Assembly: GCA_012517315.1 (NCBI GenBank)
Contig: JAAYVE010000024.1
Span: forward strand, 62,001 to 126,000
Source: Deltaproteobacteria bacterium
Lineage (GTDB): Bacteria; Desulfobacterota; Syntrophobacteria; Syntrophobacterales; Syntrophobacteraceae
Direction of reading: 5' to 3'
DNA length: 64,000 nucleotides
Positions 1 to 64,000 of the stretch are shown here, piece by piece. The notes under the pieces were generated by a model that was not told where the DNA came from, did not search any database, and saw only the letters and a program-made list of their open reading frames with translations. How positions within the stretch are numbered: the first letter of the stretch is position 1; the number at the start of each line of letters is the position of its first letter. Position numbers and translations under genes: made by a program.

Positions 1-1
1 C

Positions 2-1012
2 GGGGATCTGGAAAACCTGGAGACGCTTCACTCCTTCAATCACGCCATCGAACACCTGAAGCGCATCCTGGAGATCGAACCCGTTTGTGTTGCACACGAT
101 CTGCACCCCGATTACCTGAGCAGTCGTTGGGCTGCGGAACAGGTCGGGGTGCCGCGCGTCGCCGTGCAGCATCATCATGCACATATCGCTTCCGTCATGG
201 CCGAACACAGGCTTTCCGGGGGCATCCTGGGCATCGCCCTGGACGGCACCGGTTTCGGTCCGGACGGGACCGTATGGGGCGGAGAAATCCTGCACGTGGA
301 GGGGTGCGGCTTCCGAAGGCTAGGGCATTTTCGCCGGCTGCCCCTGCCGGGCGGGGACCGGGCGGTACGGGAGCCATGGCGCATGGCCCTCAGCGTGCTC
401 TGGATGCTTTGCCCGGAAGAGACGGAAAGGCGTTTTCCCGATTTCCTGGACCGATGGCCGAAAGAAAGGGTAAAGATCGTACTGCAGATGATCCAAAAAG
501 GGGTGAACTCGCCCCGGACTTCCTCGTGTGGGCGCGTTTTCGACGCGGTGTCCGCTCTCATTGGCCTGAGGGAGACCATCACCTATGAGGGGCAGGCGGC
601 CATCGAACTGGAGCAGATCCTGGAATCGGAGACCGGACTCTACGCCGGAGCTGTTTACCGTGAGCCGGCAGGCATGTGGATCGTGGATCCTGTAGCCATG
701 TTTCGAGAGATCGTCGAGGATGTTCGCAAGGGGGTGCCTGCCGGGATCATTTCGGCCCGCTTCCACAACGGTCTCTCAGCAATGCTGGCGGAGGCGGTTG
801 CTTCCGTTTCTGCTCAGGTCGGTCTGTACAGGGTGGCCCTCAGTGGGGGGGTGTTTCAGAACGCGTATCTCCTGGAGCGAGTGATCCCAGCGCTGGAAGA
901 GAGGGGAGTGGAAGTGTTCACCCATGCGGAGGTGCCCGCCAACGATGCCTGCATCGCCCTCGGGCAAGCTCACGTGGCACGGGAATGGCTGAAAAGCGGA
1001 GACAGTTTATGA
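2..1012 (+). CDS. hypF: Carbamoyltransferase HypF, C-terminal part (5' end outside window)
   Basis: HypF transfers the carbamoyl group of carbamoyl phosphate to HypE, the first step in making the CN ligands of [NiFe]-hydrogenase. The open frame enters from the left edge and has no start here; about 336 residues are visible. They correspond to the C-terminal Kae1/YgjD-like domain: a GDLENLETLHSFNHAIEHLK stretch, the VAHDLHPDYLSS stretch, the metal-binding VQHHHAHIASVMAEH motif, the ALDGTGFGPDGTVWGGE motif and a late ALSGGVFQN glycine-rich segment. It ends in TGA, 72 bases before hypD, so hypF-hypD-hypE are probably one operon. The acylphosphatase, zinc-finger and YrdC domains would lie upstream of the window. 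Confidence 0.95.
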   Translation, partial: GDLENLETLHSFNHAIEHLKRILEIEPVCVAHDLHPDYLSSRWAAEQVGVPRVAVQHHHAHIASVMAEHRLSGGILGIALDGTGFGPDGTVWGGEILHVEGCGFRRLGHFRRLPLPGGDRAVREPWRMALSVLWMLCPEETERRFPDFLDRWPKERVKIVLQMIQKGVNSPRTSSCGRVFDAVSALIGLRETITYEGQAAIELEQILESETGLYAGAVYREPAGMWIVDPVAMFREIVEDVRKGVPAGIISARFHNGLSAMLAEAVASVSAQVGLYRVALSGGVFQNAYLLERVIPALEERGVEVFTHAEVPANDACIALGQAHVAREWLKSGDSL

Positions 1013-1084
1013 TCGTTACAACGACGCGAATCACGGGAAGAAGGAGCCGGAACGCAAAAGGCACATCCGGCGGGAGCGGCCCAT

Positions 1085-2182
1085 TTGAAATATCTGGATG
1101 AATACAGGGATCCGGAACTTGCGAGGCGTCTCCTTTCGAGAATCGAGGAAATCGCTCCCGGTGACAGGGTCATCCGGCTGATGGAAATCTGTGGCACCCA
1201 CACGGTGGCCATTTTCCGTTCAGGCCTGAGACATCTGCTCCCATCCACCATCCGTCTCATCAGCGGCCCGGGCTGCCCCGTGTGCGTCACGGCCAACGAA
1301 GACATCGATCGGGCCATTTGGCTGGCGAAGCAGCCAGGGGTGATTGTCACCACTTTCGGCGACTTGGTCCGGGTGCCGGGGTCCACCTCTTCCCTCAATG
1401 TGGAACGGAGCAACGGGGCAGACGTGCGCATCGTTTACGCCACTATCGACGCGCTGCAAATTGCCCGGGCGACGCCCGATCGACAGGTGGTGTTTGTGGG
1501 GATCGGGTTTGAGACGACGGCGCCCACCGTTGCGGCTGCGGTGAAGCAGGCGGCTGCGGAAGGCTTGGTGAATTTTTCCGTGCTCCCCGTGCACAAACTG
1601 CTGCCACCGGCCATGGGAGCCCTCCTGGAAGAGGGGAACCTCCAGTTGAACGGCTTTCTTTGCCCAGGTCACGTGAGCACGGTCATCGGAGCCTCGGCTT
1701 ACGAGGACGTGGTGAACCGTTACGGAATCTCTTGTGTGGTCGCGGGCTTCGAGCCGCTGGACCTGCTCCACGGGATTTATCTCCTGGTGGAGTGCGTCGT
1801 GAAGGGAACCCCGCAGGTGTTGAACCAGTATCGCCGGGCCGTTTCCAGGGATGGAAACGCTGCCGCGAGGCGTCTTATGGATGAGGTTTTCGAGCCGGCC
1901 GATTCCACGTGGCGTGGATTGGGGCCGATCCCTCTGAGCGGTCTGCGCTTCCGGAATTCCTGGCGCCGGTTCGATGCGGGGGAGCGGTTTTCCATGCCGG
2001 TCATCCAGGTGAGGGAGGATCCCGCGTGCCGTTGCGGTGATGTGCTGCGCGGACTGATGGAACCGCCCCAGTGCACTCTTTTTCGCAAGGTGTGCAATCC
2101 CCAGAACCCCAAGGGGCCCTGCATGGTTTCGGGGGAGGGCACCTGCGGAGCCTATTACCGTTATCACACCGAATCCCTTTGA
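1085..2182 (+). CDS. hypD: Hydrogenase maturation factor HypD
   Basis: HypD is the iron-sulfur scaffold that, with HypC, carries the Fe(CN)2CO unit during [NiFe]-hydrogenase assembly. The 365-residue product is the usual length. Visible signatures are MEICGTHT, the GPGCPVCVT redox motif, PLSGLRFRNSW, CRCGDVLRG and the C-terminal cluster-ligating segment around CTLFRKVCNPQNPKGPCMV. The start must be the TTG at 1085: between the hypF stop and this codon the frame has no ATG or GTG, and homology to the family N-terminus (KYLDEYRDPELARRLL) begins right there. A TTG start may lower expression relative to hypE. No hypC is visible between hypF and hypE, so it should lie outside the window. Confidence 0.97.
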   Translation: MKYLDEYRDPELARRLLSRIEEIAPGDRVIRLMEICGTHTVAIFRSGLRHLLPSTIRLISGPGCPVCVTANEDIDRAIWLAKQPGVIVTTFGDLVRVPGSTSSLNVERSNGADVRIVYATIDALQIARATPDRQVVFVGIGFETTAPTVAAAVKQAAAEGLVNFSVLPVHKLLPPAMGALLEEGNLQLNGFLCPGHVSTVIGASAYEDVVNRYGISCVVAGFEPLDLLHGIYLLVECVVKGTPQVLNQYRRAVSRDGNAAARRLMDEVFEPADSTWRGLGPIPLSGLRFRNSWRRFDAGERFSMPVIQVREDPACRCGDVLRGLMEPPQCTLFRKVCNPQNPKGPCMVSGEGTCGAYYRYHTESL

Positions 2183-2308
2183 GGGGCTGGACGGCTGCGA
2201 GGTGGCCGTGCCCGGCGTGCAATGCGCTCTTCCGCCCCATTTGAGGGTTGGGTCCTTCTGCTTTCCCGTCTGTTGCCGGGAGCGGGGGCGTGTCGAGGGT
2301 AACCACTC

Positions 2309-3319
2309 ATGAAGCAGCGGACCGTGCAATTGGACCAGGGGAGCGGAGGTCGGGCCACCCATGAACTGGTGAAGGGCCTTTTCGTGGAGGCTTTTCGGAA
2401 CGAGTTCCTCCTGGAGATGAACGACAGTGCCCTGGTTCAGTTGAACGGGGGCAGGATTGCCATGTCCACCGATTCCTATGTGGTGGACCCGGTCATTTTT
2501 CCCGGGGGCAACATCGGCAGTCTGGCGGTTCACGGAACAGTGAATGACCTGGCCATGCGAGGTGCCAGGCCGCTGTATCTCACAGCGGGATTCATCCTGG
2601 AAGAGGGTCTCTCCCTGGAGACCCTGGAGCAGGTGGTCCGGGCCATGGGGGAGGCGGCGCGGGAATCGGGGGTACTCATCGTGGCGGGCGACACCAAGGT
2701 GGTTCCCCGGGGCAAGGCGGACAAGCTTTTCATCAACACGGCTGGGGTGGGGGTGGTCCCGCCTGGGATCCACGTGGCGGGACAGAACGCCCGGCCAGGC
2801 GATGCGGTTCTCATCAACGGGACCATCGGAGATCACGGGATGGCGGTTTTGTGCAAGCGGGAGGGTCTGGCTTTTGAAAACGAGATCAGGAGCGATTCCG
2901 CGCCGCTTCACGATCTAGTGCGTCAAATGCTGGAGGTTTGCCCGCGGATTCATGTCCTGAGAGACCCCACCCGGGGCGGGGTGGCGACAACTCTCAATGA
3001 AATCGCCCAGCAGTCCTCAGTAGGGATTCGCCTGTTGGAGGAAGCGCTTCCCATTGGGGAGGATGTGGCCGGGGCCTGTGAGCTTCTGGGTTTGGACCCC
3101 CTGTACGTGGCCAATGAAGGAAAGCTTCTTGCCTGCGTCCCCGCCGACGAAGCAGAGGAACTTTTGCAGGTCATGCGCCGGCATCCCCTGGGAGCCAAGT
3201 CGCGCCGCATCGGTGAAGTCACTGTGGAGGAACCGGGAAGGGTCTTCCTCAAGACGCGCATTGGGGGACACCGCCTTGTGGACATGCTCCGCGGCGAGCA
3301 ACTCCCGCGCATTTGCTGA
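2309..3319 (+). CDS. hypE: Hydrogenase maturation factor HypE
   Basis: HypE (336 residues, PurM/AIR-synthase fold) dehydrates the HypF-delivered carbamoyl group to a thiocyanate on its C-terminal cysteine and passes CN to the HypCD-bound iron. The N-terminus LDQGSGGRATHELVKGLF, the DSYVVDPVIFPGGNIGSLAV segment, the DTKVVPRGKADKLFINT segment and the exact C-terminus PRIC are all diagnostic; the last cysteine is the thiocyanation site. ATG start. The 126-base gap after hypD holds no gene but has short GC-rich palindromic sequence, so cotranscription with hypD is likely but not certain. Confidence 0.97.
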   Translation: MKQRTVQLDQGSGGRATHELVKGLFVEAFRNEFLLEMNDSALVQLNGGRIAMSTDSYVVDPVIFPGGNIGSLAVHGTVNDLAMRGARPLYLTAGFILEEGLSLETLEQVVRAMGEAARESGVLIVAGDTKVVPRGKADKLFINTAGVGVVPPGIHVAGQNARPGDAVLINGTIGDHGMAVLCKREGLAFENEIRSDSAPLHDLVRQMLEVCPRIHVLRDPTRGGVATTLNEIAQQSSVGIRLLEEALPIGEDVAGACELLGLDPLYVANEGKLLACVPADEAEELLQVMRRHPLGAKSRRIGEVTVEEPGRVFLKTRIGGHRLVDMLRGEQLPRIC

Positions 3320-3362
3320 ATTCCGCAGGTTCACGCGACCGCAGGGCCGATTTGAGGAATGC

Positions 3363-4508
3363 ATGGGACTCAACGACTGGGGAAGAGAACGAAAAACGCT
3401 GTTCGCCTGTCCCGTCTGCGGAGAGAAGGTGGAGGGGATCGGTTCCACAGTGGCGGTTTGTCCTCGATGCATTCGGGAGAACTGGCAGGGGAGTCGCCGT
3501 TTCGTTGAAAACGTCCACATGGAATCGAGGCGGCTTTTTCGTCTGCCTCCCTTTCCACCCGCCGTTCCCGGGGGTGTTGCCTGCGATCTCTGCCTGCAGC
3601 AGTGCCGCATGGGAGAAACGGACCGGGGTTATTGCGATGTGCGGAGCGGGTCCGCGGAAAGCATGCGGGAGGATGGACGAACCCGGGCCAGGCTTTCCTC
3701 CTATTACGATCCCCTTCCCACCAATTGCGTGGCGGACTGGGTGTGCGCCGGGGGAACGGGCTCCGGCTACCCCGAGTTCGCCCACGTCAAGGGAACGGAA
3801 GTGGGATACTATAATCTGGCCGTCTTTTTTGAAGCATGCAATTTCAACTGTCTTTACTGCCAGAACTGGTCATTCAAGGAACCGGGACGCAAAAGCGCCG
3901 CCTGGACAACAGTGGACGGGTTGGCCCGGGCGGTAAACACACAGACGAGTTGCATCTGCTTTTTCGGGGGGGACCCCACCCCCCAGCTGCCCTTCGCCCT
4001 CCGCGTGTCCGAAAAGCTTCGCAGGGGCTGGTCTGGAAAGATCCTCCGTATCTGCTGGGAAACCAACGGCAGTATGCATCCGGAGCAACTCAAGAGAATG
4101 GCCTCGGTCTCGTTGGAGTCGGGCGGGACCATCAAGATCGACCTCAAGGCATGGAACCCGCACATCCACCAGGCCCTTTGCGGGTGCGACAACCAACGGG
4201 TGTTGGAGAATTTCTCCATGTTGGCCCGGTGGGTTCCGGAGCGGCCGGATCCACCGCTGTTGGTGGCGAGCACGCTCCTCGTGCCCGGCTACGTGGAGGC
4301 GGAAGAAGTGAAGAATATCGCGGAATTCATCGCCCGATTGAACCCGGATATTCCCTATGCCCTCCTGGGTTTTGCCCCCCAGTTCTGCCTGGACGATTTT
4401 CCGACCACCTCGAGAGTCCAAGCCGAATCCTGCCTGGATGCCGCAAGGCAGGCGGGTCTCCGCAGAATCCGTCTGGGCAACCATCACCTCATCGGGGCGA
4501 GAAGTTGA
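3363..4508 (+). CDS. Radical SAM protein with N-terminal zinc ribbons, next to hyp genes
   Basis: A 381-residue radical SAM protein. The ATG at 3363 follows a GAGGAAT ribosome-binding site; the open frame runs further upstream inside hypE, but that part is a shadow. The N-terminus has a zinc ribbon (CPVCG...CPRC, residues about 13-37), then a second cysteine-rich motif (CDLCLQQCRMGETDRGYC) as in AmrS/PflA-like proteins. The radical SAM cluster motif CNFNCLYC is near residue 165, followed by FFGGDPTPQ and a WETNGSM strand. It resembles PflA/AmmeMemoRadiSam-type activases, but the substrate is unknown. It lies 43 bases after hypE, so a link to hydrogenase or another metalloenzyme is possible. 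It ends 8 bases from the convergent transporter gene. Confidence 0.85.
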   Translation: MGLNDWGRERKTLFACPVCGEKVEGIGSTVAVCPRCIRENWQGSRRFVENVHMESRRLFRLPPFPPAVPGGVACDLCLQQCRMGETDRGYCDVRSGSAESMREDGRTRARLSSYYDPLPTNCVADWVCAGGTGSGYPEFAHVKGTEVGYYNLAVFFEACNFNCLYCQNWSFKEPGRKSAAWTTVDGLARAVNTQTSCICFFGGDPTPQLPFALRVSEKLRRGWSGKILRICWETNGSMHPEQLKRMASVSLESGGTIKIDLKAWNPHIHQALCGCDNQRVLENFSMLARWVPERPDPPLLVASTLLVPGYVEAEEVKNIAEFIARLNPDIPYALLGFAPQFCLDDFPTTSRVQAESCLDAARQAGLRRIRLGNHHLIGARS

Positions 4509-4516
4509 CATCAGGA

Positions 4517-5779
4517 TTATGCCTCGGGAGGAGGGTCGCTCTTGAGACCGTCCTTTGCACGCCAAGGGGCAAAGCGTGGGAGGAGGAGGATGCCGGGGAC
4601 CGCACCCAGAACAGTGGCTGTGTAGAAAGCCGGCCACCCCATGGCGGAGACCATGAACCCGGTGGGAACCCCGGCCAAGACGCGGGTGACGGCCATGATG
4701 CTTGTGAGGAGAGCGTACTGGGTGGCTGTGAACCGCTTGTCGCACAGACTCATCATGAAGGCGAGAAAGGCCGCCGTCCCCATGCCCCCGCAGACGTTTT
4801 CGATGCCGACGGCCGCCACCATGGTGGGGTAGCTTCTTCCTGCCAGGGCCAGGATCGTGAAGGTCAGATTGGAGAGGGCTTGCAGGAAGGCAAACACCCA
4901 AAGAGAGCGATTGATGCCCACCTTCGCGATGAACGCCCCCCCTGCGAGGGTTCCCAACAAAGTGCTGAAAAGCCCGAATCCCTTGTTCACCATGCCCACG
5001 TCGGTGCGGCTGAATCCCAGTTCCAGGAGAAAGGGGGTCGTCATGGCCCCCGCCACCGCATCCCCCAACTTATAGACCATGATGAAAAGGAGCATTTCCA
5101 CGGCTCCCCGTTTCTGGAAATAGACGACAAGGGGTTGCCAGACGGCGTCCCGGAGGTTGGCCGGCGGGACAACCCGTTCCCTCGGTTCCGGCGATACCAG
5201 GGTGAAGCTCACATTCACGATCATGATGCCGGCCATGAACGCGTAGACCATCCGCCAGGGGACATGGTCGGAGAGGACCAGTGCCATGGCCCCCGATGTG
5301 AGGAGAGCCACGCGGTAACCGATGACGGTCGTGGCGGCACCAGCTCCCAGTTCGTCCCGTTTGAGCACGTCGGCGCGGTAGGCGTCGATGACGATGTCCT
5401 GGCTGGCACTCAGAAACGCGACGGCCAATGCCAGGGAGGCTGCGAGCCACGGCAGACGACCCGGCGCTGAAAAGCCCAGAGCCAGGACGACTCCTCCCAG
5501 CAGGATTTGAAGCAAGGCGATCCAGCCTCTGCGGCGTCCGAGGAGGGGCAGAGCGAAACGGTCCAAGACAGGGGCCCAAAGGACTTTCACAGTGTAGGGG
5601 AGCCCCACAAGGCCGAAAATGCCTATGAGGCGAAGGTCCACTTTTTCCGTTGTCATCCAGGCCTGTAGGGTCGACGACGTGAGCGGCAGGGGAAGTCCCG
5701 ATGAAAAACCGAGGCCCAGGAGGCAGAGCACGCGCCTCTCGGTGAAGACTTTCAGCCAGTCTGCCTTGGAATCCTGCAT
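4517..5779 (-). CDS. AmpG-type muropeptide/MFS transporter
   Basis: A 420-residue polytopic inner-membrane protein of the major facilitator superfamily with about 12 hydrophobic segments. The early GLGFSSGLPLPLTSSTLQAWM motif, the YTVKVLWAPVLDRF loop and the SASQDIVIDAYR motif are typical of AmpG permeases, which import anhydromuropeptides for cell-wall recycling. I place the start at ATG 5779, preceded by AGAGG; a GTG 33 bases upstream (5812) is also open but has a poor ribosome-binding site. The gene is tail-to-tail with the radical SAM gene and divergent from the KamA-family gene. Other MFS substrates cannot be excluded. Confidence 0.85.
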   Translation of the reverse strand: MQDSKADWLKVFTERRVLCLLGLGFSSGLPLPLTSSTLQAWMTTEKVDLRLIGIFGLVGLPYTVKVLWAPVLDRFALPLLGRRRGWIALLQILLGGVVLALGFSAPGRLPWLAASLALAVAFLSASQDIVIDAYRADVLKRDELGAGAATTVIGYRVALLTSGAMALVLSDHVPWRMVYAFMAGIMIVNVSFTLVSPEPRERVVPPANLRDAVWQPLVVYFQKRGAVEMLLFIMVYKLGDAVAGAMTTPFLLELGFSRTDVGMVNKGFGLFSTLLGTLAGGAFIAKVGINRSLWVFAFLQALSNLTFTILALAGRSYPTMVAAVGIENVCGGMGTAAFLAFMMSLCDKRFTATQYALLTSIMAVTRVLAGVPTGFMVSAMGWPAFYTATVLGAVPGILLLPRFAPWRAKDGLKSDPPPEA

Positions 5780-6141
5780 GAGTTGCCTCTGCCTTCCTGG
5801 AAATGGGTCCACCCCGCCAAGTCCGGCAATGTAGCGGAGTCACCCCGTCCCTACAACCCAAAAGGTGTGGCCGATCCCGGGCATGGGGTAGCCATCCTTT
5901 ACAAGATCGCCCGGAAAGAATAGACAGAGGCTGCACGGTGTATTCCTCCCGCGGTTTCTCCGTGGCGAAGACGCGTTTTTCATGCCGAGTTGCGTCCAAG
6001 ACTGCATGGAGGAGCGCTGCAGGGTTTGCACGGTCCTGTCCTGCAATTCCTCGACCGCGACTTCGCCTCAGACTTCGGAGGAACCTGCGGTAAAGACGCC
6101 TTGTGTTCCCGGCGGTTTTTCAATGGGGATTTCAGACGATC
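5780..6141. other. Divergent intergenic region
   Basis: About 360 bases between the divergent transporter and KamA-family genes. No convincing small gene, RNA or clear promoter hexamer pair was seen; it presumably holds the two divergent promoters. Confidence 0.4.
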
Positions 6142-7200
6142 ATGAAAGCCTTTGAAGCCTTCGTGCGACAATGGAACCTGACCCCGGATGACGTGTTCCC
6201 AGTCGTCGACCGGTTTCCTTTCCGCATCAGTGAACATTTCGCCGGCCTCATCCAGTTCCCGGGGGATGCCATTTGGAAGCAGGTGGTGCCCGATGAAAGG
6301 GAATTGCTGGACGCGGGAGGTTGGGAGGACCCTCTTGCGGAGGAGGGGCTTTCCCCCGTCCCCAACCTGGTCCACCGCTATCCCAACCGGGTCTTGTGGC
6401 TGGTGAGCCACGAATGCCCCGTCCACTGCCGATTCTGTACCAGGAAGCGGAGATGGAGCGACCCGATCCCACTGACGGAGGAACTTTTCCAGGCCGGCCT
6501 CCAATACATTGAATCGCGCAGCCACATCAAGGATGTGCTCCTCTCGGGCGGAGATCCCCTGTTCCTTCCCCTTTCAAGATTGGACGCGATCCTATCCGCT
6601 CTCAGGGCGATTCCCCACGTGGAAATCATCCGCATCGGCACCCGCATCCCGTGCACACTCCCTCGGTTGGTCACGCATCGCTTGGCAAAGACCCTTGCCA
6701 GGCATCATCCCCTTTATGTCAACGTGCATTTCAACCATCCCCGGGAATTGACAAAAGAAGCGCGAGAAGCATGCCGGCGGCTGGCCTCGGCGGGAATTCC
6801 CCTGGGGAGCCAGACGGTGCTCTTGCGTGGGGTGAACGATGAACTGGAAACGGTCAAGGAGTTGCTGGAAGGATTGCTCACCCTGCGAGTGCGGCCTTAC
6901 TATCTCATGCAGATGGACCTGACCAAGGGGACAGGGCATTTTCGGACGCCCATCGCGACCGGTTTGAAGCTCCTGGCCGGGCTGAGAAATCGGATATCAG
7001 GCCTTGCCATTCCCCACTTCGTCATCGACCTTCCTGGAGGGCACGGAAAGGTTCCCCTGATCCCGCAGCAGGTGGAAGGGATCGAAGGGGAGCAACTGAT
7101 CCTGAAGAGTTACCGGGGACAGCGCGTCGCTTACCCCCTCCTGGAAGGAGAGAGCGGAGAACTGGCGGGCATGCTCAAGGCGGTCCAGAGGTCGCCTTGA
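6142..7200 (+). CDS. KamA/EpmB-family radical SAM aminomutase
   Basis: A 352-residue radical SAM, PLP-dependent aminomutase-family protein. The motif CPVHCRFCTRKR (near residue 93) supplies the three cysteines for the 4Fe-4S cluster. DVLLSGGDPLFLP and RIGTRIPCTLP are the family GGDP and RIGTR motifs. FVIDLPGGHGKVPL contains the lysine that forms the PLP aldimine in lysine 2,3-aminomutase. The N-terminal RYPNRVLWLVSHEC region is also canonical. At about 350 residues it is closer to EpmB than to clostridial KamA (about 416), so it may modify EF-P rather than free lysine; no efp or epmA is in the window to decide this. Start chosen at ATG 6142; a GTG at 6103 is in frame but has no closely spaced ribosome-binding site. 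Confidence 0.88.
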   Translation: MKAFEAFVRQWNLTPDDVFPVVDRFPFRISEHFAGLIQFPGDAIWKQVVPDERELLDAGGWEDPLAEEGLSPVPNLVHRYPNRVLWLVSHECPVHCRFCTRKRRWSDPIPLTEELFQAGLQYIESRSHIKDVLLSGGDPLFLPLSRLDAILSALRAIPHVEIIRIGTRIPCTLPRLVTHRLAKTLARHHPLYVNVHFNHPRELTKEAREACRRLASAGIPLGSQTVLLRGVNDELETVKELLEGLLTLRVRPYYLMQMDLTKGTGHFRTPIATGLKLLAGLRNRISGLAIPHFVIDLPGGHGKVPLIPQQVEGIEGEQLILKSYRGQRVAYPLLEGESGELAGMLKAVQRSP

Positions 7201-7308
7201 ACGGTTGATGGGAGGCTGCATAAGCCGCCCGCCGCCTGTGGGGATTTTCATCGATGTCTTGCGGTGAGTGAGGATTCGAGACGGCGCCGGCACCGGAGGG
7301 AGAAGATC

Positions 7309-8416
7309 ATGGAGTAGACGGCACCCGTATTCATCGTTTCGGGGATTCTGGCGTTGACTCTTTTCCTCCTCGTCAGCGAGAGGATCCCGGTGGATCGAAA
7401 CGCCCTTGGAGCCGTTGTGGCACTGGTGCTCGGCGGAATCCTCACACCGGAGGAAGCCATCGTCGGTTTCGCAAACCCTGCGATCATCACCGTGGCTGCC
7501 ATGTTCCTTCTGAGCCATGGCCCGATCAGGACGGGTGCCGTGGGGTTCGTCGCCGAAGTGGTGGAACTCATTGTCCCCCCCTTATTCATCCCTTCTGGGT
7601 GAAAGGCTCTTTTCCACCGACCTCCAGGAAGACCCTGCCGTCCAGATCATCGCCGTCAAGAGCAGAGGCGTCCACTAGTCAGATCAACGCATCCGGGACG
7701 TGCGGCGCCGCATCGGGGACATGATCCTGGTGCGCTGCCCTGAAGAGAGGCTGAAGCGCTTGCGCAGAGAGAACAGCTTCATCATTCTGGAAGAGATCCA
7801 GCAGCACATTGTGGACCGGACGAAAGCACGATGGGCTTTGCTCACCTTCGGCGGCGTGGTGGCGGTTGCGACTAGCGGTCTTCTCGATATTATGTCCTGC
7901 GCCCCGGCAGGGATCTTTGCCATGTCCGCCTCGGGATGCCTGCGACTCAAGGACGCTTATCGATCCCTTCAGCCCGATGTGCTTCTTCTCATTGTCGGCA
8001 CCATTGCCCTGGGGACAGCCATGGAGAAAACGACTGCAAGCCGTCTCTATGCAAAGGCCTTCCTGTCCCTGTTCCATGGTGCCGGACCCGAATGGGTCCT
8101 CCTGGGAGTGGCCCTGCTCACCAGCCTGATCAGCCAGATTCTGAGCAACAATGCCTCCGCTGTACTTATCTTTCCCATTGCCGTTTCCACCGCTCTTTCC
8201 ATGGGGGTTCACCCCAAGTGCTTCATCGTGGGCGTGTGTTTCGGCGCCAGTGCGAGCTATGCGACTCCCATCGCTTATCAGACGAATCTCATGGTCTACG
8301 GTCCGGGCGGGTATCGGTTCAGGGACTACGTGAAGCTGGGGATCCCTCTTAACCTCATGGTGATCCTTTTGAGCTCCTGGTGGATCCCTTGGGTGTGGCC
8401 TTTTCACATCCCTTGA
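7309..8416 (+). pseudogene. Decayed SLC13/DASS-type anion permease with TrkA-C domain
   Basis: Remnant of an anion:sodium symporter-family permease. ATG 7309 has a good GGAGGGA ribosome-binding site, but codon 3 is TAG (7315-7317). The frame continues as a recognisable N-terminus (LTLFLLVSERIPVDRNAL, GFANPAIITVAAMFLLSHG). It then jumps straight from the first membrane segments (RTGAVGF) to the linker VVELIVPP, so most of the first membrane half, about 150 residues, is missing. An extra base in a run of seven C near 7575-7581 shifts the frame. The linker ERLFSTDLQEDPAVQIIAVK leads to a second TAG just before SDQRIRDVR. The C-terminal membrane half (7700-8416) is intact and ends in TGA. Two nonsense codons, a frameshift and a deletion make this a true pseudogene. 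Confidence 0.85.
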
Positions 8417-8795
8417 CAAGGCGGTGATGTGCTTCCTGTCCACTCCGTTCTCAATGGCAGGGTTCAAGACGATTGTGTTCAATGGAGGCCCACCGCGCGG
8501 AGCAATCGAATCCCTTTGACGGACTGGATTCTCCCCGTGTATCTTTCTTTTCAGGGGGAAATCCCGATGCGCCCCTCTGGTCTGAAAAGCGAGGGGGAGC
8601 TGCTGAAAGCAGAGGTCCATCCATCGGTCGCCCCTGGTTACCGCCCTTAGTGGATTGATTTTCCTGCCGAGAGGCCGCCGCTGCAATTCCCCGGGAATTT
8701 GGAAAGGGTGCGCGAATGAACGGTTTGTGGAGCCGGGGGAGCTGCCGTGGTGAAGGGGATGGGAAGGGGTGTGTCAATGGACGAGGAAGGGTACC
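8417..8795. other. Intergenic region
   Basis: About 380 bases between the permease remnant and the PsiE-family gene. Only short overlapping open frames without ribosome-binding sites; nothing recognised. Confidence 0.4.
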
Positions 8796-9326
8796 GTGGT
8801 GAACTCTGAGTCGAAAAGCACCGACGAGCATGGCGATGGCAGCAGGAAGAACGCGTACGGGCAAACGGACCCGTGCTGGCGTGAACCGGAGGGATTCGGC
8901 ATACCCAATGCGGAGCCCCTGATACTCTGGTTACAGAGGATCATCCATTTTGCCATCCGAATCCTCGCCCTTCTCATGACCGGCATCATCCTCTGGGGCG
9001 TTGCCGATGTCGTGTGGATGCTCTACCGGCAACTCATCGAACCTCCCTTTCTCCTGCTCAATATCAGCGACATCTTTGCCATTTTCGGTGCTTTTCTGGC
9101 GGTGCTCATCGCCGTCGAGATATTCGTAAACATTGTTCTCTACCTGAGGGACGATGTGATCCATGTAAAGCTGGTCATGGCGACGGCCTTGATGGCGGTG
9201 GCCCGAAAGGCCATCATTCTCGATTTTACGCAAATATCCAGTGCCTATGTTTATGCCACGGCGGCTCTCATCCTCGCTTTGAGCATCGGCTATTGGCTGG
9301 TGATCCACATCAGCAGAAAAACTTGA
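8796..9326 (+). CDS. PsiE-family membrane protein (phosphate-starvation-inducible family)
   Basis: A 176-residue protein with a polar N-terminus of about 40 residues and four hydrophobic segments (IIHFAIRILALLMTGIILWG, ISDIFAIFGAFLAVLIAVEIF, a central VKLVMATALMAVARKAIIL and the C-terminal YATAALILALSIGYWLVI). The LLLNISDIFAIFGAFLAVLIAVE and KAIILDF patterns match the PsiE family, small inner-membrane proteins of unknown biochemical role that are induced by phosphate starvation in enterics. The start is the double GTG at 8796/8799 after AGGAAGG; the frame is open to a GTG at 8769 with a weaker site. No Pho box was seen here, although a candidate one occurs near 58.8 kb. Confidence 0.75.
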   Translation: MVNSESKSTDEHGDGSRKNAYGQTDPCWREPEGFGIPNAEPLILWLQRIIHFAIRILALLMTGIILWGVADVVWMLYRQLIEPPFLLLNISDIFAIFGAFLAVLIAVEIFVNIVLYLRDDVIHVKLVMATALMAVARKAIILDFTQISSAYVYATAALILALSIGYWLVIHISRKT

Positions 9327-9429
9327 CCTAGGTGGTATGTCACGGGCAAAGAACCTCACCCCTCCCCTGAAGAAACGGGGTTCTAGGGGGGGTGAGCCTG
9401 TATACGCTCGGAAAAAGGAAGGAGTGCCC

Positions 9430-9963
9430 ATGAAAAGGACCGGGATTCCAGTGCCTCGAATCGTTCACGTCGCCTTGCCGGGATTGATGCTTCTCATGGC
9501 CGCCTCGTGTGCTCTGATGCCTCAAGGGCCGCCTTCCGGGAGGGCACCCCTGGGACCTGAAGAAATTCGGGCCTTGGAGATGCGGATCCACGAGGCCGTC
9601 AACCGCCACCGGGTTTCTGTGGGATTGCAACCCCTGGCCTACAGCGAGAGGATTGCCGCGGTAGCCCGAAAACACAGTCGGGACATGGCGGAAGGAAAAG
9701 TGCCTTTCGGGCACAGTGGCTTCCAATCAAGGTTCGAGGTCCTTTCCCAGGGAATCTCCGGCGTGGCGATGGGGGAAAACGTGGGAGTCAATGATTATCC
9801 CCGGGAGACGACGGCACGGATGGCCGTCGCCAAATGGCTGGAGAGTTCAGGACACCGGGAATGCTTGGAAGATGCGTTCCATGTGACAGGAGTTGGTGTG
9901 GCCGCGGATTCCAGGGGAAACTTTTACTACACACAGATCTTCTTCCGAGGGGCCGGATCCTAG
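9430..9963 (+). CDS. CAP/SCP-domain lipoprotein
   Basis: A 177-residue secreted protein with a CAP (SCP/PR-1, YkwD-like) domain. ATG 9430 follows AAGGAG. The N-terminus has a charged start, the hydrophobic VALPGLMLLMAAS and a cysteine in lipobox-like context, so it is probably an outer-membrane or periplasmic lipoprotein. The domain shows EAVNRHRVSVGLQPL, ARKHSRDMAEG, the GENVG motif, AKWLESSGHRECL and a terminal FYYTQIF strand, with the histidine and glutamate positions expected for the CAP cavity. Bacterial CAP proteins are of mostly unknown function. It lies just after the PsiE gene, separated by a GC-rich inverted repeat at about 9357-9400. Confidence 0.82.
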   Translation: MKRTGIPVPRIVHVALPGLMLLMAASCALMPQGPPSGRAPLGPEEIRALEMRIHEAVNRHRVSVGLQPLAYSERIAAVARKHSRDMAEGKVPFGHSGFQSRFEVLSQGISGVAMGENVGVNDYPRETTARMAVAKWLESSGHRECLEDAFHVTGVGVAADSRGNFYYTQIFFRGAGS

Positions 9964-10405
9964 AACCCGAGGTTCCCCGTCCACCGCGAGCACCTGTCCC
10001 CCGTGCGAACTGGCCGGCACCTGCGGGCTTGCGCAATTCCACCCGGATGTCTGTCGGAATCGGTCTCTCAAAGTCCCCGGTTTGACACGTGTTCATGAAC
10101 CGACCACAAGAACGCCCGCCGTTACGGGATCCATCCAAATCCAAGGAATCTTCAAGGAAGCCGGTTGACTCCGGCATGATCGCAGAGGACTTCATCGTTG
10201 AAGATCCCCTATTCGACTCGCAACAGGGAACCTCTCACAGGGGTGAAATTCCTCGTGGACGGGCGGCCCGTCCGGGGAGAAGGGCTTGCCTCCCGTCCGA
10301 TGGCCTCTTTAAGGCTCTCTTCATCCGGATGGTGCGGCCTTTCCTCTCATGATCGCGGACAAAGCCGATGGGACTGTTTCGTCTCGGGGATAGGGGTTCT
10401 TGTCG
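9964..10405. other. Intergenic region, convergent
   Basis: About 440 bases between the CAP lipoprotein (plus) and metallophosphoesterase (minus) genes, which converge. It contains a short GGACGGGCGGCCCGTCC inverted repeat near 10256-10273 that could act in termination, but no clear U-tract terminator or gene. Confidence 0.4.
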
Positions 10406-11230
10406 TCACCCGGAACTTCCCTTCAAGAGTTCCATGTATCGCCGGATTGTCGGGATATTTGAAAAGAAACGGTTTTCCGAGAGTTCCTTGAGGAGTTGTT
10501 CCCACGGATAGGGGATGCGGAAGAGGGTGATGGTTTCGGCGCTGTCGTCCAGGAGAACCGCGTTGGCCTGAGGCACCCCGTCGCGATAAGGCCCTCCCAC
10601 ACTCCCGCCCTTGACCCAGTATCTTGCATCGGCTTTGAGGCGAACGGTGACGGAACCCGTTGTCGTGGGCTTGTGGACCGTCACGTTTGCCACGGTGGGT
10701 GCATCGATCCCGCCTGGCAGTTCATAGATCGCCGGCAAATGGTCATGTCCCGAAAGGATGACCCTCTGGGGGAAGCTCTTCCACCGGGGGAGAGCGCCCT
10801 CGAGAGCGGCCTCGTCCAGGTAGTCGAAGTTGCCGATATGAGGCGCATTCCCGGCTTCCGGCAAATGGAAGGGGCTGTGGTGGACGGCGACATGGTCCGG
10901 TTTTTCGATCATGAGAGGAAGACCGAGAAGGTACTCCGGATCATCGGGAGCATGGGCCAGGAGTCCGGCGTTGTAGGCCGTCGCCTGCATGCGGTCCAGT
11001 TGCCTCGGATGGTCCGTGAATAAGCCCGCCACCATGAGATCGTGGTTTCCCGCCACGGTTGGCAGACGGAGGGAGCGCATCCGGCGGAGTGTCCGGTCTC
11101 CGAACGGCAGCCATCCCACCAGGTCTCCCAAGCAGTAGACGACATCGGGTTTCAGGCTGTCCATGTGCCTGAGACAGGCTTCCAGTGCGTAAACATTTCC
11201 GTGCAGGTCACCAAAGCAGTAGATGCGCAT
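10406..11230 (-). CDS. Calcineurin-like metallophosphoesterase
   Basis: A 274-residue YfcE/ApaH-like metallophosphoesterase. The canonical dimetal motifs appear in order: GDLHGN (residues 7-12), GDLVG, GNHD, a histidine in VHHSP, and GHDH. The substrate is unknown; similar proteins hydrolyse phosphodiesters or cyclic nucleotides. It starts 10 bases after the comEC stop, so it is translated from the same minus-strand message as comEC, murA, prmC, prfA and rpmE. The link to DNA uptake is only by position. Confidence 0.88.
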   Translation of the reverse strand: MRIYCFGDLHGNVYALEACLRHMDSLKPDVVYCLGDLVGWLPFGDRTLRRMRSLRLPTVAGNHDLMVAGLFTDHPRQLDRMQATAYNAGLLAHAPDDPEYLLGLPLMIEKPDHVAVHHSPFHLPEAGNAPHIGNFDYLDEAALEGALPRWKSFPQRVILSGHDHLPAIYELPGGIDAPTVANVTVHKPTTTGSVTVRLKADARYWVKGGSVGGPYRDGVPQANAVLLDDSAETITLFRIPYPWEQLLKELSENRFFSNIPTIRRYMELLKGSSG

Positions 11231-11240
11231 GGGTTTCTCC

Positions 11241-13817
11241 TTAACGGGTTTCCAGGAATGGATGGATTCTCCACTTCCTTCCGTCGGACGCGGCCCGTAT
11301 GGTACCGTTCAGGTCCGTGCGGAAAACGGGGATGCCCCGGTTGCGGCAATTGTCCAGGACCGTCAGCGCGGGGAAGTGGAAAGGGTTTTCGAAACCACAG
11401 GAAAATGCCACCGCCGCTGGTTTGAGTCGGTCCAAGAGATAGGGGCCGTTGGACCGCCCACTGCCGTGGTGGGCACCCACCAGGAAGACCGGACCTCGGA
11501 GAATGCCGGCCTGGAAGATTTTCTCTTCCAGACTCCGGTTGATGTCCCCAGGGATGATGCAGTGAGTCTCCCGGTAGTCGATCTGGACCACCGCCGAGAC
11601 ATCGTTGAGGTCTTTTCCGTCCCATTCTTCCCGGAGGTATGTTTCTGACGGATGAAGGAAACGGACTTGGCTGGGGCCGACGGTCAGTTGCGGCGGGCCG
11701 TCCATGAGGTTCCGGATGGGGATGCCCCGTTTGCGGGCGATGTCGGCAGGGTGTACCCAACTGCTGTGTTCCGCGGTGATGCCGGTTTCCCAGAAGCAAC
11801 CGACCCGGAAATGGGACAGGATGAAATTCAAACCGCGACTGTGGTCGGGGTGGTCGTGGGAAAGGACAACGTGGTCCAGTTTCCGGATTCCGGTCGCCCA
11901 GAGAAAAGGTGCCACCACTGCACGTCCTATGTCGAAGGAGTCATTGGGGAACCCTCCCCCGTCCACCAGCATCGTTTCACCGGTGGGGAATTGCACCAGG
12001 GTGGAAGCACCCTGCCCAACGTCAAGAACATGGACCATGAGGTCTCCGCCGGCGGGAGAGGGGGCGACCAGGGGGGAACTCATGAGGAGAGGTCCGCATG
12101 CGCAGACAGCCAGCCCTGCAACGGCCAGCAGCTTCCTTTTCAGTGGGCCGATGAAAAGGAGGACGGCCAGCAGCGCATAACAGAAGGCGAGGGAGATGGG
12201 GGCGGGTTTCCCCACCCAGAAGTAAGACCAGGAGAATTTGCCGAACCATAGGATCGTATCCTGGGTGACCTGGAGCAGTCGGCCGGCAAGGTAAAGCACG
12301 GGAGTTCCCAGGTGTTCGTGGACGGCGAAGAGGGCGACACTCGCCAGACTGCACGGCAGCACAAGGAACCCCACAAGGGGCACCAGAACGACATTGGCGG
12401 CAAGCCCCGCGAGGGAGAGCCCGTGAAAGTAGTAAACGGTCAGGGGAAGCACGAGGAGGTTCACGGCAACCGACATCCAGAATGCCTCCTCAAAAGGTCT
12501 CAACAAACTGCCCGGCCATCCTCCCGGCGCGAAGACAGGGTGAAGACGGCTCAACCGGAATCGCTCGAACTTCGGATAGAGGGTGAAAATGGCGAGCATG
12601 CAGACGAAAGTCAACTGGAAGGAGATGTGCCCCAGGGCATTGGGGTCCATGATCAGGATGGCCAATGCCGAAAGGCCCAGAACGGACAGGGGATCGGGAT
12701 TCCGGTGGCGATGGGCGGCAAGGGTACAAACCGTCAGCATGAGCATGGACCGCCAGATGGGCGGCGAAGTGAACCCTGCGATGGCCCCATAGGTGCCGGC
12801 GGCCAGAAGTGCCGGCCAAAGGGCCATTCGGCGGTCTGACCGGCTCCGGAGGAGGGTGGGGCGAAAAAAGCGGATCGCCGCGGAAAAAATCCGGAAGACA
12901 AAAAAGGTGACCAGACCCAGGTGAAGTCCGCCGATGGAGAGCAGATGTGTGACGCCCGCTCTTGCGAGGTGTTCAAACCATTCCGGGGAAACCAGCCGCT
13001 GGTAACCCAGGATCAGGGCAGCGTGAAAAGCCGCGGTGTCAGGGGAAAGGTGACGAGTGACCCACTGGAGACCCTCCTGCCTGAAGCGGTCCACAGATTG
13101 CATCACCCGATCGGCTGCATGGCGGGAGAAAAGAGACGGAGCCGCCAGTTTAAGGACGGTACGCCCCTCGGAAATGAAAGCCCGCCCGTAAAAGCCCTGT
13201 TCCGCCTGGTGGCGCACGTAATCGAACCCCCCCGGGTTGCTGAAGTTATGGAATCGTTTCAAATGCAAAAAAACCAGCATCCGGTCGCCTGCCGCAACTT
13301 GGCCGGGTGTGAAGCGGTCCCGTTCCATTGAAGCGAGCACGCACACATTCAGCGGGATTTCCTCTTCCTCAGTGATGACCTTCTCAAGGCACAGAGGCAA
13401 ACGTACCCTTTGGGGCGTGAAGTCAGGGGGGTGAACGACGTGAGCCATGAAGAGGCTTGAGGACTTCCCCAGGAAGGGTTCGAGGCGGGGATGGGAGGGA
13501 GAGTGAGGGGCGGCGGATCGATCTGCCAGAAAACCCAGGCAGAAGAAGAGGACCAGTGGCAGAAAAACTAGCCGCAATTTTGATGACTTGCAAAAAACCA
13601 GGACGCAGTGGAGTCCCAGGAGAATCGCCCCGGAAGTGACAAGAACAACAGGGGGGCAAAAAGAGGCAATCGGTGTCCCTATGGCGATTCCAAGAATGAA
13701 GGCAGCCGCCAGATGGAAGATGGAGCGGGGAACGGGAGGGGCCCCTTCGGCGGGACGAGCCTCCCCCGAGGATGTTTTGCTGCCGGGCGGTGAAGGGTGG
13801 TCCGCTTCCAATTTCAT
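11241..13817 (-). CDS. comEC: DNA internalization channel protein ComEC/Rec2
   Basis: An 858-residue inner-membrane protein for transport of single-stranded DNA during natural transformation. The N-terminal membrane segments and DUF4131-like region are followed by the Competence domain (ALILGYQRLVSPEWFEHLARAG, VTHLLSIGGLHLGLV, SPPIWRSMLML). The C-terminal metallo-beta-lactamase domain starts at about residue 590 (VLDVGQGASTLVQFPTG, LVDGGG) and has the HDHPDH metal-binding motif, suggesting it degrades the non-transported strand. ATG start after a GGAG site, 87 bases after murA. With the two PilT-type ATPases near 52-54 kb this suggests type IV pilus-dependent transformation could be possible; the other pilus and com genes are not in the window. 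Confidence 0.93.
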   Translation of the reverse strand: MKLEADHPSPPGSKTSSGEARPAEGAPPVPRSIFHLAAAFILGIAIGTPIASFCPPVVLVTSGAILLGLHCVLVFCKSSKLRLVFLPLVLFFCLGFLADRSAAPHSPSHPRLEPFLGKSSSLFMAHVVHPPDFTPQRVRLPLCLEKVITEEEEIPLNVCVLASMERDRFTPGQVAAGDRMLVFLHLKRFHNFSNPGGFDYVRHQAEQGFYGRAFISEGRTVLKLAAPSLFSRHAADRVMQSVDRFRQEGLQWVTRHLSPDTAAFHAALILGYQRLVSPEWFEHLARAGVTHLLSIGGLHLGLVTFFVFRIFSAAIRFFRPTLLRSRSDRRMALWPALLAAGTYGAIAGFTSPPIWRSMLMLTVCTLAAHRHRNPDPLSVLGLSALAILIMDPNALGHISFQLTFVCMLAIFTLYPKFERFRLSRLHPVFAPGGWPGSLLRPFEEAFWMSVAVNLLVLPLTVYYFHGLSLAGLAANVVLVPLVGFLVLPCSLASVALFAVHEHLGTPVLYLAGRLLQVTQDTILWFGKFSWSYFWVGKPAPISLAFCYALLAVLLFIGPLKRKLLAVAGLAVCACGPLLMSSPLVAPSPAGGDLMVHVLDVGQGASTLVQFPTGETMLVDGGGFPNDSFDIGRAVVAPFLWATGIRKLDHVVLSHDHPDHSRGLNFILSHFRVGCFWETGITAEHSSWVHPADIARKRGIPIRNLMDGPPQLTVGPSQVRFLHPSETYLREEWDGKDLNDVSAVVQIDYRETHCIIPGDINRSLEEKIFQAGILRGPVFLVGAHHGSGRSNGPYLLDRLKPAAVAFSCGFENPFHFPALTVLDNCRNRGIPVFRTDLNGTIRAASDGRKWRIHPFLETR

Positions 13818-13904
13818 GCATCTCCGCTGGGGACTCTCTCAGGATGTAGACGTCCGCCCCTTGGCGGTCGCCTGCCGGTGGAGCCTGGCTGTGGCGTCCG
13901 CTGA

Positions 13905-15155
13905 TTATTCCCGCACCCTCCGGATTCTTGCCCCCACGGCTGCCAGCTTGTGTTCGATGGTTTCATATCCCCGGTCGAGATGGTAAATGCGGTGGACTTC
14001 CGTCGTGCCTTCCGCAGCAAGTCCTGCAAGGACCAGGGAGGCGGAGGCGCGCAGATCCGTCGCCATGACGGGGGCCCCGGAGAGCTTTGCCACCCCTTTC
14101 ACAACGGCCGTCCTCCCCTCCAGTTCGATATCGGCTCCCATACGTTTGAGCTCCAGCACGTGCATGAAACGATTTTCGAAGATCTGTTCGACTATGACGC
14201 TCGTAGCGTCGCCTAGAGCCATGAGGGACATGAACTGGGCCTGCATGTCCGTGGGAAAGCCCGGAAAGGGGCGGGTTTTTACGCCCACGCTCACGATGCG
14301 GCCATTTCCGCGGACTTCAACTGTTTCCCCGTGAATCTCAATGACGAGACCGGCCGCCTTGAGCTTTTCCGTCACCGCTCCGAGATGTTCAGGTCGGCAG
14401 TGGACCAGCTTGAGGTGTCCGTTGGTGATCCCCGCGGCCACCATGTAGGTTGCCGCCTCGATGCGGTCCGGGATCACCGTGAAATGGCTCGCAGTGAGAT
14501 CATCCACTCCCCGGACGGTGATGGTGTCCGAACCGACCCCTTCGATGCATGCCCCCATGCGGGAGAGATACTCCGCAAGAGCCGCAACCTCAGGTTCCTT
14601 GGCCGCATTGTAGAGGGTGGTCGTGCCCCGAGCGAGGGCCGCGGCCATCATCAGGTTCTCGGTCCCCGTCACCGTCACTTGATCCAAGAAAATGGAAGCT
14701 CCTTTCAAGCGGTCCGCCCTCGCGACCACGTATCCGTGCTCCAATTGCACCTGGGCACCCATCTGTTCCAGACCCTTCAGGTGCAGGTTGATGGGACGCG
14801 CCCCGATGGCGCATCCGCCCGGTAGGGAGACCTTCGCCTCTCCGTATCGTGCCACTAGAGGACCGAGCACCAGAACCGAGGCCCGCATGGTCTTCACCAG
14901 TTCATAGGGGGCTTCAAGGGTGTGGATGTGGCGGGTGTCGATGGCCAGCCGGGCCTCATCCTCACACACGGCTCCCATGTGCTCCAAAAGTCTGAGCATC
15001 GTGCGGATGTCCCGTAGACGGGGGATGTTGGAAAATGTGTGCATACCGGGGGCCAGGAGGGATGCAGCCATCAGGGGAAGCGCCGCGTTCTTGGCCCCGC
15101 TAATGTGCACTTCACCGTGCAGGGGCACACCACCATCGATGAGAAGCTTGTCCAT
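13905..15155 (-). CDS. murA: UDP-N-acetylglucosamine 1-carboxyvinyltransferase
   Basis: MurA transfers enolpyruvate from PEP to UDP-GlcNAc, the first committed step of peptidoglycan synthesis, in the cytoplasm. The 416-residue product is family length. [16 protein letters not shown] near the N-terminus, the catalytic-loop cysteine in [16 protein letters not shown] (the fosfomycin target) and [10 protein letters not shown] are diagnostic. The start is ATG 15155 with GGTG about 9 bases upstream; a GTG at 15167 overlaps the prmC stop (GTGA) and would add four residues (MKRS). It follows prmC directly, a conserved order in many bacteria. Confidence 0.96.
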
Positions 15156-15163
15156 GGATCTTT

Positions 15164-16036
15164 TCACCTTTCGGTTTTCGTGGCCTGGAGTATCCTTGGA
15201 ATGCCTGCATAATCCCGCCAGAACCTGTGATCTTGGAAATGAGGGTTTTGGGCCGTCTCCCGTTCCAACAGTTCTTCTTGACCGTAGCCGATCTCGAGGA
15301 GGAGGAAGCCCCCGGGTTTGAGAAACGGGGGGGCTTCCCTCAAAATGCGGCGAATGATGTCCGTTCCCTCCAGTCCCCCGCCGCGCAGGGCGCCAGCAGG
15401 TTCATAGTCCCTGATTTCCGGGGGCAGATGAGGAAACTCCCTTTCCCCCACGTAAGGGGGGTTGGAAAGGATTCCGTCGAAGAAAGGCCTGTGGGACTTC
15501 AGGGCTGAAAAAAGATCCATGGCCACGGGAAAAACCCTTTGCTGAAGGCCGTGTCTCCATGCGTTGCGCCGGGCTACCTGCAGAGCGGGCCAGGAACGGT
15601 CCGAGGCCACGACCCGAAGGCCGGGGTTCTCGTGAGCCAATGCCACGGCGACCGCTCCCGATCCAGTCCCCAAGTCCAGGAGGCGCGCCGGTCGGTCCTT
15701 CAAGATCTCAAGGGCTTTCTCCACAAGGAGCTCTGTTTCAGGCCTGGGTATGAGCACCGCCGGCGTGACCTCCAGTTCGAGCGACCAGAATTCCTGCCTC
15801 CCCGTGATGTACTGGGTGGGTTCCCGGCGACCTCTTCGCCGCACCATTTCACGGTAGAGGGAGAGCTCCTGGGACGTGAGGGGTTTGTCGTAGTGGAGGT
15901 ACAGCTCCAGGCGCTCCATGTGAAGCACATGGGCGAGGAGGACTTCGGCGTTGGCCCTCGGCTGATCGATCCCTTTCCGAACGAAATACTCCGATGTCCA
16001 CTGGATCACCCTGAGGATGGTCCATGTTTCACCCAT
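15164..16036 (-). CDS. prmC: Release factor glutamine methyltransferase
   Basis: PrmC (HemK) methylates the glutamine of the GGQ motif in release factors RF1 and RF2 using S-adenosylmethionine. The 290-residue product has the N-terminal helical domain ([22 protein letters not shown]), the [13 protein letters not shown] segment, the SAM-binding [16 protein letters not shown] and the substrate-binding NPPY motif. The start is ATG 16036; the frame is open to 16099, but the family N-terminus begins at GETWTILRV. It sits between its substrate gene prfA and murA, in the usual operon arrangement. Confidence 0.95.
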
Positions 16037-16170
16037 CCTGATTCCCTTCAGGGGCGTCGCGCAATGCCCGCGTCTCCAGGCGGCACGCCTTGCCGTCACC
16101 GATAAAGGGAGCAGGGGAAGAATTCTCCTTCCCCAGGAGCGCCCGCAAAGGCTGCGCGCGGCCTCTTCTT

Positions 16171-17241
16171 TCAGTCCTGGCTTCCCTTGAGCGCTTCCGT
16201 TTGGAAGTGGGTGATGAGGGGGTCGATGATTTCGTCAAGGTTGCCCTCCAAGACTGTATCCAGCTTGTAAAGGGTGAGGTTGATCCGATGGTCGGAAACA
16301 CGGTTCTGGGGGAAGTTGTAGGTGCGGATCCTCTCGCTGCGATCACCCGTTCCCACCTGGCTTTTCCGTTCCTGGGCGATCTTGCTTTCCTGCTCCATCT
16401 GCATCTGGTCCAGGAGTCGGGCCCGCAGCACTTTCAACGCCTTGGCCTTGTTCTTGTGCTGGGATTTTTCGTCCTGGCAGATGACCACCAGTCCCGATGG
16501 AACGTGCGTGATCCGCACCGCCGAGTCAGTGGTGTTCACGCTCTGCCCGCCGGGGCCTGAAGACCGGAACACATCCACCCGAAGGTCGTTGGGGTCGATG
16601 TAGACATCCACTTCCTCGGCTTCGGGGAGGACAGCCACAGTGACAGCGGAGGTGTGTATCCTTCCCTGGCTTTCCGTCACCGGCACCCGCTGCACCCGGT
16701 GGACCCCCCGCTCGTACTTCATGCGACTGAACGCTCCTTTCCCGTTCACCGCGGCGATGATTTCCTTGTAGCCCCCTATCCCCGTCTGATGGGCATCCAG
16801 GATCTCCACCTTCCATCGTCGCAGCTCGGCGTAGCGGGAATACATGCGAAACAGGTCAGACACGAAGAGGGCGGCTTCGTCCCCGCCTGTCCCCGCTCGA
16901 ATTTCCAGGATGACATTCTTTTCGTCGTTGGGATCCCTGGGGAGCATCATCACTTTGAGGGCCGTCTCGCTCTCCTCCACCTGGCTGCGCAGCTGGTTGA
17001 GGTCACTGCGGATGAGTTCCCTCATCTCCGGGTCGGTTTCCACGTCCAGCAGGTCCTGATTGTCCTGGATCTGCTGCCTGAGGGTCTTGAGGTTCCGGTA
17101 GGCTTCCACCACAGGGGCGATTTCGGAACGCTCCCTGGCCAGCTTCTGATATTCCTTCTGGTTGGCAAGGATTTCCGGTTTGCCCAGTTCCTCTTCCAGT
17201 TTCAAGAACCGCTCTTCTACGCTTTCCAGGCGATCAAACAT
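16171..17241 (-). CDS. prfA: Peptide chain release factor 1
   Basis: RF1 reads UAA and UAG stop codons and triggers peptide release. The 356 residues carry the GGQ motif in [16 protein letters not shown] and the P-x-T stop-codon-recognition tripeptide (PVT, within [11 protein letters not shown]), which separates RF1 from RF2. The C-terminal half has the [20 protein letters not shown] stretch. A normal RF1 agrees with TAG being an ordinary stop in this genome; rpmE, rho, trxA and trxB all end in TAG. It is followed by prmC, which modifies its GGQ glutamine. Confidence 0.97.
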
Positions 17242-17475
17242 GGTGTGCGAACCCCGGGTGGTGTCGCGGAGCCGCCTTCCACACGCAGGTGGCGGCCCTC
17301 AAGTGGAATAAAGGGAACCCTCCTCGCCTGACTGCGCCAAATGCTTGAAAGGCGTGTATCGGACCTCTCATTGTGCCTTCGGGGTCGGGGGTCTGGCGGG
17401 AGGGGTTCGGCCGTATGAAACGTTTGGAAGAATCGTCTCCGAGGACTTCGAAGGAGAGAGCAGGAAAAACGGGAC

Positions 17476-17706
17476 CTACTTCTCCCCCGACTTCTGCTCC
17501 TTGTTCTGAAATTTCTCGTATTTCTTCAAAAAGCGTTCGATGCGCCCTGCGGAATCCACCAGCTTCTGCTTGCCGGTGTAAAAGGGATGGCACTTGGAGC
17601 AGATTTCCACCCGGATTTCCTTCTTGGTGGAACCCGTGGGAATTTCGTGGCCACAGGCACATCGAACGACGGTCTTGTGATAGGCGGGATGAATGTTTTC
17701 CTTCAT
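17476..17706 (-). CDS. rpmE: 50S ribosomal protein L31, zinc-binding type
   Basis: A 76-residue L31. It keeps the C+ zinc-binding pattern: CAC near residues 16-18 and [10 protein letters not shown] near residues 37-40, so it is the zinc form rather than the zinc-free RpmE2. [10 protein letters not shown] is the standard N-terminus, with an AAGAGGAAGG ribosome-binding site. The C-terminal tail ([15 protein letters not shown]) is slightly longer than in E. coli. A good sigma-70 promoter lies 50 bases upstream. It heads the rpmE-prfA-prmC-murA-comEC cluster, with 234 bases before prfA. Confidence 0.97.
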
Positions 17707-17755
17707 GAATTTTCCTTCCTCTTAGAATCCTTTTGTCAGGCCGCAAAAACAATAC

Positions 17756-17785
17756 ATTATAGACAAGCTGCAACAGTCTTTGCAA
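17756..17785 (-). promoter_or_regulatory. Sigma-70 promoter of rpmE operon
   Basis: On the minus strand a perfect TATAAT (17756-17761) lies 18 bases downstream of TTGCAA (17780-17785), ending about 50 bases before the rpmE start. Confidence 0.65.
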
Positions 17786-17880
17786 TCCCAATTGCCGGAC
17801 TCCGGGGAAAAGATGGACGCAGGGGCCGCCCCCATCTTAGACCCTTCCATGGAGCCGGGAATAAAAGCGACCTGAAACCC

Positions 17881-19212
17881 CTAGCGGTTCATGGAAGCCA
17901 GGAACTCGGCGTTGTTCTTCGTCCCCTGCATCTTATCCAGCAGGAACTCCATGGCATCGATGGGGTTCAGGGGAGAGAGGAGCTTGCGAAGGATCCAGAT
18001 GCGGTTGAGGTCGTCGCCGTGGAGGAGGAGTTCCTCTTTCCGGGTTCCGGACTTGTTGATGTCGATGGCCGGGAATATCCTTCTGTCCGCAAGCTTGCGT
18101 TCGAGGACGATTTCCATGTTCCCCGTGCCCTTGAACTCTTCGAAGATCACTTCATCCATCCGGCTTCCCGTTTCAATGAGGGCCGTGGCGATGATGGTGA
18201 GGCTTCCTCCCTGTTCCACGTTTCGCGCCGCGCCGAAGAAGCGTTTGGGTCTGTGAAGGGCGTTGGAATCCAGACCTCCGGAGAGGATCTTGCCGCTCGG
18301 GGGCACCACCGTGTTGTAGGCGCGTGCAAGCCTGGTGATGCTGTCCAGGAGGATCACCACGTCCCGTTTGTGTTCCACGAGGCGCTTGGCCTTTTCGATC
18401 ACCATTTCCGCCACCTGGACATGTCGCTGCGGCGGTTCGTCGAAGGTGGAACTCACTACCTCGGCGCGCACGTTGCGCTGCATGTCGGTGACCTCTTCAG
18501 GTCGCTCGTCGATGAGCAACACGATAAGGTAGGCGTCCTTGTGATTCACCGTGATGGCGTTGGCGATGTTCTGGAGGAGCATCGTCTTCCCCGTGCGGGG
18601 TTGGGCTACGATGAGCCCCCTCTGGCCAAACCCGATGGGAGTGAGCAGATCCATCACCCGGGTGGAAAGGTTGTCAGAGAGGCTTTCGAGCTTGATCCTG
18701 CGATCAGGGTAGAGAGGGGTGAGGTTGTCAAAAAGAATCTTGTCCCGAGCCACTTCGGGGTCTTCATAATTGACCGCCTCCACCTTGAGCAGGGCGAAAT
18801 AGCGCTCGTTGTCCTTGGGGGGCCTGATTTGCCCGGAGATGCTGTCCCCTGTTCTCAGGTTGAACCGGCGGATCTGGGAGGGTGATACGTAGATGTCGTC
18901 AGGGCCCGGAAGATAGTTGTAATTCTGGCTTCTCAGAAAGCCGAAACCATCGGGGAGGATTTCCAGGACACCTTCTCCGTAAATGAGCCCGCTCATTTCC
19001 GCCTGGGCCTGGAGCAGGGCAAAGATCAATTCCTGCTTCCGCATGGAACTGGCGCCCTCAATGTTCAGCGCCTTGGCAATGGCGAGCAACTCCTTGATAT
19101 TCACCTTTTTCAGCTCTACGAGATTCATCTCGTTGTGATGCTGATCGCGCCCTCCCGCCTGCTTGCCTGCCTTTTGCGGTTCTTCCAACGCGCTCTGTGT
19201 CGGTTCCGTCAT
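17881..19212 (-). CDS. rho: Transcription termination factor Rho
   Basis: Rho is a hexameric RNA-dependent ATPase that ends transcription of untranslated RNA. The 443-residue product has the N-terminal helical domain ([20 protein letters not shown]), the RNA-binding cold-shock fold ([19 protein letters not shown]), a Walker A variant ([13 protein letters not shown]), the Walker B region [16 protein letters not shown] and the secondary RNA-binding loop near [15 protein letters not shown] place the start at ATG 19212 (GGAG site), giving a short polar extension of about 28 residues; an internal ATG at 19128 matches the usual family start. Rho genes are commonly autoregulated, and a long untranslated leader is suggested here. 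Confidence 0.96.
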
Positions 19213-19879
19213 GATGTGATGTCTCCGTTGCAAAATGGTGAGATGGGACCATGATCTTTCAGGGCCATGGTTTCAACCCGACTGAGGGATCCTCAGGCAC
19301 CGGTGTTCGGGCATCCCTGTGCCGCCACATGTTTATCGCGCCTCCTCCGAAAAGGAAGAGGCATACCCCGTGATTCGGCTCCCAAGGCCTAATGGAAAAG
19401 GGGGCAGTTGGTGAGTTCCCACCGGGCTCGAGATTCTGCACGGACAACCTGATGCCAACCTGTTGACTTGCCGCGAGTGCTGAGATTATCGGCATGGAGA
19501 GAGAGGCTGCATTAAGGGTTTATGGGTGTATGAACGCGGCGCTGATCCTGAGTCTCACGGTGCGTCCGAAATGGGAACCTTGATTAATGGGGCGACTCCT
19601 GAAGGCAGGCCTTTTCCCTGGGGTCAGAGCCAGTATGCAGGATGTTTTTCTCCTTTGTCAACATCTTTAGCGACGTGTTGCCAAGGACTGCTTCATCCCC
19701 TGTTCGGGTTCCGGCCCGGCGGTCAGGCTCAGAGTGGGAAAGACCTGCGGACCGATAGCCCATAAGAAGTTTCGGGGGCGGGATCAGCGAGAAGAAAAAG
19801 CCACTGCGCTCTTCCAAAAAGCGGTCAGGTGCATAAGCTTTCCGGAAGGGAGGCTGGCGCAAGGGAACAGGTGAGCCGA
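19213..19879. other. Long region between rho and bamD: probable rho leader
   Basis: About 670 bases without a credible gene. A minus-strand promoter candidate at 19632-19661 would give rho a 5' leader of roughly 410 bases. No 6S RNA, tmRNA or tRNA structure was recognised. Confidence 0.45.
19632..19661 (-). promoter_or_regulatory. Candidate sigma-70 promoter of rho
   Basis: Minus-strand TTGACA (19656-19661), an 18-base spacer and CATACT (19632-19637). It points at rho with a long leader; the -10 match is only moderate. Confidence 0.4.
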
Positions 19880-20662
19880 TCAAAAACCCATCCGTGCCCA
19901 GATGCTCGGTTTCTTCGGTCCTTCCGTAGCCTTCTTCTGTGACTTTGTCAGCATGCCGTCGAGCCGTTTCTCGTATCCCAGCGCCTTGACCGCATCGGGG
20001 TACGCATCGTTAAGCTTTTCAAGACGGCCTTTTGCGGCGGCGTATTCTCCGGAGCGATAGTAGAACTGACCGACATAAAATTCTCTGGCTGCTGCTCGTT
20101 TCTGGCATTCCACCAGTTGTTTCCTCGCCTTTCGCGCATATTCGGAATCGGGGTGGCTGGCGATCACCCGCTGAAAAGCCTCGATGGCCTGCCGGGTCTC
20201 TTCCTGATCGCGGTCAATGGTGGAGAAAGAGAGAAAGTGGCACATGCCGATCTGATAAAGTACGTAAGGAATCACCTCGTTTCTGGGGTGGAGGCGGGCA
20301 AATTCCTCATAGGCGACGGCCGCTTCAGCGTAGTTTTTCTTGTAGAAGTGGGCGTCCCCGAGCTTCAGTTCCGCGAGTATGGCGTACTTGCTGTATGGGT
20401 ATTGTTCTTTGAGCTTCTGGAAGGCTTTCACGGCATCGCCGTATTTTTTCTCCCGCATTTTCTGCATGCCTTCCATGGCTAGTAGGTCCGCATTCTTCTC
20501 CGTGGTGGAACCCCCCTTGCCAAAGAGGTCGCCAAAATAGAACTGGACGAGATTTGTCCCGCCGCAGCCGTATGAAACCAGAATAACGGCGGAGAGGACC
20601 AAGGCGCAGGAGAGTTTCCTTACCCTGCCCGGAATCATGCGGTCGATGCTGGTTGGATTCAT
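19880..20662 (-). CDS. bamD: Outer membrane assembly lipoprotein BamD
   Basis: A 260-residue lipoprotein of the BAM complex, which inserts beta-barrel proteins into the outer membrane. The signal segment ALVLSAVILVSYGC ends in a lipobox cysteine. Several TPR-like repeats follow (AVKAFQKLKEQYPYSKYA, AAVAYEEFARLHPRNEVI, AIEAFQRVIASHPDSEYA, AAKGRLEKLNDAYPDA), with the BamD motif YVLYQIGMCHF. The tail is basic. It is last in trxA-trxB-bamD, 25 bases after trxB. Confidence 0.92.
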   Translation of the reverse strand: MNPTSIDRMIPGRVRKLSCALVLSAVILVSYGCGGTNLVQFYFGDLFGKGGSTTEKNADLLAMEGMQKMREKKYGDAVKAFQKLKEQYPYSKYAILAELKLGDAHFYKKNYAEAAVAYEEFARLHPRNEVIPYVLYQIGMCHFLSFSTIDRDQEETRQAIEAFQRVIASHPDSEYARKARKQLVECQKRAAAREFYVGQFYYRSGEYAAAKGRLEKLNDAYPDAVKALGYEKRLDGMLTKSQKKATEGPKKPSIWARMGF

Positions 20663-20687
20663 GGTTATCCCTCACAGTGGGGAAGAA

Positions 20688-21623
20688 CTAAGAAAAATGT
20701 TCCTCGATGTAACGACCCGCGCTGAACGCCGCCGTGGCGCCGTCGCCGACTGCCGTGACGATCTGGCGCAGTCGCTTGAAACGAACATCTCCTGCGGCGA
20801 ACACTCCCGGGACGGACGTGGCCATCTCCTGGTCCGTGTAAATGAACCCGAATGCATCGCGATCGATCTCGGTGGGGAGGAAGCGCGAGTTGGGCTGAAT
20901 GCCCACGAACACAAACACGCCGTTTACGGGCAACTCGGAAACTGCGGCGTCCCTGGTGTCCTTCAGAACCAGTCGGTCCACCCCCTGAGCGTCCCCTCGG
21001 ATTTCGGTGACGATGGAGTTGAACACAAAATGAATCTTGTCGTTATTAAAGGCCCTGTCCTGAATGACCTGCGTGGCTCTCAGGCGGTCTCTTCGATGGA
21101 TCACATGCACTTTGCCCGCAAACTTAGTGAGATAGATGGCCTCCTCGATGGCCGTGTCTCCCCCGCCCACCACCGCCACCTCCTGGTCCCGATAGAAGGG
21201 GGCATCACACACGGCACAGTACGAGACGCCCCTTCCCGTGAGTTCGGATTCCCCCCGGATCCCGAGTTTGTTGGGGGACGCCCCAGAAGCGATGATGACC
21301 GTTCGGGTGTACAGGACTCCTTTGGGCAGGTGAACCGCCTTCAGCCGCTTATTCAAATCCAGCTGGACCACTTCGGCGTTGAGCGTCTGGAGGCCGAACT
21401 TGAGTGCGTGGGCACTGATGAGTTCACCCAGGCCGAAGGCCCCGATCCCTTCAGGAAATCCCGGATAGTTCTCTACTTTATCGTAATTGAGGAGTTGCCC
21501 GCCGAAACCCATGCGTTCGAGAAGAACGGTTTTCAGACGCGCCCGCGCCGCGTAAAGCCCCGCAGTGAGGCCTGCCGGCCCTCCTCCGATGATCACGATA
21601 TCATACGGTTCTTGAGAGTGCAT
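20688..21623 (-). CDS. trxB: Thioredoxin reductase
   Basis: A 311-residue flavoprotein that reduces thioredoxin. FAD binding is shown by IIGGGPAGLTAGLYAAR, the redox-active disulfide by CAVC (near residue 136), the second nucleotide-binding fold by VAVVGGGDTAIEEA, and the C-terminal FAD motif by GVFAAGDV. HRRDRLRA after the second fold has the arginine pattern expected for NADPH. It ends in TAG. It lies 87 bases after trxA, its likely substrate. Confidence 0.96.
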   Translation of the reverse strand: MHSQEPYDIVIIGGGPAGLTAGLYAARARLKTVLLERMGFGGQLLNYDKVENYPGFPEGIGAFGLGELISAHALKFGLQTLNAEVVQLDLNKRLKAVHLPKGVLYTRTVIIASGASPNKLGIRGESELTGRGVSYCAVCDAPFYRDQEVAVVGGGDTAIEEAIYLTKFAGKVHVIHRRDRLRATQVIQDRAFNNDKIHFVFNSIVTEIRGDAQGVDRLVLKDTRDAAVSELPVNGVFVFVGIQPNSRFLPTEIDRDAFGFIYTDQEMATSVPGVFAAGDVRFKRLRQIVTAVGDGATAAFSAGRYIEEHFS

Positions 21624-21710
21624 TGGCTGTTTCGAACATCCTCAAATCCGCAAAAGGGCCTTGGTGATACACCACACAACGAATGGGGCGAGCGTCACGA
21701 TGCGATCTTT

Positions 21711-22043
21711 CTATCCCACAGCCTTGTCAATGGCGGCAGCGATTTGAGACTTGGCGACCGCGCCGGTGATCTGTTCGCTGACATTTCCCCCCTTGAAGAT
21801 GATGAGCGTCGGGATTGCCCGGATGCCGAAGCGGGAGGGGGTCTTGGGATTGTCGTCCACGTTGCACTTGGCAACCCTCAGTTTCCCCTCGTACTCCCCC
21901 GAGAGTTCTTCGATCACGGGGGCGATGGCACGACAGGGACCGCACCAGGGTGCCCAGAAGTCGACCAGGACCGGCACTTCAGACTTCAAGACTTCTTCCT
22001 CAAAGGTACCATCAGTGATCTCTATGACATTTTGACCAGCCAT
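21711..22043 (-). CDS. trxA: Thioredoxin
   Basis: A 110-residue thioredoxin with the classical active site WCGPC in VLVDFWAPWCGPCRAIAP, the buried aspartate of VDFWA and the cis-proline region RAIPTLIIFKGG. The start is ATG 22043, 10 bases after a strong AGGAGG; an ATG 24 bases upstream overlaps that ribosome-binding site and is unlikely. First gene of trxA-trxB-bamD, with its own promoter. It supplies dithiol reducing power in the cytoplasm. Confidence 0.96.
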   Translation of the reverse strand: MAGQNVIEITDGTFEEEVLKSEVPVLVDFWAPWCGPCRAIAPVIEELSGEYEGKLRVAKCNVDDNPKTPSRFGIRAIPTLIIFKGGNVSEQITGAVAKSQIAAAIDKAVG

Positions 22044-22522
22044 CTGAAAAAATCCTCCTTGGTCCATGCGGATAGCATTCCAAACCGCGGAACGAATGCA
22101 GTGAATCCAACTCGACGCGCGCTAGAGCGCATTCAGCCATTTAAAACATTCTCTCCAGGCTTGTCAATCGATCATTGTTTGCGGGGACATGGCGGAAGCC
22201 GCTTCCAGAGAGCGCCTGGAAGGATATGGCATGGAAGGGTCCCGGGATGCTCGCGGGAGAGACCCGGGGAGGGAGTGGGAATGGGGGCTTGACACCTTCT
22301 TTCGCTCCTGTGAAAAAGGAGAACTCGATCCGGTTTGCTCAATCCGCTGTTCAGAAACGACAGGGAAATGACGACACCTTATCTTTGAAGCGATTCCCCA
22401 CGATCGCCTCGAACCTTCGAAGTCGGGCGGCGGCAGGGCTTTTTGCGGTTAGGGGATTGGGGAAACGCCCGTTCAAGAGACCATGAGATTCGGCAAAGTC
22501 GACCCAGTCGGGAGGGAAGTCC
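22044..22522. other. Divergent promoter region of trxA and glycine-zipper gene
   Basis: About 480 bases. It holds the trxA promoter (22139-22167, minus). A plus-strand TTGACA at 22289-22294 lacks a good -10. The rest shows no gene. Confidence 0.45.
22139..22167 (-). promoter_or_regulatory. Sigma-70 promoter of trxA operon
   Basis: Minus-strand TTGACA (22162-22167), a 17-base spacer and TTAAAT (22139-22144), about 95 bases upstream of the trxA start. Confidence 0.6.
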
Positions 22523-23146
22523 ATGAAAAAGACTGCCAAGCGCTTGATTGTTGAATGCATCCTATTGACACTCGCACTGGCGCTCACTGGAGGCCAGTCC
22601 TATGCGGCGGGGAAGTCGTCCAACAAGAGTCGGCAGGTGCGGGATCGCTATGTGCTGCGCATTCCCGCAGGTTTCGAGATCATCGTGCGTGTGGACCGTG
22701 ACATCGTCCTGCGAAATGCCCGCATGGGCGATGTCTTCACCGGCACGATCGACCGTGATGTTTACTCGGGAAACCAGCTCCTCGTGCGCCGGGGGGACCG
22801 CGGCGAGATTCAGCTCCACACCGTCGGGGGAAGGACGGATGAAGTGGGATTCCGTCTGGTGAGCATTGCTGTGAACGGTGGCATCTATGACGTGAGGAGT
22901 GACCTGGCCAGAGAGTATGCGGAAAGGCAGAGGGACGACCTGGGGGTGCTGGGCAAAACGGCGATCGGTGCGGCGACAGGCGCCGCCATTGGAGCCATCG
23001 CCGGTGGAGGCAGGGGAGCGGCGATCGGTGCTGCGGCGGGTGCCGGAGGCGGGCTTCTGTGGTCCGCAGCCACCATGAAGCAGGCGCGGGTGCCCGCTGG
23101 GACCCGTCTGCGATTCAGTCTCGCGGATCCCGTGTACCTCCACTAG
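22523..23146 (+). CDS. Secreted glycine-zipper protein of unknown function
   Basis: A 207-residue exported protein. A basic start plus hydrophobic LIVECILLTLALALTGGQSYAA is a signal peptide with probable cleavage after AYAA-like SYAA. The middle domain (residues about 45-135) is beta-rich and resembles proteins that bind or shield membranes (IPAGFEIIVRVDRDIVL, GDVFTGTIDRDVY, VRRGDRGEIQL). Near residues 148-180 is a glycine zipper with alternating small residues (GAATGAAIGAIAGGGRGAA), a pattern found in outer-membrane lipoproteins and surface-layer-associated proteins. ATG after GGAGGGAAG. It ends 57 bases before radA, but a functional link is not obvious. Confidence 0.75.
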   Translation: MKKTAKRLIVECILLTLALALTGGQSYAAGKSSNKSRQVRDRYVLRIPAGFEIIVRVDRDIVLRNARMGDVFTGTIDRDVYSGNQLLVRRGDRGEIQLHTVGGRTDEVGFRLVSIAVNGGIYDVRSDLAREYAERQRDDLGVLGKTAIGAATGAAIGAIAGGGRGAAIGAAAGAGGGLLWSAATMKQARVPAGTRLRFSLADPVYLH

Positions 23147-23202
23147 GAACTCGTTGCCGGGAGGGGATTGAGCAAGCGGAAAAGATTATAGGGGCTCGAT
23201 CG

Positions 23203-24567
23203 GTGGGAGATTTGAAGACAATCTTCAGGTGCCAGCAATGTGGGTACAGCAGTCCCAAGTGGCATGGTCGCTGTCCTGAATGCCAGAACTGGCACAGTCT
23301 CGTTGAGGAGGCGGCTTTCGGAAAACAGAGCTCGGAGAAGAAGCGGGTTCTCGCCGCTTCTCGGCCGGTCGCCCTGGGGGAAATCCCGTCGGCAAGCGAC
23401 CCGCGGCTCTTCACGGGCCTGGTGGAGTGGGACCGGGTGCTGGGGGGAGGACTTGTGCCGGGTTCCCTCGTCCTTCTTGCTGGAGACCCTGGAATCGGCA
23501 AGTCGACCCTGCTTTTGCAGGCACTGGACAGGATGGCCGCCTGCCAGGAAGTCCTTTACATTTCGGGGGAAGAGAGCCCCCAGCAGTTGAAAATGCGGGC
23601 GGAGAGGCTCCGCGTTTCCGGCTCCCGCCTTTTTGTGCTGGGAGAGACAGCCCTTGAGAGTGTCCTGGAGGTGGTTGAAAGGAACCCTCCTGCCGCGATT
23701 GGCATCGATTCCATACAGACACTTCACAGCAGGTTCCTAGACTTGGCGCCGGGTTCCATCAGCCAGGTGCGGGAATGCGCGGTGCAGTTCATGCGCATTG
23801 CCAAGGAAAAACAGGTGAGCGTTTTCCTCATCGGCCACGTGACCAAAGAGGGTTCCATCGCAGGTCCCCGGGCCCTGGAACACCTTGTGGATACCGTCCT
23901 CTACCTTGAAGGAGACCGAACGCACACGTTCCGCCTCCTGCGTGCAGTGAAGAACCGTTATGGGTCCACCAACGAGGTGGGCGTGTTTGAGATGAAGGAG
24001 TCGGGCCTGGAGGAGGTCCCCAATCCGTCCCAGTTGCTCCTGGCGGAGCGACCCATCGGGGTTTCCGGCTCCGTCGTGGCTTGCTCCGTGGAGGGAACGA
24101 GACCCCTCCTCGTGGAACTGCAGGCACTGGTCAGTTCCACGGGCTGGCTGCAGCCCCGTAGGACGAGCATGGGATTCGACGGCAATCGTCTCTCCCTTCT
24201 GCTGGCGGTCCTGGAAAAGAAGCTTGGACTCAACTTCGCCCAGCAGGATGTTTTCGTCAACGTGGCCGGCGGTGTGAAGCTCACCGAACCTGCCGCGGAC
24301 TTGGCCCTCACCACGGCGGTCATGAGTTCCTACCTGGATCGGTCTCTTCCCCCCCACCTCGTGGTTTGGGGGGAGGTGGGCTTGGCGGGGGAAGTCAGGG
24401 GTGTGGGACACAGCGCCATGCGCGCTGCGGAGGCCCGCAAACTGGGATTTTCCACCTTCCTCCTGCCGCGAAGCAATGCGGATCGGCTTCCTGAGGAAAC
24501 CGGCGCGGAATGCCTAGGAGTTCGGACTCTCCACGAGGTCCTGGAGTTGCTTTTCGAGAAAGGTTGA
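23203..24567 (+). CDS. radA: DNA repair protein RadA
   Basis: RadA (Sms) is a RecA-like ATPase that promotes branch migration of recombination intermediates. The 454-residue product has the N-terminal zinc finger (CQQCGYSSPKWHGRCPEC), Walker A GDPGIGKSTLLLQ, the RadA-specific KNRYGSTNEVGVF motif and a C-terminal LonP-like domain (VNVAGGVKLTEPAADLALT). The start is most likely GTG 23203, with AGGGG 9 bases upstream; TTG 23212 is an alternative. The longer open frame upstream runs inside the preceding gene and is not coding. Confidence 0.95.
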   Translation: MGDLKTIFRCQQCGYSSPKWHGRCPECQNWHSLVEEAAFGKQSSEKKRVLAASRPVALGEIPSASDPRLFTGLVEWDRVLGGGLVPGSLVLLAGDPGIGKSTLLLQALDRMAACQEVLYISGEESPQQLKMRAERLRVSGSRLFVLGETALESVLEVVERNPPAAIGIDSIQTLHSRFLDLAPGSISQVRECAVQFMRIAKEKQVSVFLIGHVTKEGSIAGPRALEHLVDTVLYLEGDRTHTFRLLRAVKNRYGSTNEVGVFEMKESGLEEVPNPSQLLLAERPIGVSGSVVACSVEGTRPLLVELQALVSSTGWLQPRRTSMGFDGNRLSLLLAVLEKKLGLNFAQQDVFVNVAGGVKLTEPAADLALTTAVMSSYLDRSLPPHLVVWGEVGLAGEVRGVGHSAMRAAEARKLGFSTFLLPRSNADRLPEETGAECLGVRTLHEVLELLFEKG

Positions 24568-24672
24568 GCAGGGGTGTGAGCGCATTCTCTGGTGCCGTGG
24601 AGACAATGTCCTTCCATTGTTCCTGTTGGAGCGGCTGCATCGACCCACCGCATGACTGCGTCAGCCGGGCGC

Positions 24673-25722
24673 TTATGCCTGAAGGGCCTGCCGGATGGTT
24701 TTTCCATAAGGTTTCCGAACGATTCCCACCTCGGTGATGATCCCCGAAATGTATTTGGCCGGTGTCACGTCGAAAGCGGGATTGACGGCTGTGGCCCCTG
24801 CCGGTGCCATCGGCCTGCCGTTCAGGTGCGTGACCTCTCTCGGGTCCCGCTGTTCGATGGGGATGAGGGAACCGTCCGCCAGGGTTGCGTCGATGGTCGA
24901 TCTGGGGGCTGCCACGTAGAAGGGGATATTGTGAGTGGCCGCCAGGACGGCCACCATGTAAGTCCCGATCTTGTTGGCCGTATCGCCGTTGGCCGCAATG
25001 CGGTCGGCCCCCACCACCACCACGTCGATCTTTTTCTGCTGCATCAGGGTGCCTACGGCATTGTCGGTGACGAGTGTCACGGGAATCCCTGACTTCATGA
25101 GTTCGTAAACCGTCAGCCGGCTGCCCTGCAAAAAGGGCCTCGTTTCGCACGAGATGACCTGAACGGACGGATCGGATTCATGGGCCGACCGGATGACCCC
25201 CACCGCCGTGCCGTAGTCCGCGGTGGCCAAAGCCCCGGCGTTGCAGTAAGTGAGGATCCGTGCGCCTTGGGGAATGATCTCCCTGCCCCAGGATCCAATG
25301 GCCAGGTTGGCTTCCACGTCTTCCCGCCTGATGGTGTCCGCCATTTCCCAAATGAGCCTTCGGAGTGTGGGCACGTCCTCCTTCCCGTTTTCCGCGACCA
25401 CCGTGTAAACTCGCTCCACAGCCCAACTGAGGTTGTTTCCGGTGGGTCGAGCATTCCTCACCTGATGGCAGAGGCGCACGAACTTGCTGTGGAATGTCTG
25501 GGTGTCGGCTGCCTGGATGGCGCGTGCCCCCAGGGCGAGGGCCATTGCGCCTGCCACCCCGACGGCCGGGGCTCCACGGATGGCCATTTTCTTGATAGCC
25601 TGCACGATCTGCTGGGGTGTCGTGCATCGAAGGACCACCTCCTTGTGGGGCAGCAGTCTCTGGTCCAAAAGTGCCACTGCATCGCCGTCCCAGTAGATGG
25701 GTGGGAACCATTGTTTCGCCAT
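24673..25722 (-). CDS. mtnA: S-methyl-5-thioribose-1-phosphate isomerase
   Basis: MtnA converts methylthioribose-1-phosphate to methylthioribulose-1-phosphate in the methionine salvage pathway. The 349-residue product shows IRGAPAVGVAGAMALALG, the catalytic cysteine in TYCNAGALATADYGTA, the catalytic aspartate in VGADRIAANGDTANKIGTY, and the C-terminal NPAFDVTPAKYISGIITE. Start at ATG 25722 after GGGAGG. It follows gatB on the minus strand. No other methionine-salvage gene is in the window; eIF2B-like paralogues have the same fold, but the catalytic residues fit MtnA. Confidence 0.94.
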   Translation of the reverse strand: MAKQWFPPIYWDGDAVALLDQRLLPHKEVVLRCTTPQQIVQAIKKMAIRGAPAVGVAGAMALALGARAIQAADTQTFHSKFVRLCHQVRNARPTGNNLSWAVERVYTVVAENGKEDVPTLRRLIWEMADTIRREDVEANLAIGSWGREIIPQGARILTYCNAGALATADYGTAVGVIRSAHESDPSVQVISCETRPFLQGSRLTVYELMKSGIPVTLVTDNAVGTLMQQKKIDVVVVGADRIAANGDTANKIGTYMVAVLAATHNIPFYVAAPRSTIDATLADGSLIPIEQRDPREVTHLNGRPMAPAGATAVNPAFDVTPAKYISGIITEVGIVRKPYGKTIRQALQA

Positions 25723-25809
25723 TTTCCTGCCTCCCGAAACCAATCTCTTCCTGTCTACAAATCGACCGCCGCGGCATCTTGCCAGTGGATGGAACCGGGC
25801 GGCCGATGT

Positions 25810-27240
25810 TCAGCCCCTCAGCTTCTTCCGAAGAATTTCATTGACCATCTGAGGGTTGGCCTTGCCCTTGCTCTTCTTCATCACCTGCCCCACGAAGAAC
25901 CCCATGAGCTTCTCCTTGCCAGCCCTGTACTGCGTCACTTCCACCGTATTCTCAGAGAGAACCTCTTCCACCAGGGACTCAATGGTTCCCGCATCCTTCA
26001 CCTGCTTCAGCCCCTTCTCGGCCACAATGGTGCTGGCGGTCTTGCCCGTTGCATACATTTCCTCGAAAACCCCCTTGGCCATCTTTCCACTGACCGTTCC
26101 CGAGTCGAGGAGGCTGAGCAGTTCCACCAGGTTATCCGGAGAAACGGGACAATCTTCCACTTCGCAGTCGTCTTTTTTCAATTCCCGCATCAGTTCGGAC
26201 ATGATCCAGTTGGCGGCGGTTTTGGGCTGCGGGAATGCCCGGACTACCGCCTCGAAGTAGTCCGCGAGAGATCGTGAGGAGGTCAGCACGTCAGCATCGG
26301 AAGAGGAAAGACCATACTGATCCATGAAACGGTTTCTCTTGGCATCGGGCAACTCGGGAAGACTGGATCGCACCGTCTGAATCCAGTCCGCGTCGATTTC
26401 GATAGGGACCAGGTCCGGGTCTGGAAAATAGCGATAGTCGTGGGCTTCCTCCTTCCCCCGCATGCTGACGGTGATGTTTCGGTTGGCATCCCAAAGCCTG
26501 GTCTCCTGGACCACTGGTTCACCGCGTTCGAGAAGGGCGCTCTGGCGGCGGATCTCGAACTCCAGCGCCTTTTGCACGTTCTTAAAGGAATTCATGTTCT
26601 TCAGTTCAGTCTTGACCCCCAGGAATTTCGCCCCGGTCGGCCGCAGGGAAATGTTGGCATCGCAGCGCAGACTGCCCTCCTCCATGTTCCCATCACAGAT
26701 CTCCAGGTAACGCAGGATCTCCCGCAGTGTCCTGAGGTATGTGGCGGCTTCCTCGGGTGAGGCGATGTCCGGTTCGCTGACGATTTCAATGAGCGGAACC
26801 CCTGTGCGATTGAAATCCACGTAACTCACGGGCTGATACTCGTCGTGCACCAGCTTTCCCGCGTCTTCCTCCATGTGGATGCGGTGTATCCGTATTTTCT
26901 TGATCCCTGCCTCCGTCCTGATTTCCACCCATCCGTCCCGGGCCAGAGGCAGTTCGTACTGGGAGATCTGATAACCCTTGGGAAGATCGGGGTAGAAGTA
27001 ATTCTTCCGGGCGAACTGGCTGTATGGGGCAATCCGGCAGTGGGTGGCCAGGGCCATGCGCAAGCTGTATTCCACGACGCTTCGATTGAGCACCGGCAAG
27101 ACTCCGGGCATGCCCAGGCATACAGGGCATGTGTGCGAGTTGGGACTGGCCCCGAACGTGGTGGAACAGCCGCAGAAGATCTTGCTCCGAGTGAGAAGCT
27201 GGGCGTGGACTTCCAATCCGATGACAGGCTCGTACGTCAT
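25810..27240 (-). CDS. gatB: Aspartyl/glutamyl-tRNA amidotransferase subunit B
   Basis: GatB activates Glu-tRNA(Gln) or Asp-tRNA(Asn) for transamidation in the GatCAB complex. The 476 residues begin with [20 protein letters not shown] and contain the zinc-binding cysteines (CGC...CPVC), [45 protein letters not shown], and the C-terminal YqeY/tail domain ([19 protein letters not shown]). Start at ATG 27240 after AGGGGGA; upstream frame is non-coding. gatA and gatC are not adjacent. Confidence 0.96.
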
Positions 27241-27694
27241 GACACTATCCCCCTGGTCCCGATGATCATGCCCCTTGGCAAGAGCCCCGTTTATACACCA
27301 ATGGGCGGAAGTCATCAACCTTGCCCATGCAAAGAGTACCCCCGAAACGGGTGAGGTTCACTCCGCATCATCGTGGCATGTCCTTTGCTCATTTACAGAC
27401 CCATCGCAGCTACCGGCTCACGAGGCGATGAACCCCGGTCCCATTGCGGGAGATTCACCCATGAGTCCCTGAAAAGAGGGCTTGGAGCTTAGCTCGGTCA
27501 GATGAAAGGGATTGGACTGGAAAAGGTCGAGGGTCACCCCCTGCGGCGGCATGCGGGGACTTCCCTGCGGCATGCGAGTTGCTTCATATGGGATTCGCTG
27601 CCGGAGATGGGGTGAAGGCGATGAAGGTGGGGACAGAATGCCCCCGCTGTTGAGGGAGAAAGGTTCAAATTGATCCACAAGAAGGATGGACGAG
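27241..27694. other. Divergent intergenic region
   Basis: About 450 bases between gatB (minus) and the FmdB gene (plus). No gene or recognisable RNA seen. Confidence 0.4.
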
Positions 27695-27961
27695 ATGCCG
27701 ACATACGAGTACCTGTGCGAGTCGACGGGCAGACTTTTTGAATTCAGACAGAGCATGACGGACGATCCCCTGAGGGAATGTCCCGAATGCGGAGGCCCCG
27801 TCACGCGTCTTGTGAGTGGCGGTTCGGGAGTGATCCACAGGGGAGGGCAATTTCCCGGAGCCGATTCCGGCGGAAGCAGCCGGGACACCACCCGCTGCGG
27901 GCGCGGTGCGACGTGCTGCGGTCGGGAAAATCCCTGTGATTCTCCACCATGTGGCCATTGA
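27695..27961 (+). CDS. FmdB-family zinc-ribbon protein
   Basis: An 88-residue protein starting PTYEYLCESTGRLFEF, the FmdB/CxxC regulatory-family N-terminus. The usual first CxxC is reduced to a single cysteine (YLCES), and the second pair is CPECG. The C-terminus is cysteine-rich (CGRGATCCGRENPCDSPPCGH), ending like iron-sulfur or metal-binding tails. Function in this family is poorly known. Start chosen at ATG 27695, with AAGGA 8 bases upstream; ATG 27686 is too close to that site. It precedes the NifX-like and MinD-type ATPase genes. Confidence 0.78.
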   Translation: MPTYEYLCESTGRLFEFRQSMTDDPLRECPECGGPVTRLVSGGSGVIHRGGQFPGADSGGSSRDTTRCGRGATCCGRENPCDSPPCGH

Positions 27962-28090
27962 AGGCGCTTCACCGTTATAACCCCGTGGACGTGCGGTGGT
28001 GATGTCTCGTGGTCTGTCGGGCCGGAACGGCTGATACGGCGGGGTAGATCCGGAGTTTCTTTTTTCGACACAATAGAAAAGGGATGCCCG

Positions 28091-28699
28091 ATGCTTGCCA
28101 TCCCAGTTCTGAGGGCCCGGGTGGCACCTGTCTTCAACTGGTGCTCCAGGGTGCTTCTTTTTCCCGAAAATGCGGTGGATTGCTCTCAGTGTCAGGAAGA
28201 GCTGGAAACGGTCTTGCCCGATTCTCTTGAGCGCCTTGCATTTCTCAGAAAAAAAGGGGTGAATGTTCTCATTTGTGGGGCGCTGAGCCCGGAATTGCTC
28301 CATTACGGTGAAAAACTGAACTTGAAAATCATCTGCGGAGTGGCGGGCGAAATTTCAGAAGTGCTCAGGGCCTATCAGGAAGACAAGTTGGATCAGCCCT
28401 GTTTCTGGCTTCCCGGCTGTCAGGGAAGGCGTTGCTACCGGGGGGGCTGTTACGGGGCAAGGGTGGAAAGGAGACAGGCCATGCCGAACGGGCAGGGACG
28501 GGGTATGGGTCGTGGAAGGGGTCAGGGTCAGGGTCAGGGGAAAGGACAAGGAAGGGGAGCCCGCATGGGTGGTGCCGGGATCGGACCCGGAGGGCTCTGT
28601 GTTTGTTCCCGATGCGGCACCACCGTTCCCCATGAGCGGGGAATCCCCTGCACCCAGATGAAGTGCCCAAAGTGCGGTGCATCGTTGGCTCGGCAGTGA
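28091..28699 (+). CDS. NifX/NifB-like cofactor-binding protein fused to a zinc ribbon
   Basis: A 202-residue protein in three parts. Residues 1-105 form a dinitrogenase iron-molybdenum cofactor-biosynthesis domain (MTH1175-like: LAIPVLRARVAPVFNWCSRVLLF, GVNVLICGALSPELL). Then comes a cysteine-containing link (PCFWLPGCQGRRCYRGGC) and a low-complexity glycine/glutamine/arginine stretch encoded by tandem GGTCAG units. The C-terminal zinc ribbon has CVCSRCG and CPKCG. Such proteins are typically next to ferredoxin-type MinD ATPases, as here, and may carry or deliver an iron-sulfur or heterometal cluster; the target is unknown. No nitrogenase genes are nearby. Confidence 0.8.
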   Translation: MLAIPVLRARVAPVFNWCSRVLLFPENAVDCSQCQEELETVLPDSLERLAFLRKKGVNVLICGALSPELLHYGEKLNLKIICGVAGEISEVLRAYQEDKLDQPCFWLPGCQGRRCYRGGCYGARVERRQAMPNGQGRGMGRGRGQGQGQGKGQGRGARMGGAGIGPGGLCVCSRCGTTVPHERGIPCTQMKCPKCGASLARQ

Positions 28700-28721
28700 G
28701 AAGACTCATGGAGGATTTCAA

Positions 28722-29585
28722 ATGATGATCAGTATTGCCAGCGGCAAGGGAGGCACTGGAAAGACCACGGTGGCCGTCAATCTTGCCGCGGCCGTTCAGG
28801 ATCTCGGTGTGCAGCTTCTCGACTGTGATGTGGAAGAACCTAATGCGCACCTGTTCCTAAAACCGGTCATGACCGAATCTGTGGACATTCACGCGGAAGT
28901 TCCCGAGATCAACCTGCAGCGGTGCACCCATTGCGGGCAGTGCCAGGATATCTGTCAGTTCAACGCCATCGCCATTCTGCCGGAGGCCGCCCTGACCTTC
29001 CCGGAACTCTGCCACAGCTGTGGGGGGTGTTTCCTGGTCTGCCCGGAGGATGCCGTCGAGGGCAAAACGCGCCTTCTCGGAACGGTGGAGCAAGGCCTGA
29101 GGGATTCCATCCGGTTCACCCACGGTCGGCTTCGAGTGGGCGAGGCCATGGCCCCTCCGCTCATTCGAGAGGTTCGAAAACGGGCGGAAAAGGACCGGAT
29201 CACCATTGTGGACGCTCCTCCCGGCACTTCCTGCCCGGTCATCGCTTCACTTCGCGGCAGCGATTTCGTTGTGCTCGTCACGGAACCCACCCCCTTTGGC
29301 TTGAATGATCTTGAACTTGCAGTGGGGGCGGTGCGGAAGTTGAACCTGCCCATGGGGATCGTCATCAACCGAAGTGACATGGGGGATGACCGCATCTTGC
29401 ACTACGCAGAAAGAGAAGGGTTGCCCATTCTCCTCCAGATCCCCTTTGATCGGAATGTGGCAGAAAGGTATGCGCGGGGTGAACTCCTGACCGAGGCGCT
29501 CCCCTGGTGGAAACAGAGCATGCTTTCCCTCTTTGGAGAAATCAAGAACCGGCTGGAAGCCCCGCAGCTCCTGCCCATGCGGTGA
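28722..29585 (+). CDS. MinD/Mrp-type P-loop ATPase with inserted 2x[4Fe-4S] ferredoxin domain
   Basis: A 287-residue ParA/MinD-superfamily ATPase. The deviant Walker A SGKGGTGKTT is at residues 6-15. Residues about 65-115 hold a bacterial ferredoxin insert with two CxxCxxCxxxC cluster motifs (CTHCGQCQDIC and CHSCGGCFLVC). VDAPPGTSCPV is the switch region and VTEPTPFGLNDL follows. Members of this family are thought to act in iron-sulfur or heterometal cluster handling. ATG 28722 follows GGAGG; the second ATG (28725) is equally possible. It starts 23 bases after the NifX-like gene and is followed after 27 bases by a paralogue. Confidence 0.88.
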   Translation: MMISIASGKGGTGKTTVAVNLAAAVQDLGVQLLDCDVEEPNAHLFLKPVMTESVDIHAEVPEINLQRCTHCGQCQDICQFNAIAILPEAALTFPELCHSCGGCFLVCPEDAVEGKTRLLGTVEQGLRDSIRFTHGRLRVGEAMAPPLIREVRKRAEKDRITIVDAPPGTSCPVIASLRGSDFVVLVTEPTPFGLNDLELAVGAVRKLNLPMGIVINRSDMGDDRILHYAEREGLPILLQIPFDRNVAERYARGELLTEALPWWKQSMLSLFGEIKNRLEAPQLLPMR

Positions 29586-29615
29586 TGCGTTCTATTTGCA
29601 GGAAAGTGAGACGTG

Positions 29616-30488
29616 ATGTTGGAACTTGTTGTGGTCAGCGGGAAAGGCGGAACGGGTAAGACCAGCCTGGTGGGGGCATTTGCGGCATTGGCCGCCGAAA
29701 AGGTTCTCTGTGATGCCGATGTGGACGCAGCGGACCTTCACCTGATTCTGGCTCCCAGGATCGTCGCAAGGAATGCGTTTTGGTCGGGTCGCAAGGCGGT
29801 CATCGATCCGGGAAGATGCACCCGTTGCGGTGAATGTCTGCAGTGGTGCCGGTTCGAGGCGATTTCCACGGACTTGGTGGTGGATGAGCTCTCCTGCGAA
29901 GGTTGCGGGGTCTGCGTCCACTTCTGCCCCGCCAGGGCGGTGGACTTTCCTGAAAACAACTGCGGTGAATGGTTTGTTTCGGAGACCCCGTTCGGGCCCA
30001 TGGTGCACGCCAAGCTCGGCATCGCCGAGGAGAACTCGGGGAAGCTGGTGAGCCTCATCCGCAGGGAAGCCCGCTCACTGGCAGAATCTCGAGGATTGGG
30101 GCTGATCCTCACGGATGGTCCGCCAGGGATCGGCTGCCCCGTGATTGCATCGGTGGGAGGTGCCTCCGCCGTCCTTGCTGTGACGGAACCGACCGTCTCC
30201 GGAAAACACGATCTGAAGAGAGTCGCCGACCTGGCCCGGCATTTCGGTGTACCCGTGATGGTCTGTGTGAACAAGTGGGACCTCCACCCGGAAACGGCAG
30301 ATGAGATGGAGCGCTTCTGCAGGAACGAGGGACATCGTTTTGTGGGGCGTCTGCCCTTCGACCCGGCATTCACGCGGGCGCAGATCCTGGGAAAAACCAT
30401 CGTGGAATACGGGGACTGTCCAGGGAAGGAAGCCGTTGTGTCCGTTTGGGAGAAGGTCTATGGGCTGATGCGCGGCACGCGTTCGTGA
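29616..30488 (+). CDS. Second MinD/Mrp-type ATPase with ferredoxin insert (paralogue)
   Basis: A 290-residue paralogue of the previous gene. The deviant Walker A is SGKGGTGKTS. The ferredoxin insert has CTRCGECLQWC and CEGCGVCVHFC. The later TDGPPGIGCPVIASVGGA and VTEPTVSGKHDL match the partner. The pair probably forms a heterodimer, as is common for these tandem genes. Start is the adjacent GTG 29613 or ATG 29616. It converges on the GAF-protein gene, with about 130 bases between them and no clear terminator. Confidence 0.87.
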   Translation: MLELVVVSGKGGTGKTSLVGAFAALAAEKVLCDADVDAADLHLILAPRIVARNAFWSGRKAVIDPGRCTRCGECLQWCRFEAISTDLVVDELSCEGCGVCVHFCPARAVDFPENNCGEWFVSETPFGPMVHAKLGIAEENSGKLVSLIRREARSLAESRGLGLILTDGPPGIGCPVIASVGGASAVLAVTEPTVSGKHDLKRVADLARHFGVPVMVCVNKWDLHPETADEMERFCRNEGHRFVGRLPFDPAFTRAQILGKTIVEYGDCPGKEAVVSVWEKVYGLMRGTRS

Positions 30489-30617
30489 AAGGGGGAGGGG
30501 GAAAACCTCGCGAAGGACACCGCCCTCCCGATTCCATCGACGGCCGGTACTGGTCTAAAAAACAGGCTGCGGCATCCTTCGCCCGATTGATCCTCTTTGC
30601 TCCCTCTTTTTCATGGT

Positions 30618-31244
30618 TCAGGGTCTCATCGCCTGTGTGACCTCCGGGGAAACACTCAGGGGCACCCCCTCGTAAGGTGTTCTTCTTTTGTATTTCAGGG
30701 ACTTGGGGTCTCTTAAGGATTTGAGGACCTCGATGCTGTCCTTCAAGCCTTTGTAAAGCCGGGCCATGTCAATGGCCATGCCGGTCAGGTGAGCCATAGC
30801 CTGAACAAAGTTGACGTCGTTGAGGGTGAATTCCCAGGGTTCAGAGGTGTACACCCGCAATGCGCCAATGGACCTTCCTCCGGTAACGATGGGCACGGAC
30901 AGGATGGAGGCGATTCCCTCCTTCTTCGCTTCCTCAGGGTATTGGATCCTTGGGTCGTCGGTGACGTCGAAGATGGCTGTCGGGCCTTCCTCCAGGGATT
31001 GCCTGATGGAATGGAGGGCGCTCAGCGGCCCCTTTTCCAGGTACTCCCGGCTCAGTCCGAAGGATGCTGCCACTTCCAGGTTGTTCGTGCTTCGGTTGAT
31101 GAGGAGTACGGCACACCCCTTTGCGTCGAGTGCTGTCTTGATGCTCTCGACGGCCAGAAGCACGACCTCCTCGGGGTCTCTTGAATGGCAGATGGCCCGT
31201 GTGACCTTGAGCAACGTCTCATAGTTCAGCGAATTTTCTTTCAT
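30618..31244 (-). CDS. GAF-domain protein
   Basis: A 208-residue protein consisting essentially of one GAF domain (residues about 15-165): LLKVTRAICHSRDPEEVVLLAVE, GCAVLLINRSTNNLEVAASFGL, GIASILSVPIVTGGRSIGALRVYT. There is no kinase, cyclase, HD or DNA-binding domain, so it is a stand-alone sensor or allosteric partner. The C-terminus is basic. ATG 31244 follows AGGAGG. It reads away from the sulfur-metabolism genes downstream, sharing a large intergenic region with the MBL-rhodanese gene. Confidence 0.82.
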   Translation of the reverse strand: MKENSLNYETLLKVTRAICHSRDPEEVVLLAVESIKTALDAKGCAVLLINRSTNNLEVAASFGLSREYLEKGPLSALHSIRQSLEEGPTAIFDVTDDPRIQYPEEAKKEGIASILSVPIVTGGRSIGALRVYTSEPWEFTLNDVNFVQAMAHLTGMAIDMARLYKGLKDSIEVLKSLRDPKSLKYKRRTPYEGVPLSVSPEVTQAMRP

Positions 31245-32066
31245 GACCGTTCCTCCTGTCAATGAGGTGAAAAGGAAATGGGAAACAACGTGCCGGAGCG
31301 GCTTGCCTCACTCGCTGGGGTCATGCTCCGGGCGGCCTCGGCTCAGTGGCTGCCCAGCCCCCGGTGTCCCGTCAGATTCGGGCGGGCAGCCATCACACTT
31401 GTGAGTCTGACAAAGGATCTGGGAACAGGGCCTGTCAGTGGTCCCGACACAGCCGGAGGACTTGGCGACTGAAGAGGGCACGACATGGAGAGAACTCAAG
31501 GAGGAAGAGGTTGTCCGTAAAGAGCCTGTGCCGTTTCGTTCTTCAATGATGATGCGAACAGTTGGCCGGCGATGAGTGCGAGTTTGAAAAACAGAATGCC
31601 AAATGTTTTGTTTTTAACAACATAAACTATTTTTTGCTGAGATTCAACTCCTCAGGAAACTCCGGCCTGTTGTGTCTCAAGGGGAAAAAAAGGGTATCCG
31701 GAACTCTGTTGCAAATGCACAAAAGTGTTCTTAATGAGGAAAAGACTGAATTGAGCGATTCCAGGACGACTGAGGGAACAGTTTCCGCGCAGGGTTTTCC
31801 TTCGCATGATTCCTCACCGTCGGACGGTGAGACGTGCCTTTTGGGTGGGCCGCACGCTGGAAGCGATGCGGGGAAGTTGAAAAAGGTCGCTCGAGGACAG
31901 TTTCTGTATCTGTATATGTTGGACAGGCAGGGAGAGAGGTCGAGCAGGTTTCATGCACGTTCGGTGAAACATGGCGAGAATCTGGGAGGTGAAGGTTTCT
32001 CGCGGGAGCGATGGTCGGGAGCTAGCCGTCCAGCATTTTGCTAACCCCCATTTTGGAGGCAATCCC
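31245..32066. other. Long intergenic region upstream of MBL-rhodanese gene
   Basis: About 820 bases, noticeably AT-richer near 31590-31720 than its surroundings. The only longer open frame (31562-32044) lacks a ribosome-binding site and family features and overlaps the next gene's start. It contains the exact palindrome at 31813-31831. A long regulated 5' region is possible. Confidence 0.45.
31813..31831. promoter_or_regulatory. 19-bp perfect palindrome, possible operator or hairpin
   Basis: CTCACCGTC-G-GACGGTGAG, an exact 9-1-9 inverted repeat about 235 bases upstream of the MBL-rhodanese start. It could be a binding site or a transcript hairpin; no U tract follows directly. Confidence 0.4.
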
Positions 32067-33452
32067 ATGTATTTCAAGCAGATCGTTGTTCCGGGAATGG
32101 GCTGCATGTCCTACCTCATCGGGTGTCCTAAGGCGAAGGCCGCCTGTGTGGTGGATCCCAAAAGGGACGTGCAGGATTACATCGATCTTGCCCGTCAGAA
32201 TGAAATGCGGATCACCCATGTCTTCGAAACCCATGTCCATGCGGACCATGTGAGCGGCAACATGGAACTGAAGTCGAGAACGGGGGCCGACATCTATTAC
32301 ATGGAAGGCAGCCCGGTGACGTTCGATCACAAGGAAGTGAAGGAAGGGGATGTCATCGAACTGGGAAATGCCAAACTCCAGTTCATGAAAACCCCGGGGC
32401 ACACCCCCCATGCTATGTCTATTCTCGTGACGGACAGATCTCGAAGTGAAGAGCCATGGCTCGTGTTGACGGGAGACTGCCTCTTTGTGGGCGATGTGGG
32501 CCGCCCGGACCTTGCGGGAGCGGAACTCTTGGAGGAGCAGGTGAAGAATCTCTACAATTCCCTGTATAACAAGCTGGGCAGACTCCCCGAGAGTCTGGAA
32601 GTGTTTCCGGCCCACGGCGAGGGGTCCCTGTGCGGAAAGGGCATGAGTTCGAAGCCGAGTTCCACCATTGGCTTCGAGAAGCGCAACTCCCCCGTGTTGC
32701 GCCTCTCCGAGCAGGAATTCCACGATCAACTCACCCGGGGATTTCCCGAGCGCCCCAAGAGCTTCCATCATATCATTGCCACCAACAAGAAGGGCCCTCC
32801 TCTTCTGGAACGCTGTCCCATCGTGCGGGACATGTCGCCACTACAGGTGCGGGAAGAGGTGGATCGAGGCGCCCTGATTCTCGACGTGCGCGATACGGCG
32901 GCTTTCGGGGGGGTGCACATCCCAGGAAGCATCAACATCGGTCTTTCGGGCCAGACAGCCAACTGGATCGGCATGGTCATCGATCCCGAAGCGGAGCTCA
33001 TTCTCGTGGTGCCGGACGAAAAAGCCTACGAAGCCATGTGCACGCAGCTCCACAGGATCGGCTACGATCGCATCATTGGTTATCTTTCGGGAGGTATCGC
33101 CAGCTGGCAGGAGATGGGCTATCCCATCAGGCATCTCTGGCAGATTTCGGCGGCTACCCTCAAGGAACAGATCGAAACAGGTGATTTCAAACATCTGGTG
33201 GACGTGAGGACCCAAGCCGAGTGGGATGCCGGGCACATCCGGGAAGCCGTTCACTATCCCCTGACGGAGTTGCTCAAGCAAGCTCCGGATTTTCCCAGGG
33301 ACGAGGAAATCATCGTCACGTGCGGCATGGGTTACCGGGGAAACATTGCGGCGAGCTTTCTCCAGGGCCAGGGGTTCCAACACGTCCACAGCCTTGCGGG
33401 TGGAATGAAGGCATGGAACAATGCAGGGTATCCCGTCGTTCCGGGTCCCTGA
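32067..33452 (+). CDS. Persulfide dioxygenase-like MBL protein with two rhodanese domains
   Basis: A 461-residue protein in three parts. The N-terminal metallo-beta-lactamase domain (about 1-250) has THVHADH, the PGHTPHAMSIL histidine and LTGDCLFVGDVGRPDL, as in ETHE1-type persulfide dioxygenases. The first rhodanese domain (about 270-350, LILDVRDTAAFGGVHIPGSIN) lacks the catalytic cysteine, having VVPDEKAYEAM instead. The second (about 365-460, LVDVRTQAEWDAGHI) has it in TCGMGYRGN. This suggests oxidation or transfer of sulfane sulfur, with the second rhodanese as the sulfur carrier. In an anaerobe the dioxygenase reaction would need O2, so detoxification or another hydrolytic role is possible. 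ATG 32067 follows GGAGG. Confidence 0.88.
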   Translation: MYFKQIVVPGMGCMSYLIGCPKAKAACVVDPKRDVQDYIDLARQNEMRITHVFETHVHADHVSGNMELKSRTGADIYYMEGSPVTFDHKEVKEGDVIELGNAKLQFMKTPGHTPHAMSILVTDRSRSEEPWLVLTGDCLFVGDVGRPDLAGAELLEEQVKNLYNSLYNKLGRLPESLEVFPAHGEGSLCGKGMSSKPSSTIGFEKRNSPVLRLSEQEFHDQLTRGFPERPKSFHHIIATNKKGPPLLERCPIVRDMSPLQVREEVDRGALILDVRDTAAFGGVHIPGSINIGLSGQTANWIGMVIDPEAELILVVPDEKAYEAMCTQLHRIGYDRIIGYLSGGIASWQEMGYPIRHLWQISAATLKEQIETGDFKHLVDVRTQAEWDAGHIREAVHYPLTELLKQAPDFPRDEEIIVTCGMGYRGNIAASFLQGQGFQHVHSLAGGMKAWNNAGYPVVPGP

Positions 33453-33620
33453 TGCATTGAGGCTTTGAAAGCGGGGCTGGATTCGGCGATTTCAACCTTC
33501 GTGGCGCAACAGCCGGGATGCTTGATTCGTTGGTTTACCTTGTTGAAAGACCAGTCCAGTCGATGTTGAGGGATGCATGACGCCCCAATGAAAAACGAGG
33601 GAGAAAAAAGAGGGATGCCC

Positions 33621-34427
33621 ATGTTGCATCCCCTCCTCATTGGGATCGGTGTCCTGATGGTGACCCATTCGATCGTGTCGCATACCGGGGCTGAGAGCTT
33701 GAAGGAAGAACTGCACCGCTGCGGACTCACCGTTGTTTTCGACAATGTGCCGCAGCGGGCGGACCTCGAGACCGGCTGGGGCTATGCCTGCCTCGTGGAG
33801 GGCTTCGACCGGCTCCTTTTATTTGACACCGGCTCCGACGGGGAAGTCCTTCTTCGCAACATGAAAAGGCTTGGCCATGAACCAGAAAGGATTGATACGG
33901 TTTTTCTCTCCCACTCCCACGGAGACCACACCGGAGGGCTGGACGCGATTCTTCGCGCCAACAACAAGATCACCGTCTTTTATCCAGCTTCATTTCCTCC
34001 CGACTTCCAGCGTTTCTTGGAGGTTCGGGGAGCTTCTGGGAGAAGGGTCCGCGGCCCTGAGCGCCTCTTTGAAAGAGTCCATTCAACAGGGGAGATGGGA
34101 ACGGCCGTTGTGGAACAGGGGCTCGTACTGGAGACGCCTCTGGGGCTGGTTCTCCTGACGGGTTGCGCCCACCCCGGAATCGCCGAGATGGCGGAAAGGA
34201 CGCAGGAGGTTTTTCGTCAGCCGATTCGTTGCATCGTGGGAGGGTTTCATCTGCAAGGGGCCGGCAGGGGACGGATGGAAAGCGTCGCAAAGAAGCTCAT
34301 GCGGCTGGGAGTCCGTGGTGTCGCTCCCAGCCACTGCACGGGGGAATCGGCGAGAGGCCTGTTTCGAGAACTTTGGGGTAACGAATTCATTGAGAGCGGA
34401 TTAGGTGCCTCTATCCGATTCCCATGA
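33621..34427 (+). CDS. Metallo-beta-lactamase-fold hydrolase
   Basis: About 268 residues with an MBL fold. The metal site is SHSHGDHTGG; later ligands are in TGCAHPGI and GGFHLQGAG. The arrangement GLTVVFDNVP...GWGYACLVEGFDRLLLFDTGSD matches the group annotated as dihydropterin ribofuranosylaminobenzene phosphate synthase-like, whose real substrates are mostly unknown. The N-terminus has a hydrophobic segment (LHPLLIGIGVLMVTHSIV) that may be a signal or membrane anchor. Several in-frame ATGs exist (33573, 33588, 33615, 33621); 33621 has the best-spaced GAGGG. It converges with the cytochrome gene. Confidence 0.78.
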   Translation: MLHPLLIGIGVLMVTHSIVSHTGAESLKEELHRCGLTVVFDNVPQRADLETGWGYACLVEGFDRLLLFDTGSDGEVLLRNMKRLGHEPERIDTVFLSHSHGDHTGGLDAILRANNKITVFYPASFPPDFQRFLEVRGASGRRVRGPERLFERVHSTGEMGTAVVEQGLVLETPLGLVLLTGCAHPGIAEMAERTQEVFRQPIRCIVGGFHLQGAGRGRMESVAKKLMRLGVRGVAPSHCTGESARGLFRELWGNEFIESGLGASIRFP

Positions 34428-34481
34428 CTGTTTTACGTCCTGAAGACTGCCGAGAAAGGGGTCACAGGCGAAGCCACCGGA

Positions 34482-36626
34482 TCACTCCTTCAAGGACCCC
34501 GCCTTTTCCTCACCCAGCACGGGAGGCTTTCCAAGGGGGAGCTGTTTGAACCTTCCTCCCACAAGGACGGGGTCTCCGGCATACCCCAGCTTCTGGAAAT
34601 CGATGTAGTCGGTCACTTCCGCAAGGTTCAGCGTATCCCTTCCCCTGGAGTGGAGCACCTTGAAATCGATCCCTCGACGGGCAAGTTCCTTGAAGTCCAG
34701 GTTTCCTCTCTGCTGGTGACAGCGTCCGCAGGAGAGCTCATCCTTCAGACTCGAATGGCACTGAACGCAGGACAAGGCCCTGTCCTTGGGGGTGACCTCG
34801 TGCTTGAGCCCCCAGTACATGATCGTCCGCACCCACTTGTGATCTCCGCTGTATGAAAGGCCGGCGGCCTTCATCCCATTGTGAAAGGCAGTCTGCCAGT
34901 CCAGTTTGTCCCAGTATCCCCCCGGACCGAACAGGTGGAGAACGATGAGCATGTCTTGCCTTGCGTCGGCCATCTGAATCCCCTCCATGAGCTTGAAGGG
35001 AGTGATCTTGGAAGATGGATCGCGCATTGCTCCCACGGGCTCCGTGAGCTTGATGATGGCCTCCGTCCCGATGGGGTCCCCGAGGACGTACCGCCGCACC
35101 TTCCCATTGTACCACTGGTAATCGGGCTTGGCGCTCTCCTTCCATCTGAACTCACCCTTCATCCAGCTGTAGTCGGGCATTCCGTAATGGTCCATGGCGG
35201 GTTTCCGGGATTTGTCCCCCGCCTTGGACCAGTCCCACCACGTCTTGGTCGCCCTGCACTTGGCGTAGATGGGACTGTGACAAGTGTTGCAGGCGATGTG
35301 GGTCGTGTGCCGATTCAAATGATGAGCCAGCAGGTTTCCCGACGATTCAGGGTGCGGGACGGCCGTGTGGCAGTTCTCGCACGATCGGCTGCCTTCCGCC
35401 ACGGGGGCGGAGAGGCTTCTTCCCATGATCTGGTGGTTGCGGGTCTTGTGGCACTCCTGGCACTGAAAGTTCATGCCCCCCATGTGTACGTCGCACTCCT
35501 TCGTGGGATAATAGAGGATACTGTTCATATCCCCGTGTTTCACGGCGTCCCCACCCCCTCCCGAGAAGTGGCAGTCCCCGCACGTCTTCCGGCTCGGTTT
35601 CCCCACATTTTGTGCCACTTTCACCAGGTCCACTTCGGGATAAGGCATCCCGGCACCAGGGGGGGCCTTGGCGTATGTTTCGGTTGTGTCATGGCAAACG
35701 AGGCAATCGATGCGGCTCTTGTCCGAGAAGTCGAAACTGCCGTCCCTCCACCCGTATCCTGCGTGACAGCTGGTGCAGCGGGGCCAGTTGCTGGGGAGGG
35801 CGATGCAGAAGTTGTTGATGGTATTAGTGGCCTTGCCCAGGTGGACGTTCTTCTCATGGCCCTCCGTGAAGGGGGAGGGCCCCCGCCAAAGCCAGTGGGC
35901 GCTCTTGAGCATTTCCTCGCCCTGATTGTCATGGCAGCGGAGGCATTCCCGGGTTACCTCCATGGGACTCGGTTTTTCTGGAAGCTTCACCAGCTTGGTG
36001 TGATCCGGGACTTTCTTGGCGTGACATTCCGTGCATCCCACAGGCCCCTGGTTCCTTTCCTTGTGGCAGTCCATACACTGCCGGTGGTAGGCAGCCTTGA
36101 GGCCGATGCGATCGGCCCTGTCCGGTTCGAAGGATTTCCGGTGACACGCGGAACAACGGACGATTTCCGAGGCATCGGGTTCCGCCGGGCGGAAGTGATG
36201 GCAGCCCATGCAGTCGCCGAGAACAGCCGCATGCTTCTTGTGCATGAACCGGACGCCTGTGAATTGGTCTTCCTCCTCGTTGATGAGTGGGCTTTCCAGG
36301 ACGAGATAGCTGAACTTCTGATCGTTGAGCGTGACTGGCTTCCCTTCCAGCCTTTTCTTACGCTGTGCGGGAGTCTCCCTGAGGACTTCTTTCACGGCGG
36401 GGGGCACCAGGTGAGCCCTCTGAAGCGCCTCTTCCTGGACGACGGCTTTCCAGGGGTTTCCGTATTCGTCCACGGCAGCGGGGGGAGGGGGAGGTCCCTC
36501 TCCGGCCTTTTCCGCGCTCATGACACCGGGACCTATCAGGGTAAGAACCCACAAGATGAGAGCCACCGCCAGGGAAGAGAGCATCAGGTGGCCGCGGTGG
36601 ATACGGAGGATTCCTCCTGGTCTCAT
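34482..36626 (-). CDS. 13-heme c-type cytochrome: tetraheme plus octaheme tetrathionate-reductase-like
   Basis: A 714-residue exported multiheme cytochrome. Residues 10-36 form a signal peptide or anchor. Thirteen CxxCH motifs begin at residues 139, 158, 184, 198, 228, 284, 308, 349, 389, 416, 446, 620 and 633. The first four form a class III/c7-like tetraheme domain. The next eight sit in a domain that matches octaheme tetrathionate reductases: HWLWRGPSPFTEGH, NNFCIALPSNWPRCTSCHAG, CHFSGGGGDAVKHGD, KTWWDWSKAG and KPDYQWYNGKV. One extra heme is at the C-terminus. That family reduces tetrathionate, nitrite or hydroxylamine in vitro. ATGA overlap with hybB argues for a complex: quinol to HybB/HybA to cytochrome. 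The longer frame to 36860 is a shadow of hybB. Confidence 0.88.
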   Translation of the reverse strand: MRPGGILRIHRGHLMLSSLAVALILWVLTLIGPGVMSAEKAGEGPPPPPAAVDEYGNPWKAVVQEEALQRAHLVPPAVKEVLRETPAQRKKRLEGKPVTLNDQKFSYLVLESPLINEEEDQFTGVRFMHKKHAAVLGDCMGCHHFRPAEPDASEIVRCSACHRKSFEPDRADRIGLKAAYHRQCMDCHKERNQGPVGCTECHAKKVPDHTKLVKLPEKPSPMEVTRECLRCHDNQGEEMLKSAHWLWRGPSPFTEGHEKNVHLGKATNTINNFCIALPSNWPRCTSCHAGYGWRDGSFDFSDKSRIDCLVCHDTTETYAKAPPGAGMPYPEVDLVKVAQNVGKPSRKTCGDCHFSGGGGDAVKHGDMNSILYYPTKECDVHMGGMNFQCQECHKTRNHQIMGRSLSAPVAEGSRSCENCHTAVPHPESSGNLLAHHLNRHTTHIACNTCHSPIYAKCRATKTWWDWSKAGDKSRKPAMDHYGMPDYSWMKGEFRWKESAKPDYQWYNGKVRRYVLGDPIGTEAIIKLTEPVGAMRDPSSKITPFKLMEGIQMADARQDMLIVLHLFGPGGYWDKLDWQTAFHNGMKAAGLSYSGDHKWVRTIMYWGLKHEVTPKDRALSCVQCHSSLKDELSCGRCHQQRGNLDFKELARRGIDFKVLHSRGRDTLNLAEVTDYIDFQKLGYAGDPVLVGGRFKQLPLGKPPVLGEEKAGSLKE

Positions 36627-37846
36627 GAGATCACCTCCCTGGGCGTCCTGGTCCTGCGAGGTGAAAGGATGGGCAGATGCGTCACCAGCAAGCGGTAAAG
36701 GAACATGAGGGCCGCGATGAGCCCCGCCGTCACGGCCATTTCTCCGATGGACGGAAAATAGGATACCTGGGCATGGGGTGGGCGGTAGCCCACGAGAAAG
36801 ACGTTGAGGCGGTTGAGGACGACGCCTCCGATGACGAAGCAGACGGCGACAAAAAGCCAACGCCTGGATTGGCGCACCTGAGGGGAGAGGAGCATGAGCC
36901 AGGGGAGAACCCCTACGAGGAGCAATTCCACGAGAAATGCGTTGCTCTGGGACGTTCCGTCGAAAAGGTGCACGTAAGTGCCACGAACCGCCATGTCTCC
37001 CAATTTGAGTGCCAGGGGAATCCCCAAGAGCACGACAGTGAGACGACCGAGAGATGCCATGAGCTGTGTTTCGTCTTCAAGGGGAATGGAACTGGATGCC
37101 AGGGTGTATTCAAAGATGACCATGGGAAAACCTACAGCGATGGCGGATGTGAGAAAGAGCAACGGGAGAATGGGCGTGTACCACAAGGGGTGGAGCTTGC
37201 TTGGAGCGATGAGCATGAGGGAGCCCAGTCCCGACTGGTGCATGCAGGAAAGGACCACCCCGCCGATGACGAACACCCACATGACCTTGCCGAGGGTGCG
37301 GTCGGCCAGCCCCAGGAAACGCTCGGCAATGCCGTTCATGGCCTTGAGAGCACCGGGGAGGTTGACCCGCCCCTTGAAGCGCTCGATCACAATGGGAATG
37401 AACTCCAGGTAAAGGACATGCGTGTAGATGACCACGCACATGGCGACCTCGAACAGGACGGAGTTCCCCTGCCAGTAAATGATGGGATGCCAGATGGCCC
37501 AGGATCGACCGATGTCGATCATGAGGGCGATAGGTACCATGGTGTAACCCAGCATGGCGGTGAACAGGGCGGGGCGCACGACGGGCTCGTATCGACGCCG
37601 GCCGAAGATGTAGGCCAGTGCGGCGGTGGTGAAGCCGCCCGCGGCCAAGGCGACCCCCGTGGCCACGTCGATGCCGATCCAGATTCCCCAGGGGCATGTT
37701 TGGTCCAAATTGGTCACAGCCTGGAGTCCCCCCATGAAACGGGCAACGATGAAAGCCCCTCCAGCAGCCATGAAGGCGGTGAGGACCAGCACACCCGGTG
37801 TCCAGAAAGGCGCCTGTACAGGAAGAGGTTTTGCGTGGGAGTTCAT
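36623..37846 (-). CDS. HybB/NrfD-type quinone-interacting integral membrane protein
   Basis: A 407-residue polytopic protein with about 10 hydrophobic segments, of the NrfD/PsrC superfamily and closest to HybB, the membrane subunit that exchanges electrons between a periplasmic ferredoxin and the quinone pool. Visible family features are the first helix TPGVLVLTAFMAAGGAFIV, DQTCPWGIWIGIDVATGVALAAGGF, SWAIWHPIIYWQGNSVLFEVA and the CMHQSGLGSLMLIAPSKLHPLWYTP loop. It overlaps both neighbours by ATGA (hybA stop and cytochrome start), so translation is coupled. No hydrogenase structural genes accompany it. Confidence 0.9.
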   Translation of the reverse strand: MNSHAKPLPVQAPFWTPGVLVLTAFMAAGGAFIVARFMGGLQAVTNLDQTCPWGIWIGIDVATGVALAAGGFTTAALAYIFGRRRYEPVVRPALFTAMLGYTMVPIALMIDIGRSWAIWHPIIYWQGNSVLFEVAMCVVIYTHVLYLEFIPIVIERFKGRVNLPGALKAMNGIAERFLGLADRTLGKVMWVFVIGGVVLSCMHQSGLGSLMLIAPSKLHPLWYTPILPLLFLTSAIAVGFPMVIFEYTLASSSIPLEDETQLMASLGRLTVVLLGIPLALKLGDMAVRGTYVHLFDGTSQSNAFLVELLLVGVLPWLMLLSPQVRQSRRWLFVAVCFVIGGVVLNRLNVFLVGYRPPHAQVSYFPSIGEMAVTAGLIAALMFLYRLLVTHLPILSPRRTRTPREVIS

Positions 37847-38772
37847 GGACGCCCCTCCTCGGTACGATCTGCCCTGTCTTTATTGGTCGTTTTCGGCCTG
37901 TTGAACCACATCACTCCCCCGAGAACCCCGAATAGGGTCAGAGGGGCCCACAGAAAGCTGAAGAGTCCGTGCTGAATGGCCTCGGTCAAGTGGGGAACGG
38001 GGCGTGAGGGAAGATCGAGGAACCCCAGTTTTTCGAAGGGTTCCCCCGAGAGGTAGAGCCAGCCGGTGCCGCCCACCTCCCGTTCTCCATAGATGCGGTC
38101 GATGTAGCGGCCGGGGTCGTTGCGGATTCTTTGCCGGGCCAACTCAAGCAGTGTGTCCCGTCTTCCAAAAGTGATGGCTTCCACGGGGCAGATGGCGGCA
38201 CAAGCGGGTTTGCCCCCTTCCCGGCTGATGACGTCCGCGCAGAAGGTGCACTTCATGACCCGCGGCGTGATGGGGTCTGCGTATTCGTAGTTTGGGACCT
38301 GGAACGGGCACGCGATCATGCATTAGCGGCAGCCGATGCACTTGGACACGTCGTAGAAAACCGCTCCGTCGCCCCTTCTCTGAAGGGCTCCCACAATGCA
38401 GGCGGAAACGCATGCAGGCCTGAGACAGTGCATGCACTGAGTCTTGACGAACACGGGGACGGGACGGTTCCTCTCGTCCAGGCGCCCCGTGTGATAACGA
38501 TTCACCACCGTATACTGCGTGGGCTCCAGCTCCCTCCTTCGATCCAGCACCGGCAGGTCGTCAAAGGGTTCCGCAGGGGCGGGCAGCCCGTTGATCCGGT
38601 TGCAGGCCTATTCACATTTTCGGCAGCCCACGCAAAGGGTCAGGTCCACAAGGCAGCCGAGGGAGTCCTTTTCTCCCGCAGATGGTGTCGATCCTTCAGC
38701 GGGAGCGGCCACCAGGGGTACCGTCGCCAATGCCCCAACTGTCTTGAAGAAGTCCCTTCGATGGAGTCTCAT
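37843..38772 (-). pseudogene. HybA-like 4Fe-4S ferredoxin interrupted by two in-frame stops
   Basis: Reading from ATG 38772 (GGAG site) gives a 309-residue HybA-like protein: Tat motif RRDFFK with signal segment, four cluster motifs (CVGCRKCE, CMHCLRPACVSAC, CIGCR, CTFCADV...CAAIC), the GTGWLYLSGEPFEKLGF region and a C-terminal membrane helix. Two nonsense codons break it: TAG between CVGCRKCE and ACN, where tryptophan is expected, and TAA between CIGCR and CMIACPF, where tyrosine is expected. Frame and all other motifs are intact and the downstream genes overlap by ATGA. It may be a recent pseudogene, base-calling error or readthrough. Translation could restart weakly at ATG 38319. Confidence 0.85.
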
Positions 38773-38997
38773 GAGTCATTTCTCCGGCCGTGCATTCGTC
38801 AGAAGCCTCGAAACTTTTCTCAAAAAGCGTCGGGTCTCTCACTGTCTGTGGACTCCTCGGAGTCCGCAGGGAGAAAATGGTTGCAAGTCAGACGGGGACT
38901 GCGAGGATCAAAGGCGTCTTCGGGCAACTCCCTGTGAGAGGCTCACATGCCTGCATCACACGCCCCGGAAACGTCCAGAACCAGGTGTGAACGCCTC

Positions 38998-39360
38998 CTA
39001 GAAAGTCAGAACCTTGAAGTTGGGATCGACAAGCATATGGGCAAGATCGACCGCACTGGAAATCTTGGATCCCTCGATGAGTTCGTCGGGACCGATGAGC
39101 CGCTTGTCCGCACAGGCCTTGCACACATGGATGAGACACTTCCTGCTGATGAGTTTGTCGAGCATGTCCTTGAGGGATTCCCCCGTGGTGGCGCGGATTC
39201 CCTCGGCCATGCCGATCTGAGCCCAGTGGATTGCGTCATCGATGAGAAAAACCTCCACCGGGTGACCCTCTTCGGCGACAATCGCGGCGAACTGCATGGC
39301 CCTGGTCGCTCCTCCTGCCTTTTCCAATCCCTTGGAAATGATGAAAAGCAGCTTTTGCAT
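38998..39360 (-). CDS. DsrE-family sulfur-relay protein
   Basis: A 120-residue DsrE/DsrF-like protein (KLLFIISKGLEKAGGATRAMQFA, VEVFLIDDAIHWAQIG). The cysteine in HVCKACADKRLI is at the position used for persulfide transfer in DsrE/TusD-type proteins. Likely a cytoplasmic sulfur carrier or regulator. ATG with GAGGAGG. It is the first gene after the sigma-54 promoter, 225 bases upstream of the HybA-like gene in the same direction, so the whole set may be one transcript. Confidence 0.85.
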   Translation of the reverse strand: MQKLLFIISKGLEKAGGATRAMQFAAIVAEEGHPVEVFLIDDAIHWAQIGMAEGIRATTGESLKDMLDKLISRKCLIHVCKACADKRLIGPDELIEGSKISSAVDLAHMLVDPNFKVLTF

Positions 39361-39695
39361 GAACTCCTCCTCTTGCTGTGCTCATGTTGGTTAAAATGGG
39401 TTCGATGGTTTTCACCAAATCAAACCCGGTCCCTGGAAACAAAGAGCGCCGGGGAAGGCTCGCCCTTTCCCTCCGAAAAAGAAATGCCTGTCCCTCGGGC
39501 TTGGAGACTTTGCGGCCAAACGTTCCCTGCAGCCCACTCGGCTGACTCTCTCCCCAACCTCAGGGAGAATGAAACGGGGAGTCTTTCAGCTTTCCAGTGC
39601 TCCCCGGATCGCTTTGCATCGCCCGGGAACCGTTCTGTCAAAAAAACGGGCGACGAAGAGGCGGCGGGAGACCGCGAATTTCCGCCAATGTACTA

Positions 39696-39711
39696 AGCAA
39701 CTCGGGTGCCA
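39696..39711 (-). promoter_or_regulatory. Sigma-54 (-24/-12) promoter facing dsrE operon
   Basis: Minus strand TGGCAC-CCGAG-TTGCT, matching the RpoN consensus with exact GG/GC spacing; -24 at 39706-39711 and -12 at 39697-39700. Transcription would begin near 39685 towards dsrE. Confidence 0.75.
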
Positions 39712-39815
39712 CAAAGTGAAAAATGCAGCCATGCGCAAAATTAATGAGCGCAATCGGGATGTTAGGAAGGAAGGGCCGCCTGTGGCATGACAAAAAGGGT
39801 GTTGTCGTGATATGG

Positions 39816-39840
39816 GTTGTTTAAACAGTGTTTAAACAAC
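39816..39840. promoter_or_regulatory. 11-3-11 perfect palindrome, likely enhancer/operator of the regulator
   Basis: GTTGTTTAAAC, AGT, GTTTAAACAAC: exact 11-base arms. It lies about 130-155 bases upstream of the sigma-54 transcription start and 30 bases before the regulator start, the usual place for a binding site of a sigma-54 activator that also controls itself. Confidence 0.7.
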
Positions 39841-39870
39841 CTGCCGGCAAATCGAAGGGAAAGCAGACAC

Positions 39871-41253
39871 ATGGATCGCGAAGAAGACAACCGCTGTTTC
39901 AAGGAAATCATCAACACCATGAACGACGGTTTGGTGCTGGTGTCCCCCGACGGGGAGATCCTTATGGTCAATCGGGCGATGGAAGAAATCACGGGCTATT
40001 CGAGGGAGGAATTGGTGGGGAGTTCGTGCACCATTTTCCACTGTGACACTTGCGCAGTGGCTCGGGCCGAAGGAAAGGGCCATTGGTGCGAGATTTTCGA
40101 TCTAGGCCGAACCGAGCGAAGATCCTGTTTCCTCATGCGAAAAGACGGTTCCGTCGTCCACGTTCTCAAGAACGCGTCTCTTCTCAAAGACTGCGAAGGC
40201 CGGGTCATGGGGGCCGTGGAGACGGTGACGGATATCTCCGAGATCGACAGGAGGGATTTGAGGATCGAACAGCTTTCGAAACTCCTGGGTGCCGATGCGA
40301 CTTTTCACGGCATGGTGGGGTGCTCCCCCGTCATGAGAAACGTTTTCGAGATACTCGAAAAAGCAGCCCAAAGCGACGCTCCGGTCATTATTTACGGGGA
40401 GACGGGCACGGGGAAAGAACTGGCAGCCCACGCCATTCATCAGATGGGCCGGCGGCGGGAAGGGCCCTACATCCAACTCAACTGTGCCGCTCTGAACGAG
40501 TCTCTCTTGGAAAGCGAACTTTTCGGCCATGTGAAAGGCGCTTTCACTGGTGCTTACAGCCACAGGAAGGGGTATTTCGAGGCAGCCCACGGGGGGGACC
40601 TCTTTCTGGACGAAATTGGAGAGGTTCCCCCGTCGCTCCAGGTGAAGCTCCTGAGGACCCTGGAGACGAAGGAGTTGGAGCGGGTGGGGGATCATCGTCC
40701 CATTCGGGTGGACGTGCGCATCATCACCGCCACCAATCGCGATCTGGAAGCCTTGGTTTCCCAGGGAAAATTCCGGGAGGATTTCTTCTTCCGCATCAAC
40801 GTCATCCCCATCCATCTCCCTCCCCTGAGAGAGCACATGGAGGACCTTCCCCTGCTGGTGGAGCATTTCATTCGCCGGTTGGCCCGGAGAAGCGGCAAAA
40901 AGATCTCCGGCCTGAGCCCTGAGGCGATGGAGTGGTTCATGAGCCATCCGTGGCCTGGGAACGTGAGGGAGTTGAGAAGCGTTCTGGAATACGCCTTTGT
41001 CATCGCTGAAAAGGGGTTCATCCGCACGGAGCATTTGCCCTTGCGCATGAAAACCGGAGGAACCCTCACCGTTCAAATCCCCGAGGCCCGACCGATCCCG
41101 GTTTCCGATGAAAAGGCCGCTCTGCTGGATGCTCTCGTGCGGTGCCGTGGCAACCAGACTCAGGCTGCCCGGATGCTGGGGGTCAACCGGGTCACCGTCT
41201 GGAACCGCATCCGCAAATATGGGATTGATCTCCACAGCCTGCTTGCGCCGTAA
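39871..41253 (+). CDS. Sigma-54-dependent PAS-AAA-Fis transcriptional activator
   Basis: A 460-residue activator. The N-terminal PAS domain (about 8-125) is cysteine-rich (SSCTIFHCDTCAVARAEG, HWCEIF), suggesting a redox, metal or iron-sulfur sensing role. The AAA domain (about 145-380) has Walker A GETGTGKE, the GAFTGA loop that contacts sigma-54, DEIGEVPPSLQ and FRINVIPIHLPPLR. The C-terminal Fis-type helix-turn-helix is GNQTQAARMLGVNRVTVWNRI. ATG 39871 with AAGGGA; the extra upstream frame covers the palindrome and is unlikely to be coding. It is divergent from the dsrE-hybAB-cytochrome operon, which has a matching sigma-54 promoter. Confidence 0.93.
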   Translation: MDREEDNRCFKEIINTMNDGLVLVSPDGEILMVNRAMEEITGYSREELVGSSCTIFHCDTCAVARAEGKGHWCEIFDLGRTERRSCFLMRKDGSVVHVLKNASLLKDCEGRVMGAVETVTDISEIDRRDLRIEQLSKLLGADATFHGMVGCSPVMRNVFEILEKAAQSDAPVIIYGETGTGKELAAHAIHQMGRRREGPYIQLNCAALNESLLESELFGHVKGAFTGAYSHRKGYFEAAHGGDLFLDEIGEVPPSLQVKLLRTLETKELERVGDHRPIRVDVRIITATNRDLEALVSQGKFREDFFFRINVIPIHLPPLREHMEDLPLLVEHFIRRLARRSGKKISGLSPEAMEWFMSHPWPGNVRELRSVLEYAFVIAEKGFIRTEHLPLRMKTGGTLTVQIPEARPIPVSDEKAALLDALVRCRGNQTQAARMLGVNRVTVWNRIRKYGIDLHSLLAP

Positions 41254-41554
41254 GGGTTCCCGCAACTTCGGGCCGGTGTGCATTGTTGGGGTCCGTCGCC
41301 GAGGGACGGCCGTGGTTTCGCCCAGGGGTTTGTAATCATTTTCTCGACTTTGCCTTTCCTGCCGCCTATCCGCATTAAGAAACCCAAACGACATTACCTG
41401 CTTTCTCATAAAGAAGGTTTGACATTGTGCAATCTTTCTTTTAGTGTGAAAGGTGCTCATGACCCGGAGCGCTGGCGTATTGGATGAGGACTCTCGTTGG
41501 CGGTGCAATCGAATGGAATGTGGATGAACTGTTTCGGGATTAGCGAGGAGACCA
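41254..41554. other. Intergenic region upstream of sucC
   Basis: About 300 bases after the regulator. It holds the sucC promoter candidate at 41419-41447 and no gene. Confidence 0.5.
41419..41447 (+). promoter_or_regulatory. Sigma-70 promoter of sucCD
   Basis: A perfect TTGACA (41419-41424), a 17-base spacer and TAGTGT (41442-41447), about 108 bases upstream of sucC, in an AT-rich stretch. Confidence 0.55.
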
Positions 41555-42721
41555 ATGAAAATTCACGAATACCAAGCGAAGGAGTTGTTCAGGAAGTATG
41601 GAGTTCCAGTTCCTCGTGGGAATGTCGCTTTCACCGTTGCTGAGGCGAAAGCCATCGGCGCTGACCTGGGCACTTTCCCGGTGGTGGTGAAGGCCCAGAT
41701 TCACGCCGGTGGACGCGGAAAGGGGGGCGGCGTCAAGTTGGCCAAGGACCGGGATCAAGTGGAGGAATATGCCAAGCAGATCCTCGGCATGACGCTGGTC
41801 ACACACCAGACCGGACTGGAAGGCAGGGTGGTGAAGAAACTCCTTGTGGAAGAAGGACTGCCCATCGAAAAGGAGCTCTATCTCAGTGTCCTTCCCGACC
41901 GCGGAAGTGCCAAGATCGTGTTCATGGCGAGCGAAGCCGGTGGCATGGACATTGAGGAAGTGGCCGCCAAGACGCCGGAGAAAATCATCAAAGTTTACAT
42001 TGATCCCCTCCTGGGCATCAAGGGATTCCATGCAAACGAGCTTGCTTTCGGGCTGAATCTCAAGCCGGAATACGTCAAGCAGTTCAACGCCATGGTCTTC
42101 GCCCTCTACAAGCTCTGCGTCGATTACGACTGCTCCCTGGTGGAGATCAATCCGCTGGTCCTCACGGCAGACAACAGGGTCATCGCCCTCGACGCCAAGA
42201 TCAACTTTGACGACAATGCCCTTTACCGCCACAAGGACATCCTGGAGTATCGGGACCTGGACGAGGAGGATCCCTTCGAGATCGAAGCGTCCAAATACGA
42301 ACTCAACTACATCAAGATGCCGGGCGGGAACATCGGCAACATGGTGAACGGTGCCGGACTGGCCATGGCCACCATGGATTTGATTCAGCAGGCGGGTGCG
42401 GCCCCGGCCAATTTCCTGGACGTGGGGGGCGGTGCCAGCGCCGAGCAGGTGGAGAACGGTTTCCGCATCATTTTGGCCGACCCGGCGGTGAAGGGAGTCC
42501 TCATCAATATTTTCGGCGGGATCCTCCGCTGTGACCGATTGGCCACCGGCGTGGTGGAAGCGGCCAAGAAGGTGGGGATCAAGGTTCCCGTCGTCATCCG
42601 CATGGAAGGGACCAATGTGGAGCAGGGCCGGGAGATTCTCGAGAAATCCGGATTGAACTTGATCACGGCGAAAGACGTCTCAGACGCCGCCCAAAAAATT
42701 GCAGCGATTGCCAAAGGGTAA
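41555..42721 (+). CDS. sucC: Succinyl-CoA ligase (ADP-forming), beta subunit
   Basis: SucC pairs with SucD to interconvert succinyl-CoA and succinate with ATP formation. The 388 residues start [21 protein letters not shown], with the ATP-grasp motif [42 protein letters not shown], and the C-terminal CoA-ligase half [18 protein letters not shown] and [13 protein letters not shown]. It starts ATG after GAGGAGACC and is 14 bases before sucD. It fits the TCA cycle or the methylmalonyl-CoA route of propionate metabolism. Confidence 0.97.
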
Positions 42722-42735
42722 AAGGGGGAGATCTC

Positions 42736-43608
42736 ATGAGCATTTGGGTGGACAAGAATACAAGGCTTTTGGTTCAGGGTATTACCGGTCGTGAAGGGCA
42801 GTTCCACACGCTGGCGTGCAAGGCCTACGGGACCAATGTGGTGGCGGGTGTGACCCCCGGCAAGGGCGGTCAGAACGTGGACGGGATTCCGGTGTTCAAC
42901 ACGGTCGCCAAGGCGGTCAAGGAAACCGGTGCCAATGCGGCCATGGTTTTTGTGCCGCCGGCATTCTGCGCCGATGCCATCCTGGAATCCATCGAGGCGG
43001 GCATTCCTCTCATCGTGGCCATAACCGAGGGAATCCCCGTCATGGACATGCTGAAGGTGAAAAATTACCTCAAGAACAGCAAGAGCCGCCTCATCGGTCC
43101 CAACTGCCCGGGCATCATCACTCCGGGCCAATGCAAGATCGGCATTCAGCCCGGCCACATCCACACCCCTGGCCCTGTGGGCATCGTTTCCCGTTCCGGA
43201 ACCCTTACCTATGAAGCCGTCCATCAGATCGGCAGGATGGGCATCGGCCAGAGCACGGTGGTGGGCATCGGCGGAGACCCCGTGAACGGGACCAACTTCA
43301 TTGACTGCCTTGCGGCGTTCCAGGCGGATCCCGAGACCAAGGCCATCATTATGGTGGGGGAAATCGGCGGATCTGCCGAGGAAGAGGCGGCGGAGTTCAT
43401 CCAGAAGAACGTGACCAAGCCGGTTGTGGGCTTCATCGCCGGGCTCACCGCACCTCCTGGCCGCCGCATGGGTCATGCGGGGGCCATCATCAGCGGGTCC
43501 AGCGGGACCGCCCAGGGTAAGATCAAGGCCATGAAGGCCGCCGGAATCACCGTGGTGGAGAACCTCGGGGAAATGGGTGAAATCGCCAAAGCGGCGTTCA
43601 AACTCTAA
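42736..43608 (+). CDS. sucD: Succinyl-CoA ligase (ADP-forming), alpha subunit
   Basis: The 290-residue SucD binds CoA and carries the phosphorylated histidine. [21 protein letters not shown] is the CoA-binding Rossmann start, [16 protein letters not shown] and [16 protein letters not shown] follow, and the active-site histidine is in [22 protein letters not shown] with GGGGGAG. Forms an operon with sucC and is followed by a strong hairpin at 43635-43666. Confidence 0.97.
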
Positions 43609-43634
43609 GACAAGTCGGCTTCACGCTGACGGCA

Positions 43635-43666
43635 GAGGGCACCTCGGGACCTTGCGGGGTGCCCTC
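43635..43666. terminator. Hairpin between convergent sucD and ModE-like gene
   Basis: GAGGGCACC and GGTGCCCTC form a perfect 9-bp stem with a 14-base loop. There is no U tract on either strand, so termination is inferred. Confidence 0.5.
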
Positions 43667-44030
43667 ACGCGTCCAGGCCTTTAACGAAAAGGTCCTGGAA
43701 AAGTTCATCGGCCGCAGTTTCGGACATTTTCTGCAACTTGCGGAATCTTTCAGCCAAAGCCCTTCCGAGGGGGGTCAGCTCGGAGCCTCCGCCCTTGGCA
43801 CCTCCCGTTTTCTTGATGAGAAGTTCCCGCCCCAGTCGTTCTTCCGTGGCTTTGATCTTTCCCCATACCGCTCGGTAACTCATTCCCAGTGCCTTCGCCG
43901 CAGCCAGAATGGAGCCGTGTTCCTCCACCGCGCTCAGGATCCGCAAACGGCCGGCGCCGAAGACGACCTTTCCCGACTCGTCTTCGATCCAGATCTTGGA
44001 CTTGACGGAGAGTTTTCCAGGGTTGTCCAT
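43665..44030 (-). CDS. ModE-like winged-helix regulator, DNA-binding domain only
   Basis: A 121-residue protein matching the N-terminal DNA-binding part of the molybdate regulator ModE (LRILSAVEEHGSILAAAKALGMSYRAVWGKIKATEERLGRELL, GGAKGGGSELTPLGRAL). The C-terminal MOP molybdate-binding domains are absent, as in many stand-alone ModE-like proteins, so the ligand is uncertain. Start ATG 44030 with GGAAAGG; upstream frame is probably non-coding. It is divergent from moeA, fitting control of molybdenum-cofactor genes. Confidence 0.85.
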   Translation of the reverse strand: MDNPGKLSVKSKIWIEDESGKVVFGAGRLRILSAVEEHGSILAAAKALGMSYRAVWGKIKATEERLGRELLIKKTGGAKGGGSELTPLGRALAERFRKLQKMSETAADELFQDLFVKGLDA

Positions 44031-44470
44031 GGGAATGCCTTTCCGGTGAAACTGATGAGGCGGACTCGCGAGGGGAGCGTCTCCAGGGAGTTTGGAACAT
44101 TCCCGGGATCTCTGCGTATCCGCGCCGGCATGTGGGATGATCTTCTCACAATGGAAACACTGGGTCAATGGCAGTGGTCGTATGTTTTCTCGGACCTGAC
44201 GGATCCTGAACCAAAAGAGGCGGTTTTTGGTTGCATGAAGGGCTGACGCCTTGCCGTGCCTCCAGTTGGAGGGTGGGGCAACTGCTCCGGCGGTGTTGGG
44301 ATCTGGGTGAGCTTGAAAGCTGAAACGTATGTGCCGGGCAAAGGACTCCAGAACTCGGTTGCCTCACCCCCGCAATCGGTGCTAGAACCCATCCGGTAAG
44401 GATCTTCCGAGGATGCGCGGAGGTCTGGAACACAATCCGATCTGTTTGATGTGCCGAGGGAAGGGTCGTC
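44031..44470. other. Divergent region between ModE-like gene and moeA
   Basis: About 440 bases. No clear ModE box or Moco riboswitch could be confirmed by eye, and no gene is seen. Confidence 0.4.
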
Positions 44471-45718
44471 ATGTCCCAGTTTCTGAAAGTGAGGTCTGCA
44501 AAGCAGGTGATGGAAATCCTCCAGCGGTTGGAGCCCCTCTCCGAGGAGGCCGTGAGACTGGAGAAAGCCTGTGGAAGGGTGCTCGCCGTTCCGGTAACGG
44601 CGTCGGAACCGGTTCCCCCCTTCCCCCGCGCAATCATGGACGGGTTTGCGGTGCGTGCAAAGGATACCTTCGGTGCAAGCGAAAGCCTTCCAGCTCTTCT
44701 CGAGGTAGCAGGGGAAGTGGTGATGGGGCAGCCTGCCGTGGTCAGTGTGACAGAGGGCCGGGCGGTGGCGATTCCCACAGGGGGCATGCTACCTGCTGGG
44801 GCGGATGCGGTGATCATGGTGGAATACACGTCACCCCTGGATGAGACAAGCATCGAGGTGACCCGCCCCGTGGCTCCGGGGGAGAATGTATTGGGTGCAG
44901 GGGACGACATGAAGGAGGGAGAGGCAGTCTTCCCTGAGGGATGGCGCCTTCGGCCCCAGGACCTGGGAGTGCTGGCCGCGCTGGGGATCACGTCCGTCCG
45001 GGTTCACCGCCAGCCAAGGGTGGCCATCCTCTCCACGGGAGACGAGGTGGTCCCCGCCTCCATCCAGAGTCTGCCACCGGGGAAGATCCGGGACATCAAC
45101 ACATACACGCTGGCTGCGGAACTGGAGCAGGCGGGGGCATTGGTCGGCGAGACCCTCCTCGTGAAAGACGACCCCCATGAACTCGTGTCCCGGTGCCGCC
45201 GATGCCTCGAAGACCATGATGTGCTGGTTCTTTCCGGGGGCAGTTCGGTGGGGATGAGGGATTTCACCGTGCGTATCCTAGAAGGGTTTGAGGATGCTGA
45301 ACTGCTGGCTCATGGGGTGGCGGTCCGGCCGGGCAAACCCACCATCCTCGCAACGGTCGGGGGAAAGCTCTTCTGGGGGCTTCCCGGTCAGCCGGTGTCC
45401 GCCCTCATGATCTGCAGGACGTTTGTGGTGCCTTCCATAAGAATCCTGCAAAACCACTGCAAAGGCCTTCGGGGCGATGGGGGCCAAACCTGCACCGCAC
45501 GCCTCATTCGAAAAATCCCCTCGGCAAGCGGGAGGACCGATCTTTTCCCCGTCGTCCTGAGACCGGAGGGTGCGACCCTGAGGGCTGAACCCGTCTTCGG
45601 AAAATCCGCTATGATCAGCACCCTGGGTCAGGCCGACGGCTACATCGTCATACCGGAGGATGCAGAGGGTCTGGACGGAGACACCGAAGTGACGGTGCAC
45701 CTTTTCACTTCATCCTGA
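44471..45718 (+). CDS. moeA: Molybdopterin molybdenumtransferase MoeA
   Basis: MoeA inserts molybdate (or tungstate) into adenylylated molybdopterin. The 415 residues show the family ASEPVPPFPRAIMDGFAVRA, AVAIPTGGMLPAGADAVIMVEYT, PGENVLGAGDDMKEGE, and the MoCF motif VAILSTGDEVV with VLSGGSSVGMRDFT. The C-terminal beta-domain has GYIVIPEDAEGLDGDTEVTV. ATG start with an AGGGAAGGG site. Needed for formate dehydrogenases and other molybdo- or tungstoenzymes, which are common in such anaerobes. Confidence 0.95.
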   Translation: MSQFLKVRSAKQVMEILQRLEPLSEEAVRLEKACGRVLAVPVTASEPVPPFPRAIMDGFAVRAKDTFGASESLPALLEVAGEVVMGQPAVVSVTEGRAVAIPTGGMLPAGADAVIMVEYTSPLDETSIEVTRPVAPGENVLGAGDDMKEGEAVFPEGWRLRPQDLGVLAALGITSVRVHRQPRVAILSTGDEVVPASIQSLPPGKIRDINTYTLAAELEQAGALVGETLLVKDDPHELVSRCRRCLEDHDVLVLSGGSSVGMRDFTVRILEGFEDAELLAHGVAVRPGKPTILATVGGKLFWGLPGQPVSALMICRTFVVPSIRILQNHCKGLRGDGGQTCTARLIRKIPSASGRTDLFPVVLRPEGATLRAEPVFGKSAMISTLGQADGYIVIPEDAEGLDGDTEVTVHLFTSS

Positions 45719-45839
45719 GGCTCCACCGAGAGCAATGCTCAAGCAGCCCCGGTGCAGCCTCGGGACGATGGGGGCGATGCGGGTGTTGCAGGTGACAATC
45801 AGGCGGACTCCCCCTGTGAAAGGTGCGGCTCGGCTCGAT

Positions 45840-46418
45840 TCAGGCGATCCTGGTGCCGCATCCGACGCTTGACGCGTCCCCGCGAACCGCTGGTTCCACG
45901 TCCTCCACGTCCAGCTCCACGCTCACCGAGCGCTGAATCAGGTCCACGCTGACCACAAGCCTGCCTCGCCTGGCATTGTGCCGCAGGAGAACCCCCAGAC
46001 AACCGGTGAAAGGTCCTCTCACAACCTGCACCCAGTCACCCTCTCTCAGGTAAGGGTGGACTCTCAACGGCTCTTTGGCTTGGAGAATGGTTTGGAGGTT
46101 TTCGATCTGATAGTCGGGAATGGAAAGGGGGCCTTCCGAATTCCTGACGATGGTGATGGCCCCCGGCGTCTTGAGCACGTGAAGGTGGGCGGTTCCGTCC
46201 AGAACGGTGTTGAAAAAAACATAACCCGGAAAGAGGGGAACCTGAATCTTCTTGCGCCGGTCCCGGCGCTTGCTCCAGGTTTCCAAGAGGGGGAGATAGG
46301 AGCGGACGGAGCGGTCCTCCAGCCGCTTGAACACTTCCTTTTCATGGTTGACCTGTACGTACAGAGCAAACCAGGACGGTTTGGTCTCCGGCACATTGTC
46401 TGTTTCCAAGGTGTTCAC
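45840..46418 (-). CDS. NusG-paralogue antiterminator (UpxY/LoaP-like)
   Basis: A 192-residue NusG-like protein. The NGN domain is WFALYVQVNHEKEVFKRLE, SYLPLLETWSKRRDRRKK, VPLFPGYVFFNT; the KOW-containing C-terminus is REGDWVQVVRGPFTGCLGVLL. Such paralogues usually drive polysaccharide or secondary-metabolite operons, but here the GTG start overlaps the stop of the helicase gene by 4 bases (GTGA), so it is translationally coupled to a DNA-repair gene. The housekeeping NusG should be elsewhere. The start codon has only a weak ribosome-binding site, consistent with coupling. Confidence 0.82.
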   Translation of the reverse strand: MNTLETDNVPETKPSWFALYVQVNHEKEVFKRLEDRSVRSYLPLLETWSKRRDRRKKIQVPLFPGYVFFNTVLDGTAHLHVLKTPGAITIVRNSEGPLSIPDYQIENLQTILQAKEPLRVHPYLREGDWVQVVRGPFTGCLGVLLRHNARRGRLVVSVDLIQRSVSVELDVEDVEPAVRGDASSVGCGTRIA

Positions 46419-49400
46419 CTCTTTCGCTGCATGAGGGATTCCGGATCGATTTCCAGGGGCAGTCGCAAGAGGCGACCCCTGCGATCGGCGTACACAAGGT
46501 ATCCCTGTTTGGTGACGGTTTCGAAAAGATCCCGTGTCAATATAACGTCAAGTTTGCAGTATTCGATGAGGGATTTCCAGTTTCCTTCGCGGAACCATTT
46601 GACGGCCTGGATTCCATCGGAGCTTTTGGTGGTTCCCAGGTTGGCCTGGGCCAGTTGGTCCAGGCTGATGCGGAATCCCAGCTTTTTCTGGATTTCATGG
46701 AGGAGGTCCAGGGTGGGAATTTTTTCGAAATCAAGGGGCGTGTAAGCCTTGAGGACGTGGTAGTCGAAACGCAGGACATTGAAACCCACAACAAGATCCA
46801 GTTTCTGAAGGTGGCGGATGAATTCCTGGATCTCCTCCTCCCTATAAACGTGGAAGTCTTTCGAATGAGTATCGTAGAGGACGACCACGGAAACCCGCAT
46901 GAGGTGCTTGTTTCCCCATCCTCCCACTTCCTGGGCCAAGCGTTGGGTCTCGAGGTCGAAGAAGCCGATTCGTGGGGCCGTTGGCTTGATCGGTGACGCC
47001 GCTTGCGCGACACGTGGGGAATCCTTTTCATTCACCGGGCAGGTGTCTCCTTCCGACAGGTTCATTTCTCCAAGGAGGATGCGCAGAACGGTGAGGGCGG
47101 CCTCCTTGTCGAGAGGTTTGTTCCCCGAGCCGCACTTGGGGGAATGGATGCAGGCGGGGCAACCTTCAGGACAGTCGCACGAGGCGATGAGTTCCTTCGC
47201 CTTGCCCAGAAGCGCCTCAATGATGGCATAACCCCGTTCCGCCAACCCGATCCCTCCCGGATAGCCGTCGTAGATGAAGATGGCCCCCTTGCCCACCTGG
47301 TGATGGAGAGGGCACGAGATGCCCCCGATGTCGTTCCGGTCGCACAGGGCGAAGAGCGGAAACATGCTGATGGCTGCATGCTCCACCGCGTGGATGCCGC
47401 CCATGAAGTGGAGGTTGCACTGTTGGATGCGCTGGGCCACGGCCTGTTCAATCTCGATCCAGAACCCCACGGTTTCAAAAACTTGGGGAGGAAGTTCCAG
47501 GGCGTTGGTATCCAGCAGTTCCTGGCTGAAGAGCCGCCTTTTTTCGTAACCCGTGATGGTTTCCGTGACCCGGAGGCGCCCCATGCGCACCAGGAAATTG
47601 CCCACAGGCTTGGAGGCGAGCACTTCGAGAATCTCCGTCTCCTTTTCGCTCTTCACCCGGGTGTAATAGGGCACTTGGCTGGGAATGACATGAATGACCC
47701 GGCGCACCAGGTCCAGTTCTTCCACGAGGTAACTCTCTCCCCTGTGGAGATAGACCGCTCCGGGATGGCACTCTTTGAGGGCTCGCATCCCCTCGTTCTT
47801 GCCGAGAGGGACCTTTTTTCCCGTTGAGCGGTTATGAAGGATTATGGCGAAGGATTCCCCCACGGATCGGATGTCCACCCCCCGATGGGGTTGAAGGGCG
47901 GTCGGCAGCCACTGGCCTCCTTCGGCGCTTTCGAGGAGCCGCCCTTCCCTTGTGAGTTCGCCCAATGCCCTCTCCATGGCAGGGGAACAGCTTTCCAGTT
48001 CCTCCCGGGTTAAAGGAAGCTCAGCTGCGGCACAGGGGAGGTGGGCCTTGAGGATTTCACGGTTCATTGGGTCCGCCACGGCGATCTCGTAACCGCTCTC
48101 AAGGAAGTACCGGGGATGATGAATGATATACTGGTCCAGGGCGTCCGGCTGGGGAAGGAGAATGATGGCCGATTCCCGCCCGCCGCGGCCGACGCGCCCT
48201 CCCCGCTGCCAGGTGGTCATGACCGTCCCCGGGTAGCCCACCAGAACGCATACGTCCAGGCCGCCGATGTCAATCCCCATTTCCAGGGCGCTGGTGGATA
48301 TGACGGCGGCCAGGGTCCCGTTGGCAAGTTTTTGCTCGATGACCCGGCGCTCTTCAGGGAGGAACCCCGCCCGATAGGAGCTGATACGGCCGGACAGATG
48401 CGGCGCCATACGCAGAACGCTCATGTGCACCAGTTCCGTCACCCGCCTGGACTGGGTGAAAGCGATGGTCTTGAGGCCCGATTCCGCCGCCTTCATCAGG
48501 AGTCGGGCTGCGACCCCAGATGGATGGCCGGCCGGGCCCTCTTCCGATTCCATGAAGATGAAATGCCTTTTCGACTGGGGTGCTCCATGACGGTCAACCA
48601 CCGCGACCAGGGTGTCTCCCTTCACATTCGGCCCATCTTCCACCACCGCTGCCGCATTTCCCGACATTCCCATCCGCCCTGGACCGGAAGACCCAAAGGG
48701 TGGCTGGAATCCCATGGGACGGATGAGTTCTTGCGCCAGTTCCCTTGGATTGGCAATGGTTGCAGAGAGCATGATGAACTGGGGGGAACTCCCGTAATGT
48801 CGGCAGATGCGCTGCAGCCTCCTGAAGATCTGTCCCACGTGGCTGCCGAAGATGCCCCGGTAGGTGTGGAGTTCATCCACCACCACGAACTGCAGCTTCT
48901 TCCAGAAGCCTTCCCACTTCCCGTGATAGGGAAGCAGGCCGTAATGGAGCATGTCGGGGTTGGTGAGCAGGATGTTTGGGGGCTTCTGGCGCACCCTGGC
49001 CCTCTGGTGGGGTGTGGTGTCGCCGTCATAGACGGCGGCGTCGAAGCATTTCTCCCCCTGTTCTCCGGAACAGGCGCGGAGGAAACCCTCCAAAGTGTCC
49101 ATCTGGTCCCGGGTGAGGGCCTTGATGGGGAAAAGGTAGAGGGCGTGGAGGCCGGGGTCCTGGAGGAGGGACTCCGCTACGGCCAGGTTGTAAATGAGAG
49201 ACTTGCCGCTGGAAGTGGGGGTGGCCACCACCACGTGCCGCCCGGACCGAACCTGGTGGAGGGCTTCCGTTTGGTGGCTGTAGAGTCTGGTGATGCCTAG
49301 CCTTCGCAGGGGTTCGGCAAGTTGACTGGGGAGCGGTGTTTCCTGTGCCCCGTATTCCGGTTCCCTTGCCGGCAGCACCTCATGGTGAACCACCTTCATT

Positions 49401-49444
49401 CCCTGCCACCGGTTGTTCACCAGGGTGTTCAAGAAACGCTGCAT
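46415..49444 (-). CDS. Fused MrfA-like helicase and MrfB-like exonuclease
   Basis: A 1009-residue protein. The N-terminal half is a Hrq1/MrfA (YprA)-type DEAD-family helicase: VVVATPTSSGKSLIYNLA (Walker A), VVVDELHTYRG (motif II as DELH), MLSATIANP, and TWQRGGRVGRGG (motif VI). Residues about 735-765 hold the four-cysteine zinc motif CDCPEGCPACIHSPKC of the DUF1998/MrfA domain. From about residue 835 there is an RNase H-like exonuclease domain (IGFFDLET, VVGFNVLRFDYHVL, YCKLDVILTRDLF) as in MrfB (YprB). In Bacillus subtilis these two act together in mitomycin-C repair but are separate genes. Start ATG 49444 is preferred; a GTG at 49504 is possible. Confidence 0.88.
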   Translation of the reverse strand: MQRFLNTLVNNRWQGMKVVHHEVLPAREPEYGAQETPLPSQLAEPLRRLGITRLYSHQTEALHQVRSGRHVVVATPTSSGKSLIYNLAVAESLLQDPGLHALYLFPIKALTRDQMDTLEGFLRACSGEQGEKCFDAAVYDGDTTPHQRARVRQKPPNILLTNPDMLHYGLLPYHGKWEGFWKKLQFVVVDELHTYRGIFGSHVGQIFRRLQRICRHYGSSPQFIMLSATIANPRELAQELIRPMGFQPPFGSSGPGRMGMSGNAAAVVEDGPNVKGDTLVAVVDRHGAPQSKRHFIFMESEEGPAGHPSGVAARLLMKAAESGLKTIAFTQSRRVTELVHMSVLRMAPHLSGRISSYRAGFLPEERRVIEQKLANGTLAAVISTSALEMGIDIGGLDVCVLVGYPGTVMTTWQRGGRVGRGGRESAIILLPQPDALDQYIIHHPRYFLESGYEIAVADPMNREILKAHLPCAAAELPLTREELESCSPAMERALGELTREGRLLESAEGGQWLPTALQPHRGVDIRSVGESFAIILHNRSTGKKVPLGKNEGMRALKECHPGAVYLHRGESYLVEELDLVRRVIHVIPSQVPYYTRVKSEKETEILEVLASKPVGNFLVRMGRLRVTETITGYEKRRLFSQELLDTNALELPPQVFETVGFWIEIEQAVAQRIQQCNLHFMGGIHAVEHAAISMFPLFALCDRNDIGGISCPLHHQVGKGAIFIYDGYPGGIGLAERGYAIIEALLGKAKELIASCDCPEGCPACIHSPKCGSGNKPLDKEAALTVLRILLGEMNLSEGDTCPVNEKDSPRVAQAASPIKPTAPRIGFFDLETQRLAQEVGGWGNKHLMRVSVVVLYDTHSKDFHVYREEEIQEFIRHLQKLDLVVGFNVLRFDYHVLKAYTPLDFEKIPTLDLLHEIQKKLGFRISLDQLAQANLGTTKSSDGIQAVKWFREGNWKSLIEYCKLDVILTRDLFETVTKQGYLVYADRRGRLLRLPLEIDPESLMQRKR

Positions 49445-49631
49445 CACTGCTTGGAATCCTTCACAGTTTGGGAGGGCATGCACTAGATGAATCTTGACAA
49501 CCACCTCCGGACCTTGCTATCGCATCAGTATTACCCAATCCATGAACTCACTGCAAGGTTTCAGAGGCGAACGAACCGGGTCTTTTCCCCAATCCATTGG
49601 AATGCAGAACAAAAACAGCGAGGAGGCGAAT

Positions 49632-50267
49632 ATGGACGTGCAGGAAGTTGTGAAGAAAATCGCATGGCTTGGACACGATGTCATCCGGCTGGAGGGAAGT
49701 GCGGTCGTCTATTTCGACCCCTACCAGATCACCACCACCCGCCCAGCGGACATCCTGTGTATCACCCATGACCATTTCGATCACTGTTCCCCGGAGGACG
49801 CCAAGAAGGTGATGAAGAGCGACACGGTCATCGTCACCGACGCGGCATCGGCCAAGAAGCTGCAGGGGGACATCCGGGTGGTGGCTCCGGGAGATCGGGT
49901 ACAGGTGAAGGGGGTGGAGATCGAGGTCTTGCCCGCTTATAACACCAACAAGGAATTCCACCCCAAGTCGGCAGCCATGCTGGCTTTCGTGGTGACCCTG
50001 GATGGGGTGCGATACTACCATGCGGGGGACACGGATTTCATTCCGGAAATGAAGGGTCTCAACGTGGATGTGGCGTTCCTCCCCGTTTCGGGAACCTATG
50101 TCATGACCGCGGAAGAAGCCGTGGAAGCGGCGAAGGCCATCCGGCCCAAGCTCGCCATTCCCATGCACTACGGGGCCATCGTGGGCTCGGAGGACGACGC
50201 CGTTCGTTTTAAGAAGGCACTGGAAGGGGTGGTGAATGTCGCCATCCTGAGTAAGCAGAAGGATTAG
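49632..50267 (+). CDS. Metallo-beta-lactamase-fold protein, UlaG/UPF0173-like
   Basis: A 211-residue MBL-fold hydrolase. ATG 49632 follows AGGAGG at ideal spacing. The motif ITHDHFDHCSPEDAKKV supplies metal ligands; VRYYHAGDTDFIPEMK and PKLAIPMHYGAIVG are the later ligand segments, as in UlaG-type lactonases and UPF0173 proteins. Substrate unknown. It is divergent from the helicase gene and followed by a repeat-rich intergenic segment. Confidence 0.85.
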   Translation: MDVQEVVKKIAWLGHDVIRLEGSAVVYFDPYQITTTRPADILCITHDHFDHCSPEDAKKVMKSDTVIVTDAASAKKLQGDIRVVAPGDRVQVKGVEIEVLPAYNTNKEFHPKSAAMLAFVVTLDGVRYYHAGDTDFIPEMKGLNVDVAFLPVSGTYVMTAEEAVEAAKAIRPKLAIPMHYGAIVGSEDDAVRFKKALEGVVNVAILSKQKD

Positions 50268-50595
50268 AGTGTTCCGCGAATGATCCCTCTCCCTCAGGGA
50301 GAGATGAGGGACGGGGGGAGTTTCTCGTTGCCCCCATCATCCCCAACCCCCCCTCCCAAAGGGGGAGAGGGCGTCTTCTAGGTCGGCGGCTCTCCCCTAG
50401 ATTCCATCTGCGAGGGTGTTCCCGGACTTCGCTGGTTCGCACCCAGGCATGGGGTGAGAGACTATTCGAAGTATGGCTGGTTTCGCACCCGTTCGATGCC
50501 CTTTTTCCCGTCCCTTCGTTGAAGCTTGAGTTCCGGCCCTTTCTTCCTATTTTCCGGTCTTGTCAACCGATTCTGTTCCATTCAGGAGGAAAACC
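50268..50595. repeat. Intergenic purine/pyrimidine palindromes (REP-like)
   Basis: About 330 bases without a gene. CTCTCCCT-C-AGGGAGAG is an exact palindrome at 50287-50303, and a CCCTCCCAAAGGGGGAG hairpin lies near 50350-50370. Similar GGGGAGAG/CTCTCCCC sequences recur at 51590-51620, 54145-54168 and 54370-54440. Confidence 0.5.
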
Positions 50596-51528
50596 ATGGC
50601 AGCGGCTTATTTGGAAGCCCACAGGGACGGAAGGCTCCAGGAACGCATCAGGAAAGCCTTTCAGTGGATGAAGAAATGCACCCTTTGCCCGAGGTTGTGC
50701 AGGGTGAACAGGCTTGCGGAAGAGCGGGGGATCTGCCGCACCGGGCGCCACGCCGTTGTGGCGAGCTACGGACCCCATTTCGGGGAGGAAAAACCTCTCG
50801 TGGGACGCCACGGGTCGGGCACCGTTTTCTTTTCCCACTGTAATCTCTACTGCGTCTTCTGTCAGAACTACGAAATCAGCCACAGAGGCGAGGGCACCCC
50901 GGTGGATGCCGACCAGTTGGCCGCCGTGATGGTGCACCTCCAGGAAGCGGGTTGCCACAACATCAATTTCGTCACCCCTTCCCACGTCATTCCCCAGATC
51001 TTGGAAGCGCTCCCCAAAGCCGTGGAAAGGGGCCTGGAAGTCCCCCTCGTTTACAATACCGGGGGATATGACCGCGTCTCCGCCCTCAAGCTCCTGGAAG
51101 GGATTGTCGATATTTACATGCCGGATTTCAAGTTCTGGGATGCCTCTGTGGCCGGGGAACTCTGTTCCGCCCCCGATTATCCGGAAAGGGCTCGGGCGGC
51201 TCTGAGGGAAATGCACCGGCAGGTGGGGGACCTGGAGATGGATGCCGCGGGGGTTGCCCACCGGGGACTCCTGGTGCGCCACCTTGTCATGCCCGGGGGG
51301 CTTGCCGGGTCGAATGAAATTCTCCGCTTTATTGCACGGGACCTTTCTCCGAATACATACGTGAATGTCATGGACCAGTACCATCCTTGCGGTGAGGCGA
51401 TGAAGATGCCCAAGCTCAGGCGGCGCATCACTCCAGAGGAGTTCCAGGAGGCCCTGGAGGCGGCAAGAGAGGCCGGGCTCACACGCCTGGATCAGCGGCA
51501 TCGGCACTGGATCACTCTGGAGTGGTAG
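50596..51528 (+). CDS. AmrS/PflX-like radical SAM protein
   Basis: A 310-residue radical SAM protein. ATG 50596 has an AGGAGGAAAACC ribosome-binding site. The N-terminus has CTLCPRLCRVNR...RGICRTG, the cluster motif is SHCNLYCVFCQN (CxxxCxxC), and VNVMDQYHPCGEA and RRRITPEEFQEALEAAREAGL are C-terminal family features. Proteins of this group (PflX-like) have no established substrate. It differs from the hyp-linked radical SAM protein by lacking the zinc ribbon. Confidence 0.85.
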   Translation: MAAAYLEAHRDGRLQERIRKAFQWMKKCTLCPRLCRVNRLAEERGICRTGRHAVVASYGPHFGEEKPLVGRHGSGTVFFSHCNLYCVFCQNYEISHRGEGTPVDADQLAAVMVHLQEAGCHNINFVTPSHVIPQILEALPKAVERGLEVPLVYNTGGYDRVSALKLLEGIVDIYMPDFKFWDASVAGELCSAPDYPERARAALREMHRQVGDLEMDAAGVAHRGLLVRHLVMPGGLAGSNEILRFIARDLSPNTYVNVMDQYHPCGEAMKMPKLRRRITPEEFQEALEAAREAGLTRLDQRHRHWITLEW

Positions 51529-51748
51529 TTTGCTGGTGTATTCGTGCCGTGGCGTTTGCGGAGATTGAAAGGGGATTTCCCTTTGCCCCGCCCCTTTCCC
51601 ATGGGGAGAGAGAATGCCCGCTGGCGGACCGCTCTTGCGGTCAAGGGGCGAAAAAGGGGCGATCAAGGGGTTTCGTTTCGAAGATCCCATTCCCCTGGTT
51701 GGGGGGTGAGTTTCCAAGCGTTCATGAGGAGGGAGCGAGAGGCGATTT

Positions 51749-52831
51749 ATGGCGCGAATCGACGCATTTTTCAAGCTGATGAACGATCAAAAGGCATCGG
51801 ACCTTCATCTCCTGTCGGGGCAGCAGCCGGTCCTGCGCATCCGTGGGGACTTGGAACGGGTGAAGTTCAAGACCCTGGACGACGACGAGTTGCGTTCCAT
51901 GCTCTATGAGATCACCCCCGAGGACAAGATCAAGGTTTTCGAAGAGACGGGAGACCTGGACTTTTCCTATGAGATCCCAGGCCTTGCCCGCTACCGCTCC
52001 AATTTTTTCATGCAGAAGAACGGCATCGGCGCCGTTTTCCGGGAAATCCCCAGCGAGATCCTATCGGTGGAGCAGCTGGGGCTTCCGCCGGTCATCAGCA
52101 GGCTGGCCCTCCTGCCCCGGGGCCTGGTCCTGGTGACGGGCCCGACGGGAAGCGGCAAGTCCACCACGCTTGCCGCCATCATCGACGAGGCCAACAGGAA
52201 GCGCAAGGACCACATCATCACGGTGGAGGACCCCATCGAGTTTGTTCACACAAGCAAGAACTGCGTCATTAACCACCGTGAGCTCGGCACCCACACCCGT
52301 TCGTTCACGGCGGCACTGCGGGCGGCTCTCCGTGAAGACCCGGACATCATTCTCGTGGGGGAAATGCGGGACCTGGAGACCATGCGCCTGGCCTTGGAAG
52401 CAGCCGCAACAGGGCACCTGGTGTTCTCCACCCTGCACACGACGGGAGCTGCCAAAACGGTCGACCGCATCATCGAGGTCTTCCCTACTGGGGAGCAGGG
52501 CCAGATCCGATCCACCCTCGCCGATGGGCTTCGGGCTGTTGTTTCCCAGGCCCTGTTCAAGCGGGTGGATGTAAAGGGCCGCATGGCCGTGCTGGAGATC
52601 ATGATCGCCACTCATGCCGTGCGGGCGATGATCCGGGAATCCAAGACACACCAGATCGTCTCCGCCATGCAAACAGGCAAAAAGTACGGTATGCAGACCC
52701 TGGACGACGGCATCATGGCGGCGCTTCAGGCTGGGAAGATCAGCCCTGATGAGGCGTACATGAAATGTGTGGACAAGGAGAAATTCAAGCCTTACCTGAC
52801 GGAACCCCCCATCGACTTCACCGAGGTGTAG
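51749..52831 (+). CDS. pilT: Type IV pilus retraction ATPase PilT
   Basis: A 360-residue hexameric ATPase that depolymerises type IV pili for twitching and DNA uptake. It has the N-terminal ASDLHLLSGQQPVLRIRGDL, Walker A TGPTGSGKSTTL, the Asp box DHIITVEDPIEFV, Walker B DIILVGEMRD, the His box TGHLVFSTLHTTGAAKTVDRII, and the PilT-specific AVRAMIRE (AIRNLIRE-like) retraction motif. ATG with GAGGGAGCGAG. Paired with a second PilT-like gene 58 bases downstream. Confidence 0.94.
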   Translation: MARIDAFFKLMNDQKASDLHLLSGQQPVLRIRGDLERVKFKTLDDDELRSMLYEITPEDKIKVFEETGDLDFSYEIPGLARYRSNFFMQKNGIGAVFREIPSEILSVEQLGLPPVISRLALLPRGLVLVTGPTGSGKSTTLAAIIDEANRKRKDHIITVEDPIEFVHTSKNCVINHRELGTHTRSFTAALRAALREDPDIILVGEMRDLETMRLALEAAATGHLVFSTLHTTGAAKTVDRIIEVFPTGEQGQIRSTLADGLRAVVSQALFKRVDVKGRMAVLEIMIATHAVRAMIRESKTHQIVSAMQTGKKYGMQTLDDGIMAALQAGKISPDEAYMKCVDKEKFKPYLTEPPIDFTEV

Positions 52832-52889
52832 GGGCCGGGATGTGGTGATCAAGGCTTCCGGTGGGATCAACCATGAAAGGGCATGACCT

Positions 52890-54059
52890 GTGAGAAAGCG
52901 AGAACTGGACCAGTTCCTCACGAGCATTCTGGACGAATACCCCCACCTTTCGGACATCAACTTTACGGTGGGAAAACCCCCTCAGGCGGAAGTGGACGGC
53001 GTGCTGAAGCCCGTGTGTCAGGACCTGGGGATAAGGAAGATCACCCCCTACCATACGGAAATGCTCATGCTGAATCTGGCAGGAGGTGACAGACGCTGCA
53101 TGCACCTTCTTCTCCAACAGGGATCCTGCGACCTTTCCTATCACCTGCCGGGAAGAGCCCGTTTCCGTGTCAACGTGTTCTCCCAGCGGGGGACTTACTC
53201 CATCGTCATGCGGCAGCTGCCCACCAAGGTGGCTTCCATTGAAGAGCTGAAACTGCCGGCAGTGTTCAAACAGGTGGCGGAGGAAAAGAACGGCATCGTA
53301 TACGTGACGGGGGCCACAGGAAGCGGTAAAACCACAACCCTTGCAGCTATGCTCAACGAGATCAATCGGACGAAGGCCGTGCACGTCATCACCCTGGAGG
53401 ACCCCGTGGAATACGTGCACCCGCAGCTGAACGCCACTTTCAACCAAAGGGAGTTGGGTCTCGATTTCGACACCTTCGCAAACGGTCTCCGGGCTGCCCT
53501 GCGCCAGGCCCCCAAGGTCATCCTGGTGGGGGAAATGCGGGACCGGGAAACGGTGGAAATCGGCCTGAGTGCAGCAGAAACGGGCCATCTTGTCCTCACC
53601 ACCCTCCACACCATCGATGCCGCCTCCACCGTCAACCGCATTGTGGGGATGTTCGAATTGGAAGAGGAACGCCTCATCCGCCTCCGCCTGGCGGAATCCA
53701 CCCGGTGGATCATCTCCCAGCGGTTGCTTCCCAAGGTGGGAGGTGGTCGCCAGGCGGTCTTCGAAATCATGGGGAACAATCTCCGGGTCCAGGAAGCCAT
53801 CACCCACGGGGAATCGGAAGGCAAGACCTTCTATGACATGATGCAGCAGTCGAAACCTTTTGGGTGGACGACTTTCGACGATTGCATCATCCAGCACTAC
53901 GAGGATGGGACCATCACGGGGGAAACAGCCCTGGCGTATGCGTCCAAGAGGGCGGTGGTGAAGCGTGGAATCGACCAGATCCTCGCCGCCCGGGGCGAGA
54001 AAACCACCGACATCGAAGGTCTGAAGATCGACCGGGAATACTCCCGGCGCGTGGATTGA
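52890..54059 (+). CDS. Second PilT-type ATPase (PilU-like)
   Basis: A 389-residue PilT/PilU-family ATPase. Visible: Walker A TGATGSGKTTTLAAML, Asp box HVITLEDPVEYV, Walker B KVILVGEMRDRETVE, His box TGHLVLTTLHTIDAAS. The C-terminus lacks a clear AIRNLIRE motif (it has NNLRVQEAITHGESEGKTFYD), which is more PilU-like. GTG start at 52890 with AAAGGG about 12 bases upstream. Likely an accessory retraction ATPase working with PilT; the rest of the pilus machinery is outside the window. Confidence 0.88.
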   Translation: MRKRELDQFLTSILDEYPHLSDINFTVGKPPQAEVDGVLKPVCQDLGIRKITPYHTEMLMLNLAGGDRRCMHLLLQQGSCDLSYHLPGRARFRVNVFSQRGTYSIVMRQLPTKVASIEELKLPAVFKQVAEEKNGIVYVTGATGSGKTTTLAAMLNEINRTKAVHVITLEDPVEYVHPQLNATFNQRELGLDFDTFANGLRAALRQAPKVILVGEMRDRETVEIGLSAAETGHLVLTTLHTIDAASTVNRIVGMFELEEERLIRLRLAESTRWIISQRLLPKVGGGRQAVFEIMGNNLRVQEAITHGESEGKTFYDMMQQSKPFGWTTFDDCIIQHYEDGTITGETALAYASKRAVVKRGIDQILAARGEKTTDIEGLKIDREYSRRVD

Positions 54060-54577
54060 TCCCTTCACCGACCAAGGCTGCCTCGCAATTTCATCTATCG
54101 GAGACGGCACAGAACCGATTTTTCATGCACCGAGAGAGGATTGTCTCCCCCCATTTCGCCGGGGGGAGGCGAAACTCGGCACCCTCTCACGGAATCCGCC
54201 ATTCTCCGCGGGACAAGGCCCGACTCGTTCCCCCCGGCTCCCCGAGTCATCCACACCTTGCTTCTCACCTTCGTTGCCTCTCTTTTTCATCGGTGGTATC
54301 AAGGGATTTACCGCTGCTGGACGTGCTTCCACAGCGTCCAGCGAGAAGATGAGGGAGAGGGGCTTTCATCCCCGCTCCGTGAGCGTGCTGCTCTCCCTTC
54401 CCCAGGAATGCTTCTTCCGCTTCTCCCCATGGGGAAGACGATCTGCGTGAAGAGAAAGCGACGCTTGTCAGCTCAACTCTCTTCCGCTTGACGGGGGGCG
54501 TCTCGGGCGTCCTCGCCGCCGCCTCTTTCCAAAATGGGTGGGCGAGGCGATGAAAGGAAAGGACAGGCACCGGTCTC
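54060..54577. other. Intergenic region with GC-rich inverted repeats
   Basis: About 520 bases before thiL. CTCCCCCC and GGGGGGAG form a hairpin at 54145-54168, and CTGGACG/CGTCCAG pair near 54316-54340. No gene recognised. Confidence 0.45.
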
Positions 54578-55627
54578 ATGAAAATCAGCGAACTGGGGGA
54601 ATTCGGACTCATCGGGCGCATTGCGGGTATCCTGGGGCCCGCGCCTGCCGACGTGGTGGTGGGAATCGGAGATGACGTGGCGGTTCTCCATGTGGGAGGT
54701 TCAGAACACCTCCTCGCCACCTGTGACATCCAGGTGGAGGGGGTCCATTTCCGGCAGGACGCCACGACCCCGCGACAACTGGGAAGGAAGGTCGCCGCCA
54801 TCAACGTGAGCGATATCGCCGCAATGGGCGGCACGCCCCGTTGGGCCCTGGTCTCCCTCGCCCTCCCGGATGATACGGCAGTCGCCTTTGTGGACGAGCT
54901 CTACAAAGGACTGGAGGAACAGCTTCGGTGGGCCGGGGCGGCGGTGGTGGGGGGCAACTGCAGCAGGGCTTCGGGGGAGATGATGATCGACCTGTGCCTC
55001 CTGGGATCGGTGCAACCCGACTGCATGATCCTCAGAAAAGGGGCCAGGGTCGGGGATAGTGTCCTGGTGACGGGCACTCTCGGGGATTCCCGGGCAGGCC
55101 TTGAACTCATCTTGGCCCCCTTGGGGGAAGTCTCTGAAGCGGCCCGCCGCGCCGTGACGGAAAGACACCTCACCCCTCGGCCTCGCCTCAAGGAAGGACA
55201 AATCCTCGGAGCCAGCGGAATGGTGCATGCCATGGCGGATGTAAGTGACGGGCTCATGAGCGACCTCGGCCACATCTGCCGGGCAGGAAATGTGGGGGCT
55301 GAAATCTGGATGGAGAGGGTTCCGGTGAGCGAAGCCTGTCTGGAAATCGCCAAAGGCTCTGGAGTGGATCCCCTCACGTGGGCGCTGGCGGGAGGGGAGG
55401 ATTACGAGCTCCTCTTTACTGTGGATTCTCGACATGTGGCCTCAGTTGCTGATGCGGTGTGGAGGCAGACGGGCATCACCTGCACGGAAGTGGGGAGAAT
55501 TCTCTCCCCGGAAGAGGGCATCCGGGCGGTTCACCCCGATGGGCGTTGCCTGGACTTCACAGCCCGTGCGGGGGGGTGGGACCACTTTGCGAGGGGGGGT
55601 AACGAGAAAAGAGGAATGAAAACATGA
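54578..55627 (+). CDS. thiL: Thiamine-monophosphate kinase
   Basis: ThiL phosphorylates thiamine monophosphate to the active cofactor TPP. The 349 residues start KISELGEFGLIGRI and show GIGDDVAVL, DIQVEGVHFR, NVSDIAAMGGTPRWALVSLAL, DVSDGLMSDLGHICRAG and LAGGEDYELLFT. Its stop overlaps the thiD start by ATGA, so the two are translationally coupled. No TPP riboswitch is evident upstream. Confidence 0.96.
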   Translation: MKISELGEFGLIGRIAGILGPAPADVVVGIGDDVAVLHVGGSEHLLATCDIQVEGVHFRQDATTPRQLGRKVAAINVSDIAAMGGTPRWALVSLALPDDTAVAFVDELYKGLEEQLRWAGAAVVGGNCSRASGEMMIDLCLLGSVQPDCMILRKGARVGDSVLVTGTLGDSRAGLELILAPLGEVSEAARRAVTERHLTPRPRLKEGQILGASGMVHAMADVSDGLMSDLGHICRAGNVGAEIWMERVPVSEACLEIAKGSGVDPLTWALAGGEDYELLFTVDSRHVASVADAVWRQTGITCTEVGRILSPEEGIRAVHPDGRCLDFTARAGGWDHFARGGNEKRGMKT

Positions 55628-56442
55628 AGGGAATACCACGGGCATTGACCATCGCGGGGTCCGACTCCGGGGGAGGGGCCGGCATTCAGGCGGACCTCAA
55701 GACCTTTGCGGCGCTTGGAGTCTATGGCATGAGCGCCGTCACGGCCCTCACTTCGCAAAACACCACCGGCGTCTTCGGCGTGGTGGAAATTGATCCCGCC
55801 TTCGTTTCCTCCCAGATCCGGGCCGTCGTGACGGACATCGGTGTAGACGTTGTCAAGACAGGCATGCTCGCCAACGCGGACATCATCCGCCAGGTGGCAA
55901 GGGATATCCGGGAACTGGGGATCGCGAACGTGGTGGTGGATCCCGTCATGGTGGCCAAGAGCGGGGATCCGCTCCTGAGGAAAGACGCCGTGGACACCAT
56001 GGTGCGGGAGTTGTTTCCCCTGGCCCTGGTGGTCACCCCCAACCTTCACGAGGCATCGGCCATCGTGGGTTGGGAGGTGGTTGATGCGGAGGGCATGGAA
56101 GGGGCGGCGAAGGGCATCCGGGAAATGGGTCCCCGGTTCGTGGTGGTGAAAGGGGGGCATCTCGCAGGCAGCCCCATGGATCTCCTCTTCGACGGCAAGC
56201 GTTTCCGCCGGTATGAAAACGAGCGTTGGGAGACTCCCCACACTCACGGGACAGGGTGCACGTTCGCATCGGCCATTGCTGCAGGCATTGCACAGGGAAT
56301 GGCCGTGGAAGAGGCGGTGGCCCGAGCCAAGGCGTACATCACGGAAGCTATTCGTCACGGACTGCCCCTGGGAAAGGGTCAGGGTCCCGTCCACCACTTC
56401 CATGAACTCTATCGGCTGGCCGGTCGGGAAGAGTGGCCATGA
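55624..56442 (+). CDS. thiD: Hydroxymethylpyrimidine kinase/phosphomethylpyrimidine kinase
   Basis: ThiD makes HMP pyrophosphate for thiamine synthesis. The 272 residues show TIAGSDSGGGAGIQADLKTF, GVYGMSAVTALTSQNT, DPVMVAKSGDPLL, TPNLHEASAIVGW, GHLAGSPMDLLFDG and THGTGCTFASAIAAGIAQG with the catalytic cysteine. ATG overlaps the thiL stop. Confidence 0.96.
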   Translation: MKGIPRALTIAGSDSGGGAGIQADLKTFAALGVYGMSAVTALTSQNTTGVFGVVEIDPAFVSSQIRAVVTDIGVDVVKTGMLANADIIRQVARDIRELGIANVVVDPVMVAKSGDPLLRKDAVDTMVRELFPLALVVTPNLHEASAIVGWEVVDAEGMEGAAKGIREMGPRFVVVKGGHLAGSPMDLLFDGKRFRRYENERWETPHTHGTGCTFASAIAAGIAQGMAVEEAVARAKAYITEAIRHGLPLGKGQGPVHHFHELYRLAGREEWP

Positions 56443-56590
56443 TGCATAAGCACTGTTCCCGTCCCTTTTGGAGTCTCCCTCCGAATCCCACTCGTTCTCT
56501 CGCCCTGACCCCGTTCCCCTTGGGGGACGAGGGGGATTCGAGGGTGAACGCAATCCTATTGCCCCAACACCAGAAACCTTGGAGAACAGC

Positions 56591-57232
56591 ATGGCGGAAA
56601 CGGAGATCACCATCCCGTCGGGGGACATCCTCCTGGAAGGGCGCCTGGATGCAGCCGAAGGGTCGCAGGTGGCCGTCCTGACCCATCCCCACCCTCTCTA
56701 TGGCGGAAACATGGACAACAACGTGGTGTGGACCCTCAAAAAGGCCGTCCGCTCCCTCGGATGGACGACCCTGCGCTACAATTCCCGGGGGGTGGGAAGG
56801 AGCGGCGGGTCTTACGGGGACGGGGAAGGGGAGACGCAGGATTTCCTGGCGGCGGTTAGGCGCGCCGTCGAGGACGGAAAGAATACCCTGCACCTGGCAG
56901 GCTATTCCTATGGGGCGTGGATCGCCCTGAAAGGCGTCGCGGCGGGCGTCACGCCTGCGTCCCTCATCCTGGTTTCGCCCCCCCTGGACTTGATTGCCTT
57001 CCAGGGATTGTCCCTTCCCTCGGTGCCCTGCTGCATCACCCTGGGGACAAAGGATGACTTCTGCCGGGTGGTTTCCCTGGAGCGCTGGGTGGGATCCCAG
57101 GGAGTGCCGCAAGAGCTCCTCACGGTCAAAACCATTCCCCGGTGCGATCATTTCTACTGGGGCTGGGAGTCGGCTCTTGCCGCCATCGTGGAGGGATTCC
57201 TGAAGGGAATGCCGGAGGGCGTCGCCGATTGA
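56591..57232 (+). CDS. Alpha/beta hydrolase (dienelactone-hydrolase-like)
   Basis: A 213-residue alpha/beta-hydrolase. ATG 56591 follows GGAGAAC. Features: THPHPLYGGNMDNNVVWTL (oxyanion region), RYNSRGVGRSGGSYG, the nucleophile motif GYSYGAW, LGTKDDFC (acid) and PRCDHFYWGW (histidine). It matches the small serine hydrolase family often annotated as hydrolase or esterase of unknown substrate. It follows thiLD after about 150 bases of GC-rich sequence. Confidence 0.82.
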   Translation: MAETEITIPSGDILLEGRLDAAEGSQVAVLTHPHPLYGGNMDNNVVWTLKKAVRSLGWTTLRYNSRGVGRSGGSYGDGEGETQDFLAAVRRAVEDGKNTLHLAGYSYGAWIALKGVAAGVTPASLILVSPPLDLIAFQGLSLPSVPCCITLGTKDDFCRVVSLERWVGSQGVPQELLTVKTIPRCDHFYWGWESALAAIVEGFLKGMPEGVAD

Positions 57233-57680
57233 TCTGTGTTGTACGCCGGTCCTGTCTCCCGGGGCGGTGCCCCGGGCCGGCATGCAATGCCCTTTCAGGG
57301 CTGAGGGTGGTGGTTAACAAGGCGACGTGACATGTTTACGCCGGTGAGGCGTATTGCGGCTGCGGGCAACGTGGAATGTTTGTGCCCTAGGTGTACCCTC
57401 GTTAAGGGAAGGTGGGTGATGGCGTCACGAGGTGGCGGGTGGTGGCCATACCGAGCGGAATGTTTCGCCCATTGGGGATGATGGTCGATTTCCGTTCCGG
57501 GCGATGCGTGTCGCCTCTGCCGGTTGGTGGTGAAGGCCGCGGATGGTCTCACGGACGGCTCCATGGTGCGCTGGCCCGATCATCGTTGCATCGTTGCCCC
57601 TTCACCCTGAAAGGGTGTCACCTTCGAGCCCGAGGTATCCCCCTGGATCCTGAAAGGGAGGCACACCCTTTCAATCCCCG
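57233..57680. repeat. Intergenic region with palindromes, possible MITE-like element
   Basis: About 450 bases. It has CCCGGGGC-GGT-GCCCCGGG (57258-57276), GCCCT-TTC-AGGGC near 57289-57301 and CACCCT-GAA-AGGGTG near 57603-57617. The motif CCGGCATGCAATGCCC resembles the hypD-hypE gap. Could be a dispersed repeat element; no gene seen. Confidence 0.4.
57258..57276 (+). terminator. Hairpin after the thiD/hydrolase genes
   Basis: A perfect 8-bp stem (CCCGGGGC/GCCCCGGG) with a GGT loop, 26 bases after the hydrolase stop. There is no U tract, so this could also be part of the repeat element. Confidence 0.4.
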
Positions 57681-58526
57681 TCAAAACCCGTCCTCGATAC
57701 TCCCTCCATGGGTCGTCCCCACTACGCCCACATTCCCGAAAAAATGCAGGACGAGGTCGTTGAGGGCATCGGCGCACTCCACGTGAATGGCATGGCCCGC
57801 CCCGGGGATGACCACCACCTCCGCCCCCGGGAGCGTCTCGCCCATGAGGTAGCTGTTTTCCCGGGGCACCACGATGTCCTGGCTCCCTGTCACGATGAGG
57901 GTGGGACAGGCGATCGTCCCGAGGCGTTCCCCGCAGTCAAACCCCTGGATGGCGGCCAACTGCGCCTGAAGGGCGAAATCCGGCTGCTCGGGCGCGGCAA
58001 GCTGCACTTCCCTGTACCGGGCCACCCGCTCCGGGTGTTCCCTCCGGAACCGTTCGCTGAAAAAGAGGGGGATGTTCTTGTCGATGATCTGCTCCAGGGT
58101 GAGCCCTGCATTGTTCACCAGGGTCCGGATGACCTCCCCCTCTGGGGGGATGCGCAACTCCCCCCCGAAATGGGTGCACCCCAGGACAAGGGCTCTTACC
58201 CGCTCCGGCGCCGCCAGGGCGATTTCCTGGGCGATCATCCCCCCCATGGAGAGGCCCATGATGAAAGCCTCTTCCACCCCAAGGCGATCCAGCAGGCAGA
58301 GGGCATCCTTTGTGAAATCACCCATGGAATAAGGCCCGGGAGGCATACCGGACCGCCCAGCCCCCCGGTTGTCGAAAACGATGGTCCGGTAGAATTCGCT
58401 GAAACACGGGAGTTGCCCGTACCAGGACCAGGTCCCCCCTCCCAGGCCGCTCACCATAAGCAGGGGAAACCCCTCCCTGTGAACTTCATAGTAGATGTCG
58501 ACCGTTCCGCACGAACAAATGGGCAT
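57681..58526 (-). CDS. Alpha/beta hydrolase (3-oxoadipate enol-lactonase/lipase-like)
   Basis: A 281-residue alpha/beta-hydrolase. ATG 58526 has a GGAG site. Features: LLMVSGLGGGTWSWYGQL (oxyanion hole), FDNRGAGRSGMP, the nucleophile elbow MGLSMGGMIAQE, TGSQDIVVP (acid region) and GAGHAIHVECADALNDL (histidine). This pattern fits the 3-oxoadipate enol-lactonase/hydrolase-4 type. Substrate unknown. Confidence 0.85.
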   Translation of the reverse strand: MPICSCGTVDIYYEVHREGFPLLMVSGLGGGTWSWYGQLPCFSEFYRTIVFDNRGAGRSGMPPGPYSMGDFTKDALCLLDRLGVEEAFIMGLSMGGMIAQEIALAAPERVRALVLGCTHFGGELRIPPEGEVIRTLVNNAGLTLEQIIDKNIPLFFSERFRREHPERVARYREVQLAAPEQPDFALQAQLAAIQGFDCGERLGTIACPTLIVTGSQDIVVPRENSYLMGETLPGAEVVVIPGAGHAIHVECADALNDLVLHFFGNVGVVGTTHGGSIEDGF

Positions 58527-58910
58527 GTTGACTCCGAAAACAATAGAAACGATGCCGAATGACAAACGGGTCAGGATCCCGCCGGCCCGGATCCTTTGCC
58601 GTTGTCCCGGAAATCCTCATCGGGGCTGTATTCTTCAGGCAACGGGTGTTCTTGTCAAGCGGTCCCCGGTCGCAACCACCTTTTTCACTTTTCACCAAAG
58701 TGTGATGTGTTTGCCATCCCCCTGTCATAATTCCCCCCTAAGATTCCTCCAATTGATGAAATGAACGGTTGCAAGCCTGTCGATTCAGTCTGGAAGCCGC
58801 TTTGTAAGATTTAATCAAACTGTGATGAATCTGTAACACACACGTAACAATGGCCCTGTACTCTGCCGCCTATCGAAAGAGGCGATGGGGCTTCATAGGG
58901 GTGAGACGAA
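58527..58910. other. Divergent regulatory region with putative Pho box
   Basis: About 380 bases, AT-richer than the surroundings. The putative Pho box repeats at 58820-58848 lie upstream of the small YezD-like gene. Confidence 0.5.
58820..58848 (+). promoter_or_regulatory. Putative Pho box (PhoB direct repeats)
   Basis: CTGTGAT-GAAT-CTGTAAC-ACAC-ACGTAAC: three 7-base units at 11-base spacing, like CTGTCAC PhoB repeats. A CTGTCATAA half-site is also at 58723-58731. Located about 65 bases before the small gene at 58911. Confidence 0.5.
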
Positions 58911-59150
58911 ATGGGTGTCGAAAGAATCGATCGGGTGGCCAAAACGGAATACGCAAACGGGACGGAAATGCTCCAGATGGCGGACACAAGAGAGGATCAC
59001 CCTAAAAAGCCCCGGCAGGACAAGCTGACGCGGCTCATCGCCGCCATCCGTGAACTCATGGAGTTGCAGTTCACGGGGTACATCAAGATCAACTTCACCC
59101 AGGGGGCTCTGGGGCGGGTGGAGAAGTTCGAGGAGATCTTGAGGAAGTAA
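58911..59150 (+). CDS. Small YezD/DUF2292-like protein
   Basis: A 79-residue protein with ATG after GGGGTGAGACGAA. The C-terminal half, LIAAIRELMELQFTGYIKINFTQGALGRVEKFEEIL, resembles the YezD/DUF2292 fold, a short beta-hairpin-plus-helix domain of unknown function often found beside sulfate or phosphate genes. The N-terminal 35 residues are polar and not conserved. The upstream Pho-box-like repeats suggest phosphate-starvation control. Confidence 0.55.
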   Translation: MGVERIDRVAKTEYANGTEMLQMADTREDHPKKPRQDKLTRLIAAIRELMELQFTGYIKINFTQGALGRVEKFEEILRK

Positions 59151-59685
59151 GTTTTCCCCGCGGCCGGAAGGCCGAAGCAGAGTTCTCTTGACCAATGGCC
59201 GTGCATCCCCCCCGTGTTCAGGAGGGGTGGACTCCCGAAGCCGGTCGTCCAAAAACAGGGTCATTTCCAAGGGCGGTTGGATCGGGAATCCCGGCTCAGT
59301 ACGTTTTCCCCAAAAGTGAAAAAGAGATGATCGTGCCCTTCTCCGCCCCGGCGGCGTCCGCAGCGGTCGCCCCGGGCTCGGGGAAACACGGGAAGAGAGG
59401 TTCCCCGGCCCGGCCGTACGAGCCGCCGGGAGACGACCCAAGCGACGACATGGGTCCTTTGCTGGCCTAGGATTCTAGGGAACAGGAAGCCCAAATCTTG
59501 AGCGCACCGCTCCAGGTTTGGGCTTTTTTCGTGAACCCGGGGCGGGACGCTCACCATCCGTGAAGGGAGGTGAGAGGAGTCCCGGGAGAGGACCCGGGAG
59601 GTTGGGACGTTACAGGGAATGGAATTTTAGGGAGTTTTCGGGATCAGCGGTGGGGACGGTCCCCCATGTGGGGATGCGCCGCTGG
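59151..59685. other. Intergenic region, ending with a Rho-independent terminator
   Basis: About 535 bases. A terminator is at 59488-59529. Downstream GC-rich sequence (59540-59680) has no gene. Confidence 0.5.
59488..59529 (+). terminator. Rho-independent terminator
   Basis: Left arm AGCCCAAATCTTGAGC and right arm GCTCCAGGTTTGGGCT form a near-perfect 16-bp stem closed by GCACC, followed by TTTTT. It separates the YezD-like transcript from the riboswitch and PEP-CTERM-like gene. Confidence 0.85.
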
Positions 59686-59880
59686 CCTTCAGAAAAAGCC
59701 AAAGCCCGGGCGACCGGGTGACGGAAAGCCCACGGGTCCAGGCGAGCCCGAGGCGGGAATGGAACGGCTCAAGGCCGCGAGTGCCACCACGAGAAGCCCG
59801 CACGGAGGGAACGGCGACGCAGGGACGGCCGGGTTGCCTGAGGGAGGAAAATGAAAAAGTCTTTTTCTTGACTCAGGAGG
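59686..59880 (+). promoter_or_regulatory. Probable GEMM-I (cyclic di-GMP/cAMP-GMP) riboswitch with RBS-sequestering platform
   Basis: Directly before the PEP-CTERM-like gene. P1 is CCTTCAG (59686-59692) with CTGAGGG (59838-59844). Between them are GCCAAAG, a CCCGG-GCGA-CCGGG hairpin with a GNRA loop, TGACGGAAAGCC, ACGGGTCC and GACGGCCGGGTTGCC, the order and bases of GEMM-I aptamers (consensus GACGCAAAGCC and AGCCGGGUUGCC). The P3 arm is longer than usual. CCTGAG (59837-59842) can instead pair with CTCAGG (59872-59877), covering the AGGAGG ribosome-binding site; P1 formation would free it, so ligand would turn translation on. Not confirmed by covariance search. Confidence 0.65.
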
Positions 59881-59889
59881 AAACAAAAA

Positions 59890-60639
59890 ATGAAGAAGTT
59901 CATTGCGATTTTCGTAGCGGTCTTAACCCTTGGCCTTGCCGCCCAGGCGACTGCCTACTTCGAGGAAGGCCACCTCATCCGGGTGGTCTATGACAAGAAC
60001 GGCGGTGGCGTCGAAGTGGCGACGGACCTTGGGGAGATGCGCACGTGGACCACCCCGGGTGTCTCCCCTTCCAACGTAATCGTCGGGGACGGTGAATCCG
60101 CATGGGACCTCTCCATGTTTCCCGGAAGGAGCCTCAATGACCTCGTGGTGGAATACTATGCGATCGTCTATGGCACGTATGATGCTTGGACAAGCGGCCC
60201 TTTCACCGGGCAGATAAGCGGCAACCGCAAGTTCACGGGGTTCAACAGCGCTGCAGGCATTACCAGGGTCTATTACAATACGCTCGTTCCTACGGGCAGC
60301 AGGGTGGTGGGTGCAGAAAGCCATCTCCAATCACATTACACTATGTTCGGGAAAGTTGGACTTTCCATCGGTGGGTTTAACGACTTCATATATCCCCAGT
60401 ATAATGGCGAGGAAAACCTCGGCGTCCTCAGCACACAAGGCTATGTGGACCAGGTCCTCTATTTTTATAATGTTCCCAATTCCGTTGGTACCGGTGTTCC
60501 GGTAGCCATTCTGCGCACCATGGCCGACGGGAGCACCATCATCAACCCCGGCCAGCCAGTCGTTCCGGTCCCCGCCAGCATCCTGTTGCTGGGTTCCGGG
60601 CTTCTCGGGCTCATCGGCGTCCGCCGCAAGAACAGCTAG
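59890..60639 (+). CDS. PEP-CTERM-like exported protein
   Basis: A 249-residue exported protein. The signal peptide is KKFIAIFVAVLTLGLAAQATA. The C-terminus has VPVPASILLLGSGLLGLIG followed by VRRKNS: a PEP-CTERM-type sorting signal (VPxPA motif, membrane helix and basic tail) normally processed by exosortase. The body is beta-rich and not recognised as a known enzyme. ATG 59890 with CAGGAGG 9 bases upstream, controlled by the riboswitch above. Confidence 0.82.
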   Translation: MKKFIAIFVAVLTLGLAAQATAYFEEGHLIRVVYDKNGGGVEVATDLGEMRTWTTPGVSPSNVIVGDGESAWDLSMFPGRSLNDLVVEYYAIVYGTYDAWTSGPFTGQISGNRKFTGFNSAAGITRVYYNTLVPTGSRVVGAESHLQSHYTMFGKVGLSIGGFNDFIYPQYNGEENLGVLSTQGYVDQVLYFYNVPNSVGTGVPVAILRTMADGSTIINPGQPVVPVPASILLLGSGLLGLIGVRRKNS

Positions 60640-60660
60640 TTGACAGCGAAGCATGAAGCC

Positions 60661-60684
60661 AATCCCCTCCCCATGGGGGGGATT
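60661..60684 (+). other. Intergenic hairpin between PEP-CTERM-like and binding-protein genes
   Basis: AATCCCC and GGGGATT arms around TCCCCATGGG, without a U tract; possibly an mRNA processing or partial attenuation hairpin. Confidence 0.4.
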
Positions 60685-60718
60685 GACGCAAGCCTCACAA
60701 AGGAAGGAATGAGAGCAA

Positions 60719-62014
60719 ATGAAAAAGATCCTCAAGTCCACACTGATGGGGGTTTCCATCGTGGCGCTGGCCGGAACGGCCTCGGCCGCCCAGATCGACA
60801 TCAACCTCTACGGCGCCTCCGCCCAGCATCTCTTTTGGAACGACGCGGCGGACGACTTTCTCACCAGCAAGGGCTGCACCAACGTCGGCCGTGATCAGAA
60901 GGACAGCAAGAACGGAATCACCAGGGGAACTTGCGGCAGTGACACGGTGTACATCCGGTATTCCTCCAAGGCATCCTTCGACGGTGTCCTGGCCGTCAAG
61001 GGTGACAGCAGCCTGGCGGGCAGCGCGGAAAAGTGCAACGAGGGTGACCCGGGTGTCCCCCCAGGGCAGGCGGGTTACTATCGGAAGATGGTGGATGAAA
61101 CCTCCTGCACCGGTTGGTCCGGAGGACAGACTTGTACGGCGTTGAAGTGTCAGCGGGTGACCTTGGGTGCTTCCGACGTGGCGGGCGAGTCCTTTGTCCA
61201 AGTGAGTGCGGGCCAATTGTTCGGGCCTCTCGGCGGTGGGTTTGTCTCCAGAAGCTTCTCTTCCATCGACACCACGGGGTTGAACCATTACAACCCGCTG
61301 GTAGTACCCTTCGGATTCTTTGTGAACAAGTCGGTCAAGAAGGACGGGGCTGAGCTGGACAACATCTCCCGGATGCAGGCGGTGCAGATTTTCTCCGGGC
61401 AGGTCTTTTACTGGACGGATTTCGGCCAGAACTTCAGCGTCACAGGGAACCCCCAGGCCGATGTCGTCGCATGCCTGCGGCATGCGGGATCGGGAACCCA
61501 TGCCACCCTTGATTTTGCCGTCGTACGCGGAAACGGTTGGGGTGCGAGTCTGCCCATCGTGGAAAGCATTGGTGGCCCCAACGTTTACTTCAATGATGGA
61601 TCTTCAGATATGATGAAATGCATCAACGGCTCGGGTTCCTGGACTGGCCAGGGCGCGATCGGGTACGCCGATGCTGACCAGAGCCTCAGCTCCTATACCA
61701 ACACCAAGGCCTTGAAGTACAACGGTGAAGCCCCCACGCGGGTGAACATCCGCAACGGCCTCTACGATTTCTGGTCTGTCCAGTGGCTCTATGAGAACCC
61801 CTCCGCCCCCAACTACAGCACGACGCACCCCTGGATTTCCACCGGAGTGGATGCGGCTCCCGGTTGGGGTTTGATGGAATTCGCCTCCAAGGCTGGCAAC
61901 GTGCCCTCCACCAAAGCCCTCTACTGGGCGGCCAAGGATGAAATGAACTTCATGAAGGCAACCGACCAGAATTATCCCGGCTACGTCGGCTGCACCGACT
62001 GCCAGACGCCCTAG
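60719..62014 (+). CDS. PstS-like periplasmic substrate-binding protein
   Basis: A 431-residue exported protein. The signal peptide is KKILKSTLMGVSIVALAGTASA. The mature start IDINLYGASAQHLFWNDAADDFL and YNPLVVPFGFFVNKSV, ISRMQAVQIFSGQVFYWTDFG and the RHAGSGTHATLDFAVV motif match the PBP2/PstS-like phosphate-binding fold (GSGT being the anion-binding loop region). It has more cysteines than usual (CTALKC, CTGW). Without adjacent pstCAB it may serve another anion or sensing role. It follows the PEP-CTERM-like gene by 79 bases and ends at a good terminator. Confidence 0.75.
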   Translation: MKKILKSTLMGVSIVALAGTASAAQIDINLYGASAQHLFWNDAADDFLTSKGCTNVGRDQKDSKNGITRGTCGSDTVYIRYSSKASFDGVLAVKGDSSLAGSAEKCNEGDPGVPPGQAGYYRKMVDETSCTGWSGGQTCTALKCQRVTLGASDVAGESFVQVSAGQLFGPLGGGFVSRSFSSIDTTGLNHYNPLVVPFGFFVNKSVKKDGAELDNISRMQAVQIFSGQVFYWTDFGQNFSVTGNPQADVVACLRHAGSGTHATLDFAVVRGNGWGASLPIVESIGGPNVYFNDGSSDMMKCINGSGSWTGQGAIGYADADQSLSSYTNTKALKYNGEAPTRVNIRNGLYDFWSVQWLYENPSAPNYSTTHPWISTGVDAAPGWGLMEFASKAGNVPSTKALYWAAKDEMNFMKATDQNYPGYVGCTDCQTP

Positions 62015-62865
62015 GGAGTTGCGTCAACAGGCTTCGCCTGATTGAGGACGGTTGAAACCTGCCCGCAGCGGCTTCACGCCCCTGCGGGCTTCTTTTTTCG
62101 TCGGACATGGGGACGGCCGATGAAAAGGACAATCAGGGGGAAGTCCTCGCAAGCTGCAACGACATGGGCCTGGTGTGCGCCGACGGGTTCACGAGCAGTG
62201 CGACGCCGGGGTTCAGTGGCAGCGGCACCAAAACAGGCGGGGTGCGGGGCCGGGCCCTGCCTTTTCATCTCCGTCCCAGCGTGCCCGCTCCAGGATGTCT
62301 ATGGGCGGGACGGGCAAAGGGCGGGAAAGGGAGTTGTGACCCCCAGGGGTGAAGAGAGCCTCCTGATGCCGACCGATGGGGGATGCCGCCGAGCGTGTGG
62401 GGCAACGCGGCACCCTCGATGGTCCTTTTCGGGAATGGGGGCATTGCGGACGGGTTGCGTTGTTTCTTTGCCGGCTCGGATATTTGACGAATGCTCCCGC
62501 ATGGAGACGAATTCCCGTCCATGAACGGTGACGACGTCTTTTGGGATTTAAAATCGGCGCTGGGCCAAACGAGGTCGCGTTCAGGCAGGATCGGACCGGG
62601 TTGCCGCGGCGCAAAGCCCGTCCTGGGCAACGAGCCGGGCGGCCGCCTCCTGAGAGGGGGGGCGATGGATGCTCCGGTCATGCCACGCCGGGAACGGGCA
62701 GGACCGGGCCAAGGCTTTCGAGAAGTCCGTCTTCCCTTTGGGGAACTCTGGCTGGAAGGGGGCCGGAAATGTCTCCGTGACAAGAGGGGAAGCCCGGGAG
62801 ACGAGCGGAGGATGCTGAAGCTCTTTTTGCGCGGGTAAGGGGGGGGCGGGAAACGCCGGTCGCCG
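62015..62865. other. Long intergenic region after the binding-protein gene
   Basis: About 850 bases. It begins with the terminator at 62061-62098. Open frames in it (for example 62491-62838) are GC-rich, lack a ribosome-binding site and resemble no family. A stretch near 62575-62650 has GCGCAAAGCC and GAGCCGGGCGGCC, weakly like GEMM elements, but lacks a downstream gene. Confidence 0.45.
62061..62098 (+). terminator. Rho-independent terminator after binding-protein gene
   Basis: GCCCGCAG and CTGCGGGC form a perfect 8-bp stem with a 13-base loop, followed by TTCTTTTTT. Confidence 0.85.
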
Positions 62866-63561
62866 TCACTTTCCCGTTTTTTTCCGTTCCCTGGCGAGGC
62901 GGATCTTTTCCTGGTCGATGCGCTCCCGGTAATCCTGCGCCATTTTTTCGATTTCCACCTTCTTGAGCTGGGTAAAGGGTTCCGCCTGGAGCACCGAGGT
63001 GACGACCCCTTTCTTTTCGTAGCGCTCCAGGAGTTCCTCCGCCACGACGCAAAGGCGGGCGTTGTGTTCCTGGCAACGCTCGAGGGTCTGTTGGGTGCGC
63101 TTGAGGTCCGAATCGAGTCCCTGCTTTTCCCCCATGAGGCGCTTCACTTCCTCGTTGCGATCCCGCAGCCCCTGGGCGAGTTCCACGGCCTTCCGTTCCA
63201 TCTCGTCCGTGGCGACCTTGTATGCGGCAAGGGACTCCGTGAGTTCCCTGATCTTGGCCTCCAGGGTGGGGACGGTCTCGGCGCCTTTCTTGATCTGTTC
63301 CTTGAGGGCGGCCATTTCCTTTTGGGTCTTGACCGATTCAGCCTGGACAGCGCGAAGCTTGCCGTCGAGAACGATCCTGCCGTTCCGTTCCTCGGTGTAC
63401 TTTTTCTGGGCCTGGGCCATTTTTCTGCCGGCGTCCTTCACCTTTTCCTCGGCGACGGCCCGTTCCTTCTTGATCTGCAAATAGGCCCAGCCGAAGCCGG
63501 CGGATGCGCCCACGGCGATGCCAATGAGAACGAGGACGATTTTCATGAGGTGCTTGGTCAT
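62866..63561 (-). CDS. Membrane-anchored coiled-coil protein of unknown function
   Basis: A 231-residue protein with one N-terminal hydrophobic segment (IVLVLIGIAVGASAGFGWAYL) and then a long, charged coiled coil (residues about 30-165) rich in K, E, A and L heptads. The C-terminus (about 170-231) contains CQEHNARLCVVAEELLERYEKKG and a basic tail. It probably spans from inner membrane into periplasm. Start ATG 63561; ATG 63546 is also possible. It reads in the same direction as the porin, with about 90 bases between them, and may act with it. Confidence 0.65.
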   Translation of the reverse strand: MTKHLMKIVLVLIGIAVGASAGFGWAYLQIKKERAVAEEKVKDAGRKMAQAQKKYTEERNGRIVLDGKLRAVQAESVKTQKEMAALKEQIKKGAETVPTLEAKIRELTESLAAYKVATDEMERKAVELAQGLRDRNEEVKRLMGEKQGLDSDLKRTQQTLERCQEHNARLCVVAEELLERYEKKGVVTSVLQAEPFTQLKKVEIEKMAQDYRERIDQEKIRLARERKKTGK

Positions 63562-63649
63562 GGGGTCGATCCTTCAGCAAAGGCGGGTGCGTCGCCCTGG
63601 GATCCCCATTCCGGGTGGCGGGGATCCCCTTTAGGGCATCTTCCCGCCG

Positions 63650-64000
63650 CTAGAATTTGGCGTTCAGGTCCACCTGGAGAACGTCGATGGCCAGGGGCGG
63701 CCCTGAAATCTCGTCGGCGGTCATCCATCGGGCCGTGAGCCACACGTTCTTGTACAGGGCGAAATCTCCCCCCAGGATCCACCCCTTGGTGTTGGTGCCT
63801 CCCAGGTGGAAGTCGGAATCGGTGAAGGCGTCGATGCAGGCGTCCGCCTCCAGGTGCCTGTAGGCGCAGAAGGCCCGCCAGTCGGCGAACTTCGTCATGT
63901 CCGAGTGGCCGACGCTCATGCCCACGTGCCAGCCTTCCGTCTCCTCTTTCACGTCGGGGTTGCCCGTGAGGAGGGCCACCTCTTCCCGGTCGAATCCCAG
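63650..64000 (-). CDS. Putative outer-membrane porin, C-terminal part (5' end outside window)
   Basis: The frame runs off the right edge (LGFDREEVALLTGNPDV at the edge); about 116 residues are visible. Features: GTNTKGWILGGDFALYKNVWLTARWMTADEIS (amphipathic transmembrane strands), and the C-terminus LQVDLNAKF ends in phenylalanine, the BAM recognition signal. This resembles the Porin_5 (DUF3373-like putative porin) family. It fits a cluster with the PstS-like binding protein, PEP-CTERM-like protein and the coiled-coil protein. Confidence 0.7.
   Translation of the reverse strand: MGFDREEVALLTGNPDVKEETEGWHVGMSVGHSDMTKFADWRAFCAYRHLEADACIDAFTDSDFHLGGTNTKGWILGGDFALYKNVWLTARWMTADEISGPPLAIDVLQVDLNAKF

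Follow-up and report, generated by a model that had tools for sequence, protein, structure and literature searches.

A predicted operator for a divergent PAS-AAA+-Fis activator, paired with a sigma-54 promoter ahead of dsrE

The dsrE-activator locus

The window (the whole stretch of DNA analysed, 64,000 nucleotides) contains a sigma-54 promoter and a palindrome between dsrE and a divergently encoded activator gene, with genes for an octaheme-cytochrome complex beyond dsrE. The features, with window coordinates, are as follows.

34482-36626, minus strand: octaheme c-type cytochrome of the tetrathionate reductase family (OhcA-like; TIGR04315 above cut-off)
36623-37846, minus strand: NrfD/HybB-type membrane subunit (OhcC-like)
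37843-38772, minus strand: OhcB/HmcB-like iron-sulphur protein gene with two in-frame stops
38998-39360, minus strand: dsrE (DsrE/DsrF-like; Pfam PF02635), the first gene past the promoter
39361-39685, minus strand: predicted untranslated leader of ~325 nt ahead of dsrE
39711-39696, minus strand: sigma-54 promoter TGGCACCCGAGTTGCT (-24/-12), an exact consensus match, with transcription predicted to start near 39685
39787-39816, plus strand: candidate sigma-70-type promoter of the activator gene, ATGACA-18-TATGGG, at a position homologous to the TTGnnn-N17/18-TATnnn of relatives
39815-39841, no strand: 13-1-13 palindrome GGTTGTTTAAACA-G-TGTTTAAACAACC, the predicted activator binding site
39871-41253, plus strand: activator gene with PAS, AAA+ sigma-54 interaction and Fis-type helix-turn-helix (HTH) domains (Pfam PF00158 and PF02954; alignment)

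The promoter TGGCACCCGAGTTGCT has zero mismatches to the TGGCAC-N5-TTGCW consensus and contains the GG-N10-GC of -24/-12 elements. An earlier note on this DNA had described the site as near-consensus and as pointing to dsrE, which is indeed the first gene past it on the minus strand. A Markov model predicts 0.13 exact TGGCAY-N5-TTGCW strings for a window of this size, which has two. The other, at 27374 on the plus strand, has no evident gene ahead of it and is probably a chance match. The genome encodes rpoN (TIGR02395 above cut-off, 474 bits).

The palindrome was previously described as 11-3-11, which is exact as written, but the repeat is actually larger, with 13-nt arms around one base. No other inverted repeat in the window combines perfect arms of 11 or more with a gap of 0-8. 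Allowing up to 3 mismatches, it had no chance matches in 100 shuffles, and a pattern search finds it once in the 4.43-Mb genome. The palindrome is best read as a pair of 10-bp palindromes, TGTTTAAACA, spaced 11 bp apart, as would be expected for a dimeric HTH protein on one helix face. Its centre lies ~131 bp from the -12 element, within the ~80-200 bp expected of such a dyad. Given a start near 39685, it spans ~130-156 bp upstream, essentially the 130-155 bases first estimated.

The activator is a 460-residue one-component protein with intact Walker and GAFTGA motifs, and its start codon position was taken from the orthologue alignment. The PAS region (window 39871-40200) has five cysteines, at 53, 58, 61, 73 and 86, that are invariant in ten orthologues and hint at a sensor of the metal, iron-sulphur, redox or persulphide kind. 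Among solved chains, those nearest to the activator are ZraR, NifA and NtrC-family proteins. A scan of genome contigs with the activator alignment turned up other activators, none exceeding 51% identity over its best segment. The window's own genome encodes a paralogue of the activator, 54% identical (L062, G000:C15:32365-33747), with a divergent sigma-54 site and TusA/Hdr-type gene cluster of its own. The candidate activator promoter, ATGACA-18-TATGGG, is weak, and the consensus promoter scan did not report this site.

On the other side of the intergenic region, the dsrE start at 39360 implies the leader of ~325 nt, a point absent from the earlier note. This leader is unusually long, and searches of it found no TusA remnant and no Rfam match. 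The OhcB-like gene has a TAG at codon 55 (38610-38608) and a TAA at codon 150 (38325-38323), both on the minus strand, in a frame that is otherwise open; in relatives the two codons read Q or E, and Y. A search for PylRS found none above cut-off. Together, these observations indicate that the OhcB-like gene is probably inactivated, or else that the stops are assembly errors. Reading the TAG as pyrrolysine was rejected, given the PylRS result and the fact that the second stop is a TAA. The two stops also raise the possibility that the operon is decaying. No such stops interrupt dsrE or the genes for the membrane subunit and the cytochrome; the cytochrome gene's start was placed where it overlaps the stop of the gene before it. 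Scans of the gap that follows dsrE reported neither a terminator-like nor a sigma-70-like site ahead of the next gene. Transcription from the sigma-54 promoter probably reaches the octaheme-cytochrome complex genes beyond dsrE.

Conservation of promoter and motif among activator homologues

Homologues of the activator were drawn from the family, order and class. The earlier note had proposed a search for the palindrome beside orthologues, with lack of conservation of promoter or palindrome as the outcome that would count against it; both elements proved to be kept in the close orthologues. There, a minus-strand sigma-54 site and a pair of TTTAAAC units lie just upstream of the activator gene, within surrounding DNA that has diverged and can be aligned only poorly. 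For example, the 19-bp core TGTTTAAACAGTGTTTAAA is identical in a genome of the same genus (G001), where the remaining intergenic region aligns poorly. Nearly all homologues with a divergent neighbour, distant ones included, have a sigma-54 site (TGGCAY-N5-TTGCN) facing away from the activator gene, in most cases with a score reached by 0-1% of Markov shuffles. Homologues without such a site mainly have a non-divergent upstream gene (L039, L042 and L044-L046).

The motif was scored with the window's 21-bp core as template over the 100 bp before each activator gene (220 bp for L043). Matches had p ≤ 0.005 in seven of the 12 other orthologues and p = 0.052 in one more, and none of the 33 other homologues fell below p = 0.08. 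The contrast between 8/12 orthologues and 0/33 other homologues gives a Fisher value of 2.3e-6, although this figure and the motif p-values are guides, since the orthologues are mutually related and some were picked after the motif had been noticed. L036, L043, L039 and L201 had no significant match to the template with its 11-bp unit spacing; in L036 and L043 the units are 12 bp apart. In the regulator tree, the window's activator groups with seven other motif-bearing regulators (100/100), inside a supported set of 22 (100/98). Other regulator subclades have different motifs at the corresponding region. Members of one of these (L047, L049, L050, L052 and L063) share a conserved block of their own, ~GATTGTTAACTGTCAATGTTTTACACTTAACA, which is separated from their sigma-54 sites by an enhancer-like distance.

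The spacings that separate the first TGTTTAAACA-like unit from the left end of the sigma-54 site are 122 (window), 122 (G001), 119, 122, 121, 121, 102, 111, 122, 109 and 134 bp. Spacing is near-constant, seven of the 11 loci falling at 119-122 bp (full range 102-134), and the paired units are 11-12 bp apart. Helical phasing of these spacings looks suggestive, but p = 0.067 over distinct values. Genome-wide, the 18-bp TTTAAAC-N4-TTTAAAC with at most 1 mismatch has unrelated matches in some genomes about as frequently as a reversed control, so these were discarded as evidence of a wider regulon.

In relatives L033-L040, L156, L200 and L201, a TTGnnn-N17/18-TATnnn lies directly before or within the motif; these sigma-70-type promoters were read by eye and partly scored. 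The position of the motif over the activator's own promoter in orthologues suggests autoregulation.

A proposed site for both genes

So, what is the palindrome? Since related bacteria preserve the layout of the predicted switch, the palindrome very likely serves the sigma-54 promoter as landing site of the divergent PAS-AAA-Fis activator. The earlier proposal of one activator binding site for both genes gains support from the conserved motif and spacing, the intact GAFTGA motif and Fis-type HTH, and the presence of rpoN. A role at both genes is plausible because the motif in relatives overlaps a conserved sigma-70-type activator promoter. In the window, a transcript from ATGACA-18-TATGGG would start inside the palindrome, so binding there could repress the activator gene, and the palindrome is probably also its autoregulatory operator.

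In the mechanism that we propose, the activator would bind the two TGTTTAAACA units as an upstream activating sequence, ~131 bp from the -12 element. The cysteine-containing PAS domain would be triggered by a signal tied to sulphur or redox state, after which the AAA+ domain would assemble and DNA looping would bring it to sigma-54 RNA polymerase at 39711-39696. Opening of the promoter would lead to transcription of dsrE and probably of the octaheme-cytochrome complex genes. Binding would probably limit the activator's own expression too, since the site and the start region of its sigma-70-type promoter overlap.

The same overlap could be taken to mean that the palindrome is an operator for autorepression only, with the divergent sigma-54 promoter activated through another site or none. 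In orthologues, the -10 of the activator's sigma-70-type promoter is either overlapped by the motif or stands immediately before it, which fits this reading, but it does not account for the nearly constant spacing between motif and sigma-54 site. In L043, moreover, the motif is shifted away from the activator start (~-171 to -139) and yet retains its enhancer distance to the sigma-54 site, and the alignment has no evident second conserved block between motif and sigma-54 site. Autorepression alone is therefore an unlikely explanation.

AT-rich dyads of the TTGTT...AACAA type resemble sites of other families, and the palindrome might instead serve a different regulator as its operator, for instance a Rex- or CRP/FNR-type protein, and lie between these genes by happenstance. 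Against this, the motif tracks the clade of the activator, and the palindrome is found at one place only in the genome. Rex or CRP sites are single dyads, shorter than the palindrome here, and are unlike two units 11 bp apart. We regard an unrelated regulator as improbable. Least credible, and strongly disfavoured, is that neither the sigma-54 match nor the palindrome has a regulatory role, both being chance or structural sequence: the string at 27374 illustrates that an exact sigma-54 match probably can arise by chance, but chance would hardly preserve both elements and their spacing in diverged intergenic DNA. A predicted activator site serving the sigma-54 promoter is the reading that we carry forward.

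Outputs of the switch and comparison with known systems

In many homologues, a small TusA-like gene with a short leader comes first after the sigma-54 site. It is followed by Hdr-type genes in L037, L038, L040, L047 and L064, by DsrE in L033 and by an Ohc-like complex in L043, the names of these neighbours being resemblances read from translations. Regulators of this group with TTTAAAC-type units also occur beside ohcB-like genes (L036, L043, L200 and L201), and in other families, too, relatives of the activator neighbour such genes. The window and G001 have no TusA gene ahead of dsrE, and their leaders are ~315-325 nt long. The G001 leader (L156, ~3397-3341, minus strand) includes a 19-codon fragment resembling the dsrE start, located before an intact dsrE; this is perhaps the remnant of a duplicate.

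We tentatively suggest that these cysteine-rich PAS sigma-54 activators form a family with one fixed operator that acts as a sulphur/redox switch. Its output may have been exchanged between lineages (TusA-DsrE-Hdr sulphur-transfer genes versus the octaheme-cytochrome complex), and the operator would incorporate the promoter of the activator itself. The analysis gives these sensors, a so far uncharacterised family of sulphur-metabolising bacteria, a concrete and testable predicted operator. The placement of DsrE/TusA sulphur carriers and the octaheme-cytochrome complex under one predicted switch links them, and could help to identify both the substrate of the complex and the signal.

The layout is ordinary for sigma-54 control, and a circuit of this type is already known. 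In Desulfovibrionales, as predicted by Kazakov et al. 2015, the one-component sigma-54 activator DVU3142 controls a divergent ohcBAC octaheme operon; their computational prediction for Desulfovibrio vulgaris includes sigma-54 promoters and activator sites (PMC4641369). Compared by layout, the window shares with that system a GAFTGA one-component activator, a divergent sigma-54 promoter and octaheme-cytochrome complex genes. Unlike the ohcBAC operon, the window has dsrE first and its ohc-like genes in another order, and in the window's relatives TusA/Hdr genes can replace the ohc-like genes. The predicted operator is what is newly defined here. With regulators of the NtrC/NifA/ZraR type, the activator shares the AAA+ sigma-54 activation domain, the Fis-type HTH and a dyad ~130 bp upstream. 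It differs from them in having a PAS domain with five invariant cysteines and no receiver or GAF domain, and its predicted site is a pair of TGTTTAAACA units.
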